Below are positions 1-43,418 of a stretch of 43,418 nt of DNA, piece by piece. The position numbers and the translations under genes are program-made. The notes below the pieces were generated by a model. The model was not told the origin of the DNA, ran no database searches, and was given only the letters and a program-made list of their open reading frames with translations. Numbering within the stretch: the first letter of the stretch is position 1; each line of letters starts with the position of its first letter. The DNA is from a virus. The stretch spans positions 1 to 43,418 of IMG/VR virus record IMGVR_UViG_3300046787_000228; one strand, written 5' to 3'.

Positions 1-76
1 ACGTAGTTACTCAGAGTTGTCGACCTACCGTCGTAACACTCACGGTGTAATCTCGGGTATCGCTTCAGGTATCTAA
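1..76 (+). CDS. Major capsid protein, 3' fragment (duplicate of the end of the 42114 gene)
   Basis: This is the C-terminal end of the capsid gene, repeated because the contig overlaps itself. The frame is open from base 2 and ends at the TAA at 74-76, giving 24 residues plus stop. It is not a separate gene; the full copy is at 42114-43367. Confidence 0.95.
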   Translation, partial: RSYSELSTYRRNTHGVISGIASGI

Positions 77-91
77 CCAAGTAAACCCCGT

Positions 92-127
92 ATGGGGCAT
101 AGGTGATCCTCGTAACCTATGCCCCAT
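92..127 (+). promoter_or_regulatory. Perfect 13-bp hairpin after the capsid gene
   Basis: ATGGGGCATAGGT (92-104) pairs perfectly with 115-127 around a 10-base loop. It starts 16 bases after the capsid stop and lies 22 bases before the next start codon. There is no T-run after it, so it may be a partial terminator or an mRNA-stabilising 3' structure that keeps capsid message abundant relative to downstream genes. The same hairpin appears at 43383-43418 because of the contig overlap. Confidence 0.8.
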
Positions 128-149
128 TCGGCTTATCAAGGAGCAGTAA

Positions 150-617
150 ATGGCTGTTGAATTATTTAAACAAAGAGGCATGATCTCTGACTTCAGCGAA
201 ATCGATCGCATGAGAGATGTTCCAACAGGTTGTGAGCGACTAGCAAGAGTTCTAGCCGACTATGACCCTACTATTTACATCCGTAAACTTGAACCAAGCC
301 ACCCACAGTTCAACAAAGAAAAGCCATACTCAATCGTAGTAAACGGGGCCACAGACCGTTATGTTCTTAAAAACTATGCGGACTGGGAACTAGACGAACG
401 CATTATGGCAGACATTATCTCTGCAGATGTCACCCAGTCAGGTGGTTCTATTGATGATGTTCAAGCACTTAACGCTGCTCATGAGTTCATGAAAATTAAA
501 GAAAGAGAAGAAATGCTCTCTGAACGCCGTGAACTTGCTCGAGATGTTGCTAAACTAGGATTGACAATGAATTACGCTCGCCATAACGGAAAGTTACTGT
601 TCGACCCAAATGCCTAG
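150..617 (+). CDS. Conserved-position virion-region protein, 155 aa, unknown
   Basis: I do not recognise this protein. It starts at an ATG with a clear AAGGAG ribosome site at 138-143. It lies directly after the capsid gene and its hairpin, and overlaps the head-tail adaptor gene by 8 bases, so it is almost certainly a virion or assembly protein. The C-terminal half (about residues 90-140) is charged and predicted helical, rich in Glu, Arg and Lys. In podovirus gene order this slot often holds a head-completion or decoration-type protein, but nothing in the sequence proves that role. Confidence 0.75.
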   Translation: MAVELFKQRGMISDFSEIDRMRDVPTGCERLARVLADYDPTIYIRKLEPSHPQFNKEKPYSIVVNGATDRYVLKNYADWELDERIMADIISADVTQSGGSIDDVQALNAAHEFMKIKEREEMLSERRELARDVAKLGLTMNYARHNGKLLFDPNA

Positions 618-1269
618 AGAATCATACACACGCACAGCAAATGAAGTAGCCGAAGACGTTAAACGTATCTTCGGTGACGAAGCCCTAGTCGAACTAAAGA
701 ATGCGGACCTACTTCGTTGGGTTAATGCGGCACAGCGAGAGATTGCCACAAGTAACCAGTCACTAAAGGGTAGTGCAACTACGGATGTTGTTAAAGGTCA
801 AACCCTATACGCTTTACCTTCTAATAGCCCTGTCTATCAAATCCAGGGAATCCACTATAACGGCATTCCTCTAAAGGCTATTACTTTCCAGGCTGCCCAG
901 GAAACCATTAACGCTGACGACCCAGATATGGAAGCCACAGGAGACCCAAAGGTTTGGTATGAATGGGACGGCGACATCTACATCTACCCTTCTGCAAATG
1001 AAGACAAAGTCGGTGGACTAAACCTTTACTACATTGCATATCCACAACCATTGACTGGCCTCGAGCAAACTCTTCAGGTTCCAGACCGTTTCTACAACCA
1101 GGTTATGGACTATGTTCTCGGTCAGGCTTACCGTTTAGATGAGAACTGGCAGGCAATGTCTTACCAAGATCAGCGTTTCCGTGACTCAATGAACCGTCAC
1201 ATGACTCAAGAAAACATTGTTGATGTCAACTTTTACCCTACCAAGAACGTGCTACCTGAGGACGAATAA
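610..1269 (+). CDS. Head-tail adaptor / tail tubular A-like protein
   Basis: This 219-residue protein has the look of the phage adaptor family (T7 gp11 and P22 gp4 types) that seals the portal and seats the tail. The early segment LLRWVNAAQREIA is the helix typical of these adaptors. It is followed by a beta-rich centre (about residues 55-150) with the alternating pattern WYEWDGDIYIYP, and a helical end ending in a motif-poor tail. Its size and its place between capsid and nozzle fit the family. It overlaps the gene before it by 8 bases and shares one base with the gene after, so the three are probably translated from one message. Confidence 0.7.
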   Translation: MPRESYTRTANEVAEDVKRIFGDEALVELKNADLLRWVNAAQREIATSNQSLKGSATTDVVKGQTLYALPSNSPVYQIQGIHYNGIPLKAITFQAAQETINADDPDMEATGDPKVWYEWDGDIYIYPSANEDKVGGLNLYYIAYPQPLTGLEQTLQVPDRFYNQVMDYVLGQAYRLDENWQAMSYQDQRFRDSMNRHMTQENIVDVNFYPTKNVLPEDE

Positions 1270-2831
1270 TGAGCAGGGACGGCGTTGTTTTATCTAATTT
1301 TACTGGTGGGCTAAATAACGCCAGTAACCCTACAATGATTGAAGAGAACGAACTATCAATCGCAAACAACGTAGTCATTGGTCCAAGCGGTAAACTAACC
1401 AGCCGCCCAGCGTTCTTCTCATTAGGAACCTCAGCATCAGGAACTGGTCGCATGAGGATACTAGGAAACTTCCGAAACGAAGATGGCGTAACCTTTATGG
1501 TTGTAGCCACAGACACAAAGACTAACCTATACAACCTAAGTTCTGGAGCCTTCACTGAAATTTGGGCTTATAGTGCCGCAGACATGACAACCTATCTGAA
1601 CAGGCTTTATCTTGTCCGCACTAATGGTGCAGGCGGTTACTGGTCGAAAGTCTCAGGAACTTACACGTTCACAACTATTTCGGCTATGCCCGCCGCTAAC
1701 CAAATCTTAGCAACTATGGGTCGCATCTACCTTTCAAGCCGAGCAATTGGTAACACTTCAACAATCCGCTACAGCAACATCACCTCAGCCTCAGCAGGAA
1801 CCTCAATCGACCAGTTCCCAGTAGAAAACTTCATCGATGTTAATGAAGGTGACGGGCAGAACCTTATCAAAATGCTTGAAGGAAATGGTGAAATCTTCCT
1901 CTTCCGTAGCAACTCAACCTGGCGTTTAGCCTTTGGGGCCTCAGCAGAACCAACAGACGGTTCACTAACATCCTTATCCTCAAGCATTGGTGTAGATAAT
2001 GAGTTCTGCGTAGTCCCAGTAGACAACACTTACGCCGTCCTATACGCAGGAACCCTATACAACTTCGCAGGATACAACTACTACCCACTAAACAACACCC
2101 AAAAAGTAGAGTTCAAAGGCGATGGAACCTGGAACGTCAAAACAGCCTTATCAAAAGTAGGTCCATACTTACTCGTATGGTTCTCTGGCATTACATACTG
2201 TTACAACACCGAGACAAAGACTTGGACGACTTGGACAAGTAACCGGGTTCCTTACTACCTACTTGAAGCACCATACGGAACAATCATTGCAGAAGGATCC
2301 CCGCTAACAGCCTATGCTGTTCCTGCAGCCCGAACTGACGGAACAGCCCTGCCTTTCTCCCCAACTTTTCTCCGTATCAAACTAGAATACGGAGCAGACC
2401 AGGAACAAATCGTTTGCACCGTCCGCACAGCATCATACGACATGGGTATGCCAACCAAGTTTAAAAGACTATTTGGCTGGGAGTTCGCTGGCACAATCGT
2501 AGGCTATCTAAAAGCAACACTAACCCCAGTTGAATACAAAGACACAACAGTATCCACCTGGTCTCAACTAGCATCACAAGACTGGGTTGACCTTTTAGCC
2601 AGAACCTGGAACCCTGAAGGTGCACCAGACGCTGTATTCATCAACGGACTACAGACCTACAACCCCGTCCCGCTAGTAGTTAAGATCTCAGGCAAGCAAA
2701 CTTTCAAACGGGCAACCTTTGAAGTTTCATTTGAGAACACAGGAGACCAATATACCTCACCATCAACCATTGATGGTTTGGTTCTTTACATGCAACCAGG
2801 ACGACGAATGGCGATAGGACACGTGGCATAA
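1269..2831 (+). CDS. Tail nozzle / hub protein (T7 gp12-P22 gp10-like)
   Basis: This 520-residue protein opens with LSNFTGGLNNASNPTMIEEN, the typical start of podovirus nozzle proteins, where a 'GG.n....p..i..nE...a.N' pattern recurs. The rest is almost entirely beta-strand-like, consistent with the beta-propeller of tail tubular protein B or P22 gp10. It would form the tip channel of the short tail. Gene order (adaptor, then nozzle) matches T7-like and P22-like tails. The start codon overlaps the upstream stop region and the stop overlaps the next ATG (TAATG), showing tight coupling. The assignment rests on motif memory and synteny, not on a search. Confidence 0.65.
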   Translation: MSRDGVVLSNFTGGLNNASNPTMIEENELSIANNVVIGPSGKLTSRPAFFSLGTSASGTGRMRILGNFRNEDGVTFMVVATDTKTNLYNLSSGAFTEIWAYSAADMTTYLNRLYLVRTNGAGGYWSKVSGTYTFTTISAMPAANQILATMGRIYLSSRAIGNTSTIRYSNITSASAGTSIDQFPVENFIDVNEGDGQNLIKMLEGNGEIFLFRSNSTWRLAFGASAEPTDGSLTSLSSSIGVDNEFCVVPVDNTYAVLYAGTLYNFAGYNYYPLNNTQKVEFKGDGTWNVKTALSKVGPYLLVWFSGITYCYNTETKTWTTWTSNRVPYYLLEAPYGTIIAEGSPLTAYAVPAARTDGTALPFSPTFLRIKLEYGADQEQIVCTVRTASYDMGMPTKFKRLFGWEFAGTIVGYLKATLTPVEYKDTTVSTWSQLASQDWVDLLARTWNPEGAPDAVFINGLQTYNPVPLVVKISGKQTFKRATFEVSFENTGDQYTSPSTIDGLVLYMQPGRRMAIGHVA

Positions 2832-3040
2832 TGAGCGGTTTTAATAAGTATGCTGCCGGACCAAAACAATATGGTATCGGTGTATCAGGACCAAATGTTG
2901 GTATGAAACTTGATAAAGAAGGTTACAAAGAACGTTCAGTAAAACAGCGTGCAAAGAACTCAGCCATGCTAAAATGGGTTCAGAACAAAAATAATTCACG
3001 CATGTTTGCTAAGCCAACATCACAGATTGGGAAGAGTTAA
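2831..3040 (+). CDS. Small basic virion-region protein, 69 aa
   Basis: This is an unrecognised protein rich in Lys, Gly and Asn, with no membrane segment. It sits in a chain of genes whose stops and starts share one base (at 2831 and 3040), between the nozzle and the internal-protein candidates. The basic charge and position suggest a minor structural component, possibly DNA-contacting. That is inference only. Confidence 0.65.
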   Translation: MSGFNKYAAGPKQYGIGVSGPNVGMKLDKEGYKERSVKQRAKNSAMLKWVQNKNNSRMFAKPTSQIGKS

Positions 3041-3555
3041 TGGCTGATTCCATTAAGGCAGATCCTAGTATCACTGGGTCGTCGGGCACGGGCACGCCAG
3101 GAACTTACAAAGGGTTTGACGGAAAGTCTTACAAACTAGATTTACAGTCAGCCATGGGTGTAAACAGTTACGATACCACTCTTGCTAACAATCGTGCACT
3201 TCGTAACTATACAGAAAACCAGGCTAAAACTAAACTTCAAGAAGCACTTGGAACCATGCAAGCCCCTGGCCTTATTGATAGAACTGCTTTAGAAGCCTAT
3301 AAGGGTGTTGCTAACAACTATGCTGCTCGTGGTATGCAACGAAGTGGTGGCTATTTTGCGGCAGATAACAAGGTTCTAGCAGACGCTAACCAGGCTAAGA
3401 TTGACGAAATGAATAAGTATAAGTCACTAACTGAGACTAACCAGTTGACTGATACGGCTGACCAGCAGACCCGTAACCAGGGCATTTGGGATCTTATCCA
3501 ACAGTTCATCAATACTGATGCTGGCAAAAAACTAAATCAGATTGGTAGCAAATAA
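3040..3555 (+). CDS. Virion-associated protein, 171 aa (possible ejected protein)
   Basis: The N-terminus is low complexity, with a Gly/Thr/Ser stretch over residues 13-22. The remainder is predicted helical. The segment VANNYAARGMQRSGGYFA (about residues 88-105) resembles a pattern I associate with small tail-linked proteins of phages. Gln and Asn are frequent in the C-terminal coiled part. It overlaps both neighbours by one base. A role as an internal or ejected virion protein is likely from position, but I cannot name a family. Confidence 0.6.
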   Translation: MADSIKADPSITGSSGTGTPGTYKGFDGKSYKLDLQSAMGVNSYDTTLANNRALRNYTENQAKTKLQEALGTMQAPGLIDRTALEAYKGVANNYAARGMQRSGGYFAADNKVLADANQAKIDEMNKYKSLTETNQLTDTADQQTRNQGIWDLIQQFINTDAGKKLNQIGSK

Positions 3556-4715
3556 TGACTGGTTCAAACATGAACTTCTCTGGAACTGGTGTAACCATGG
3601 ACTCCTACAAGGGTTTATTTGGTGGAACAAAAGCAACACCTGCCAAACCAGGAAATGATGTCCTAGATCGCTCTGGCTTTACTCAGCGAAACAATACTGC
3701 TGCTGCTACACCAGGTGCAATTGACCCTTGGACTGACTACCTAGGTCAAAAGAGTCGCATCTACAGCGACTACTCCTACCTAACCGGCGGACCTAACTGG
3801 GGTCTAATCCGCCAGTTAAACCAACAGAAAAAAGATAAGACTAAACTTTACAAGACTAACCGTGCAGATGTTGAAAACATGTATGGGCAGTTAAGTGCAG
3901 ATGTTGAAAGCGACACCGCTGCAGTTGGTCAGTCGTTTGATACTGGTATCCAGAACTCTGCTAATAGTGCGAACCAAATGGTTTCAGGCCTATCAGCAGA
4001 AATGGGTAACCAGGATGCTCGACGGGCAAAAGCCGCCGCAGAACTAGGTGTCTCTAATGAGAACGTCCTTACTGATTACCAGTCAACCGATCGTCTCAAT
4101 GAGGCTATGGGTTCAATCCTTGGACAGAACCAAAACTGGCAGGGTCTTCTAAACTCCCAAAAGGGAACTGCTATGACGCAGGGTAACACTATGAAGACTG
4201 CTGTAGGTAATGAGGAAACTCAGATGGTTACCGCCATGAAACAGACTTACGATAGTGCAATTAGCAACCTTAACGGTGCTATTACTAATGAGAAGTCTCG
4301 CCAGGCTGTGCGTAAACTTACCGATGAAGGTAAGTTGCTTATGGGTATTTCTACTGCAAAGATTAAGAAAACCCTTATGGATCAGGCTGGCCTATCTAGC
4401 GGTCAGGCTAACAAGTATGTTAAGGCTCAGCAAGAACTAACAGACTTCTACGACATAACTCCTGATGCTAAGTATGGTTCACCATCAACATTTAATGGTA
4501 AAGACCCTAATACGGGTAAGCAGATTTACTCTCAAGATGCTAATGGCTGGCACTCAATGATGACTGACCAATACAAGTTGGGTGTTGAGAACTTTAAGTT
4601 AGAGGGCGGTCGCGGATTAGACTCATTCGTCATGAAGTATGGTCAGAACACTGGTTTGACGCCTGGTGCTGTAGTCCCAGATTATGGCGGCTTCTACGGT
4701 AAAACATCCCCTTGA
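3555..4715 (+). CDS. Helical internal virion protein candidate, 386 aa
   Basis: Residues about 85-300 are continuous helix-forming sequence rich in Ala, Gln, Asn, Met and Ser with heptad-like spacing, which suggests a long coiled coil. The ends are Gly/Thr/Pro-rich. Such proteins next to a giant final structural gene are typical of ejection-protein sets in short-tailed phages, where two or three internal proteins form the trans-envelope channel. The gene ends at a TGA 51 bases before the giant gene, and a promoter-like element lies in that gap. Function is inferred from composition and neighbourhood only. Confidence 0.6.
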   Translation: MTGSNMNFSGTGVTMDSYKGLFGGTKATPAKPGNDVLDRSGFTQRNNTAAATPGAIDPWTDYLGQKSRIYSDYSYLTGGPNWGLIRQLNQQKKDKTKLYKTNRADVENMYGQLSADVESDTAAVGQSFDTGIQNSANSANQMVSGLSAEMGNQDARRAKAAAELGVSNENVLTDYQSTDRLNEAMGSILGQNQNWQGLLNSQKGTAMTQGNTMKTAVGNEETQMVTAMKQTYDSAISNLNGAITNEKSRQAVRKLTDEGKLLMGISTAKIKKTLMDQAGLSSGQANKYVKAQQELTDFYDITPDAKYGSPSTFNGKDPNTGKQIYSQDANGWHSMMTDQYKLGVENFKLEGGRGLDSFVMKYGQNTGLTPGAVVPDYGGFYGKTSP

Positions 4716-4738
4716 AACAACATGGGTGGCTAATAGAC

Positions 4739-4747
4739 TGCTATAAT
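4739..4747 (+). promoter_or_regulatory. Extended -10 promoter for the giant virion gene
   Basis: TGCTATAAT is a perfect extended -10 element (TGnTATAAT). No good -35 lies 16-18 bases upstream, as is usual for extended -10 promoters. Transcription would start near 4754, followed by an AGGAAGG ribosome site and the ATG at 4767. Confidence 0.6.
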
Positions 4748-4766
4748 TGTCTCTTAGGAAGGCATT

Positions 4767-7700
4767 ATGTCAGACATCAATTACTATACCCGCCCGGTAG
4801 CCAAAACCTCTAACGCTGCAAAGCCTTACATTGGTTCAGGTAATACCGCTAAGTATTCTATTGCCGCAAGCAAATACATTGGTGGGCCAGTAAACGGCGA
4901 CGTAATGGACTACGTCCAACGCTACTCCCGCACAGGAAACTCTGGACAGCCTTCAGGTCGTTTAGACTACACTCAACAACCAAACACAGGAGACGACCTA
5001 CTAGGTAAAGTTGCTGAAGGTGGGCTAGGGGCAATTGGTTACGTATTCCGTGTCTTCACAGGGCTAGGTCGCGGAATCCTAAACGGGGCATACTCAGACC
5101 TACAGCACGCAAATAACATCGACCAAGCACTACAAGACGGATTCCAGGCTGAAGACTTTGGGAAGATCGCAGCCGAAGCAGGCGTAGGAATCTTAGACCA
5201 CGTATGGGGAAACTTTAAAGGTCTAGCCTCATCAGTAATCCCAGACTTCCAAAAAATGGTCGACCCTATCGACAACCGTAAAGTTCTCGATAGTTGGACT
5301 GAACTACTAGATAGCAAAGATTTTCGCAACAGTAGCGTAGGCAAAGGTCCTGTAGGCGATTGGGTAAACAACAAAGACCCATACCTAAGCACCCCACTAG
5401 GTGACTGGACTACCCAAAACACTGTAGGAACCGCCCTAGACATTTTCCTAGACCCAGCAACTTACCTAACCATGGGTATTGGTGGAGCAGTAAGAGGTCT
5501 CGGACGTGGTGTTGGTGCTGTATCCAAGTTCCGCCAGTCAGGTAAAGCCGCAGACTTCATAGCAACCAACCCTAAAAACGCACCTCGCCCATTCTATGCC
5601 CCTGCAGAAAAAGTTACAGGCAAGAAACTTCGCAAGCGTGTAGGTAACCAAGAACCAATCAACACCCCAAACTACACGGTAGCAAACACCAACCCAGCCC
5701 TCTATATCCTAAAAGAAATGGGTCGAGGCTTCAAAGAAGCACACGGACAGGCGGCCGCCCGCCTAGCCGCCCGCACAACCGTTGCAGGTTTCCGCACACG
5801 AATCGTAGACGACGTAGCAAGCAAACTACACGGAACCGATATTACTGAAGAATCAGTAATTGAAATCGGCGGCAGGGCTTTAGATGACGTTCTAAAGAAA
5901 CAAGAAGATCTACTAAAGGCTAAGGGTGTAGAAGGACCTGCTAAAGACAGAATCCTTGAAGCCCTCCGCAATGATGTTAAGCCAGTCATTGACGACCTAG
6001 TAAAGTCAGACAACATCAATGTTCTACGAGCAAACATCGGTCGACAGGCTGTAGCAAACCTAGAAGAAATCGCTGCACAAAAAGGCATCACAATCGCTGA
6101 AGAAGCAGCAGTCCGTGTAGCAGACCAACTAGCCGCATCTTTCCCTGCACGCACCCAGATCTTCCCAAAGGCACAAGCAGCATCTGACCGCGAAATGGCA
6201 GATGAACTAAACAATCTTGCTGACACTATGCACGCACAGGCAAAGTCTGGTGGAGATGCTTTTGGTGAATGGGATGCTTTCGTTGCAAGAAACAAAGGCA
6301 ACGCTAGAATCCTAGACCAACTACGGGAACCTACCTCACAACCGATCGGTTTCCGTGCCCGCAAGTATGGCAAAAAAGACGCTGAAGCCGCTGCAACAAC
6401 CACGCAGAAGAAGGCTAAAGGTGCTAAGGGTGAAGCCCCTAAGAAGACTAACTATGAACAGCGGTTTATCGCCGCTTTGCAAAAGGAATGGCAGGGCAAA
6501 AACCCTTCGCCACTTTGGGATGCAAAAAACCTAGAAAACGACTGGCAGAACATGCTATCCGTTCGAGGACTAACTCGTGCAGACGGGCACGGTGGACACC
6601 ACGTTGCAAGCCTTGACGGTGAAAAACTACGCCAAGCAGGCATCTCGCCATCCCTACTAGCCGCCCGTATCCGTTACGCAGCCCTACGCCTTGAAGGTCC
6701 GAGCAAAATGCGTTACCTTCTGGACGAACTAAAGAACAGAGGATACAACCCGCTAACGGCACACGCAGGCGTTCCACGCTCTCTAAACATGCCAACCACC
6801 AAAGAGGCTGCCGCTAAGGCAAAAGCCGCTGACAACGGCGAGATCACCGTTTTGAGGGGTCTAGCATACGGGCACATGAAGAGTGCTGCAGGAACTATCA
6901 CCGACCTGGAAACACGCCGTATTCTAACCAAACTAGGCTTCCCTGAAGAAAACCTAGACCTACTGGGCGTTAAAGCAAAAACAAAGATTAGCCTAGACGA
7001 CATTTCAGAAACAATCTCAAATGCTCGTGCACAGAAGTTCATTAAAGCCCGCAGAACAATCCAAGAACAGATCGCTAAAAAGCAGGTAGACGTTGTCATT
7101 GGCGGAAAGACTGTAACCCTAACCGCTGCAAGTGTAGCCCGTATGGGTGACGAAAAAGTCATGCAGATCATGGAACAAGCCCTGAAAAGCAGCAAGGTTA
7201 GAAGCGAACTAGTCTCAGCAAAAGAACTAGAATACGCTACAACCAGCCTTGAAAAGGTTCGTGCAGACCAAATGTCAAGCCTTGTATGGTTAACAAGCAA
7301 CGGATTCGACATCCACAACATCCACGCACCACTATACACAGCAATCACTCGCACACGAGACTCCATTGCTGGAGCCATTAGCCGTCCAGCATTCAAAAAA
7401 GTATTCGCAGATGACGCTGGAGAACTAATCCCACGCCACATCCCAGGATTCATGAGCCACCTATATGCAGCATCAAAGCACTCATCAAGCCTAGACGGTG
7501 GACTATTCGCACAAAAGATTGACGAACTTCTCGCATCCCGAGGAGAAGCCCCAATCGGCAACATTGCAACCCTACGAGGAAAGGCTCAGATCCTTTCCAG
7601 GGTAGCCCTAGACTCAGCCTGGACCGAATACATCACCCCAGGACTACTCCACACTGTAGAAGTTAGAACAGCAAGCAGCGTCAAACCTACCGGTGCAAAA

Positions 7701-10700
7701 ATGTCTGGACGAACCCTAAAGAAGTTTGAAGACGAACTAAACGGTATGGCTCAAGCCCAATACGACCGACTAATCAATGAAATGCTTACGGCTCGACTAA
7801 CAACCCCAGGTTGGGAAGCCGGTAAAATTGAGATCAGCCCATCAGAGTTCTTAGCAAACCGTAAACTACCAGCAGGAAGCCGACCAATCCCTAAGTTTGT
7901 GGATGGCGAAATATTCCCTGAAGCAGCAGCGGCAGCAGAAAAAGCAGTTGCCAACACTGAACTACGAGTCGACGCAGAAGTTCTTAAATGGATTCAGGAC
8001 CTTTACCGTGACGGAGCACAACTACCTGTCTACCGTCGAGTAAACGGTAAAACAACCAAACTTGGACCACAGGACACTGTAAAGTCAGGCGACTTTGTCT
8101 CATCAAAAGACTTCGGTAAATATGCTGCAGACCGAACTGTTGGGAAAGTAAAAAACTCTATCGAGGATATCTCAACAAAACTAAATACTAAACTAATCGG
8201 ATTAAACTACGATAAGGCAAAGAGTGCAGCACTCAAGAAGATTGCTGAACGAGAAATCCAAGACCTAATCCCAGACAGCCTTAAGCCAGAAGTCCTAGCA
8301 AAATGGATTAAAAGAGAAGTTGGACTCAGCGACTCATCCCCAGCCCGAGTAGCCGCAGGAATTAACGCCCGATTCTGGCATGCACACGAAATGGTTCCAG
8401 CAGAGCGTGAAGTAGACATCCGCCTGCAAGGCACAATCTACGCCAGAAGCACTAAAACACAGAAACTTGGCAAAGACCTACTCACTTCACAGCGAAACAC
8501 CTTCAGTAAAGTCGTCACAAACATCGAAACTGCCATCAGAAAAGAAGGCGTAAAGTATGCTGACGCTAAATGGGACGGAAAAATGTCCCTCGAAGGTGTC
8601 CTAGAAAGCGGAAACCCTAAACTATTCGTAGACTGGCTAAAAAACAAGGTAGTTCTATCGATCACTGACCGTGCTGAATGGGAAAGTGCAATGACCCACA
8701 TCAGTAACATGACAAAAACTGTTGACGGTCGTCGAGGATACGCAAGTTACAAAGAACTAATCGACAGTTACTACCCAACCAAGCGTAGCCGACTACTCCC
8801 CGGCGACATTAACCCTGCCACTGGAAAGCCAGTTCCTACTGAACAGCAGGTTCTACAGGTCCTAGACGCTCTAGGAGTGACTCGTGCACGAGAAATGCTA
8901 GACGCAGCAACCATTGCTAACAAGACTGACGTAATGAAACTGCTAAGTGACAGCCGTCGCAAACTAAAGTTCCAGGAAATTGAAGCCGCAAAGGAAATGG
9001 ACTACATCCGTCGTGTCTCTATGGTTAATGGCGACAATGTATCGGCAATGGTTGAGGCTCTACCTAGCCCTGAGATCTACCACGAGCAGTGGGCAGCCAT
9101 GTTCTTGGGAGAAATCCAACGCTTAGAAGCAGAAGGACTATCTGAACTTGTCCCACTTGCAGGTATCGTAGGTGGAACAAGTTTTGCAAAATTCTTTGAA
9201 AAGTCTGCAGCATCAATCCTAGAAGAAGACTCACTGGGTCGACTCTACCGCACAGACATGCCAAAAGAAGTCTTTGCACAGATGCAGAAAGACGGACTAC
9301 AGCCTCAACGTCTTGCAATTAAAGAGAACTTTGACAAAGAAACTCTTTACACTGGTTGGAAGACTCTGATAAAAAACCTTCAGGGAATGGCAGATAACCG
9401 AGGTTTGGTAGAAGGTCACCCATTACGCTCAGCGTGGATGGCAGAAACAGCAGTTCGTGTCCTACGCCTACGAGACTACTACCTTCAGGCTCGAGGAATC
9501 TTCTCAAGCAACACAATCAACGTCACCCACGGAGAACACCTGCTACTCGGAGCGGGCGACCTAGCAAAACTAAGTGCCTCAGAAAAACGAGCACTAAGTT
9601 ATGCAGCCTATATCTCAGAAGCCGATGTCATGGAAGTTCTTGGCATAGACAACGTAGCCAACCTATTCATGAAGGGTGCCGGAGAGAGCCTCCCAATCAC
9701 TTCAATAGTTCCAGCAGCCCGTCTACTTATCAAGGCTATGGACTCGCTTGAGAACGGAAAATGGTTCACCCAAATCCAAATCGATGCAATGGAGCACGAG
9801 ATGGTAGACCTAATGGGAAACAACATCCTACACACAAACCGTGGATCAGGCATGGGTAACCTACTAGTTCACGACCGTGAACAGGCACTAAAGCGAATAG
9901 GAACAGTAGTAGCAACCCTACTACACCCAACAAATGCTCGCCACCTATTCGACATTCACACAGCAAACGCTGCACAAGCAATTCAAATACTCAAATACAA
10001 AGCCGGCTCAGTATCTGAACCAGTCAAGGAAAACCTACGCAAACTACTAGACAGCGACATGTCAAACAGTGGTGCAAACATGGACGCTGTTAAAAAAGTC
10101 CAAGACGAAATTAACAAAATGCTGGGAATCAACCCACTAAGTGCAGAAGCAGAAGCACTAGCCCGCATGGACATCAGTGCCTGGATTGCAGCCCGAATAG
10201 ACCCAGGTTCAGCAATCATCCTCAAAGAAGCCCAGAAAGTCAGCAAACTATCTGATGAAGGTCAAGCAATCGCTGACATTCAAGGCATGAACGGTGCACG
10301 TGTAGAAACACAGCAAGACGCAGGCGAACTACTATTCCATGACCTATTAGCCGAAAAAGGCTTGGCAGTAATCGACTCAGGTGGTAGCGACGAACTACTA
10401 TTCGACGCAACCCTACACTTGACCGCTAACCGTCAAGAAATCATGGGTAAACTACGCTTCGCAGACCGAATTATGGGTGCACTATTCTCAAGTCACCGTA
10501 TGGAGAACCTACGCTCATTCGCTGACGCACCAGAAATGGCTGCAAAAGACCTAGCCGTCCAGTTCGAGCACACCGCACTCTTAACCAAGCAAGAATGGGA
10601 ACCAATCATCCAGTCATCTGGACGTAACTACCTAACTGAAGCATTCAAGATTATTCAGAAAATGCCTGAAGAAGACCTAATCAAAGCAACTACAGCATTA

Positions 10701-12815
10701 GATAACCTAGTCCAATTAGCCGAAAAAGCAAAAGCATTAGGTAAGCAAGTATCTACCCTGGAAGAATACGGAAAACTTGTCGAAGACCTGAAAATCCTTG
10801 AAGACGCTATTGCTGGAACAACCAACGGTCCTGCAGATGCAATGCTACAAAAGGCTGTCCGTGACCTATGGGCTCTATGGAGCCCAGTAGTAGGTGGCGG
10901 AAAGAACTCCGCAATCAACCTATCAGGACACAATGCTGACTGGATTAACCGAAACATTATGGAACTAGGTGTCGGTCAATACAAAGACATGATTAAGATC
11001 AACGACCTGACTGGCGAAACTACCTACACAAAGGTTAAAGACGCTTTCGGATTCCGTCGTGCAGCCAGTGCCAACGACCTATCACGCCAATGGACTGAAT
11101 GGGAGATCGACAACCCACTAGAAGCCGTTGTAGGACTAAACGCAGCCCTATACCGTGCCAACAAGGTGCCACTAGCAGCAGCAAACATTACTGACGCTTA
11201 CGGTGTCCCACTAGACACCTTTGCAAACGCTGCAGCAGCAAAGGCTGCAGGATATGTAAAAATCAAGTCCATCAAATACCCTGGACAAGGCAACGAACTA
11301 ATCCACTTCATGCCAACCGACTCTTACTACTACCCAGAGTTCATCGCACAAGAACTAGGAGACTTCTCTAAGTTCCTAACTGAGATTAAGAACATGCAAA
11401 GAACTGGTGTTCTCGAGCGTGGACTACTAGCAATCCAGCCACTACAGAACCTGGCAAAGCAGAACATGACCTTGCTGACCGCAAAGAACTGGGTTCAGAA
11501 CGAGGTTGGTGGATGGATTACCAACTATATAAAGGGTGTTCATAGTCCACTAACCATGCCACGTGCAGTAAAAATGCTCAAAACTGGCGGCGTAAAAATA
11601 GAAAAAGACGGTTACGACCTAACCCGAACTGAGGCTCTAGTAGCAGAATACATTGCAAAACAGCCAAAAAACAAGATCACAATCCGCCCAGAGAACGACC
11701 CAGTCAAGGGAACAAGCGTTCTAATTCGCCTAAAAGGTAAAGACATAGCCATAAGTTATGGAGATCTTTACCAACTCTTCAACAAGTTCGGCGGACACGT
11801 TCCACGTGCCCAGTCACGAGACCTAGACATGCTAGGTGAAATTGGTGACGGCATTAAGAAACTTAAGAAGGAAAACATTTGGGACAAAACCACTCGCAAA
11901 CTAGGTGATGCGGCCGGTGCCCGAGACGACCGTCTACGAGCAACCTTATTCATCGATATGATGATGAAGAGTAACTGGAAGTCTCTTGAAGACGGAGCCC
12001 GTTTCGCTATGAAAGAAGTGAACCGCGTGCACCCACAATTGCAAGGTCTAAGCACTTTCAACCAGAAATACACCCGCCAACTAACCCTATTCTACACCTG
12101 GCGAGCAAAAACTCTAGGCTGGATCCTAATGGACCTACTAGACAAGCCAGGAGCAATCCTAACTGGAGCAAAACTACAGTATGCAATGATGCAGTCACAG
12201 GGTGCAGGTCTAAGCCAGTTCGGTGACTTTGACCCAGCCGGACCAACCCCAAGTTACCTACAAGGCAACATGGACCCAACCTTCCGTGACCCAGTAACAG
12301 GTGAACTTCGCACATTCACCATCTCGAACCCTGTAACTGACCTTCTAGGAACTTCAGGATGGTTGTCAGGTCTGCGTTTTAACTCTTATGACTCGCCAGG
12401 AGTGCAAGCAGTGAACGTAACAATGAACACTTACAACAAGTTTGTAAACAGTTCTCAGCCACTGCTACTATCTTTGTTCGTAGACTCTAACGAGTTTAAA
12501 ACTCAGGGCGGAACAAAACTAATGTCTGGTGGAAGCATCACCAAAGACTTCATCCCGCTAACTGTAGAAGATGCACTATCTCGTATTGGTTGGGGACCAC
12601 AGCACACATTTGTTGCAAGCCTCTTCCCAGAGATTGCACTAAAAGCAGCCTGGGATGGAAAAAGCAAAGAGCAAGTAGACAAAGCCAAGTGGGATAACAT
12701 TATCAACTGGATAACGGGTTTACGGCTCAAAGATAGGCAAACCCTCGACATCCGCCAAAAAGGTGTATCAGAGGTCCTAGCCAAACTACAGGATCTTAAC
12801 CCAGCGGTTAAGTAA
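4767..12815 (+). CDS. Giant virion protein, 2,682 aa
   Basis: This one gene takes nearly a fifth of the genome. The N-terminus (about 1-80) is low complexity. It is followed by a Gly/hydrophobic segment (about 85-130) and the patch DIFLDPATYLTMGIGGA near residue 230, a pattern common in very large phage structural proteins. Most of the centre is charged helix. Near residue 2240 WVQNEVGGWITNYIKG, and near residue 2440 TLFYTWRAKTLGWILMDLL, match the kind of membrane-active C-terminal segments seen in large phage and polyvalent proteins. I found no lytic-transglycosylase or RNA-polymerase motif I could defend. It probably is an ejected internal protein. It has its own extended -10 promoter and a strong terminator just after its stop. 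Confidence 0.8.
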   Translation: MSDINYYTRPVAKTSNAAKPYIGSGNTAKYSIAASKYIGGPVNGDVMDYVQRYSRTGNSGQPSGRLDYTQQPNTGDDLLGKVAEGGLGAIGYVFRVFTGLGRGILNGAYSDLQHANNIDQALQDGFQAEDFGKIAAEAGVGILDHVWGNFKGLASSVIPDFQKMVDPIDNRKVLDSWTELLDSKDFRNSSVGKGPVGDWVNNKDPYLSTPLGDWTTQNTVGTALDIFLDPATYLTMGIGGAVRGLGRGVGAVSKFRQSGKAADFIATNPKNAPRPFYAPAEKVTGKKLRKRVGNQEPINTPNYTVANTNPALYILKEMGRGFKEAHGQAAARLAARTTVAGFRTRIVDDVASKLHGTDITEESVIEIGGRALDDVLKKQEDLLKAKGVEGPAKDRILEALRNDVKPVIDDLVKSDNINVLRANIGRQAVANLEEIAAQKGITIAEEAAVRVADQLAASFPARTQIFPKAQAASDREMADELNNLADTMHAQAKSGGDAFGEWDAFVARNKGNARILDQLREPTSQPIGFRARKYGKKDAEAAATTTQKKAKGAKGEAPKKTNYEQRFIAALQKEWQGKNPSPLWDAKNLENDWQNMLSVRGLTRADGHGGHHVASLDGEKLRQAGISPSLLAARIRYAALRLEGPSKMRYLLDELKNRGYNPLTAHAGVPRSLNMPTTKEAAAKAKAADNGEITVLRGLAYGHMKSAAGTITDLETRRILTKLGFPEENLDLLGVKAKTKISLDDISETISNARAQKFIKARRTIQEQIAKKQVDVVIGGKTVTLTAASVARMGDEKVMQIMEQALKSSKVRSELVSAKELEYATTSLEKVRADQMSSLVWLTSNGFDIHNIHAPLYTAITRTRDSIAGAISRPAFKKVFADDAGELIPRHIPGFMSHLYAASKHSSSLDGGLFAQKIDELLASRGEAPIGNIATLRGKAQILSRVALDSAWTEYITPGLLHTVEVRTASSVKPTGAKMSGRTLKKFEDELNGMAQAQYDRLINEMLTARLTTPGWEAGKIEISPSEFLANRKLPAGSRPIPKFVDGEIFPEAAAAAEKAVANTELRVDAEVLKWIQDLYRDGAQLPVYRRVNGKTTKLGPQDTVKSGDFVSSKDFGKYAADRTVGKVKNSIEDISTKLNTKLIGLNYDKAKSAALKKIAEREIQDLIPDSLKPEVLAKWIKREVGLSDSSPARVAAGINARFWHAHEMVPAEREVDIRLQGTIYARSTKTQKLGKDLLTSQRNTFSKVVTNIETAIRKEGVKYADAKWDGKMSLEGVLESGNPKLFVDWLKNKVVLSITDRAEWESAMTHISNMTKTVDGRRGYASYKELIDSYYPTKRSRLLPGDINPATGKPVPTEQQVLQVLDALGVTRAREMLDAATIANKTDVMKLLSDSRRKLKFQEIEAAKEMDYIRRVSMVNGDNVSAMVEALPSPEIYHEQWAAMFLGEIQRLEAEGLSELVPLAGIVGGTSFAKFFEKSAASILEEDSLGRLYRTDMPKEVFAQMQKDGLQPQRLAIKENFDKETLYTGWKTLIKNLQGMADNRGLVEGHPLRSAWMAETAVRVLRLRDYYLQARGIFSSNTINVTHGEHLLLGAGDLAKLSASEKRALSYAAYISEADVMEVLGIDNVANLFMKGAGESLPITSIVPAARLLIKAMDSLENGKWFTQIQIDAMEHEMVDLMGNNILHTNRGSGMGNLLVHDREQALKRIGTVVATLLHPTNARHLFDIHTANAAQAIQILKYKAGSVSEPVKENLRKLLDSDMSNSGANMDAVKKVQDEINKMLGINPLSAEAEALARMDISAWIAARIDPGSAIILKEAQKVSKLSDEGQAIADIQGMNGARVETQQDAGELLFHDLLAEKGLAVIDSGGSDELLFDATLHLTANRQEIMGKLRFADRIMGALFSSHRMENLRSFADAPEMAAKDLAVQFEHTALLTKQEWEPIIQSSGRNYLTEAFKIIQKMPEEDLIKATTALDNLVQLAEKAKALGKQVSTLEEYGKLVEDLKILEDAIAGTTNGPADAMLQKAVRDLWALWSPVVGGGKNSAINLSGHNADWINRNIMELGVGQYKDMIKINDLTGETTYTKVKDAFGFRRAASANDLSRQWTEWEIDNPLEAVVGLNAALYRANKVPLAAANITDAYGVPLDTFANAAAAKAAGYVKIKSIKYPGQGNELIHFMPTDSYYYPEFIAQELGDFSKFLTEIKNMQRTGVLERGLLAIQPLQNLAKQNMTLLTAKNWVQNEVGGWITNYIKGVHSPLTMPRAVKMLKTGGVKIEKDGYDLTRTEALVAEYIAKQPKNKITIRPENDPVKGTSVLIRLKGKDIAISYGDLYQLFNKFGGHVPRAQSRDLDMLGEIGDGIKKLKKENIWDKTTRKLGDAAGARDDRLRATLFIDMMMKSNWKSLEDGARFAMKEVNRVHPQLQGLSTFNQKYTRQLTLFYTWRAKTLGWILMDLLDKPGAILTGAKLQYAMMQSQGAGLSQFGDFDPAGPTPSYLQGNMDPTFRDPVTGELRTFTISNPVTDLLGTSGWLSGLRFNSYDSPGVQAVNVTMNTYNKFVNSSQPLLLSLFVDSNEFKTQGGTKLMSGGSITKDFIPLTVEDALSRIGWGPQHTFVASLFPEIALKAAWDGKSKEQVDKAKWDNIINWITGLRLKDRQTLDIRQKGVSEVLAKLQDLNPAVK

Positions 12816-12818
12816 ATA

Positions 12819-12856
12819 GAAAACCCGCCCCATGTCTTCCTACAGGGCGGGTTTTC
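12819..12856. terminator. Bidirectional intrinsic terminator
   Basis: GAAAACCCGCCC (12819-12830) pairs perfectly with 12845-12856 around a 14-base loop. There are A residues on one side and T residues on the other, so it can stop transcription from either direction. It lies between the convergent giant gene (+) and the lysine-rich protein gene (-), exactly where a two-way stop is needed. Confidence 0.92.
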
Positions 12857-12868
12857 CTTTAAATCAGG

Positions 12869-13108
12869 TTACATCCAAGTGTTGTCTAAGCCAGACTTAG
12901 GTCTAGAACCAAGCAATGATTTCTTCAAAGCAGACTTCTTGCGGTTCGACTCAATCTGTTTAATTTTTTCAGGAGTTACAGAAGGCATAGTGACAGGCTT
13001 CATCTTGCTAGAAGACTTAGACTTAAGCATAGGCATGCGAACAGGTTCGCTCTTCTTGTCCTTCTTAGGTGGCTTAGGTGTAGGCATAGGGATTGGTTTA
13101 CCAGGCAT
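12869..13108 (-). CDS. Lysine/proline/methionine-rich small protein, 79 aa
   Basis: I do not recognise this highly basic protein. Its first half is Pro/Met/Lys repeats (PMPTPKPPKKDKK and similar). The C-terminal SALKKSLLGSRPKSGLDNTW echoes segments in the neighbouring 119-residue protein. It is the last gene of the minus-strand block, next to the bidirectional terminator, and starts 3 bases after the upstream stop. A strongly basic, disordered protein beside the lysis genes could be a DNA-binding virion component. The plus-strand frame over the same bases is judged a shadow. Confidence 0.6.
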   Translation of the reverse strand: MPGKPIPMPTPKPPKKDKKSEPVRMPMLKSKSSSKMKPVTMPSVTPEKIKQIESNRKKSALKKSLLGSRPKSGLDNTWM

Positions 13109-13110
13109 AA

Positions 13111-13470
13111 TTATTTACCCATCTTCTTCTTAGCCATGCTAGGAGTATTCTGCATATCGCTAAAAGCCCTTTTCAAAGGAGATGATGCACTGCTCATGCC
13201 CATCTGCTTCTTAACCATACCAGAAGTGTTCCGCATGTCTCCAAGGGCCTTCTTTAGGGCGTTCTTCTTAACGTCTTTAGTAGATTTGTCTGAAGCCATT
13301 TTCTCGTATTGCATCTTCATCTTATCTTTAGCGTTCTGATTACCAGGTCGCATAGGCTTCACTGGCATAGTGCCAACATAAGAGTCGTTCTCATCCTTCT
13401 GCCCAGGCTTAAGGTAAGAGTCATTCTCGTCTTTCATCGGACGTGGATCACGAGGTTTCGATAGTGCCAT
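13111..13470 (-). CDS. Lysine-rich protein with internal repeats, 119 aa
   Basis: The protein contains KDENDSY twice (about residues 13-32). It also has a duplicated segment near the C-terminus, KKALGDMRNTSGMVKKQMG (about 72-90) and KRAFSDMQNTPSMAKKKMG (about 100-118). These repeats make the reading frame convincing although no family is recognised. It is rich in Lys and Met with no membrane segment. It shares a base with the upstream gene, indicating one message with the 125-residue protein and the holin candidate. A virion or DNA-associated role is possible but unproven. Confidence 0.65.
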   Translation of the reverse strand: MALSKPRDPRPMKDENDSYLKPGQKDENDSYVGTMPVKPMRPGNQNAKDKMKMQYEKMASDKSTKDVKKNALKKALGDMRNTSGMVKKQMGMSSASSPLKRAFSDMQNTPSMAKKKMGK

Positions 13471-13847
13471 TATTTATTCCTTAGGTTTTCTTTGACCTTC
13501 TTGAGTTTATCTTCAAGTTCTTGCTGGGCAGGACTGTTACCATTACTGTTTTCCCAGTCGTTGCTGATCTCATAAAATTTCTTTTTGAGTGCAGCACCCT
13601 TACGCTCAGGGGCATCGAGGTAAGGTTTTTCAGATGCTTTAGTAGCAATAGACACAACTCCAGCAGCAGCACTTAAACCTAGTGCACCCTTAGCCTTCTT
13701 AATTGACTTTCCAAATGCAGCCTTTTTCTTATCAGCAGCACTAGAGCGAGAAGGAGGGCGTCTCATACCCATGTCGGAGCCAGTGCCAGGTGAACGACCA
13801 CCAGCACCAACTGAACCGACACTCAGGCTATCTATGCTCTTAGGCAT
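13470..13847 (-). CDS. Basic protein with weakly hydrophobic centre, 125 aa
   Basis: The N-terminal 35 residues are Ser/Gly/Arg-rich and probably disordered. A Lys-rich stretch (about 40-55) precedes a short Ala/Gly/Val segment (GLSAAAGVVSIA, about 57-68) too short and mild to be a sure membrane span. The C-terminal 35 residues are a charged helix. I cannot assign a family. It is coupled by one-base overlaps to the holin candidate before it and the repeat protein after it. In composition it belongs with the other lysine-rich proteins of this block. Confidence 0.6.
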   Translation of the reverse strand: MPKSIDSLSVGSVGAGGRSPGTGSDMGMRRPPSRSSAADKKKAAFGKSIKKAKGALGLSAAAGVVSIATKASEKPYLDAPERKGAALKKKFYEISNDWENSNGNSPAQQELEDKLKKVKENLRNK

Positions 13848-14131
13848 TACTTATCCTTACGCTCTTCAAGTTTCTGGATAGTGTCCTGAGCGGCTTTAGC
13901 AACAGTTTCCTTACTTGCTTTGCCAGTAATACCAATGGCATAACCGACAGCACCAATAACACCAAGCATCAAAGTGCCCCAAGTGATCAAGATACCATCA
14001 AACCATTTACCAGTAATAATGGCACCCATAGTGCCTGAACCACCAATAATGTAGAGGAAAATACCCCAACCACGCCATAGAAGTTCAGTAAGAACCTCTA
14101 CAACCGCTGTAATACGCTCTTTAAACGACAT
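13847..14131 (-). CDS. Holin-like protein, two membrane segments, 94 aa
   Basis: Two hydrophobic stretches are visible, about residues 19-42 (GWGIFLYIIGG and on) and 46-70 (GILITWGTLMLGVIGAVGYA). They are followed by a charged, lysine-rich C-terminal helix. Small size, two membrane spans, a charged tail and direct overlap (11 bases) with the CHAP endolysin gene all fit a class II type holin that releases the endolysin through the cytoplasmic membrane. Holins are too diverse for naming by eye, and the 82-residue membrane protein at 15458 is an alternative or partner holin. Confidence 0.65.
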   Translation of the reverse strand: MSFKERITAVVEVLTELLWRGWGIFLYIIGGSGTMGAIITGKWFDGILITWGTLMLGVIGAVGYAIGITGKASKETVAKAAQDTIQKLEERKDK

Positions 14132-14783
14132 CTGGACCTACCTTAGGGTTAGCCTCGAGTTTAGCCACCAAAGCAGCCACAGCAGGGTCAAGGGCAGGTT
14201 TTGCTACCTCGACTGGAGTGATTACAGGTGGAGTGGTTACAGGGGCTACAGGAGCCGCTACAGGGGTGTATGCTGGACGACCAACACCAATGATGACTGA
14301 CATGTTACGCCACTGCTTCAAAACAGCACCGCCATTAGACAAGTCAGAACGACCAGTGTTACCTTCAATAGTTAGCACACGCTTACGCTTAGTATCAACC
14401 TTCACGACGATACCCGTGTGGTCTGGGCTGTGGTTGTGATCCCAGTCGAAGAACGCAATGTCACCAGGCTTAGCCTTAATAACTGGAAGCCAAGCCTTCT
14501 TCTTCTTAAACCAAGCAATACCCTTAGAGCACAGTGCGTAGCCCTTCTTAGACTGTGCACCGTTAATGGTCTTACCGTTACCAGAGTGGTTTAGGCAGTA
14601 AGAAACAAACATTGCACACCAAGCGGTCTGAACGCCATACCAAGCACCAAACAAGGTATGGTTACTGTTCTTAGGTTTCTCCGTATACTTCTGGTCAACG
14701 TAGAACTGGGCTACAGCAATAAGTGCTGCAGCAGTTCCAGGCTCAATACCCTTTTTAACAAGGATAGGATGAGGTGCAGACAT
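14121..14783 (-). CDS. CHAP-domain endolysin
   Basis: Residues about 12-155 form a CHAP amidase/endopeptidase domain. The nucleophile Cys lies in TAWCAMFVSYC, the His in PDHTGIVVKV, and the third polar residue in EGNT. The family cleaves peptidoglycan cross-links or amide bonds. After it comes a Pro/Val/Ala-rich linker and a short C-terminal tail without an obvious wall-binding repeat, which the neighbouring LysM protein could supply. I place the start at the ATG at 14783, since an AAGGG ribosome site lies 6 bases upstream and the longer version would need a GTG at 14807. It begins one base after the LysM gene stop and overlaps the holin gene. Confidence 0.85.
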   Translation of the reverse strand: MSAPHPILVKKGIEPGTAAALIAVAQFYVDQKYTEKPKNSNHTLFGAWYGVQTAWCAMFVSYCLNHSGNGKTINGAQSKKGYALCSKGIAWFKKKKAWLPVIKAKPGDIAFFDWDHNHSPDHTGIVVKVDTKRKRVLTIEGNTGRSDLSNGGAVLKQWRNMSVIIGVGRPAYTPVAAPVAPVTTPPVITPVEVAKPALDPAVAALVAKLEANPKVGPDVV

Positions 14784-14784
14784 G

Positions 14785-15456
14785 TTATCCCTTCGGAAGT
14801 TTGACACCAGTTCCGGTGTAGGTGCGGTTCACCTTGCCGTTAGTGCTGTTCAACTTCTTGATCTTCGCCCACCATGCGGAAGTGCTAGTTCCAGCAGGAA
14901 CAGTCTTCTCCGCAACCTGCCATAGACCGTCACCCTTCTTAGCACGGTAAACCGTAGGGGTTGGTGCAGGCTTTACTGGACGCTTACCAGGACCTGGAAC
15001 TGGGTCAGGCTTTCCTGGGCCCTTTGGGGTTAGACGGTCAGGGTTACGGCCAGCATTAGGAACTGGACCCTTACCTGACTTATCAATGCGATCAGGAGAA
15101 GAGTTAAATGGTCCAACCTTAGGGGTAGGCTTACCGCCACCAGTAGTGTTAGATCCACGCTCAACAGCATCCTTGCCATAAACAGGCTTACGAGGAGTTT
15201 GCTCAGGAGCAACCTTACCTACAGTAGGGCGAGGACCTAGGTTAGGCTTGCCACCACCAGTAGTGTTAGATCCACGCTCAACAGCATCTTTACCGTAACG
15301 TGCACTACGCTCAACACGGTCTTTAGTTACCTTGCCTGGAATGTTGAGGCCAGACTTAACCTTCTGACGGATGGCGTCAGCAATTGGACCACCAAGGGTC
15401 TTAGGAAGTGCCGGGGCAGCCTTTTTAGTTGGCGAGCCGCTTTCTGATGGACGCAT
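14785..15456 (-). CDS. LysM-type wall-binding protein with repeated linker, 223 aa
   Basis: The C-terminal 55 residues (YRAKKGDGLWQVAEKTV to the end) look like a LysM module, which binds N-acetylglucosamine in peptidoglycan. The first 165 residues are disordered, rich in Pro, Gly and Lys. They include the segment YGKDAVERGSNTTGGGKP twice, encoded by an exact 34-base direct repeat. No catalytic domain is visible, so it may be a wall-targeting partner of the adjacent CHAP endolysin or a virion wall-binding protein. A CAGGAG ribosome site precedes the ATG; the stop is one base from the endolysin start. Confidence 0.7.
   Translation of the reverse strand: MRPSESGSPTKKAAPALPKTLGGPIADAIRQKVKSGLNIPGKVTKDRVERSARYGKDAVERGSNTTGGGKPNLGPRPTVGKVAPEQTPRKPVYGKDAVERGSNTTGGGKPTPKVGPFNSSPDRIDKSGKGPVPNAGRNPDRLTPKGPGKPDPVPGPGKRPVKPAPTPTVYRAKKGDGLWQVAEKTVPAGTSTSAWWAKIKKLNSTNGKVNRTYTGTGVKLPKG
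15137..15287. repeat. Two exact 34-base direct repeats inside the LysM gene
   Basis: Bases 15137-15170 and 15254-15287 are identical and lie 117 bases apart in the same frame. They encode the duplicated linker of the LysM protein. Such repeats can expand or contract by recombination and may vary linker length between relatives. Confidence 0.9.
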
Positions 15457-15457
15457 T

Positions 15458-15706
15458 TTAAACTCCTGAAATAGATTTAATAACTAAAACAATTATAGAC
15501 CCAAGACCAGAACCCAAACCAGCATAAGCAATTTTTTCAATCCACTTCAATCTGTCAAGCCCAGACTCAACATGCCTGACCCTCTCAGGTAGCGTGGATA
15601 GGTGTTTCAACTCAGCCATCATGGTAATCTGATTCTCATTGATGTCCATCAATTTCTGATACATCATTGTGTTCGTAATACGAACGTGAGAGTTTTCTTC
15701 AGCCAT
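15458..15706 (-). CDS. XhlA-like membrane protein (holin/antiholin candidate), 82 aa
   Basis: The layout is that of XhlA-type haemolysin/holin helper proteins: a charged, heptad-patterned helix (about residues 15-58) followed by a single C-terminal membrane segment (AYAGLGSGLGSIIVLVI). XhlA-type proteins associate with the membrane and assist a holin. It stands first in the lysis cluster, upstream of the LysM, CHAP and two-span holin genes. A TGTGATAAACT element lies just upstream, with its -10 hexamer 6 bases from the ATG, suggesting a leaderless message. XhlA assignment is by architecture only. Confidence 0.6.
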   Translation of the reverse strand: MAEENSHVRITNTMMYQKLMDINENQITMMAELKHLSTLPERVRHVESGLDRLKWIEKIAYAGLGSGLGSIIVLVIKSISGV

Positions 15707-15712
15707 GAAGAA

Positions 15713-15723
15713 AGTTTATCACA
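15713..15723 (-). promoter_or_regulatory. TGTGATAAACT promoter element before the XhlA-like gene
   Basis: On the minus strand TGTGATAAACT overlaps the stop codon of the metallophosphoesterase gene. The TAAACT hexamer lies only 6 bases before the ATG at 15706, so transcription would start at the start codon itself. The same TGTGATANACT pattern precedes two other genes of this phage. Confidence 0.45.
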
Positions 15724-16672
15724 ACTTGGCTACGAATTCCTTGCCACGGAACACGGCTTTACCGTTATTAATCTGCACAAGGTCTGTAAAAAACTCCCCA
15801 GTCTTCTTGTAATGAATCACAGCGATACCCTGCTGCCAGTTCTCCCAATAAGTCTCAGGCGAACCATCAATCTTTGTAGAACCATTCACAGAAGGCACAG
15901 CACCGTCAACACGGCACAAACAACCAGGCGAAACTGCTACTGACTTGATTGGTCCGAGTCTGTCGAAGACTGTTTTGGACTGGAGTTCCTGTCGGTGAAC
16001 ATGACCGAAGATCGTTGAGATGTGCGGGTCAGCATTCGTGTAGGCTGCCGCAGTCGACCCATTAGAACGAACTTTGGTTCCATGGACTGCCCTGAGGTTG
16101 TTATTGAGCCAGTAGGCTCCGGCTGGGTAGGCATCAATGTATTCAACTTTCAACTCGTCTAGTCTCAAAAGGTATGGCAAAGACATTACAGGCAGTTCGT
16201 CTGTGTCTGCTCGTTTAAGTCCAAAAGCACTCGCGGCATTCGACACAATGAACTTCTCCATGCGTCGGTCATGGTTACCTTCGATAAGAACAATCTTTGC
16301 ATGTGCACCTGCAGCCGCACGCTGCTCTTGTAGGAACTTATATCCACGATCCAGGGCATGCTGAGTAGTGAAAGCGAACGCTGCCTCTTGCTCGAATCTG
16401 CCCTGTGCAGGGAGGTCAATGAAATCACCAAGGTTCACAACCTCATCAACTCGGTCATTCTTCGCTAACCACTCAGTGATCTGAAGTGCAACATTCATTG
16501 CTTTTTCATCATGGAAAGGATCTAGTTTTTTACCCAGTTGGCGATAGCCAATCTGTGGGTCTGGGAGTGCTACGGCTACCCGCCAACCACCACTCTTCGG
16601 ACGAGGATTCTTATTAAGATTTAGTTTGATTGGTTGTGCACGGTGAACTGGAGTCCAAGCAAGATCTTGCAT
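15719..16672 (-). CDS. Calcineurin-like metallophosphoesterase, 317 aa
   Basis: The ordered metal-binding motifs of the superfamily are visible: DPQIG near residue 35, GDFID near residue 82, GNHDRR near residue 133, a lone His in AVHGTKV near residue 195, and GHVHRQ near residue 220. The first motif has Gln where most members have His (DxQ for DxH). These enzymes hydrolyse phosphomono- or diesters using two metals; the phage substrate is unknown (nucleic acid, nucleotide or cell-wall phosphate). It lies between the fibre gene and the lysis cluster, with an AAAGGT ribosome site and a TGTGATAGACT promoter element upstream. Confidence 0.85.
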   Translation of the reverse strand: MQDLAWTPVHRAQPIKLNLNKNPRPKSGGWRVAVALPDPQIGYRQLGKKLDPFHDEKAMNVALQITEWLAKNDRVDEVVNLGDFIDLPAQGRFEQEAAFAFTTQHALDRGYKFLQEQRAAAGAHAKIVLIEGNHDRRMEKFIVSNAASAFGLKRADTDELPVMSLPYLLRLDELKVEYIDAYPAGAYWLNNNLRAVHGTKVRSNGSTAAAYTNADPHISTIFGHVHRQELQSKTVFDRLGPIKSVAVSPGCLCRVDGAVPSVNGSTKIDGSPETYWENWQQGIAVIHYKKTGEFFTDLVQINNGKAVFRGKEFVAKL

Positions 16673-16711
16673 ATGTGATACCTTTCAAGGTAAAAATTTT
16701 TTTCAAGATCG

Positions 16712-16722
16712 AGTCTATCACA
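16712..16722 (-). promoter_or_regulatory. TGTGATAGACT promoter element before the metallophosphoesterase
   Basis: On the minus strand TGTGATAGACT lies about 40 bases before the metallophosphoesterase start, in the short gap after the fibre gene. TAGACT would be the -10 hexamer. Transcription would then run through the metallophosphoesterase into the lysis genes. It matches the elements at 15713-15723 and 42022-42032 at ten of eleven positions. Confidence 0.5.
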
Positions 16723-16731
16723 AATGTTAGG

Positions 16732-17526
16732 TTATTTCGCATTGGTCCATGCGGACCCATTCCAAACCTTCACAACTGCAATAACCCAAGCGGTGCCGTT
16801 CCATACCTTAGCGGTCCCAGGAACGAACGTAGTGCCATTCCATACCTTTCCTCCACTAAACGTAGTAATGGAAGAACTAGAAGACCATCCACCCCAACCT
16901 TCGCTCGAATGAGCACGTGTCTGAATATAGTAGAGACCCGGCGTGGTTGAGGTGAATGTCTCAGTGCGATCAGTGCCCATACCCTGGGCACCAGACCAGG
17001 TGGCGTTATCAGTCGAATATTGATAGTTGTAGTCATCAAGTGCTGGACCTGCAGGAGACAAGTCAGCAGGAATTGCTGACGTAATGTCAATCGCCATTGG
17101 GTTAGCCGAGTTAAGTGCAAGAGTTGGTGCTGCAGGAGCGTTTGGAACACGGGTATGGTTTGTTAAAACAAGCGATTTTGCAGTAATTGTTGCTGTGCCA
17201 ATAGTGCTAAGTCCATAAGCAGTTGCAGAAACAGTAATTGTTTTAGAGCCATCTGCATCATGAACAACCGATTGTGTGGTTGTGGCTTTTATCGTCTTAG
17301 TGTTGTCAGCACGGAAGTCGTAAGTCCAAGACCCCGAATAAGGAGTTCCATTAATACTAATGGACCAAGTTGAACCAGAGTTTAAGTTGTAAGAAGCGTT
17401 GTTACCTGTGGCACTAAGAGTAAACGATACAACCGACGTATTTGTTGGAGCGTCAATAGACGTTTCAGTAACAGTTAGATAAAGAGTTGCTTTACCTGTG
17501 CTAAACGCATCAGACCATTGAGTCAT
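16732..17526 (-). CDS. Fibre/tail-spike-type protein with KVWNG repeats, 264 aa
   Basis: The N-terminal half (about 1-115) is beta-rich and contains HDADGSKTITVSATA, a pattern found in phage minor structural proteins of the DUF859 type. Residues about 130-220 look like a fibronectin type III domain (LDDYNYQYSTDNATWS, YYIQTRAHSSEGWGGWS). The end is three 13-residue units beginning KVWNG (227, 240, 253), seen as exact-period repeats. The protein likely decorates the virion or contacts the host surface. It is 5 bases from the 108-residue protein before it, which also looks fibre-related. Confidence 0.65.
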   Translation of the reverse strand: MTQWSDAFSTGKATLYLTVTETSIDAPTNTSVVSFTLSATGNNASYNLNSGSTWSISINGTPYSGSWTYDFRADNTKTIKATTTQSVVHDADGSKTITVSATAYGLSTIGTATITAKSLVLTNHTRVPNAPAAPTLALNSANPMAIDITSAIPADLSPAGPALDDYNYQYSTDNATWSGAQGMGTDRTETFTSTTPGLYYIQTRAHSSEGWGGWSSSSSITTFSGGKVWNGTTFVPGTAKVWNGTAWVIAVVKVWNGSAWTNAK

Positions 17527-17531
17527 TTAGA

Positions 17532-17858
17532 CTACCAACTAATCCAAAGAGTCCCAGCATTAGCAGAGTTCCAACCAGTCGTAGTAGGTTCAGTCTGCTG
17601 AATATAAACACGTTCACCGGCAACATACTCAACAACAACACCCGAAGGAACAGTCCCAGGAGCCAACTTGTTAGGAGTAATGCTAGTTACACGGTCATTA
17701 GTAACCCAACCGTTAGCAGTAATAGCAGTAATGTTTGCGTCATTACTTGCCGCATAGTCGTTGATCGTCTCAAAGTTAGCGTTCAATACAGAAATGTCTA
17801 CAGGGTCAGTTCCCGCAGGAAGTGACAACTGTAACGGAAAATCACCAGAAGTAGGCAT
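17532..17858 (-). CDS. Small fibre-associated or base protein, 108 aa
   Basis: The central segment VDISVLNANFETINDYA (about residues 20-37) and the end NAGTLWISW resemble short N-terminal attachment modules of phage fibres, in which a 'vn.nf..l' helix and a 'GdlW...' end are common. It may connect the adjacent KVWNG-repeat protein to the virion. I chose the ATG at 17858; a TTG at 17864 has a slightly better spaced GAGG upstream and is possible. It follows the small terminase gene by about 14 bases. Confidence 0.55.
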   Translation of the reverse strand: MPTSGDFPLQLSLPAGTDPVDISVLNANFETINDYAASNDANITAITANGWVTNDRVTSITPNKLAPGTVPSGVVVEYVAGERVYIQQTEPTTTGWNSANAGTLWISW

Positions 17859-17872
17859 AACCAACCAATCTA

Positions 17873-18589
17873 TTAATCCTCGACAATTTCAGCATCAATT
17901 GCCAAAGGAACATTCCACTTAGAAGCAGCCTCCGACACAGCGGAACTAATCTTCTTCAAAGCCTCAGGATCTTCAACATTTCGCTCTACAGCATCAATCA
18001 TAGCAGAGATAACACGATCATACTCAGCGTTCTGAGACTTAGCAGACGGGTCATAATAGCCCGTAATAGCCAATAGATATTTAATAGCATCATTATTACC
18101 AGCCTGAGCACGAGCAGCCAAAGCAGTCAAAGCAGCAGGCACAGACGACCTCAGAAGATCTTCTGAAGTCTTACCGTAGATCCTGGCAAACATCGGTTGC
18201 TTCAACCAACCCTGCCACTGAGCCCACGAAATACCCAACTTCTTCAAACGCTGAAACGGGTCCATGCTCAACGACTGGTCAGTCATTACAGTCAACGCAT
18301 ACGCCTGCTCCGCAGTAATACCCACCGGAGTCTCTACAGGAATACCACGAGCCTCCAACGCCGTTTTAAACTTAGGCGAAGTCAACAACTCGGTTAGAAA
18401 AGGAACCTCAAGCGAACGATCCTGGTCATAAACCGTCTGAACCTCAATAGGGAACCCACGCTGATGAGCCAACCAAGCAGCATTAATCGCCCGTTCAAAA
18501 AGCAACTGCTCCTTAGGCTTACGCAAAGCCTTAGAATTAGTCCGCCCATACACCTCCATGTTAGGCTTCGATTTCTCCAAATCACTCAT
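17873..18589 (-). CDS. Terminase small subunit-like protein, 238 aa
   Basis: The region about 75-185 has the pattern of phBC6A51-type helix-turn-helix phage proteins used as small terminases. A 'ltaeQayaL' helix is followed by MDPFQRLKKLGISWAQWQGW (the DNA-binding HTH) and then NNDAIKYLLAITGYYDPSAK. Small terminases recognise the packaging site and hand DNA to the large subunit. The gene lies on the opposite strand and more than 18 kb around the circle from the large terminase at 36668, which is unusual. The ATG at 18589 overlaps the upstream stop by 8 bases; a longer TTG start is less likely. Family assignment is from motif recognition. Confidence 0.65.
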   Translation of the reverse strand: MSDLEKSKPNMEVYGRTNSKALRKPKEQLLFERAINAAWLAHQRGFPIEVQTVYDQDRSLEVPFLTELLTSPKFKTALEARGIPVETPVGITAEQAYALTVMTDQSLSMDPFQRLKKLGISWAQWQGWLKQPMFARIYGKTSEDLLRSSVPAALTALAARAQAGNNDAIKYLLAITGYYDPSAKSQNAEYDRVISAMIDAVERNVEDPEALKKISSAVSEAASKWNVPLAIDAEIVED

Positions 18590-18863
18590 TAGGCCACTTA
18601 CCATCAAGAACTAACATGGCAATAACAGAATAGTTAGCCAAATCAAGGAAAGAATCCTTAAGACTCTCATTCTCAGGAGTAGCCCCAGAATCAATCAAAT
18701 TATTGATACGAGCCATCTTGTCATGCATACGCACACGCAACCCATTCAACGGACCACCAGGAGACTGAGAAATATTCTTCGGACCATAATCACGATGCTT
18801 CTTCAACAACATCTCCTGACACTCCAAGAAAGTCGCAATAACATCATCATCAAACTTAACCAA
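18582..18863 (-). CDS. Nmad1-like (DUF1599) protein, 93 aa
   Basis: The stretch LLKKHRDYGPKNI, followed by LRVRMHDKMARINNLID and SLKDSFLDLANYSVIAMLVL, matches my memory of the DUF1599 / 'nucleotide modification associated domain 1' family. These are small helical proteins encoded by phages, often near DNA-base-modifying genes. The biochemical role of the family is not settled. No base-modification enzyme is recognised elsewhere in this window. I chose a TTG start at 18863, since GAGGAG sits 7 bases upstream inside the HTH gene and there is no suitable ATG. It overlaps both neighbours by 8 bases. Confidence 0.7.
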   Translation of the reverse strand: MVKFDDDVIATFLECQEMLLKKHRDYGPKNISQSPGGPLNGLRVRMHDKMARINNLIDSGATPENESLKDSFLDLANYSVIAMLVLDGKWPNE

Positions 18864-19359
18864 CAGGCAACTCCTCAATCGCTAACAAATAATCCTCAGA
18901 CACACCCAAACGAGCAACCAAGGCACGAACCAAAGAATCAGGCATACCCCCAAGAAACCCCCCACGCTCATACTTAGCCACCGTCAAACGGTTAATCCTA
19001 AGGAAAGACGCAAAACGAGTAGGATTATCCGCAAACTCAGCACGCCAAGCAGCAAACGAAGGATACAAATCCCTCAACGCCTCAGGCGGCAACTGCAACG
19101 CAGTCATAGCACGCCGAGGCACCAAATCCTCAAACTGCTGCCCAGTCCACGACAAAACCCTAGCCAACAAAGCAGCAGGATCCTCACCAGACAAACGAGC
19201 CAACACCGCAATCACACGATCATTAGGCTTCTTCGTCCTACCCTCCTCAATCTGAGAAACAGTAGCACGAGACACACCCGCCAACCGGGCAAGTTCCTTC
19301 ATCTCCAAACCATGGCGACGGCGAATCACTCGCAAAGGATGAGTTTCATAATTAGGCAT
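18856..19359 (-). CDS. Tandem helix-turn-helix transcriptional regulator, 167 aa
   Basis: Residues about 9-60 form a classical XRE/Cro-type HTH (MKELARLAGVSRATVSQIEE). A second HTH-like unit appears at about 116-160 (RFASFLRINRLTVAKYERGG, then SLVRALVARLGVSEDYLL). It is a DNA-binding regulator, possibly a repressor of the early region read in the opposite direction. It is the first gene of the minus-strand block. The ATG at 19359 is favoured because a TTGCTA-17-TATACT promoter ends 6 bases before it, giving a leaderless message; a TTG at 19374 would lie upstream of the transcript start. No integrase accompanies it, so a lysogenic role is doubtful. Confidence 0.85.
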   Translation of the reverse strand: MPNYETHPLRVIRRRHGLEMKELARLAGVSRATVSQIEEGRTKKPNDRVIAVLARLSGEDPAALLARVLSWTGQQFEDLVPRRAMTALQLPPEALRDLYPSFAAWRAEFADNPTRFASFLRINRLTVAKYERGGFLGGMPDSLVRALVARLGVSEDYLLAIEELPVG

Positions 19360-19365
19360 AACACC

Positions 19366-19394
19366 AGTATACAAACATGCTACGCAAATAGCAA
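19366..19394 (-). promoter_or_regulatory. Near-consensus promoter of the HTH regulator, leaderless
   Basis: On the minus strand TTGCTA (19389-19394) and TATACT (19366-19371) are separated by 17 bases. The expected transcript start falls at or next to the ATG at 19359, so the message has no room for a ribosome site. Leaderless messages are common in actinobacteria and for phage repressors. The spacer holds a 15-base motif (19374-19388) that recurs at 21164 on the other strand and may be an operator. Confidence 0.75.
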
Positions 19395-19654
19395 TAGGCT
19401 ACAAAAAGTGTGCGGGTTATGATACGCATGAAAAAATGACCTGGCACTAGCACCAACATGGTTTCTATATGCGAGATCCAGCGGGGGGGACAACATGCCG
19501 TAGTTCCGCTTGGCAGGGGGCTTGAGGGGGTATTTTGTTTTTGGTCCCCCAAGTTTGGCGTTTTCGACTTGACTGGTATCAACCGCTTCGGGGTGCCGAG
19601 CGGTGGCGTATGCGTAATCTCGCAACGCTCACACATAACCGAAAGGGGTCAGTC
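19395..19654 (+). promoter_or_regulatory. Divergent control region and 5' leader with hairpins
   Basis: This stretch of about 260 bases separates the divergent regulator and the 396-residue gene. It has G-rich and C-rich runs, including GGGGG at about 19523 pairing with CCCCCAAG at about 19547-19554. A stable stem, ACCGCTTCGG with CCGAGCGGT (19580-19603), falls in what would be the leader of the + strand gene. I see no convincing + strand promoter; TATGAT at 19418-19423 is the best weak candidate. A ribosome site (AAAGGGG) precedes the ATG at 19655. No coding sequence here looks real. Confidence 0.45.
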
Positions 19655-20845
19655 ATGCGTTCACGCAAGATTGATGGCAAGGCTCTACGCCTCGCAAATA
19701 GTGCTAAGGCTTCGGCTTTGGCGATTAACGCTAAGGGCGTTAAGGCAGTTACGGCTAAGGCACAACGTGCCTCGGTCATTAAGGCACAACGTGCCTCGGT
19801 CGAGGCATTGGCTAAGCGTGATTACGCTGAAGCCATCGCTTGGGCTAAGCCTCTAGGCTTCGAGGCTTGGGCTTCGGCTCAAGGCTTCGAGGGTCGAGGC
19901 TTGCGTTCAGTCATCGAGGCATCGGCTTCTGCCGATAACCTCGAGGCTCTCGAGGCGTTGAGGTTGCTTGACTCTCACCGCCGTTACACCTCGGCAGTGT
20001 TTGCTCGAGAGTTCGAGTTCGTAAACTTCGAGCGACTAGTTCGCATCGAGGAAGCGAGCCAGCGACAGGGAGGCATTAACCTCGGTTTGGCGGGCTACTC
20101 ACCAGCAGACATCGTTCAGTTGGCAGTCGTTCGAGCATGGGCTCGAGCAGTAGGGCACGCTCTACTCTCGACCCGAGCAGTGCCAGCAGGTGAGGCGGAG
20201 GCTATCCGCCGAGCACTATCGGCTCGCTCTCTCAACGACTTCGAGGATGCTCTCGAGGCTCGAGAGTTCACCCGTTGGAACATCGAGGTCGCCAAGTCGG
20301 GCAAGGTATACGCTCGCAAGTTGGACACCTCGAGCAAGGTCGAAAAGGTCGCCAAGTTGGCAGACACTTTCGCCTCGCTCAAGGGGCTAACCGATGCCTA
20401 TGGCATGAACGCATCGTTCACCATTGGCGAGGTTCAGCGTGAGGTCAAGCGTGTAAAGCGTGAGGGCATCAAGCAGGTTCAGCGTATGCTCGAGGGTCTA
20501 ACCTTCGAGGGTATCTTCACCGCATCGGTCGAGGCATCGGCAAGTGAGCGTGAGTCTTACGGCTTCCGTTCATCGGTCGAGGCTCACCTCGGGTTGGTAA
20601 CAACTCACCTCGAGGATGACTTCATCGCTCGACACTTCGAGGTCGAGGATGAGCGAGGCTCGCTCATCGAGGCTCTCAAGTCGATCGACTTGACCCCTGC
20701 CGAGGCGGATGCCTTGACCCTGGTCGAGTGCCTCTACTCGGGCATGTCGCTCGATGAGGTTCGAGAAGTCTTCGATGACCTCGATGACCGCAAGTTCGCT
20801 CGAGTAATCTCGGCGAGCCAAGACCTCACCGCTCTAGTAGCGTAA
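19655..20845 (+). CDS. Ala/Glu-rich 396-aa protein, weakly sigma-factor-like, unusual codon use
   Basis: I do not recognise this protein with confidence. It is nearly all helix, rich in Ala, Glu, Arg and Ser. The segment YSPADIVQLAVVRAWARAVG (about residues 148-167) resembles the core helix of sigma-70 region 2. The end, LTPAEADALTLVECLYSGMS then LDEVREV (about 348-374), resembles sigma region 4. Both likenesses are by eye only. Codon use differs sharply from the rest of the genome: GAG, TCG and CTC dominate, and TCGA occurs 37 times by hand count. The ATG at 19655 is preceded by AAAGGGG; upstream ATGs at 19535 and 19610 lack such a site. Two hairpins follow the gene. Confidence 0.8.
   Translation: MRSRKIDGKALRLANSAKASALAINAKGVKAVTAKAQRASVIKAQRASVEALAKRDYAEAIAWAKPLGFEAWASAQGFEGRGLRSVIEASASADNLEALEALRLLDSHRRYTSAVFAREFEFVNFERLVRIEEASQRQGGINLGLAGYSPADIVQLAVVRAWARAVGHALLSTRAVPAGEAEAIRRALSARSLNDFEDALEAREFTRWNIEVAKSGKVYARKLDTSSKVEKVAKLADTFASLKGLTDAYGMNASFTIGEVQREVKRVKREGIKQVQRMLEGLTFEGIFTASVEASASERESYGFRSSVEAHLGLVTTHLEDDFIARHFEVEDERGSLIEALKSIDLTPAEADALTLVECLYSGMSLDEVREVFDDLDDRKFARVISASQDLTALVA
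19757..19801. repeat. 24-base-period tandem repeat with embedded inverted repeat
   Basis: A 21-base unit at 19757-19777 recurs exactly at 19781-19801, within the 5' part of the 396-residue gene. Each unit contains GGCAC-AAC-GTGCC, a 5-bp inverted repeat. In protein terms it duplicates KAQRASV. Two operator-like palindromes spaced by about two helical turns could also bind a protein. Confidence 0.85.
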
Positions 20846-20851
20846 GGGTCA

Positions 20852-20913
20852 GGGGGGAGGGCAACCTCCCCCCAACACCTAGCCCCTCCGGCCTCGGCCG
20901 GGGGGGCTTTTCC
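20852..20913 (+). terminator. Two consecutive hairpins after the 396-aa gene
   Basis: The first hairpin has a perfect 9-bp G/C stem (20852-20860 with 20865-20873) and a GCAA tetraloop. The second (20881-20893 with 20896-20908) has a long G/C stem with one mismatch, followed by TTTTCCC. The second has the form of an intrinsic terminator. The first has no T-run and may stabilise the 3' end of the message. Confidence 0.75.
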
Positions 20914-21252
20914 CTTCGCATAGAAGGAAACGAGTGGAATCTACTAATTGCTCTATCCTACGGTGGCGGGCGTTCCGCCTAACCTAATGAGAAGAACATG
21001 TTCGCATGTTGTTATCATGTGTATCGCCTATGGTGCCAATCCTCACAGGACACGCCACAGACACACACACACACACAGCAGGACCACCCCCACCCCCCCG
21101 GCGGGAAATTAACGGTGGTTCCGCCTAATAAATTGACTCACACGACACAAAAAAAGGTCATTGTTTGCGTAGCACGTTAAATTTTGGTTGACCGTTGTTT
21201 TTGTGTCGGGTGTTTCGCCTGTTCATTTGAGTTACGAGAGAGGTTGGTTGTT
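20914..21252. other. Gene-free stretch with short direct repeats and an (AC)n run
   Basis: I see no credible gene here. The stretch holds an (AC)8 run at 21061-21076. It also holds three of four direct copies of a 13-base motif close to GGTGGTTCCGCCT (20968-20980, 21114-21126, 21208-21220); the fourth is at 21880-21892. A copy of the regulator-promoter motif TTTGCGTAGCACGTT lies at 21164-21178. The region looks regulatory. Confidence 0.5.
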
Positions 21253-21342
21253 ATGACCAAGTTGGAGTTGGCAGACCTTACTGCTAAAGCAATGGTTGAA
21301 GCGGGTTATGACGCTTTGTTCGAGTTGGCTGTTACTAACTAA
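21253..21342 (+). CDS. Very small protein, 29 aa, upstream of a membrane protein
   Basis: An ATG preceded by AGAGAGG (10 bases away) opens a 29-residue frame, MTKLELADLTAKAMVEAGYD and on, ending in TAATG that overlaps the next start. The amphipathic helical sequence and the coupled stop/start suggest it is translated. It could act mainly as a leader that couples translation of the membrane protein. No function is recognised. Confidence 0.45.
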   Translation: MTKLELADLTAKAMVEAGYDALFELAVTN

Positions 21343-21542
21343 TGGCTAAGATGGCGTCTTTGGATGCGGAGCAGCGGGAGATTCCTTGGGAATGGATCTT
21401 GTGGCGTAGGATTATTGCCTTTGCTATTGTTGGTTACCTGTTGTTGTTTGCTATTTTGGTGGTGATGGTTGTTAGCCTGTTTGTCGGAATTAGTGACAGC
21501 GGTGTGACAGCGTTATCCACAGTCTTTACCGTTATGTCGTGA
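21342..21542 (+). CDS. Small single-span membrane protein, 66 aa
   Basis: A charged N-terminus with several Trp residues (about 1-22) is followed by one long hydrophobic segment, about residues 23-50 (IIAFAIVGYLLLFAILVVMVV). The protein is probably anchored in the cytoplasmic membrane with a short outer tail. No family is recognised. Its last codons overlap two GTGACAGC repeats, a DnaA box and half of a palindrome belonging to the candidate origin, so gene and origin share bases. Early-region membrane peptides in phages often act on the host, for example in superinfection exclusion; that is conjecture here. Confidence 0.55.
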   Translation: MAKMASLDAEQREIPWEWILWRRIIAFAIVGYLLLFAILVVMVVSLFVGISDSGVTALSTVFTVMS

Positions 21543-21551
21543 CGACATAAC
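21531..21551. promoter_or_regulatory. Perfect 21-base palindrome, partly repeated at 21821-21836
   Basis: GTTATGTCG-TGA-CGACATAAC has 9-bp perfect arms around three bases. The core TATGTCGTGACGA recurs at 21821-21833 without the full right arm, and a GTTATGTC half-site lies at 21790. This looks like a set of binding sites for a dimeric protein, either an origin binder or the tandem-HTH regulator. Confidence 0.65.
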
Positions 21552-21742
21552 TGTATCTATCGGTATCCATCGGTATATATGGGTAGTAGTGACAGCGTTT
21601 TGCCATTTTAGAAAAAGTTTGTATAGAATGCCCTGATTATGGGTCTATATACTGAGCATTGGAAAAGTTTGGTAAATCGCTGTCACTGCTGTCACTTTAG
21701 GCGTATCCCCAGTATTTTAGCGGGTTACATAGCCTTATTACT

Positions 21743-21780
21743 TGTGGATAACTCTATTTAGAAGGTATGAGTTATCCACA
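21743..21780. repeat. 12-bp inverted repeat made of two DnaA boxes
   Basis: TGTGGATAACTC (21743-21754) and GAGTTATCCACA (21769-21780) are perfect complements around a 14-base A/T-rich centre. Each arm contains a consensus DnaA box facing the other. This could seat two DnaA molecules in opposite orientation or form a cruciform. Confidence 0.85.
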
Positions 21781-21903
21781 GGTAGTATCGTTATGTCATG
21801 CTCTTACGCTTGCGTATTGCTATGTCGTGACGATGTGTTAGGTAGCACCCCTGCTGTCACACTTTTTGGTGTGGTTGGCGGTGGTTCTGCCTTTCATGTT
21901 GTT

Positions 21904-21963
21904 ACACACACTCACACGCTTTTGTGTGTTTGTGTGTAGCACACCATGCGGCCGACCGGTCGG
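21904..21963. promoter_or_regulatory. AC/GT hairpin and 12-base palindrome before the amidoligase gene
   Basis: A run of ACACAC/CACAC (about 21904-21917) can pair with GTGTGT runs (about 21924-21937). A perfect 12-base palindrome, CCGACCGGTCGG, lies at 21952-21963, 34 bases before the amidoligase start. The palindrome is a candidate operator. No promoter hexamers are clear here. Confidence 0.5.
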
Positions 21964-21997
21964 ATGGAATTTGCTAGTCATTGGAGTTGATTAACAG

Positions 21998-23674
21998 ATG
22001 TTTGTTGAAACAGACGTTGTTGTTACCAAAGATGAGCAGCAGTTAACCCGTTGGATCAGTGAGCATGTGCTTGACTGTCGCCGTTCTGGTATGTTGGAGA
22101 GTTACAGCAAGTCTCTTGTTGTTCCTACCGCTCACCAGATTGAGGTGTTCAGTGACACAGCATCTGCTACAGCCTATGCCAAGTATGTTATGGCTACGGC
22201 TAAACTGACTCAGTATGTTGTTGACAATCTTCGTAAGATTATTGTTGACGGGTTAGCAGGTTCAGAAGATAGGGTTATTGTTAAGAATTCGGGCTTGTCC
22301 TTGCCTCTTAACCTTGCCTCTATTGGTGAGTCTATGGCTGTCATCAATCGGGCTACTGTGCTTGAGCACATGGGTAATGTTCTTGAACCTCACCCTAGTT
22401 ACGAGAGTCGTTGGACTATTGTAGATGCTTACAAGCCTGCGTTCGAGGGTAACCTGGCTGAGGCGTATAAGCGTGCTCGTTCTTCTGTGTTGAACAGTGA
22501 GGCGTTCACTCATGCTGCCTATCAGGTTGGCACTACTATTCGTATGCTTGATGGTGTTGGTATTGAAACTGTTGCTGGTCTTGCCAGAACTAAACAGTTC
22601 ATGTCTAAGCACATTAAGTTGTCGCATAGTGCTGTTCGTGAGGCTCGTAACGATTTACTCCTTGAGCAGTCTCGTGCTGATAGTAATGCTAAGAGTCTTG
22701 CTAAGGCTGTGTCTCGTGATAAGTTCACTACCTTTTGGGGTGACATTAAGAACCAGATGGCTCGTAATGTGTTCCCTGCTGAGGTTACCCAGTCTTGGGA
22801 TTCGCTGATTCCTATTCCTGAAAAGGGCACTAATACTTCCAGAACTTGGGGTATTGAGGTTGAGACTGTTCAGGCTCAACGAGTTAGCCGCCCCCGCGGG
22901 TGGGAAGCCAAACCTGATGGCTCATTAGAGTCTATTGACGGTGAGGGTTGCGATTGTGACTGTTCTGACTGTTATGACGGTTATCACGAGAATTGTGAGG
23001 ACGAGTCTTCATGTATGGAATACGTGTCGCCTATCCTGTCACACTTCCACAGTGATGGTCTTAACCAGTTGTGTGGTCCTTTGGAGCATGCTCCTAAGAA
23101 CTCGTCTCCTGGTATCCATGTCCATGTTGGTGCTGATGACCTGTCTATTATGGATGTTGGTCGTCTAGTTCGTGCCTATTCACTGGTGTCACCGTTCCTC
23201 GAGCCTATCTCGTATCGTGAGACTCGCGGTTACTGTAAGGATGTCTCGTCAGAGAATCTTCAGTATTGGTTGTCTGCTGTCCGCAAAACCATGCGTGGCG
23301 AGTTGACTGACCGTTACGGTAACAACCAGTCGCTTACGCCTACTGACATTGTTCAGGCGGCGTATTATCAACCTGATGACCGTTATCGTGACCTCAACCT
23401 GATGAGCCTTACTGCTCATGGGACTATTGAGTTCCGAGTGATGGGTCCTCAGTATAACTACAACCACTTAGTTAAGTGGGCGTGGTTCTGTCGTGAGATG
23501 GTCAATGTTGCCCGTCTCGATCTGCCATCTAGCGTATGGTCTTCCGTTCGCTCTATGGCTGATGTTATTGGTGTGCTTAGACAATACGGTTCTGAGTTGC
23601 CATCAGAGAGCCCTGACAAGGAGATTGTCGCTCTAGCGAATGTGCTGAACGACACTGAACTTGTTGAGGCTTAA
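21998..23674 (+). CDS. Amidoligase (Amidoligase_2-type COOH-NH2 ligase), 558 aa
   Basis: Amidoligases join a carboxylate to an amine using ATP. The first 280 residues are a helical domain of unknown role. The ligase domain starts at about 286 with WGIEVETV. It continues with PDGSLES (about 307), MEYVSPI (about 340), PGIHVHVGADD (about 370), and DRYRDLNLMSL then GTIEFRVMGP (about 460-485), all in the order of the family. A Cys-rich insert (six Cys, about 318-339) sits between the first two motifs and may bind metal. A GGAG lies 12 bases before the ATG. The next gene encodes a glutamine amidotransferase that would supply ammonia. Substrate is unknown. Confidence 0.85.
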   Translation: MFVETDVVVTKDEQQLTRWISEHVLDCRRSGMLESYSKSLVVPTAHQIEVFSDTASATAYAKYVMATAKLTQYVVDNLRKIIVDGLAGSEDRVIVKNSGLSLPLNLASIGESMAVINRATVLEHMGNVLEPHPSYESRWTIVDAYKPAFEGNLAEAYKRARSSVLNSEAFTHAAYQVGTTIRMLDGVGIETVAGLARTKQFMSKHIKLSHSAVREARNDLLLEQSRADSNAKSLAKAVSRDKFTTFWGDIKNQMARNVFPAEVTQSWDSLIPIPEKGTNTSRTWGIEVETVQAQRVSRPRGWEAKPDGSLESIDGEGCDCDCSDCYDGYHENCEDESSCMEYVSPILSHFHSDGLNQLCGPLEHAPKNSSPGIHVHVGADDLSIMDVGRLVRAYSLVSPFLEPISYRETRGYCKDVSSENLQYWLSAVRKTMRGELTDRYGNNQSLTPTDIVQAAYYQPDDRYRDLNLMSLTAHGTIEFRVMGPQYNYNHLVKWAWFCREMVNVARLDLPSSVWSSVRSMADVIGVLRQYGSELPSESPDKEIVALANVLNDTELVEA

Positions 23675-23687
23675 TCGGTAAAACCTT

Positions 23688-23732
23688 GTAAGGGTGTGGG
23701 TTTGATGCCCCCTCATCCACCCACACCCTTAC
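23688..23732 (+). promoter_or_regulatory. Perfect 14-bp hairpin between the amidoligase and amidotransferase genes
   Basis: GTAAGGGTGTGGGT (23688-23701) pairs perfectly with 23719-23732 around a 17-base C/T-rich loop. It starts 14 bases after the amidoligase stop and ends before a TAGGAGG ribosome site for the next gene. No T-run follows, so it is more likely a processing, stability or attenuation element than a full terminator. It could set the ratio of the two enzymes. Confidence 0.8.
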
Positions 23733-23756
23733 ACTAACTAAATAGGAGGTATCACT

Positions 23757-24935
23757 ATGTGTGGTATTGGAGGCTTTAGCCTTAGTAAACAGTCAAAGAT
23801 TAATCCTCGTGCTTTAGGCAATGCGTTGCTTACAGCATTGGAGGACCGAGGTTACATGGCAAGCGGTATTGCTTGGCATGCTGACAATGCTCGCGGTCAT
23901 TACAAGGCGGCGACCCCCGGGAGTGGATTACCGCTCAAGTCAGTTCCCAAGAATGTTCATACAGCAATCGTCCATACCAGGTTAGCGACTCATGGGTCTA
24001 CTACGGATAACCGTAACAACCACCCTGTGCTGTCACCTAGTAAGAACATTGCTCTAGTTCACAACGGTGTTATCTACAACCACAACCATGTGCGAACGCT
24101 ATTAGCGGATCGTATCAAGTTTGAGGTTGACACTGCTGTTATCCCTGCTCTTATTGAGCAACACAATCACGACCTTGAGGGTCTGCGTGAACTGGATGGT
24201 GACGCAGCGATAGCATGGTTGCGTGATGATGACCCTGGCGTGTTGCGTATGGCTCGTCTAGAACATTCACCTATGACTATCTGTCAACTTGAGGACGGTT
24301 CGTTTGTGTTTGCCTCTACTGAAGCCTTGCTGTGGCGTGTGCTTGAGCAGTTGGACCTCATGCCTGACATGATGACTACTGTTGACGAATACACTTACAT
24401 CCAAGTTACTGCTGGTGTTATTCAGGAGATGTCTAAACTTAACCGTTCGACTGCTGTCAGTGCCAGTTACGACTATGGTTACTACCGTCACCAGACTGCT
24501 GGTGCTAAGGGTTCTACCCCTTACGAGTATGCCCCTAAGGCTACTGGTAATCGTTGGTATGACTCGTATGACTACGGTTATAGTGCCTATAGTGATGGCA
24601 AGGATTTCTACGATGACGACTATTGGAACTATGCGATAGAAAAGGCTACTAATGAACCTAAGAAGTTTGACTTCTTGGGTGCTGAGGTTACTGGTAAACC
24701 TGCCTATTACATAGCGTATCGTAGGTCAGGTGTTATGACTACTGACCTCACTCAAGCCCAGTATGCTTACTACAGTGCTAGTAAGTATGAGGACTATGAG
24801 GATGACCTTAACTGTTTCGATGAATGGGTTGAGGACTACATCCTTATGGACTATGGCATTGTGCTTGAGTCTGGTGAATTGTTTAGTGACATGAAGTCTG
24901 CTAAGGCTCAAGATTCTTCATGTGAGTTGTTCTAG
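23757..24935 (+). CDS. Class II glutamine amidotransferase (stand-alone), 392 aa
   Basis: The enzyme should hydrolyse glutamine to glutamate and ammonia. It begins MCGIGGFSLS, giving the catalytic Cys2 of the Ntn-type family. VHTRLATHG (about 72-80), NNHPV, VHNGVIYN (about 100-107) and FEVDTAVI (about 121-128) are the other conserved elements, in order. The glutaminase domain covers about 1-215. No synthetase domain follows, unlike GlmS, PurF or AsnB. Instead there is a 175-residue tail very rich in Tyr and Asp (about 240-310) with no recognised fold. A GGAGG ribosome site precedes the ATG. The upstream amidoligase is the obvious ammonia acceptor. Confidence 0.9.
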   Translation: MCGIGGFSLSKQSKINPRALGNALLTALEDRGYMASGIAWHADNARGHYKAATPGSGLPLKSVPKNVHTAIVHTRLATHGSTTDNRNNHPVLSPSKNIALVHNGVIYNHNHVRTLLADRIKFEVDTAVIPALIEQHNHDLEGLRELDGDAAIAWLRDDDPGVLRMARLEHSPMTICQLEDGSFVFASTEALLWRVLEQLDLMPDMMTTVDEYTYIQVTAGVIQEMSKLNRSTAVSASYDYGYYRHQTAGAKGSTPYEYAPKATGNRWYDSYDYGYSAYSDGKDFYDDDYWNYAIEKATNEPKKFDFLGAEVTGKPAYYIAYRRSGVMTTDLTQAQYAYYSASKYEDYEDDLNCFDEWVEDYILMDYGIVLESGELFSDMKSAKAQDSSCELF

Positions 24936-24941
24936 TATTTC

Positions 24942-25120
24942 CCCTAGGGTCGAGCCTCCACGCAACTCCAGCGGCTCTAGGGTTTTCTTCCTAACAGTTT
25001 TTTTGTGGTGATTTTGCTGTTAGGTCCCCTACCAGGTTTTCCCCCCTGTTTCCTTGGTAGGGTTTTGGTTGAGTGCGAGGTCGTTTCCCCCTTTCTCCCT
25101 CGCACTCAACCATTCTTTTT
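24942..25120 (+). terminator. Dense array of four hairpins, last one a strong terminator
   Basis: Four stems follow one another with gaps of 2-7 bases. A: 24942-24947 with 24977-24982, reinforced by AGCC/GGCT, then TTTTCTT. B: CCTAACAG (24990-24997) with 25017-25024. C: CCCTACCA (25027-25034) with 25055-25062, then TTTT. D: a perfect 14-bp stem (25067-25080 with 25098-25111) then ATTCTTTTT. All are perfect in their core stems and of unrelated sequence. D is a classic intrinsic terminator. A to C may be weaker stops or parts of a folded RNA. A small GGCT/AGCC stem follows at 25129-25141. Confidence 0.8.
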
Positions 25121-25165
25121 ATCCCGCTGGCTGGAATAGCCAATTATTGCTTAAGGAGTGTATTT

Positions 25166-25294
25166 GTGGATGATTTAAGTGCCCAGGCCCTTGTGTGGTC
25201 TATTTTCTTTGGTGAGGGTGAGACTAATCCTGATCCGAATGATTGGAATAAAGCCGGCGATATGTTAGAGGAGATAGTAAATGAGCGAAAGTAA
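25166..25294 (+). CDS. Small acidic protein, 42 aa
   Basis: The start is a GTG at 25166 with AAGGAG 7 bases upstream. A longer frame from 25073 would begin inside the terminator hairpin and is rejected. The product is acidic, with Trp and Asp/Asn-rich segments (TNPDPNDWNKAGDMLEE). It overlaps the next gene by 14 bases. No family is recognised. It opens a run of tiny overlapping early genes. Confidence 0.55.
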   Translation: MDDLSAQALVWSIFFGEGETNPDPNDWNKAGDMLEEIVNERK

Positions 25295-25517
25295 CATTCC
25301 TAAGATTCAGGCACAGTTCGATGAGGCTGTGTGGCAGATTCAACTTGAGGCATTGATTCGACATACAACTTTTCGGCTTGGAACTTTAGGTTTCAAACCT
25401 GAAGAGTTGGTTAATCTTGAGCACCTTGATGATGTGTCATACCACTTTGGTAAACTTCACATGCTTGAGGACTTAGTAAAGTTGTTGGCTATAAAGAAAG
25501 TAATTGAGGTTATCTAA
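25281..25517 (+). CDS. Small helical protein, 78 aa, unknown
   Basis: The product is mostly helix with alternating hydrophobic and charged residues (QFDEAVWQIQLEALIRHTTF and the end LEDLVKLLAIKKVIEVI). It has no membrane span or metal motif. It overlaps the gene before it by 14 bases and shares one base with the next, so it belongs to a translationally coupled early operon. Function unknown. Confidence 0.6.
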   Translation: MSESNIPKIQAQFDEAVWQIQLEALIRHTTFRLGTLGFKPEELVNLEHLDDVSYHFGKLHMLEDLVKLLAIKKVIEVI

Positions 25518-25693
25518 TGGCTGAGAAAAAAGAATTTCTCTTTTCTGAGAGGTCTGAGTGGACTATTACTGCTGAGACTGAGGATGAGGCTATGGAATTG
25601 TGGAAGAATTATCGCACAGATGGCGTTGTTACTGATGCGTTCGAGTTGATCACTAGTATTGGTTACTTCGATGAACCTAAGGAGATAAAATAA
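25517..25693 (+). CDS. Small acidic protein, 58 aa, unknown
   Basis: The ATG overlaps the preceding stop and the TAA overlaps the following ATG (TAATG at both ends), which supports real translation. The product is acidic, with a pattern WTITAETEDEAMELWKNYRT typical of small beta-alpha phage proteins. The family is not recognised. Confidence 0.6.
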   Translation: MAEKKEFLFSERSEWTITAETEDEAMELWKNYRTDGVVTDAFELITSIGYFDEPKEIK

Positions 25694-25911
25694 TGGCTAT
25701 GCCAATTCATGTAACAATCAATGGTGTCTGGGTCGCTGAGTCAGGCGAATATTCCGTAGGCACTGTTATCATAATGTCACCTAAACAGGTGACGACTAAA
25801 CAACTCGAGTTCATTGCTGGTTTGCCAGAATCTGAGCGTTTCGCCTATGCTGCTGATGTGGTTAATGATGTAGACCTTACCCCTTGGGAGGTTCAGTATG
25901 CAGGAGGCTAG
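25693..25911 (+). CDS. Small protein, 72 aa, unknown
   Basis: The N-terminal half is beta-like (PIHVTINGVWVAESGEYSVG) and the C-terminal half helical. It shares its first base with the previous stop and overlaps the next small gene by 14 bases. No motif allows a functional call. Confidence 0.55.
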   Translation: MAMPIHVTINGVWVAESGEYSVGTVIIMSPKQVTTKQLEFIAGLPESERFAYAADVVNDVDLTPWEVQYAGG

Positions 25912-26047
25912 TTGGGACGACTTCGACGATGTTGAAGATGAAGTGTGTGACATTTGTCACGGTAAAGTTTCATGTCATTGCGATGATGACTATGAGAAAT
26001 GGAAAGAACAGATGATGGAGATATACGACGATGACAAACCTTATTAA
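25898..26047 (+). CDS. Tiny acidic zinc-knuckle-like protein, 49 aa
   Basis: An ATG inside the end of the previous gene opens a 49-residue frame. It has an acidic start (SWDDFDDVEDE) and then CDICHGKVSCHC, a compact four-Cys, two-His cluster able to bind one zinc. The rest is acidic and aromatic. The overlap at both ends (14 and 17 bases) and the conserved-looking Cys spacing argue that it is real. Small zinc proteins in early phage regions often bind host proteins; the role here is unknown. Confidence 0.55.
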   Translation: MQEASWDDFDDVEDEVCDICHGKVSCHCDDDYEKWKEQMMEIYDDDKPY

Positions 26048-26264
26048 ATACAGTGTTCACAAGTTCTATGTAGTCAAGGACACCGACAACTACATGGTCG
26101 CTGACGAAGAGTTCATGCGGGCTTACAAGGGCAACTTCATTAATGATGCGGCTGTCCTTGATAGTGTGCTAATCAATCGCACTACTGAGGTTGATGGTGT
26201 TCAAACAGAATCTGCTATCTCTATGGATGATGGCAAGAGTTGGAGTGTAGTTGTCAGAATCTAA
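26031..26264 (+). CDS. Small protein, 77 aa, unknown
   Basis: The sequence is mixed alpha/beta with frequent Asp and Val and no recognisable motif. It overlaps the zinc-knuckle-like gene by 17 bases and the HTH gene by 14 bases, as part of the packed early operon. Function unknown. Confidence 0.55.
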   Translation: MTNLIKYSVHKFYVVKDTDNYMVADEEFMRAYKGNFINDAAVLDSVLINRTTEVDGVQTESAISMDDGKSWSVVVRI

Positions 26265-26466
26265 CGAAGAGATGCTTGTCTCAGCCAAGGTTGCTGAGAT
26301 GTGTGGTGTGTCGCTTAACACATTACAGAAGTGGCGTAGCCGCAACATGGGCCCTCGCTATGTAAAGTTTGGTGGGAGTAATGCCTCTGCCATTAGATAC
26401 AAACGTTCCGATGTAGAACTTTTCTTGTCGGCTCGCACAATAAAACCGTTTACGGAAAGGAACTAA
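26251..26466 (+). CDS. Excisionase/AlpA-like helix-turn-helix protein, 71 aa
   Basis: The sequence LVSAKVAEMCGVSLNTLQKW, followed by MGPRYVKFGG and IRYKRSDVELFL, is the standard MerR-like winged HTH of the excisionase (HTH_17) family: helix-turn-helix, Trp-Arg wing, 'Y.r.dv..fl' end. Such proteins bend DNA or regulate transcription. No integrase is visible, so excision is unlikely and a regulatory role is more probable. The start is taken as TTG at 26251 because GGAG lies 5 bases upstream; an ATG at 26272 would lack a properly spaced site. Confidence 0.75.
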   Translation: MSESNEEMLVSAKVAEMCGVSLNTLQKWRSRNMGPRYVKFGGSNASAIRYKRSDVELFLSARTIKPFTERN

Positions 26467-26467
26467 G

Positions 26468-26767
26468 ATGAAATCTCCTGTAGAAATCATTTGGGAAGAA
26501 CCCCCAACCATTAAGGGTTATGGTTCAAAGTTCGACAATCTTGTCAACGCAATGTTGGAGAACCCCGGCAACTGGATTAAATTGCCTGAACCATCTAAGA
26601 ACTCTAACACTGGGCTTCGTCAGGTTGTAACTCGACGAGGTCTACCAATCAAGATCGTTACTCGTTTGCGTCCCGATGGTGCATTCGACATTTATGCGGT
26701 ATGCACTACTGGTATCGCACAAACTGCACTCCCTGGAGTGCCTGATAAGAAAGAGTCTGATGCCTAG
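26468..26767 (+). CDS. Small early protein, 99 aa, unknown
   Basis: The pattern 'naml.npG.w.klp' (NAMLENPGNWIKLPEPSKNS, about residues 27-46) followed by an Arg-rich beta segment is familiar from small early proteins of actinophages, but I know no function for it. The start ATG is 2 bases after the HTH stop, with GGAA in the preceding sequence. It overlaps the following gene by 8 bases. Confidence 0.6.
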   Translation: MKSPVEIIWEEPPTIKGYGSKFDNLVNAMLENPGNWIKLPEPSKNSNTGLRQVVTRRGLPIKIVTRLRPDGAFDIYAVCTTGIAQTALPGVPDKKESDA

Positions 26768-27098
26768 ACTAAAGAAGAAAAACAACCCGTATAACCTGTC
26801 AGGTAAACTTGACCACAAGCATGAGTCAAAGGTTGTGACAATCGAGATGGCTTACTACGTCCCTGAGGACGAAATGCATGCCAATGTTAAGATTCGTCAG
26901 GATGTCACTGACCCGGCTCTACTGGTTAAGTTGTTTCGTGGTGTAGAAAAGGCTATGCGTGCTATTAGCCCTGAATACAGTGAAGACATTGACTTGCTTG
27001 AGGCAGTCGCAAAGGCATACCTAGTAGATGGAGAGACTGATGGGTCTGGACAAGAACAAGATAACCGTAAACGACATGGAAAATGTCGATGTCAGTAA
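26760..27098 (+). CDS. Basic-start protein, 112 aa, unknown
   Basis: I chose the ATG at 26760, which overlaps the previous stop (ATGCCTAG); a longer frame from 26676 would run inside the previous gene. The product begins MPRLKKKNNP and continues with a beta-alpha segment (VVTIEMAYYVPEDEMHANVK). Its end overlaps the WhiB gene by about 60 bases in another frame. No family is recognised. Confidence 0.6.
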   Translation: MPRLKKKNNPYNLSGKLDHKHESKVVTIEMAYYVPEDEMHANVKIRQDVTDPALLVKLFRGVEKAMRAISPEYSEDIDLLEAVAKAYLVDGETDGSGQEQDNRKRHGKCRCQ

Positions 27099-27453
27099 AA
27101 TCTACGACTTTGACGGCTTACTCGGCTCATTTGCTGAGCAACGCTCTCACGTAGCATTACTTGAACGCATTGAAGAAGAGTTAGGCGACCCGCCTTGTGC
27201 ATCGTGGCCTGACGCTTTCTTTGCTGACATGGAGAATGTTGGTGACATTCAGCATGCTAAACAGTTGTGTAGGACTTGTCCTGTCATGATGCAGTGTGCT
27301 GAGCATGCGATGCGTTTCAACATCCCAGATGGTGTCTGGGGCGGTATGTCTGCGGGTGAACGCAAGGCTATTCGTGCAAAGAGTTACAATCGTTGGCAAA
27401 AGGCCCGAAAGAAAGAAGAGAATCGTGTCAAAGCACAATCTTCCGAAACTTAG
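27040..27453 (+). CDS. WhiB-family iron-sulfur transcription factor
   Basis: Four Cys residues lie at about 53, 77, 80 and 86 with the exact WhiB spacing (C...C-x2-C-x5-C). They are followed by the GVWGG turn and a basic C-terminus (RKAIRAKSYNRWQKARKK) that binds DNA. WhiB proteins hold a 4Fe-4S cluster, bind the host sigma factor and occur only in Actinomycetota and their phages. Mycobacteriophage TM4 WhiB is a known phage example affecting superinfection. The ATG at 27040 has GGAG 6 bases upstream; ATGs at 27028 and 27076 are alternatives. It overlaps genes on both sides. Confidence 0.9.
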   Translation: MGLDKNKITVNDMENVDVSKIYDFDGLLGSFAEQRSHVALLERIEEELGDPPCASWPDAFFADMENVGDIQHAKQLCRTCPVMMQCAEHAMRFNIPDGVWGGMSAGERKAIRAKSYNRWQKARKKEENRVKAQSSET

Positions 27454-27745
27454 TCCTGATGCTGTTGCGACTATAACCGAGTTAGGTTTTAGACCTATCG
27501 CCGGTATGTCCCACACTTATGTAGGTAAGGCGGTGTCCCAGAATAGGGATGCCGCCCCCTACATGGTGATCATGCAGATCATGCCATTGCAACTAGACCA
27601 TAATCGTTATGTCATATCCCTCACTTACAATGGGAATGACGCTTTTAAGGCTAGACTTGGAACGTTAGATGACTTGCGTGACTGGTTCCTCACCTATGCT
27701 GTGTTTGAGGACATTGACGCTTTTGTCCGAGGAGACGCTAAATGA
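27425..27745 (+). CDS. Small protein before the helicase, 106 aa
   Basis: The most likely start is the GTG at 27425 (MSKHNLPKLSPDA...), inside the end of the WhiB gene, with an AGAAGAG-type site upstream. A frame from 27296 would run through the WhiB Cys cluster region in another frame and is unlikely. The centre is beta-rich (HTYVGKAV, PYMVIMQIMPLQ, RYVISLTYNG). The last 4 bases overlap the helicase start. No family is recognised. Confidence 0.6.
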   Translation: MSKHNLPKLSPDAVATITELGFRPIAGMSHTYVGKAVSQNRDAAPYMVIMQIMPLQLDHNRYVISLTYNGNDAFKARLGTLDDLRDWFLTYAVFEDIDAFVRGDAK

Positions 27746-29238
27746 TTTATGAAATGCTGTGGGACCCACAGAAAACTGCTGTTGACTTTATTGCTGAGAA
27801 GCGTAGGGCTTTACTAGCAGACCAGCCTGGTTCTGGTAAAACTCTCATGTCTTTGGCGGCTCTTGAGGCTACTGGGGCTTTTGAGGATGGGGTAACACTC
27901 ATCCTGGCACCTAAGTTTCCAGCAAAAACAACTTGGTTGCATGGGCATGTAGAGAAATTTGTTCCATCACATGTAAATATTTATGACTTAACGTCAGGAA
28001 GTGCAGAAAAAAAGAATGAACGCATTGCTGTTGTTGTGGCTCCTGCTATTGTTGTTGCTAACCATGACGCTCTTTCCGTCGCTCCTGGAGGGAAAGCGAG
28101 GGTTCCTAACCTCCTTAAGCCTGTGTATAGTGCTATTGTCATTGACGAGTCTCACCGTGTTCTCCCTACTAACACTGATCAGCGATACCAATACACTCAG
28201 TTCTGGCGTGGGTTATCAGCCTTAAACATTACGCCTAAGGCTGTCAGGCTTGCAGTATCAGGCACACCTGACCGTTCTAAACTTGAGAATCGTTACGGAA
28301 CTTTACGTTTCTTATTCCCTGAAGTGTATAAGTCTCACAAGCATTGGTTGTTTACTAACTTCAACATGGAATCCAGGACTATCCGCCTACCTGGTGGTAG
28401 GACTAAAGACTTGGTCACTCCTGTTAGTCTCCGCAATCCCTCCGAATGGATTAGCAGAGACGCATTGTATTTGATTCGTCGCACTAAGGCTGAGATTCAG
28501 TCTGGTAGGCCATCAAAGCAATACATTAATGTGATTTTAGATATGGCTAAGCCTCAACGCACAGCCTATTTCAATTATTTGCGTGAATATCTGAATAGTC
28601 AGGGCGGTCAAACGCCTATACCTCCGGCTGTTTACGCAATTCGTGCCCGCCAGTATTCGATCAGTTCTGGTTGGGACGAGCATGGCAACATTGGAGATTC
28701 ATTCTCCAGTTCAAAGTTTGAATGGTTTGCAGAATGGCTTGAAGAACGAGGTTACACCGACCCGGAATTTGTTTCCAACACCCCCTCAAAGGTTGTCGTA
28801 GCCTCTTCATTCAGGTCTACCCTTTCATGGCTGCAACGCGAACTCGCCAAGCAAGGTATTCGGGCTGAAATCCTAGACGGGGGGACTTCCCAAGGAGACC
28901 GTTCTAGGATTCAGGCCGAGTTCCAAGACCACAATTCCAAACTTCGTGTAGTATTGCTATCAATGACCATGGGTGTAGGTATCGACCTCGATGCTGCAGA
29001 CGACATGATTTTCTTTGATGTGCCGTATTCATCTGATGATGCTGAACAGGTGGAGGATCGTATTGACCGCCTGTCTAGAACACACCGTATGACCATTTGG
29101 TGGCTTATGTCTAATGAGTCCATCGACTTGGCTATTGCTGAAACTAACAGCAGTAGGTTTACATTGTCCCGAGAACTTCTTGACGGTTCTCGAGGCATCG
29201 AATATGCGAGACAAGTTCTTGCATCATTAAGGAGTTAA
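27742..29238 (+). CDS. SNF2-type superfamily 2 helicase, 498 aa
   Basis: The motifs run in order: ADQPGSGKT (Walker A, about residues 26-34), VIDESHR (DEAH-type Walker B, about 133), AVSGTPD (motif III, about 172), VVVASSF (motif IV region, about 350), LLSMTMGVGIDLDAA (motif V, about 400) and EQVEDRIDRLSR (motif VI, about 433). This is an ATP-driven DNA translocase or helicase of the SNF2/RAD54 type, common in phage replication modules. It precedes the Cas4-like nuclease and primase-helicase. It overlaps the preceding gene by 4 bases; the next gene starts directly after its stop. Confidence 0.9.
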   Translation: MIYEMLWDPQKTAVDFIAEKRRALLADQPGSGKTLMSLAALEATGAFEDGVTLILAPKFPAKTTWLHGHVEKFVPSHVNIYDLTSGSAEKKNERIAVVVAPAIVVANHDALSVAPGGKARVPNLLKPVYSAIVIDESHRVLPTNTDQRYQYTQFWRGLSALNITPKAVRLAVSGTPDRSKLENRYGTLRFLFPEVYKSHKHWLFTNFNMESRTIRLPGGRTKDLVTPVSLRNPSEWISRDALYLIRRTKAEIQSGRPSKQYINVILDMAKPQRTAYFNYLREYLNSQGGQTPIPPAVYAIRARQYSISSGWDEHGNIGDSFSSSKFEWFAEWLEERGYTDPEFVSNTPSKVVVASSFRSTLSWLQRELAKQGIRAEILDGGTSQGDRSRIQAEFQDHNSKLRVVLLSMTMGVGIDLDAADDMIFFDVPYSSDDAEQVEDRIDRLSRTHRMTIWWLMSNESIDLAIAETNSSRFTLSRELLDGSRGIEYARQVLASLRS

Positions 29239-29649
29239 ATGTCAGAGTATGATGCTATATTTACTGATGACGAGGCTGCTCTTTCATTTGTAGGTCAGTT
29301 GGCTTTACAAATGATTGACATTGGTGAACACCATGCAAGCCTTATCAGTAACGATGACCCGACTAAGAAATCTGAAGATGCGAATCTAATCAAAGCAAAT
29401 GCTATGATGGTGTTCTCTTCACTACTCTTAATGGGTATTGTTCAGAACCGAATGGGTGAGGTGGCTAAAGTTGCGGCTAAACTTTGGACTTCACCAGTGA
29501 TGGTTGAACTAAACCAGGTTGCTTTTCATGAAGAGATTCAAGAGGCAACTGATTTGATTTCATCAGGTATTGATGACATCGAAAACTTTCTAAATAAGGA
29601 GAATAATGGCTCATCCAGTGAATCTGGCGATGGAAGCAGTGATATTTGA
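29239..29649 (+). CDS. Helical acidic protein, 136 aa, unknown
   Basis: The protein is mostly helix, with hydrophobic stretches (VFSSLLLMGIVQ) not long enough to be a sure membrane span, and an acidic Ser/Asp-rich tail. It lies between the helicase and the Cas4-like nuclease, starting right after the helicase stop and overlapping the nuclease gene by 44 bases. An accessory role in replication or recombination is likely from position only. Confidence 0.6.
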   Translation: MSEYDAIFTDDEAALSFVGQLALQMIDIGEHHASLISNDDPTKKSEDANLIKANAMMVFSSLLLMGIVQNRMGEVAKVAAKLWTSPVMVELNQVAFHEEIQEATDLISSGIDDIENFLNKENNGSSSESGDGSSDI

Positions 29650-30358
29650 TGCGATCGCAAATCAACCAAGGTCGCAACAAACGCTTATCGGCCCGTCTGA
29701 GATTGGAACGGATTGTATCCGTTGTCTGGCTCGAAAGTTGGCTGGTGTGGAGAGAAATAAACCATCGGGTGTCGATGATCTTCCGTGGCTCCCATTCCTC
29801 GGCACGTCCATGCATGAGATGTTGGAAGGCTTCTTTCAACAAGCGAATGGCGATGCAGAGACACCCCGCTGGCTCGTCGAAAACCGACTCACAGTAGGTG
29901 CCATTGGACCGAATGTTATTACGGGTTCTTGTGATCTCTTTGATACACTTACTGGCACTGTTGTCGACCATAAGTTGGTTGGCACTACGAAACTAGTGTC
30001 AGTCCGTCGCAAGGGACCTGGCGACACTTACAGAATCCAAGCCCACCTGTATGGGCTTGGTTGGAAAAACGCTGGATACGAAGTTAACGAAGTTGCTGTT
30101 AAGTTCTATCCACGCAACAGTATCTCGCTCTCAGAGGGTATCTTCTGGAGTGAACCATACGATGAACAAGTTGCTCTCAATGCTCTTGCTCGTGCGAACG
30201 AAATCTATGCTAGTGTTACTTCTACGGAAGACCTCAATGCATACCTTAGAACGCTCGACATTAGTAAAGATTGCTTCTCTTGTGCAGAGTATCCATCCGT
30301 AGATGAGCCTGTCGAAGTTTATTTCGACGACTTGTTTACACAACCCACATCCAAGTAA
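29606..30358 (+). CDS. Cas4/RecB-like PD-(D/E)XK exonuclease with Fe-S cysteines, 250 aa
   Basis: The nuclease core is visible as H70 (GTSMHEMLE), D110 (GSCDLFD), D121-x-K123 (VVDHKLV) and Q145 (YRIQAHLYGLG). Cys37 and Cys40 near the start, and Cys223 and Cys226 near the end, are the four ligands expected for the Cas4/AddB-type iron-sulfur cluster. Such enzymes degrade DNA ends, and actinophages commonly encode one in the replication module for recombination. There is no CRISPR array here, so a link to spacer acquisition is not supported. The gene overlaps the preceding one by 44 bases. Confidence 0.88.
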   Translation: MAHPVNLAMEAVIFDAIANQPRSQQTLIGPSEIGTDCIRCLARKLAGVERNKPSGVDDLPWLPFLGTSMHEMLEGFFQQANGDAETPRWLVENRLTVGAIGPNVITGSCDLFDTLTGTVVDHKLVGTTKLVSVRRKGPGDTYRIQAHLYGLGWKNAGYEVNEVAVKFYPRNSISLSEGIFWSEPYDEQVALNALARANEIYASVTSTEDLNAYLRTLDISKDCFSCAEYPSVDEPVEVYFDDLFTQPTSK

Positions 30359-30379
30359 TTCGTTTAGGAGACGAAACCC

Positions 30380-30931
30380 ATGGCAAATACGCCTTATTTC
30401 GAGGACAGTTTCTCACAGCCTGCCTCACCATCAAAGTTCCGTGCAGCCGACTACCAGGGCAACCTGATTCTTGTCTGGCCTACTGAATACCGTCAGGGTA
30501 TCAAGACTGACTACGGAGACAGCGACGCTGTTGCTGCTCGTGTTGTAGTTCTTGACGCACCTGGTGGCATCGAAGAACACGACAACGTGTTGTTCTTCCA
30601 GGGTGCACTCATCTCAACCTTGAAGCCATCTGTAGGCACTAACAAGCCTGTTCTTGGTCGTCTAGGTCGTGGCACTTCAAAGCCAGGTCAGTCTGCCCCA
30701 TTCATCCTCACCCCATTCACTGAGGCTGATGCTAAGGCTGCTCGCGACTACTTCGCCAACCAGTTTGGTGGAACCACTGCTGCACCGGCAACTCCTCCTG
30801 CCGCACCTGCTGTTCCTGCTGACAAGGCTGACCTTGCTCAGAGTCTTGCACAGTCTGGTGTTGGTATTGACCAGATCGCCTTGGCGACCGGTCTAACTGC
30901 AGACCAGGTTAAGGGTATCGTTACCCTCTAA
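30380..30931 (+). CDS. Possible single-stranded DNA-binding protein, 183 aa
   Basis: Residues about 20-120 look like one beta-rich (OB-fold-like) domain: NLILVWPTEYR, ARVVVLDAPGG, VLFFQGALIS. It is followed by an Ala/Pro/Thr linker (about 132-148) and a short helical end (AQSGVGIDQIALATGLTADQ) like a UBA- or HTH-type module. The place between the Cas4-like nuclease and the primase-helicase suits an SSB-like factor. The acidic C-terminal tip typical of bacterial SSB is absent. The call is tentative. A GGAGACG site precedes the ATG. Confidence 0.5.
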   Translation: MANTPYFEDSFSQPASPSKFRAADYQGNLILVWPTEYRQGIKTDYGDSDAVAARVVVLDAPGGIEEHDNVLFFQGALISTLKPSVGTNKPVLGRLGRGTSKPGQSAPFILTPFTEADAKAARDYFANQFGGTTAAPATPPAAPAVPADKADLAQSLAQSGVGIDQIALATGLTADQVKGIVTL

Positions 30932-30935
30932 CGGA

Positions 30936-30985
30936 TGCTATACTGATGGAGACCCCGATAGTTTGTCTCCTTTCCTATCGGGGTC
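30936..30985 (+). promoter_or_regulatory. Extended -10 promoter with an 11-bp hairpin at the predicted transcript start
   Basis: TGCTATACT (30936-30944) is an extended -10 element. Seven bases after it begins GACCCCGATAG (30951-30961), which pairs perfectly with 30975-30985. The transcript of the primase-helicase would start with this hairpin. It can also end the upstream operon, although only a weak T-run (TTCCATCT) follows. A 5'-terminal stem usually protects mRNA from decay. Confidence 0.6.
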
Positions 30986-31010
30986 TTCCATCTACTAAGG
31001 AGTGAATAAC

Positions 31011-33527
31011 ATGGAAAACAACAAACCGATTCTTGACCTGTTCACAAGGCTCGGTAAAACTGAAACTGACAAAGTAACTGTTTGTTATTTCGGTCCGAAA
31101 AATCCCTGGACTTCCAAGTCCCTACCATTAGCCAACGCAGATATCTTTGCTCAAACTCTGACTGCTAACGGTATGAATGTCTACACGATGGTGAACTCGG
31201 TAGACGAGTCAGTAATTACTTCAGCCAACACTCGAGGCGATGTTAACGACATCACCCGCCTTAACGCACTATGGGCTGACCTGGACTACAAAGATTCAGG
31301 TATCAACAACTACGAGAACGCCATGGGTGTTATCGAATCTATCTCTGCAATCATCGGTGCCAACCCTTGTGCCATCGTCCACTCTGGGCATGGCCTACAA
31401 CCATACTGGCCTATTGAAGATGGCGAAATCAATGACATGAACCGATCATTAGTGGCAGGTATCTCACGCCGCTTCGGTCAACTTATTCAACGTGTAGCAG
31501 AACTCTATGGTGGTAAGGTTGATAATGTATCAGACCTGCCACGAGTATTGCGTGCCCCAGGAACGATCAATCACAAAGATGCATCAAACCCTGTAGAGGT
31601 AAAGGTTGAGTTTAATGATTTCACATATCCTATTGAACTTTCGCAAGTGGTTGAAGCCCTCGAGTCGCATGGTTTTATATCAGACAACACGACTGTCGGT
31701 GAATTTGTTGTTGTTGCTTCCCCAGAAGAATGGCGTGTTGCGACGGAGAATTGTGCATGGACCGCACAACTTTTGGATTCTATCGACAAAGCCAACCCTA
31801 AAGCACGACACCCATGGCTCGTTGCACAGGCTATTAAACTCTACTCATCCGTCCGTTACGGTTGCTTTACTGAAGAGGGCTATAACCAGGCAGCACAACT
31901 CCTTGAAGCCAAATTCTTAAACTTACTAACTGAGGGAGAGAAGCGTAAGCCGCACGACGGAGAAGTGCAGACAGCATTCCGTTGGGCTAAGCAAATGGTA
32001 TCAACTTACAGTGAAACCAAGTTGGCTTCAGAAGTCCGCAATCACGTCCATAAACTGCACCTATCTGCAGTTCCAGACCTCCCAAAAGGACAAGCATCCG
32101 TGTCGACCACTACAGACGGCTCACTAGCAGTCGCACCTGAACTCGCCCCAATCGGTCTTCCGATGGATGCTTTCAAATACACTGACGTTGCGAATGCTGA
32201 AAGACTTGCAGACTTCGCACAGGGCAAATTTATCTTCGTTCCCGATCTTGGCTGGTATCGTTGGGAGAACAGCACATACGTGCCAGACACAGCAAAGTCA
32301 ATCGAAAGGTTGGCTGCTGAATCCGCCCTGTCCTTTGGGGCACTCGATGCCTCAAAGGCAGGGATGGATTGGGCTAAGAAATCTCTATCTCGTTCAGCAA
32401 TTACATCATCAGTGATGTTGGCTCAATCAGTGCCAGACATCATCGTATTGCCGCACGAGTTGGATAAAAACCCGCTAGAACTATGCACCCCTAACGGCAT
32501 AGTTAACTTGGAGACGGGTGTGTTGCGTGATGCAGACCCTACAACGGACTACAACACAATGCAGACTACTGTGGCACCGGCACAAACAGCCACCCCAATG
32601 TGGAATGACTTCCTCAAACTAGTCATCACCGATGAAGACCGTATCAATTACATTCAGGAACTACTTGGTATAGCCCTAATTGGTGAAGTTCGATGGCACG
32701 TTCTACCAGTGTTTGTTGGTGTCGGTGCTAACGGTAAGTCAACTCTCCTAGAGATTGCATCAAAGATTCTAGGAACTTATGCCCGCTCCATGCCAGAAAA
32801 CTTCCTACTAGACACGAACACAACACAGCATGCGACAGAAATCGCTAACCTGCGTGGTGTGCGTTTTGCTGTAGCATCAGAAACAAGACCTGACGGTAAG
32901 TTCAACGAGTCTCGCATCAAAATGTTAACGGGTGGCGATACTATCTCTGCCCGTAAGATGTATAAAGACTTCTTCGACTTCAAACCAAGCCATACCCTAT
33001 TCCTTGCAGTTAACCACTTGCCTGCTGTGCGTTCGGGTGGTTCAGGTTTCTGGCGTCGACTCCGTAAGATTGACTTCAGTTACCAAGTTCCAGAAGCCCT
33101 GCAAAAGCAAGGCTTATCAGATGACATTGTGAAGTATGAGGGTGCTGGAGTATTGGCTTGGATGATTGAGGGTGCCATTCGTGTCATCAACAACGGTCTA
33201 AGTGAACCTGACTCAGTCAAGTTGGCAACCACAGAATACCGCTTCGAGGAAGACCACATGTCTAAGTTCATCGAAGACTGTGTTGTCGCTAACCCTGCAA
33301 GTTCAGTATCCGCACAAGAACTACTGCAGACATACCGCACCTGGTGTGACATGAACGGTGAGAACGCCCTAGCGATGACCCCATTCCTGCGTGAGATGAG
33401 AATGCGTATGCCAATCTCACCACAACGGGGCGGTGGCGGACGTAGAATGTATTCAGGTATCTACTTATACAATGTTGTAGGTAACGACACTGAAAGCAAC
33501 GACTACGAAGACCGCAGGTATCACTAA
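31011..33527 (+). CDS. Primase-helicase fusion (PrimPol/RepB-like plus D5-type helicase), 838 aa
   Basis: The N-terminal third is a primase-polymerase domain: ALWADLDYKDSG (metal-binding Asp-x-Asp near residue 85), SGHGLQPYWPI (near 125), LPRVLRAPGTINHK (near 180). The C-terminal half is a D5/P4-type SF3 helicase: GVGANGKST (Walker A, near 570), a Walker B region with FAVASET (near 622), and FLAVNHLP (near 665), then a winged-helix end. It would open the origin and prime synthesis. I take the ATG at 31011, since AAGGAG lies 8 bases upstream, rather than the GTG at 31002. It shares a base with the HNH gene. Confidence 0.92.
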   Translation: MENNKPILDLFTRLGKTETDKVTVCYFGPKNPWTSKSLPLANADIFAQTLTANGMNVYTMVNSVDESVITSANTRGDVNDITRLNALWADLDYKDSGINNYENAMGVIESISAIIGANPCAIVHSGHGLQPYWPIEDGEINDMNRSLVAGISRRFGQLIQRVAELYGGKVDNVSDLPRVLRAPGTINHKDASNPVEVKVEFNDFTYPIELSQVVEALESHGFISDNTTVGEFVVVASPEEWRVATENCAWTAQLLDSIDKANPKARHPWLVAQAIKLYSSVRYGCFTEEGYNQAAQLLEAKFLNLLTEGEKRKPHDGEVQTAFRWAKQMVSTYSETKLASEVRNHVHKLHLSAVPDLPKGQASVSTTTDGSLAVAPELAPIGLPMDAFKYTDVANAERLADFAQGKFIFVPDLGWYRWENSTYVPDTAKSIERLAAESALSFGALDASKAGMDWAKKSLSRSAITSSVMLAQSVPDIIVLPHELDKNPLELCTPNGIVNLETGVLRDADPTTDYNTMQTTVAPAQTATPMWNDFLKLVITDEDRINYIQELLGIALIGEVRWHVLPVFVGVGANGKSTLLEIASKILGTYARSMPENFLLDTNTTQHATEIANLRGVRFAVASETRPDGKFNESRIKMLTGGDTISARKMYKDFFDFKPSHTLFLAVNHLPAVRSGGSGFWRRLRKIDFSYQVPEALQKQGLSDDIVKYEGAGVLAWMIEGAIRVINNGLSEPDSVKLATTEYRFEEDHMSKFIEDCVVANPASSVSAQELLQTYRTWCDMNGENALAMTPFLREMRMRMPISPQRGGGGRRMYSGIYLYNVVGNDTESNDYEDRRYH

Positions 33528-34183
33528 TGGCAAACGAAGACATCTGTCTAGCCTGTAAAGCAGGCTTTCATGATGAGTGTGCTGACATGTGGAACGGTAA
33601 CCTGGCAGACAGTGAAGACTGTTGCTGTCAGGGAGCCTACTCACTAGAACCATCAACCGCTTATGAGGCTGCACTATCCGCAGACAAGCCAGACATTGAT
33701 GCCTACTTTGACGGCTACACAGGTAGCAAATCATTGGATCAGTATGCTGACCCTATCTCTACTGGTCGTAAAGAAGCAGTAAAGAAGTTCCCCATCAAGC
33801 CTGGAATGGTTTGTGAGTGGGCGTGGCTAAAGAATGCCGGTGGTGGGGTCAAACCAATCATTGGTTGCCCAGGTCACCCTGCTGAAGCAGTGCACCATGG
33901 ACCTGACAAGAACACCATGTGTAACATTGAGGGTAACGTGCACCGTATCTGTGCTGAATGCCACAACCGCTGGCATGCAACGAATGATCCGTTCTATGGT
34001 GAACGCCCAACTACACCTGACGGTAAGGTTGATGCAAGTGTTCCGTTCTTACCTATTGACCAGGATGCTTTACCACATGACCCTGACACTTTTGCTACAG
34101 ATGAGATGATTCACGCTGAGGATAAGAAGCGTAGGGATGAAGCCCGTAGACACGGGACTTTGCCTAAAGTCTTAGAGGACTAG
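33527..34183 (+). CDS. HNH-type nuclease-like zinc protein, 218 aa
   Basis: The stretch AEAVHHGPDKNTM...NVHRICAECHNRWHATND (about residues 118-153) has the paired His, Asn and CxxC-H arrangement of an HNH fold. A separate Cys-rich N-terminus (CLACKAGFHDEC and EDCCCQG, about 7-36) probably binds zinc. A conserved-looking middle segment, TGRKEAVKKFPIKPGMVCEWAW, links them. Such proteins occur in many actinophage replication regions. Nicking or endonuclease activity is expected but not certain, as the catalytic metal site cannot be confirmed by eye. Its end overlaps by 12 bases with the convergent small gene on the other strand. Confidence 0.7.
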   Translation: MANEDICLACKAGFHDECADMWNGNLADSEDCCCQGAYSLEPSTAYEAALSADKPDIDAYFDGYTGSKSLDQYADPISTGRKEAVKKFPIKPGMVCEWAWLKNAGGGVKPIIGCPGHPAEAVHHGPDKNTMCNIEGNVHRICAECHNRWHATNDPFYGERPTTPDGKVDASVPFLPIDQDALPHDPDTFATDEMIHAEDKKRRDEARRHGTLPKVLED

Positions 34184-34347
34184 GCTTACAGTAAGTTCTT
34201 GCTTAACCCTACGGAGTTCTCCATAGGTTTCTAATAAGGCTTCATACCCGTCAAATGCCTCAATGTTTTCGATAAAGGCAAGAGCATCTTCGTTTTGTTC
34301 AAACTCGGCAAGAGTTCTTCCGGTTGGCATTTCTACTACTTCAAACA

Positions 34348-34348
<1 letters not shown>
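34172..34348 (-). CDS. Small protein coupled to the collagen-like fibre, 58 aa
   Basis: The start ATG overlaps the stop of the fibre gene (TAATG), and the frame runs 58 residues to a TAA inside the end of the convergent HNH gene. The product (MFEVVEMPTGRTLAEFEQNE and on) is acidic and helical. Tail-fibre chaperones and assembly factors are typically encoded immediately after the fibre, so an assembly role is a fair guess, but no family is recognised. Confidence 0.6.
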
Positions 34349-36204
<1,856 letters not shown>

Positions 36205-36231
36205 AATTGAATATTATCATGAAAGAGACAA
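36205..36231. promoter_or_regulatory. 27-base divergent gap with A/T-rich core
   Basis: The divergent fibre and resolvase genes are separated by only 27 bases. TATTAT (36212-36217) could be a -10 for the + strand, and the same A/T-rich core could serve the minus strand. AAAGAG precedes the + strand ATG. Any -35 elements would lie inside the genes. Confidence 0.3.
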
Positions 36232-36675
36232 ATGAGTAAGGCTAAGCAAATCGGCACATCTGCCGAAACCGGTGTCCGTAACCACCTACTACGTGAAGGT
36301 TACAGCGAACTAGACGCACGACGAAACGTCCTAACAGGATCCCTAGACCAGGGAGATGTATGGTTACACGATGAAAAGCATGGCCTAATCGTATTCGAGG
36401 TAAAAGGAGGAGCCAGTGCAAAGACGGCTTCACACGAACAAACAATCAAATGGCTCGAAGAAGCAAGGGTTGAGTGTCTCAACGCATCGGCTTCTTACGG
36501 TTTTCTTGTCCAGCAGCGTGCTGGGTTCTCTGCTGCTCGTAGCGGAAATTGGTGGGCATTCACCGATCTTGACAGCCTTATTCGCCTTATTGGTGCCGAC
36601 ACTATTAACTTTGCTTCTAATAACACTCCTATTAGACTCACACTCAAAGAATTAACAGACCTAATCCGTGGCTAA
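36232..36675 (+). CDS. Holliday-junction-resolvase-like PD-(D/E)XK nuclease, 147 aa
   Basis: The order KQIGTSAETGVRNHLLREGY (helix with the conserved Glu), TGSLDQGDVWL (Asp) and LIVFEVKGG (Glu-x-Lys) is the catalytic pattern of small PD-(D/E)XK nucleases such as Hjc-like resolvases. Actinophages often carry such a gene next to the terminase or replication genes, to clear branched DNA before packaging. A substrate cannot be shown from sequence. The end overlaps the large terminase start by 8 bases, so the two are co-translated. Confidence 0.75.
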   Translation: MSKAKQIGTSAETGVRNHLLREGYSELDARRNVLTGSLDQGDVWLHDEKHGLIVFEVKGGASAKTASHEQTIKWLEEARVECLNASASYGFLVQQRAGFSAARSGNWWAFTDLDSLIRLIGADTINFASNNTPIRLTLKELTDLIRG

Positions 36676-38185
36676 TCCTAAGAAACTAGTAAGCCCCACC
36701 GAACTACTACGTGGTATTTCGGAACAAATGCGGCTATCCGCCGTCCAACCCAACATAAATAGGTATAAACCACATGCAAAACAAATCGAATTCAGTAACG
36801 ATCAACATAAACATCGGCTCTATGTCGGAGGTAACCGAAGCGGCAAAACTGTTGCTGGAGTTATCGAAGACATTTACTATCTCAAAGGCGAACATCCGCA
36901 TCGTAAAGTCCCAGAAGGCCCTATCCGTGGACGTGTTGTGGGAGTTGACTTCTCCTCCGGTATCGACAAAATACTCCTCCCCCAATTCAAACAATGGGTC
37001 CCACCCTCACTACTGGTCAACGGATCCTGGGACGACTCATACTCAAAAGAACGCAGGGTATTAACCCTATCCAACGGATCTTTTGTAGAGTTCATGTCCT
37101 ACGACCAGGACCTACAAAAGTTCGCTGGAACCTCCCGACACTTCGTCCACTTTGACGAAGAGCCACCAGAGTTAGTATATGACGAATGTCGTGCCCGTCT
37201 CGTAGACACCAATGGTGACTGGTGGATGACCCTTACCCCTGTTGAAGGTATGGAATACATTTACGAACAAGTGTATTTACCTGGCAAGCAAGGACACCCA
37301 CTATTCGGTGTTGTCGAAGTAGAAATGTCAGACAACCCATACCTAGACAAAAAGGCTATTGAAGACTACCTATCCTCACTAACCCCTGAGCAGCGAGCCA
37401 TTCGTGAAAAAGGTCAGTTCATCCAGGTCGGTGGTGCAGTCTTCAAAGACTTCCACCGCTCAACCCACGCAATCCCGTCAGAAGACTTCAAACTCACAAA
37501 GAAGCACCGAGTGTATGTGTCAGTCGACTACGGATGGCGTGACCCTACAGCCATCCTTTGGCATGCTGTAGCACCGGATGGCACCATTACAACCTTTGCA
37601 GAGCACTACCAGTCACAAATGACCATTCAAGAGCACTGTGAAGTGTTTAAAAGGATCAACCGTGAATGGAATATACAGCCATTTATGGTCGTTGGTGACC
37701 CTGCACTAGCCCAAACTAACGGCGTTAAGGGAACTTCATACCTCCAAGAGTTTCAATTAGGTGGAATGAACATTGTTATCGACATTATTCCACGCCAGAT
37801 TGGTGTTGGTCTTAACAAAATGCAGCAATACATCAAGACGAACCCAAAGACTGGTAAACCTTTCTGGTTAATAACGGATGATTGCCAAAGTCTTATTGGT
37901 GAATTGTCTAAACTAAAGTTTAAGCGTCGTGCAAATCGTCAGCAAGAGATGACTCTAAACAAACTTGAAGAAATTCAGGACCGAGACAATCACGCATTTG
38001 ATTCATCAAGATACTTCTTTACCTTAATGGATGACCTAACACCAGACATACTTAGTGGGCAGAAAGAAATGATGCTGGAGTTTGGTGATACACTTAATGC
38101 AGTAGAACAAGACACGAGAAGAGACAACGGAACATCCTCGTGGACGTTCAAGAACGGTTCCGACGAAACTATAGGATGGGAATAA
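36668..38185 (+). CDS. terL: Terminase large subunit, 505 aa
   Basis: The ATPase half has YVGGNRSGKT (Walker A, residues 52-61) and RHFVHFDEEPP (Walker B plus catalytic Glu, about 160-170). The nuclease half has VSVDYGWRDP (about 280), VVGDPALAQ (about 341) and NHAFDSSRYF (about 440), the acidic residues of the RNase-H-like DNA-cutting site. It pumps DNA into the prohead and cuts it. The start is a GTG inside the end of the resolvase gene; the first ATG would remove 20 residues. The stop overlaps the next ATG. The matching small subunit is on the other strand at 17873. Confidence 0.93.
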   Translation: MANPKKLVSPTELLRGISEQMRLSAVQPNINRYKPHAKQIEFSNDQHKHRLYVGGNRSGKTVAGVIEDIYYLKGEHPHRKVPEGPIRGRVVGVDFSSGIDKILLPQFKQWVPPSLLVNGSWDDSYSKERRVLTLSNGSFVEFMSYDQDLQKFAGTSRHFVHFDEEPPELVYDECRARLVDTNGDWWMTLTPVEGMEYIYEQVYLPGKQGHPLFGVVEVEMSDNPYLDKKAIEDYLSSLTPEQRAIREKGQFIQVGGAVFKDFHRSTHAIPSEDFKLTKKHRVYVSVDYGWRDPTAILWHAVAPDGTITTFAEHYQSQMTIQEHCEVFKRINREWNIQPFMVVGDPALAQTNGVKGTSYLQEFQLGGMNIVIDIIPRQIGVGLNKMQQYIKTNPKTGKPFWLITDDCQSLIGELSKLKFKRRANRQQEMTLNKLEEIQDRDNHAFDSSRYFFTLMDDLTPDILSGQKEMMLEFGDTLNAVEQDTRRDNGTSSWTFKNGSDETIGWE

Positions 38186-38496
38186 TGGCTACTGGAGCCT
38201 GGCAGCGTAACGCTGGAAAAAACCCTAGCGGAGGTCTCAATGAGGCCGGTCGCAAATCCTACGAGTCTCAGAACCCTGGATCAAACCTACAAGCCCCAGT
38301 CAAATCCGGAGACAACCCTCGCAGAGCATCTTTCCTAGCCCGCATGGCAGGAATGCCAGGACCAGAGTATGATGATAAAGGAAGACCTACCCGTCTACTT
38401 AAGTCTCTACAAGTATGGGGAGCATCTTCAAAGTCTGACGCTAAGGCAAAAGCAGCAGCAATGTCTAAGCGTCTGAAATCAAAAGGAAACAAATAA
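38185..38496 (+). CDS. Small basic conserved phage protein (DUF6321-like), 103 aa
   Basis: The pattern NPSGGLNEAGRKSYESQNPG, followed by NLQAPVKSGDNPRRASFLAR and MAGMPGP, matches my memory of a small phage family (DUF6321, number from memory) with 'sGGL...Gr..y....g..LkaPv......r..sFcaRm.Gm.gp'. Its function is unknown. It lies between the terminase and portal genes, sharing single bases with both neighbours, and is Lys/Arg-rich at the end. It is probably a packaging or virion accessory protein. The start is taken at 38185; a longer frame from 38140 runs inside the terminase gene. Confidence 0.7.
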   Translation: MATGAWQRNAGKNPSGGLNEAGRKSYESQNPGSNLQAPVKSGDNPRRASFLARMAGMPGPEYDDKGRPTRLLKSLQVWGASSKSDAKAKAAAMSKRLKSKGNK

Positions 38497-39023
38497 TGGC
38501 TAGAACTTTTCAAACCTACACACGTGCCCCATACGTGCCATATCAGTGTGTTGTTTGCAGTGCAAACGCAAGCGAAGAGAACATCCTTATCGACTTAGAT
38601 AAGCAGATTGACTTCCACGGTATGGTTTACCTATGCTACCGATGCCTAGTCGCTATTAGCGGTCAACTAGGTTTTGTAACCCCACAGGTTGCTGACTCGC
38701 TACGTGAAGAGAACGCATCCTTAAACGAGAAGATCAAGCGTATCCCGCTTGTTACCGAAAGATTAATAAATGACATCAGAGATATTTCTATCAATGCTAG
38801 TGCTGACCTCCTTGCTGATCCTACCACTGTCGTTTTGGTTAATGACGAAGTCGTTGAACAAAGCAACGATGGGGCTAGTGAAGCAGAACGAGGAGACGAG
38901 CAAGATGTTGTCGCAGGCAGTGAACCTGTTGTCGACAAAGGATCCGATAGCGTTCCAGCAAATCCTAGCGGCAAGCGGTCAACTCGCTCCGCTGTATCAA
39001 CAAGCACCGTTAGTAACGGATAA
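38496..39023 (+). CDS. Zinc-ribbon protein, 175 aa, with dual-coding tail
   Basis: The N-terminal part holds CVVC (about residues 18-21) and CYRC (about 47-50), a likely zinc ribbon, then a helical segment to about residue 90. From there on the protein is low complexity, rich in Ser, Asp, Glu and Val. The same DNA (38770-39023) encodes a plausible membrane protein in another frame. The tail may therefore be constrained mainly by the overlapping gene. It is placed between terminase and portal. The function is unrecognised. Confidence 0.65.
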   Translation: MARTFQTYTRAPYVPYQCVVCSANASEENILIDLDKQIDFHGMVYLCYRCLVAISGQLGFVTPQVADSLREENASLNEKIKRIPLVTERLINDIRDISINASADLLADPTTVVLVNDEVVEQSNDGASEAERGDEQDVVAGSEPVVDKGSDSVPANPSGKRSTRSAVSTSTVSNG

Positions 39024-39093
39024 TTACGAAGAGGTAGATGACGAAAATGAGTATGATTTCGACTCCGTCCGACAAGAATACGGCATTAAGTAA
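38770..39093 (+). CDS. Single-span membrane protein overlapping two genes, 107 aa
   Basis: The N-terminus is a clear membrane segment (about 4-25, IFLSMLVLTSLLILPLSFWL). It is followed by a helix, then DPIAFQQILAASGQLAPLYQ and an acidic, tyrosine-rich end. The first 254 bases overlap the zinc-ribbon gene and the last 56 overlap the portal gene, in different frames. The folded-looking sequence contrasts with the low-complexity tail of the overlapped frame, which supports it being real. A weak GAAAG site precedes the ATG. It could be an embedded lysis or membrane-associated protein. Confidence 0.5.
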   Translation: MTSEIFLSMLVLTSLLILPLSFWLMTKSLNKATMGLVKQNEETSKMLSQAVNLLSTKDPIAFQQILAASGQLAPLYQQAPLVTDNYEEVDDENEYDFDSVRQEYGIK

Positions 39094-41113
39094 CGCCGTA
39101 GACTTTGTGCAACCAGAGAACGTATCGAATCTACTCGATGACGCTGCCCTAAAGAAACTTCAGAATGACCCTAAGGGTAAGAAGATCGTTGACTACTTCC
39201 GTAAGGAATACACTAAGTCAAAGGACGCTAAGAACTGGCGTGTAAAGCAGTGGTATATCAACATGTCATTTGAACGTGGCAAGCAGTATGTAGCCTGGGA
39301 CTCAACGAAGAGCCAGGTTGCATCACTTCCACGTGGCGACAAGAACATCCCACGCATCACCATCAACCGTATTCGCCCAATCGTGCGAACCGAAATCGCT
39401 AAACTAACTAGCCAGAAGCCTTCAGCAGTAGCCCTACCGGCATCAAACGAAATTGAAGACATCTTTGCTGCAAGTGCTGCAACCCAAATCTGGGAGTCAA
39501 TGTATGACCGCTTAAAGGTCGGTCGCGAAATGCGTGCAGTAGCACGAGACATCTCTGTCCTCGGACTAGGCTACCTAAAGACCTACTGGGACGAATCAGC
39601 ACAATACATGGACAACGAAAAGGGTGACGTATGTATTGACCACGTATCCCCATTCAACGTATTCGTGCCAGACCTATCAATCGTGGACCACGAAAAGCAG
39701 CCATACATGCTGCACGTATACACCAAGCCACTTGAATGGATTAAAAGCACCTACGGTGACCTAATCCCTAAAGACAAGCAACCAACTGTTATCGCCTCGA
39801 CTGAAATCGCAGACATCTCGTCAGCACTAGACATCCGAGAGAACAACAGCAAACCAGACGCTTGCCTAATCATTGAAGCCTGGATTAAGCCAGGAACCTC
39901 AGCAATGTTCCCTAAGGGTGGTTACGTAACCATCGTCGACGACATCATTGTTGAAGCATGCCTTACCGGATTCCCAACAGGATACACGACTTACCCAATC
40001 GTCAAGTTTGACCACATCCCAAGCGGACAGTATTACCCTGCTTCCGTTATCGATGACACTATCCCTATCCAGCGTGAAGTAAACCGAACCCGTTCACAGC
40101 GTATCCAGGCTAAGAACATGATGGCAAAGCCACAGGTTTACTACCGTGAAGGTTCGCTAACTGTATCGAAGATCAACACCGCACCAGGTCAATACATTGG
40201 TGTGCGTCCAGGATTCGATTTCCCACAGTCAGCCCCAATGCCACAGTTGCCACCATACGTAGCCGAAGAACTACAGGCACTAAACATGGACCTAGAAGAC
40301 ATTTCAGGTCAGCACCAGGTATCTAAGGGTTCAACCCCTCCAGGTGTAGAAGCCGCAACTGCTATCGCTTACCTACAGGAACGTGACGACAGTTACCTAG
40401 CCCCAACCTTCGCATCAATCGAAGAAGGTCTGTCGCTAGTAGCAAAGGCTGCACTATCCCTAGTCGCAGAATACTGGACAACCGAACGCACTGTAAAGAT
40501 CGTTGGATCAGACAGCAGTTTTTCCGCTGAACTATTCAAGGGTTCAGACATTGCACGAGGAACTGACATCCGTATCGAGTCAGGTTCAGCCCTACCAACC
40601 TCAAAGGCTGCTAAGCAAGCACTTGTAATGGACATGATGAAGATGGGAATGATTCCGCCAGAAGACGGGCTGAAACTCCTAGACATCACCAACATTAAGG
40701 GTTACTCAGACAACCGTGGAACTCGACCTGATGAACTACGTGCACAGCGTGAGAACATCCAGTTCAAGAACCTAACCGACATGATGGTAATGGAACACTA
40801 CCAGAAGTGGCAGCAAGGCGTAGCCAGCGGTAACCCTGAGATGCTAAACCCTCAAACTCAGACGCCACTTGAAGCACCTGCTGTTATTGCTGTAAACAAG
40901 TGGGACAACCACGCTGTTCACATCCAAGAACATGACAACTTCCGTAAGAGTCCAGCATATGATATGCTAAGTCCTACACAGAAGGCTGAATTTAATAAAC
41001 ACATTAATATTCATGAGCAAGCACTTGTTCAACTGCAAATGAACGCCCAACCACCAGCCGACCCGGCTGCTGGACAACAACCCCCTGCAGGGGCACAACC
41101 TCCTGCACAGTAA
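39038..41113 (+). CDS. Portal protein (P22-like), 691 aa
   Basis: The protein has the length and pattern of podovirus P22-type portals. A helical start (WRVKQWYINMSFERGKQYVAW) is followed by RITINRIRPIVRTEIAKLTSQKP (wing entry; shown here only in part) and the stem/crown region. DLEDISGQHQVSKGSTPPGV near residue 425 is the typical late helix pair with the 'sG.....g..p.g..s..ai..l.e' pattern. The C-terminus is Pro/Ala/Gln-rich. Twelve copies would form the DNA channel. GAGG lies only 3 bases before the ATG at 39038; ATGs at 39047 or 39053 are possible starts. Confidence 0.82.
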   Translation: MTKMSMISTPSDKNTALSNAVDFVQPENVSNLLDDAALKKLQNDPKGKKIVDYFRKEYTKSKDAKNWRVKQWYINMSFERGKQYVAWDSTKSQVASLPRGDKNIPRITINRIRPIVRTEIAKLTSQKPSAVALPASNEIEDIFAASAATQIWESMYDRLKVGREMRAVARDISVLGLGYLKTYWDESAQYMDNEKGDVCIDHVSPFNVFVPDLSIVDHEKQPYMLHVYTKPLEWIKSTYGDLIPKDKQPTVIASTEIADISSALDIRENNSKPDACLIIEAWIKPGTSAMFPKGGYVTIVDDIIVEACLTGFPTGYTTYPIVKFDHIPSGQYYPASVIDDTIPIQREVNRTRSQRIQAKNMMAKPQVYYREGSLTVSKINTAPGQYIGVRPGFDFPQSAPMPQLPPYVAEELQALNMDLEDISGQHQVSKGSTPPGVEAATAIAYLQERDDSYLAPTFASIEEGLSLVAKAALSLVAEYWTTERTVKIVGSDSSFSAELFKGSDIARGTDIRIESGSALPTSKAAKQALVMDMMKMGMIPPEDGLKLLDITNIKGYSDNRGTRPDELRAQRENIQFKNLTDMMVMEHYQKWQQGVASGNPEMLNPQTQTPLEAPAVIAVNKWDNHAVHIQEHDNFRKSPAYDMLSPTQKAEFNKHINIHEQALVQLQMNAQPPADPAAGQQPPAGAQPPAQ

Positions 41114-41129
41114 CGAAGGATAACGAGGA

Positions 41130-42020
41130 ATGGCTGAAGACGAAGGCACTCTAGACTACGAAGAAATTGACTCATTTGAGGATGATGATGAAATCATCCT
41201 GCCAGATGGTGCAGTAGACAACGAATACGAATACGAAGAAGAAGACGACTCAGAAGATGGTGCCGTTAGCAACAATAACCCATCACTGAACGAACTCTAC
41301 GACATCCTACCTAAGTCACTACATGGCATGATTGAGCCTGTAGTTTCTAAGTGGCAGTCAGGTATTGACCGTGAGTTTGAAAAGATGTCAGGATACCGTG
41401 CACTAGCGGAAGCCGGTGTATCACCAGACATCATCGAAGCATCCCTGGAACTAGCACAGCAGATCTCATCAAACCCTAAAGCAGTTTATGACGAACTAGC
41501 AGAACGCTACGGATGGCAACAGGCTCAGCAAATGATGCAGGAAGCAACAGATGTTGCAACCTACGCAACTGAAACTGACCCAAACACCTTCGACTTTGAA
41601 GACGACCCAACTGCTGCAGAACTAAACGCACTAAAGGCTGAGATTGAATCAATCCGTGCAGAGCGTGACAGTGAAGCAGAAGCAGCCCAGGAAGCCCGCT
41701 TTGAATACGAGATCGATGCATCACTAGAATACTTGCGTGAAGAGCACGGAGACATTGACGAAAACATGATTATTCGTCGAGCCATGCTACTAAGCGATGA
41801 CTACCCTGATGCAGAACTACCTCAGTTGATCGGTGCCGCTTTTGAGCAGTATCAGCAAGAAGTAGACCAGATCGCTCGACAGATGGGCCGCCGTGCTCCA
41901 CGTGTCGCAGGCGGTGCAGGTAACTCTATGCCAGCCCCAGAAGTAGTGAAGTTGACTAGTCGTGATGACAGAGTTGCTGCAATTGAACAAATCGCTAAAC
42001 AGTATGGTCGTTTTAACTAA
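41130..42020 (+). CDS. Capsid scaffolding protein, 296 aa
   Basis: The N-terminal 50 residues are extremely acidic (long Asp/Glu runs). The centre is helical with coiled-coil character, including a long Glu/Ala-rich helix (about 165-200). The C-terminus is basic and short (RDDRVAAIEQIAKQYGRF). An acidic helical rod with a basic C-terminal capsid-binding end, placed between portal and capsid genes, is the standard form of podovirus scaffolds. It would guide prohead assembly and leave before or during packaging. GAGG precedes the ATG. Confidence 0.85.
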   Translation: MAEDEGTLDYEEIDSFEDDDEIILPDGAVDNEYEYEEEDDSEDGAVSNNNPSLNELYDILPKSLHGMIEPVVSKWQSGIDREFEKMSGYRALAEAGVSPDIIEASLELAQQISSNPKAVYDELAERYGWQQAQQMMQEATDVATYATETDPNTFDFEDDPTAAELNALKAEIESIRAERDSEAEAAQEARFEYEIDASLEYLREEHGDIDENMIIRRAMLLSDDYPDAELPQLIGAAFEQYQQEVDQIARQMGRRAPRVAGGAGNSMPAPEVVKLTSRDDRVAAIEQIAKQYGRFN

Positions 42021-42021
42021 T

Positions 42022-42032
42022 TGTGATACACT
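42022..42032 (+). promoter_or_regulatory. TGTGATACACT promoter element before the capsid gene
   Basis: TGTGATACACT lies 2 bases after the scaffold stop and 82 bases before the capsid ATG. TACACT would be the -10 hexamer. The pattern TGTGATANACT also precedes the metallophosphoesterase and the XhlA-like gene. This would allow separate, high expression of the capsid protein. Confidence 0.5.
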
Positions 42033-42113
42033 TTAATTAGTAGTGAGCACAGTCGAACAACGGCCAGGGCGAACGAAGTTAATTAATAGTCAATTCAACA
42101 CTTAGGAGTGTGT

Positions 42114-43367
42114 ATGTCCGAAGGACAGAACCTCGCTATTGCCAACGTAATCCTTAAGGATGTTTACGGTGACATTAACGAGCAGATTAACAACGCAACT
42201 CCAGCACTGGATGGTATTAAGTCAACCGCCCGTAACATCACTCAGGTAGGTGGTCTAGGTGTCAAGTTTGTTGCACACGTAGGTCGTAACACCGGTATTG
42301 GTGCTCGTGGCGAAGACGAAGACCTACCAGAGGCTGGCAACCAGCAGTATGTCGACGGCCAGACTGGCCTAAAGTCGTTCTACGGCTCTGTTCGCCTAAC
42401 CGGTCAGGTTATGTCACAGGCTTCGCAGAACTACCAGACTTTTGCTGACGTTACCTCAGAGGAAATCGAGCGTATTCGTGACGACATCGCTAAGGACCAG
42501 AACCGCCAGATCTTCGGAGACGGCACTGGAACCCTAGCAAAGGTCAAGACTGCTAACTCGTCCGCTGCTGCAACCCTAGCACTAGACAGCGTGAAGTATC
42601 TTCACGTAGGTATGCGTGTAGACGTTCTACTCGCTGCTTCGCTAGGCAACGCAACCCCTTCACCTGCTCACACTGGTGGATACGTAACCATTACCGCAAT
42701 CAACAAGTCAACCAAGGTTGTAACCTTTGACCGTAACCTCGCTTCGAGCGTTACCGTTGGTTCTGCAGTTGTTCGCTCAAACTCGACCTCGTCGAGCCAG
42801 GTAAACAACTGGAACAAGGAATGGTCGGGCTTCGGTGCACTAATCAGTGACACTGCTGCTCTACACGGTATCGACCCAGCAACTACCCCAGCCTGGGCTG
42901 CACACACTGCAGACATCTCAGTATCTGGTGTAGCACAGCAGATTACCGAAGAAGACATGATCTCTATGGTGACCGGCATTGCTGAAGATGGCGACAAGCC
43001 AGACGTTATCTGGACCGACCACGGTTCATGGAACGGATACTGGAAGGCCCTACAGGACCGTCGTCGCTACGTGAACAAGGTTGACCTCGAAGGTGGTAAC
43101 CGTGGACTAGGTTTCGCAACCGAGTTCGGTGACCTACCATTCAAGGCCGACTTCGACGCACCAGAAGGCAAGATGTGGTTCGTTAACCAGAAGAAGATCA
43201 ACCTAAACACCAACCGTGGTTGGGAATGGATTGACGAAGATGGCTCGAAGTGGAAGCAAGTTCCTCGCCGTGACGCCTTCATCGCTTACCTACGTAGTTA
43301 CTCAGAGTTGTCGACCTACCGTCGTAACACTCACGGTGTAATCTCGGGTATCGCTTCAGGTATCTAA
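42114..43367 (+). CDS. Major capsid protein (HK97-fold type), 417 aa
   Basis: The order and sequence character fit an HK97-fold capsid protein: an N-terminal helical arm, GLGVKFVAHVGRNTGIGARG and LKSFYGSVRLTGQ (early strands), a spine-helix region with EIERIRDDIAKDQNRQIFGD, and the C-terminal axial domain (WEWIDEDGSKWKQVPRRDAF). Residues about 155-220 look like an inserted beta domain, possibly a surface-exposed accessory domain. The ATG at 42114 is used: AGGAG is 5 bases upstream, and a GTG at 42108 would sit inside that site. The gene crosses the contig junction, so its end recurs at 1-76. Confidence 0.85.
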   Translation: MSEGQNLAIANVILKDVYGDINEQINNATPALDGIKSTARNITQVGGLGVKFVAHVGRNTGIGARGEDEDLPEAGNQQYVDGQTGLKSFYGSVRLTGQVMSQASQNYQTFADVTSEEIERIRDDIAKDQNRQIFGDGTGTLAKVKTANSSAAATLALDSVKYLHVGMRVDVLLAASLGNATPSPAHTGGYVTITAINKSTKVVTFDRNLASSVTVGSAVVRSNSTSSSQVNNWNKEWSGFGALISDTAALHGIDPATTPAWAAHTADISVSGVAQQITEEDMISMVTGIAEDGDKPDVIWTDHGSWNGYWKALQDRRRYVNKVDLEGGNRGLGFATEFGDLPFKADFDAPEGKMWFVNQKKINLNTNRGWEWIDEDGSKWKQVPRRDAFIAYLRSYSELSTYRRNTHGVISGIASGI

Positions 43368-43418
43368 CCAAGTAAACCCCGTATGGGGCATAGGTGATCC
43401 TCGTAACCTATGCCCCAT
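43292..43418. repeat. Terminal overlap, right copy (circular junction)
   Basis: This is the exact copy of bases 1-127. It includes the end of the capsid gene and the 13-bp hairpin at 43383-43418. It should be removed to obtain the 43,291-base circle. Confidence 0.95.

Follow-up and report, generated by a model that had tools for sequence, protein, structure and literature searches.

Adjoining genes for an Amidoligase_2 enzyme and a class II glutaminase have been described in several groups of phages. The pair forms part of the 'peptidoglycan modification cassette' of the phiEco32/LUZ24/RIO-1/PSA-HP1 podophages (PMC5498523; UFV-P2 table in PMC3890496), in which it lies in the early region and is accompanied by a COOH-NH2 ligase (PF14395), an ATP-grasp enzyme and a gamma-glutamylcyclotransferase (GGCT); in the region of LUZ24 genes 16-22 the amidoligase is followed directly by the glutaminase. 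The same order is found in Arthrobacter cluster AL Salgado (genes 98-99) and Ottawa (genes 65-66), with a GGCT-annotated gene nearby (PMC5513430), and the OM43 phages MEP401 and MEP402, together with more than 30 metagenomic genomes, are reported to carry PF12224 plus PF13522 (PMC10580990). In Lyrsu01 and Bjorn, where the amidoligase was recognised by profile, the pair or a more extensive set is present. In Gram-positives, MurT-GatD amidates peptidoglycan glutamate (PMC3267633, PMC5871853). It resembles the phage pair in joining a separate glutaminase with a ligase to amidate a carboxylate, and it illustrates how the pair may work. The folds of MurT-GatD are nonetheless unrelated to those of the phage pair, consisting of a Mur ligase-like protein and a class I glutaminase. 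A further likeness is to EgtA/EgtC of the ergothioneine pathway, in which a GCS2-type ligase is accompanied by a protein of class II glutaminase fold that hydrolyses a gamma-glutamyl amide.

Here we examined a viral record 43,418 bases long (the window, meaning the whole stretch of DNA analysed). Like the phiEco32/LUZ24-type cassette, the window carries an Amidoligase_2 gene adjoining a class II glutaminase gene in its early region (Table 1), but its amidoligase differs in having a Cys-rich insert, and its glutaminase in having a motif in the tail. No match to the COOH-NH2 ligase was found among the window's open reading frames with the LUZ24-type profile or in Pfam scans, and neither an ATP-grasp enzyme nor GGCT was detected at the sensitivity used. 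We therefore do not file the locus as a full member of the cassette, although the pair probably works in a similar way. Compared with the window, the Salgado and Ottawa proteins are shorter and only 25/35% identical, and the GGCT-annotated gene has no detected counterpart; the OM43 phages, likened here by family content, differ in having proteobacterial hosts. The sequence-only reading had called the target and purpose undescribed for this phage type. The pair itself is published, in the LUZ24/phiEco32-type, OM43 and Arthrobacter phages cited above, and the novelty that stands is confined to the reduced two-gene form with its extra parts. What is new is thus a stripped two-gene version in WhiB-bearing actinophages, with no detectable ATP-grasp enzyme, COOH-NH2 ligase or GGCT, and also its discordance with the phage backbone, the Cys-rich amidoligase insert, a conserved YRxxT[AS]G motif in the tail of the glutaminase, and a hairpin conserved between the two genes. 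Our preferred reading, to which we assign a probability of roughly 0.5, is that the glutaminase would supply ammonia with which the amidoligase amidates a carboxylate, most likely on a cell-wall peptide or precursor.

Table 1. Features of the window and the evidence on which each is placed
Feature	Coordinates	Strand	Evidence or remarks
Amidoligase gene, 558 aa, Amidoligase_2	21998..23674	+	PF12224, Foldseek fold, invariant residues
N-terminal helical extension, residues 1-270	21998..22807	+	Well predicted, pLDDT ~90
Catalytic GS-like domain, residues 279-505	22832..23512	+	Pfam, AlphaFold2 model, Foldseek
Cys-rich insert between two core strands (C318, C320, C322, C325, H330, C333, C339)	22949..23014	+	
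Intergenic RNA hairpin between amidoligase and glutaminase genes	23688..23732	+	z = -4.7 in window
Stand-alone class II glutamine amidotransferase gene, 392 aa	23757..24935	+	PF13522, fold, invariant residues
YRxxT[AS]G linear motif, residues 243-249, start of disordered glutaminase tail	24483..24503	+	
Small predicted alpha/beta C-terminal domain, residues 310-384	24684..24908	+	Model; varies among relatives
WhiB family transcription factor gene	27028-27453		PF02467, 8e-17

The host of the window phage is very probably an actinobacterium, because the window encodes a WhiB protein (also present in 25 other related loci by clustering), a portal ~40% identical to that of Arthrobacter Jasmine-type phages, and a primase-polymerase resembling mycobacteriophage counterparts. 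The cultured backbone relatives Jasmine and DS1 have the virion module in common with the window and lack the amidoligase, which is therefore not essential to this phage type. An Rfam scan of the window returned no match. Additionally, we observed three exact DnaA-box sequences (TTATCCACA; 21513-21521, 21743-21751 and 21772-21780) just upstream of the amidoligase, two of the three inverted, against 0.31 expected by chance across the whole window, and this cluster is a possible replication origin. Elsewhere in the window, a 2,682-aa protein without a family match (4767-12815) sits between the virion and lysis genes and is 36% identical in the nearest relative, as opposed to ~90% for most core genes; a gene on the minus strand (14121-14807) encodes a CHAP-domain protein that is probably the endolysin; and a collagen-like tail fibre gene (34348-36204, minus strand) lies on the strand opposite to the packaging genes. 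Glutamine amidotransferases take part in some phage DNA modification pathways, which raises the idea that the pair serves DNA base hypermodification through an amide linkage. Among the window proteins scanned, however, there was no base oxidase, thymidylate-synthase-like enzyme, base kinase or other modification enzyme, and we regard this idea as highly improbable.

Upon examining the two proteins, we found both open reading frames and every motif quoted in the sequence-only reading in the translations, and its family assignments held in HMM searches. The amidoligase matches Amidoligase_2 with E = 1.6e-15 (58.1 bits against a Pfam cut-off of 22), the glutaminase matches GATase_6 (1.2e-19) and GATase_7 (4.5e-12), and PHROGs agree for both; PADLOC had no match for either. 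In the amidoligase the motifs are GIEVE (285-289), PDGS (306-309), EYVSP (341-345), GIHVHV (372-377), RYRDLN (462-467) and GTIEFR (475-480). Across 46 relatives, E287, E289, D307, G372, H374, E478 and R480 are invariant, and the ExE, DGS, HxH and ExR catalytic motifs of the family are invariant or nearly so. The amidoligase sequence had no match by sequence among solved structures. An AlphaFold2 model built from the family alignment (mean pLDDT 87.7) matched YbdK and glutamine synthetases in Foldseek (best E 4e-4, probability 1.00), the top 50 solved-structure matches listed were all GS/GCS-type, and the closest was YbdK, a GCS2-type ligase. The model thus points to a GS/GCS-like fold, though at an E-value of only 4e-4. 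Whole-chain TM-scores are low, in part because the helical N-terminal part of 270 residues has no obvious counterpart; this extension is also missing in relatives of ~300 aa. Among viral models, it is phage amidoligases that the model matches, those from Salgado, tf and CW02 among them. A BFVD entry from Mycobacterium phage Tesla named 'glutamine amidotransferase domain protein' (A0A2L1J0D3) matches the amidoligase by fold, and is possibly a misnamed amidoligase.

The glutaminase gene is preceded by an AGGAGG ribosome site, and no synthetase domain was found in its product by Pfam scan, in keeping with the earlier description of a stand-alone enzyme. It carries Cys2, VHTRLATHG (72-80), VHNG (101-104) and VDT (124-126), and C2, R75, N103, G104 and D125 are among the residues invariant over 53 glutaminases. 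Its predicted model matches the GlmS glutaminase domain (E ~1e-14), with which its Q-loop, HTRxATHG, also aligns, and the model shows a mostly disordered tail except for the small C-terminal domain. With the catalytic residues invariant in the 46 amidoligases and the 53 glutaminases, neither active site has been lost; a lost ligase site would have counted against the sequence-only reading.

Next, we surveyed the neighbourhoods of both genes. A glutaminase-only scan of viral contigs yielded 61 loci, in which the amidoligase was then sought by profile iteration; it adjoins the glutaminase in 55 of them, and in the remaining six the contig ends upstream of the glutaminase, at a distance of 0 to 0.9 kb. 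An alignment of all 46 amidoligases was too diverse to serve as a query, whereas alignments of single lineages worked, and the reverse scan used three amidoligase alignments. It recovered 32 distinct loci flanked by 2 kb or more on each side, and 24 of these contain a glutaminase when short GATase_4 forms are counted. A figure of 36/36 for glutaminase-seeded loci was circular and was not used. The pairing is near-obligate, which bears out the functional partnership proposed from the sequence rather than two genes that never co-occur. With duplicate fetches left out, the amidoligase lies upstream in 11 of the 55 loci on the same strand as the glutaminase and in another 34 on the opposite strand; it is downstream in 7 and present on both sides in 3. 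With these four arrangements, and so many loci having it on the opposite strand, the link is not simply that of one operon. Furthermore, amidoligase and glutaminase distances correlate at 0.77, and at 0.61 once the neighbouring helicase is controlled for, whereas the amidoligase-helicase correlation drops to 0.11. We found no amidoligase alongside cellular glutaminase loci from the same query, and no third constant partner among the loci, the nameable conserved neighbours being phage core genes. In two loci, L060 and L062, one glutaminase lies between two amidoligases, both of those in L060 having Cys-rich N-termini.

The amidoligase-seeded loci also bear on a different chemistry, in which the amidoligase would link an amine to glutamate or to a different amino acid, while its partner of glutaminase fold would hydrolyse a gamma-glutamyl amide rather than supply ammonia, much as EgtA and EgtC are understood to act. 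This is conceivable because several amidoligase loci carry GGCT, a cleaver of gamma-glutamyl amides, and no glutaminase: GGCT is present in 5/8 loci without a glutaminase against 1/24 with one (Fisher p = 0.0015). YbdK as the best solved match of the ligase and the many partners that are short GATase_4-like proteins of ~183 aa are consistent with it, as are a match of the glutaminase model to EgtC and a sub-threshold EgtC profile hit. However, the GGCT loci are clustered on the tree, with few independent swaps and no alternation between near relatives, so the association is only suggestive; the LUZ24-type and Arthrobacter phages carry GGCT and glutaminase together; and the Q-loop and the best profile matches are GlmS-like and much stronger than the EgtC profile hit, which is far below the cut-off. 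We regard make-and-cut chemistry as less likely than amidation, though as a serious rival to it. A repeated GATase/GGCT swap was tested on the tree, where the loci proved too clustered to establish it. Individual loci in which an amidoligase lies near GGCT with no glutaminase detected are L123, L124, L141, L158, L169 and L170, and in L127, L131 and L132, with at least 4 kb on each side, neither partner was detected.

Both proteins carry accessory parts that vary with lineage. The amidoligase insert is Cys-rich in 35 of the 46 relatives, C318 to C333 and H330 being invariant in the close group; it is probably metal-binding, and its region has a locally low pLDDT. Other lineages lack the insert and nearly all of those have a Cys-rich N-terminus instead. 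In the glutaminase, YRxxT[AS]G lies just after the core, in or beside a low-confidence segment of the model, and occurs in 43 of 53 sequences against 0.025 expected from shuffled tails; it is absent from exactly the 10 glutaminases of other lineages, all of which have Cys-rich tails. The main lineage combines an amidoligase bearing the insert with a glutaminase bearing the motif, and the other main lineage combines a LIM-like Cys-rich amidoligase N-terminus with a Cys-rich glutaminase tail, insert and motif both being absent. Such lineage-matched parts fit two docking designs, a pattern with few lineages behind it. The intergenic hairpin is found at the same place in L001 (z = -4.9) with a compensatory change in the stem, and its motif is not a repeated element elsewhere in the genome. 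The Cys-rich and LIM-like modules and the linear motif also resemble protein-binding parts, and in the 34 opposite-strand loci the amidoligase is mostly on the strand of the terminase and portal genes, both of which would suit a pair that modifies a protein, either of the virion or a host factor, at a Glu/Asp side chain or C-terminus. In the window, though, the pair is in the early region, away from the virion genes, and it is common to phages whose portals are not detectably related, and we think a protein target unlikely.

Upon comparing the pair with the rest of the genome, we observe that it diverges fast, in the manner of host-interaction genes. In the nearest relative, G001, the two proteins are 57% and 66% identical to those of the window, compared with 86-94% in most genes of the replication and packaging core, and in G002 they are 38% and 48% identical, many core genes being 70-78%. 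Two 91-kb phages, G003 and G005, have pairs 40-48% identical to that of the window and share almost nothing else with it in the stretches compared, their portals showing no detectable homology to that of the window. In the glutaminase tree, the window-type backbones L005, L006 and L049 cluster with L002, L003 and L087, which have no related portal, and the window and L001 fall outside this group (support 99/97); in the amidoligase tree that node is unresolved, yet compatible with the glutaminase tree. The pair is thus discordant with the phage backbone, the simplest reading of which is horizontal exchange as a unit between unrelated phages, although ancient loss or uneven rates may account for it. 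A recent host origin was not supported: the bacterial-genome matches of one search were only GlmS-type or other glutaminases, none with an amidoligase in the locus. Auxiliary metabolism, in which the pair would serve the infected cell by making a small amide or recycling nitrogen, has been suggested for Phage-ZRK32 (PMC10945688). The fast evolution and backbone discordance are more like those of a conflict gene, and we found no bacterial homologue that was close, all matches on genome contigs lacking an adjoining amidoligase, and for this pair such a role seems very unlikely. A broader form of the amidation reading is possible, and we put it forward tentatively: a self-contained two-gene cassette, swapped as a unit among unrelated actinophages, fast-diverging and with two docking designs, that would serve in conflicts with the host or with rival phages through amidation of a carboxylate on the surface or wall.

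The preferred reading, ammonia supply and amidation, follows the general chemistry of the two families: GS-like ligases turn an ATP-activated carboxylate into an amide, and class II amidotransferases release ammonia from glutamine. The glutaminase would hydrolyse glutamine at Cys2, and the ammonia would be passed on in a transient complex, for which the Cys-rich insert and the tail with YRxxT[AS]G may provide the docking. The GS-like site of the amidoligase (E287, E289, D307, H374, E478, R480) would bind ATP and Mg, and convert the target carboxylate into an acyl phosphate and then an amide. The likeliest target would be a carboxylate on a peptide of the actinobacterial wall or of a wall precursor, altered early in infection, and the change might serve, for example, to exclude other phages or to protect the wall. 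A wall target has been conjectured in print for the larger cassette (PMC5498523; PMC10580990), and the phage papers found in this analysis offered no experimental support for it.

We found no published substrate for a phage amidoligase-glutaminase pair, although the genes have been annotated for more than 10 years. The near-obligate linkage, the reduced form, the apparent mobility and the matched accessory parts make the question of the substrate testable, and in the two-gene form it can be addressed with two proteins, for which the survey points to the parts to mutate. If a wall or virion peptide is the target, the pair would represent a covalent phage modification whose chemistry is defined, and perhaps a means of superinfection exclusion that is common among actinophages.
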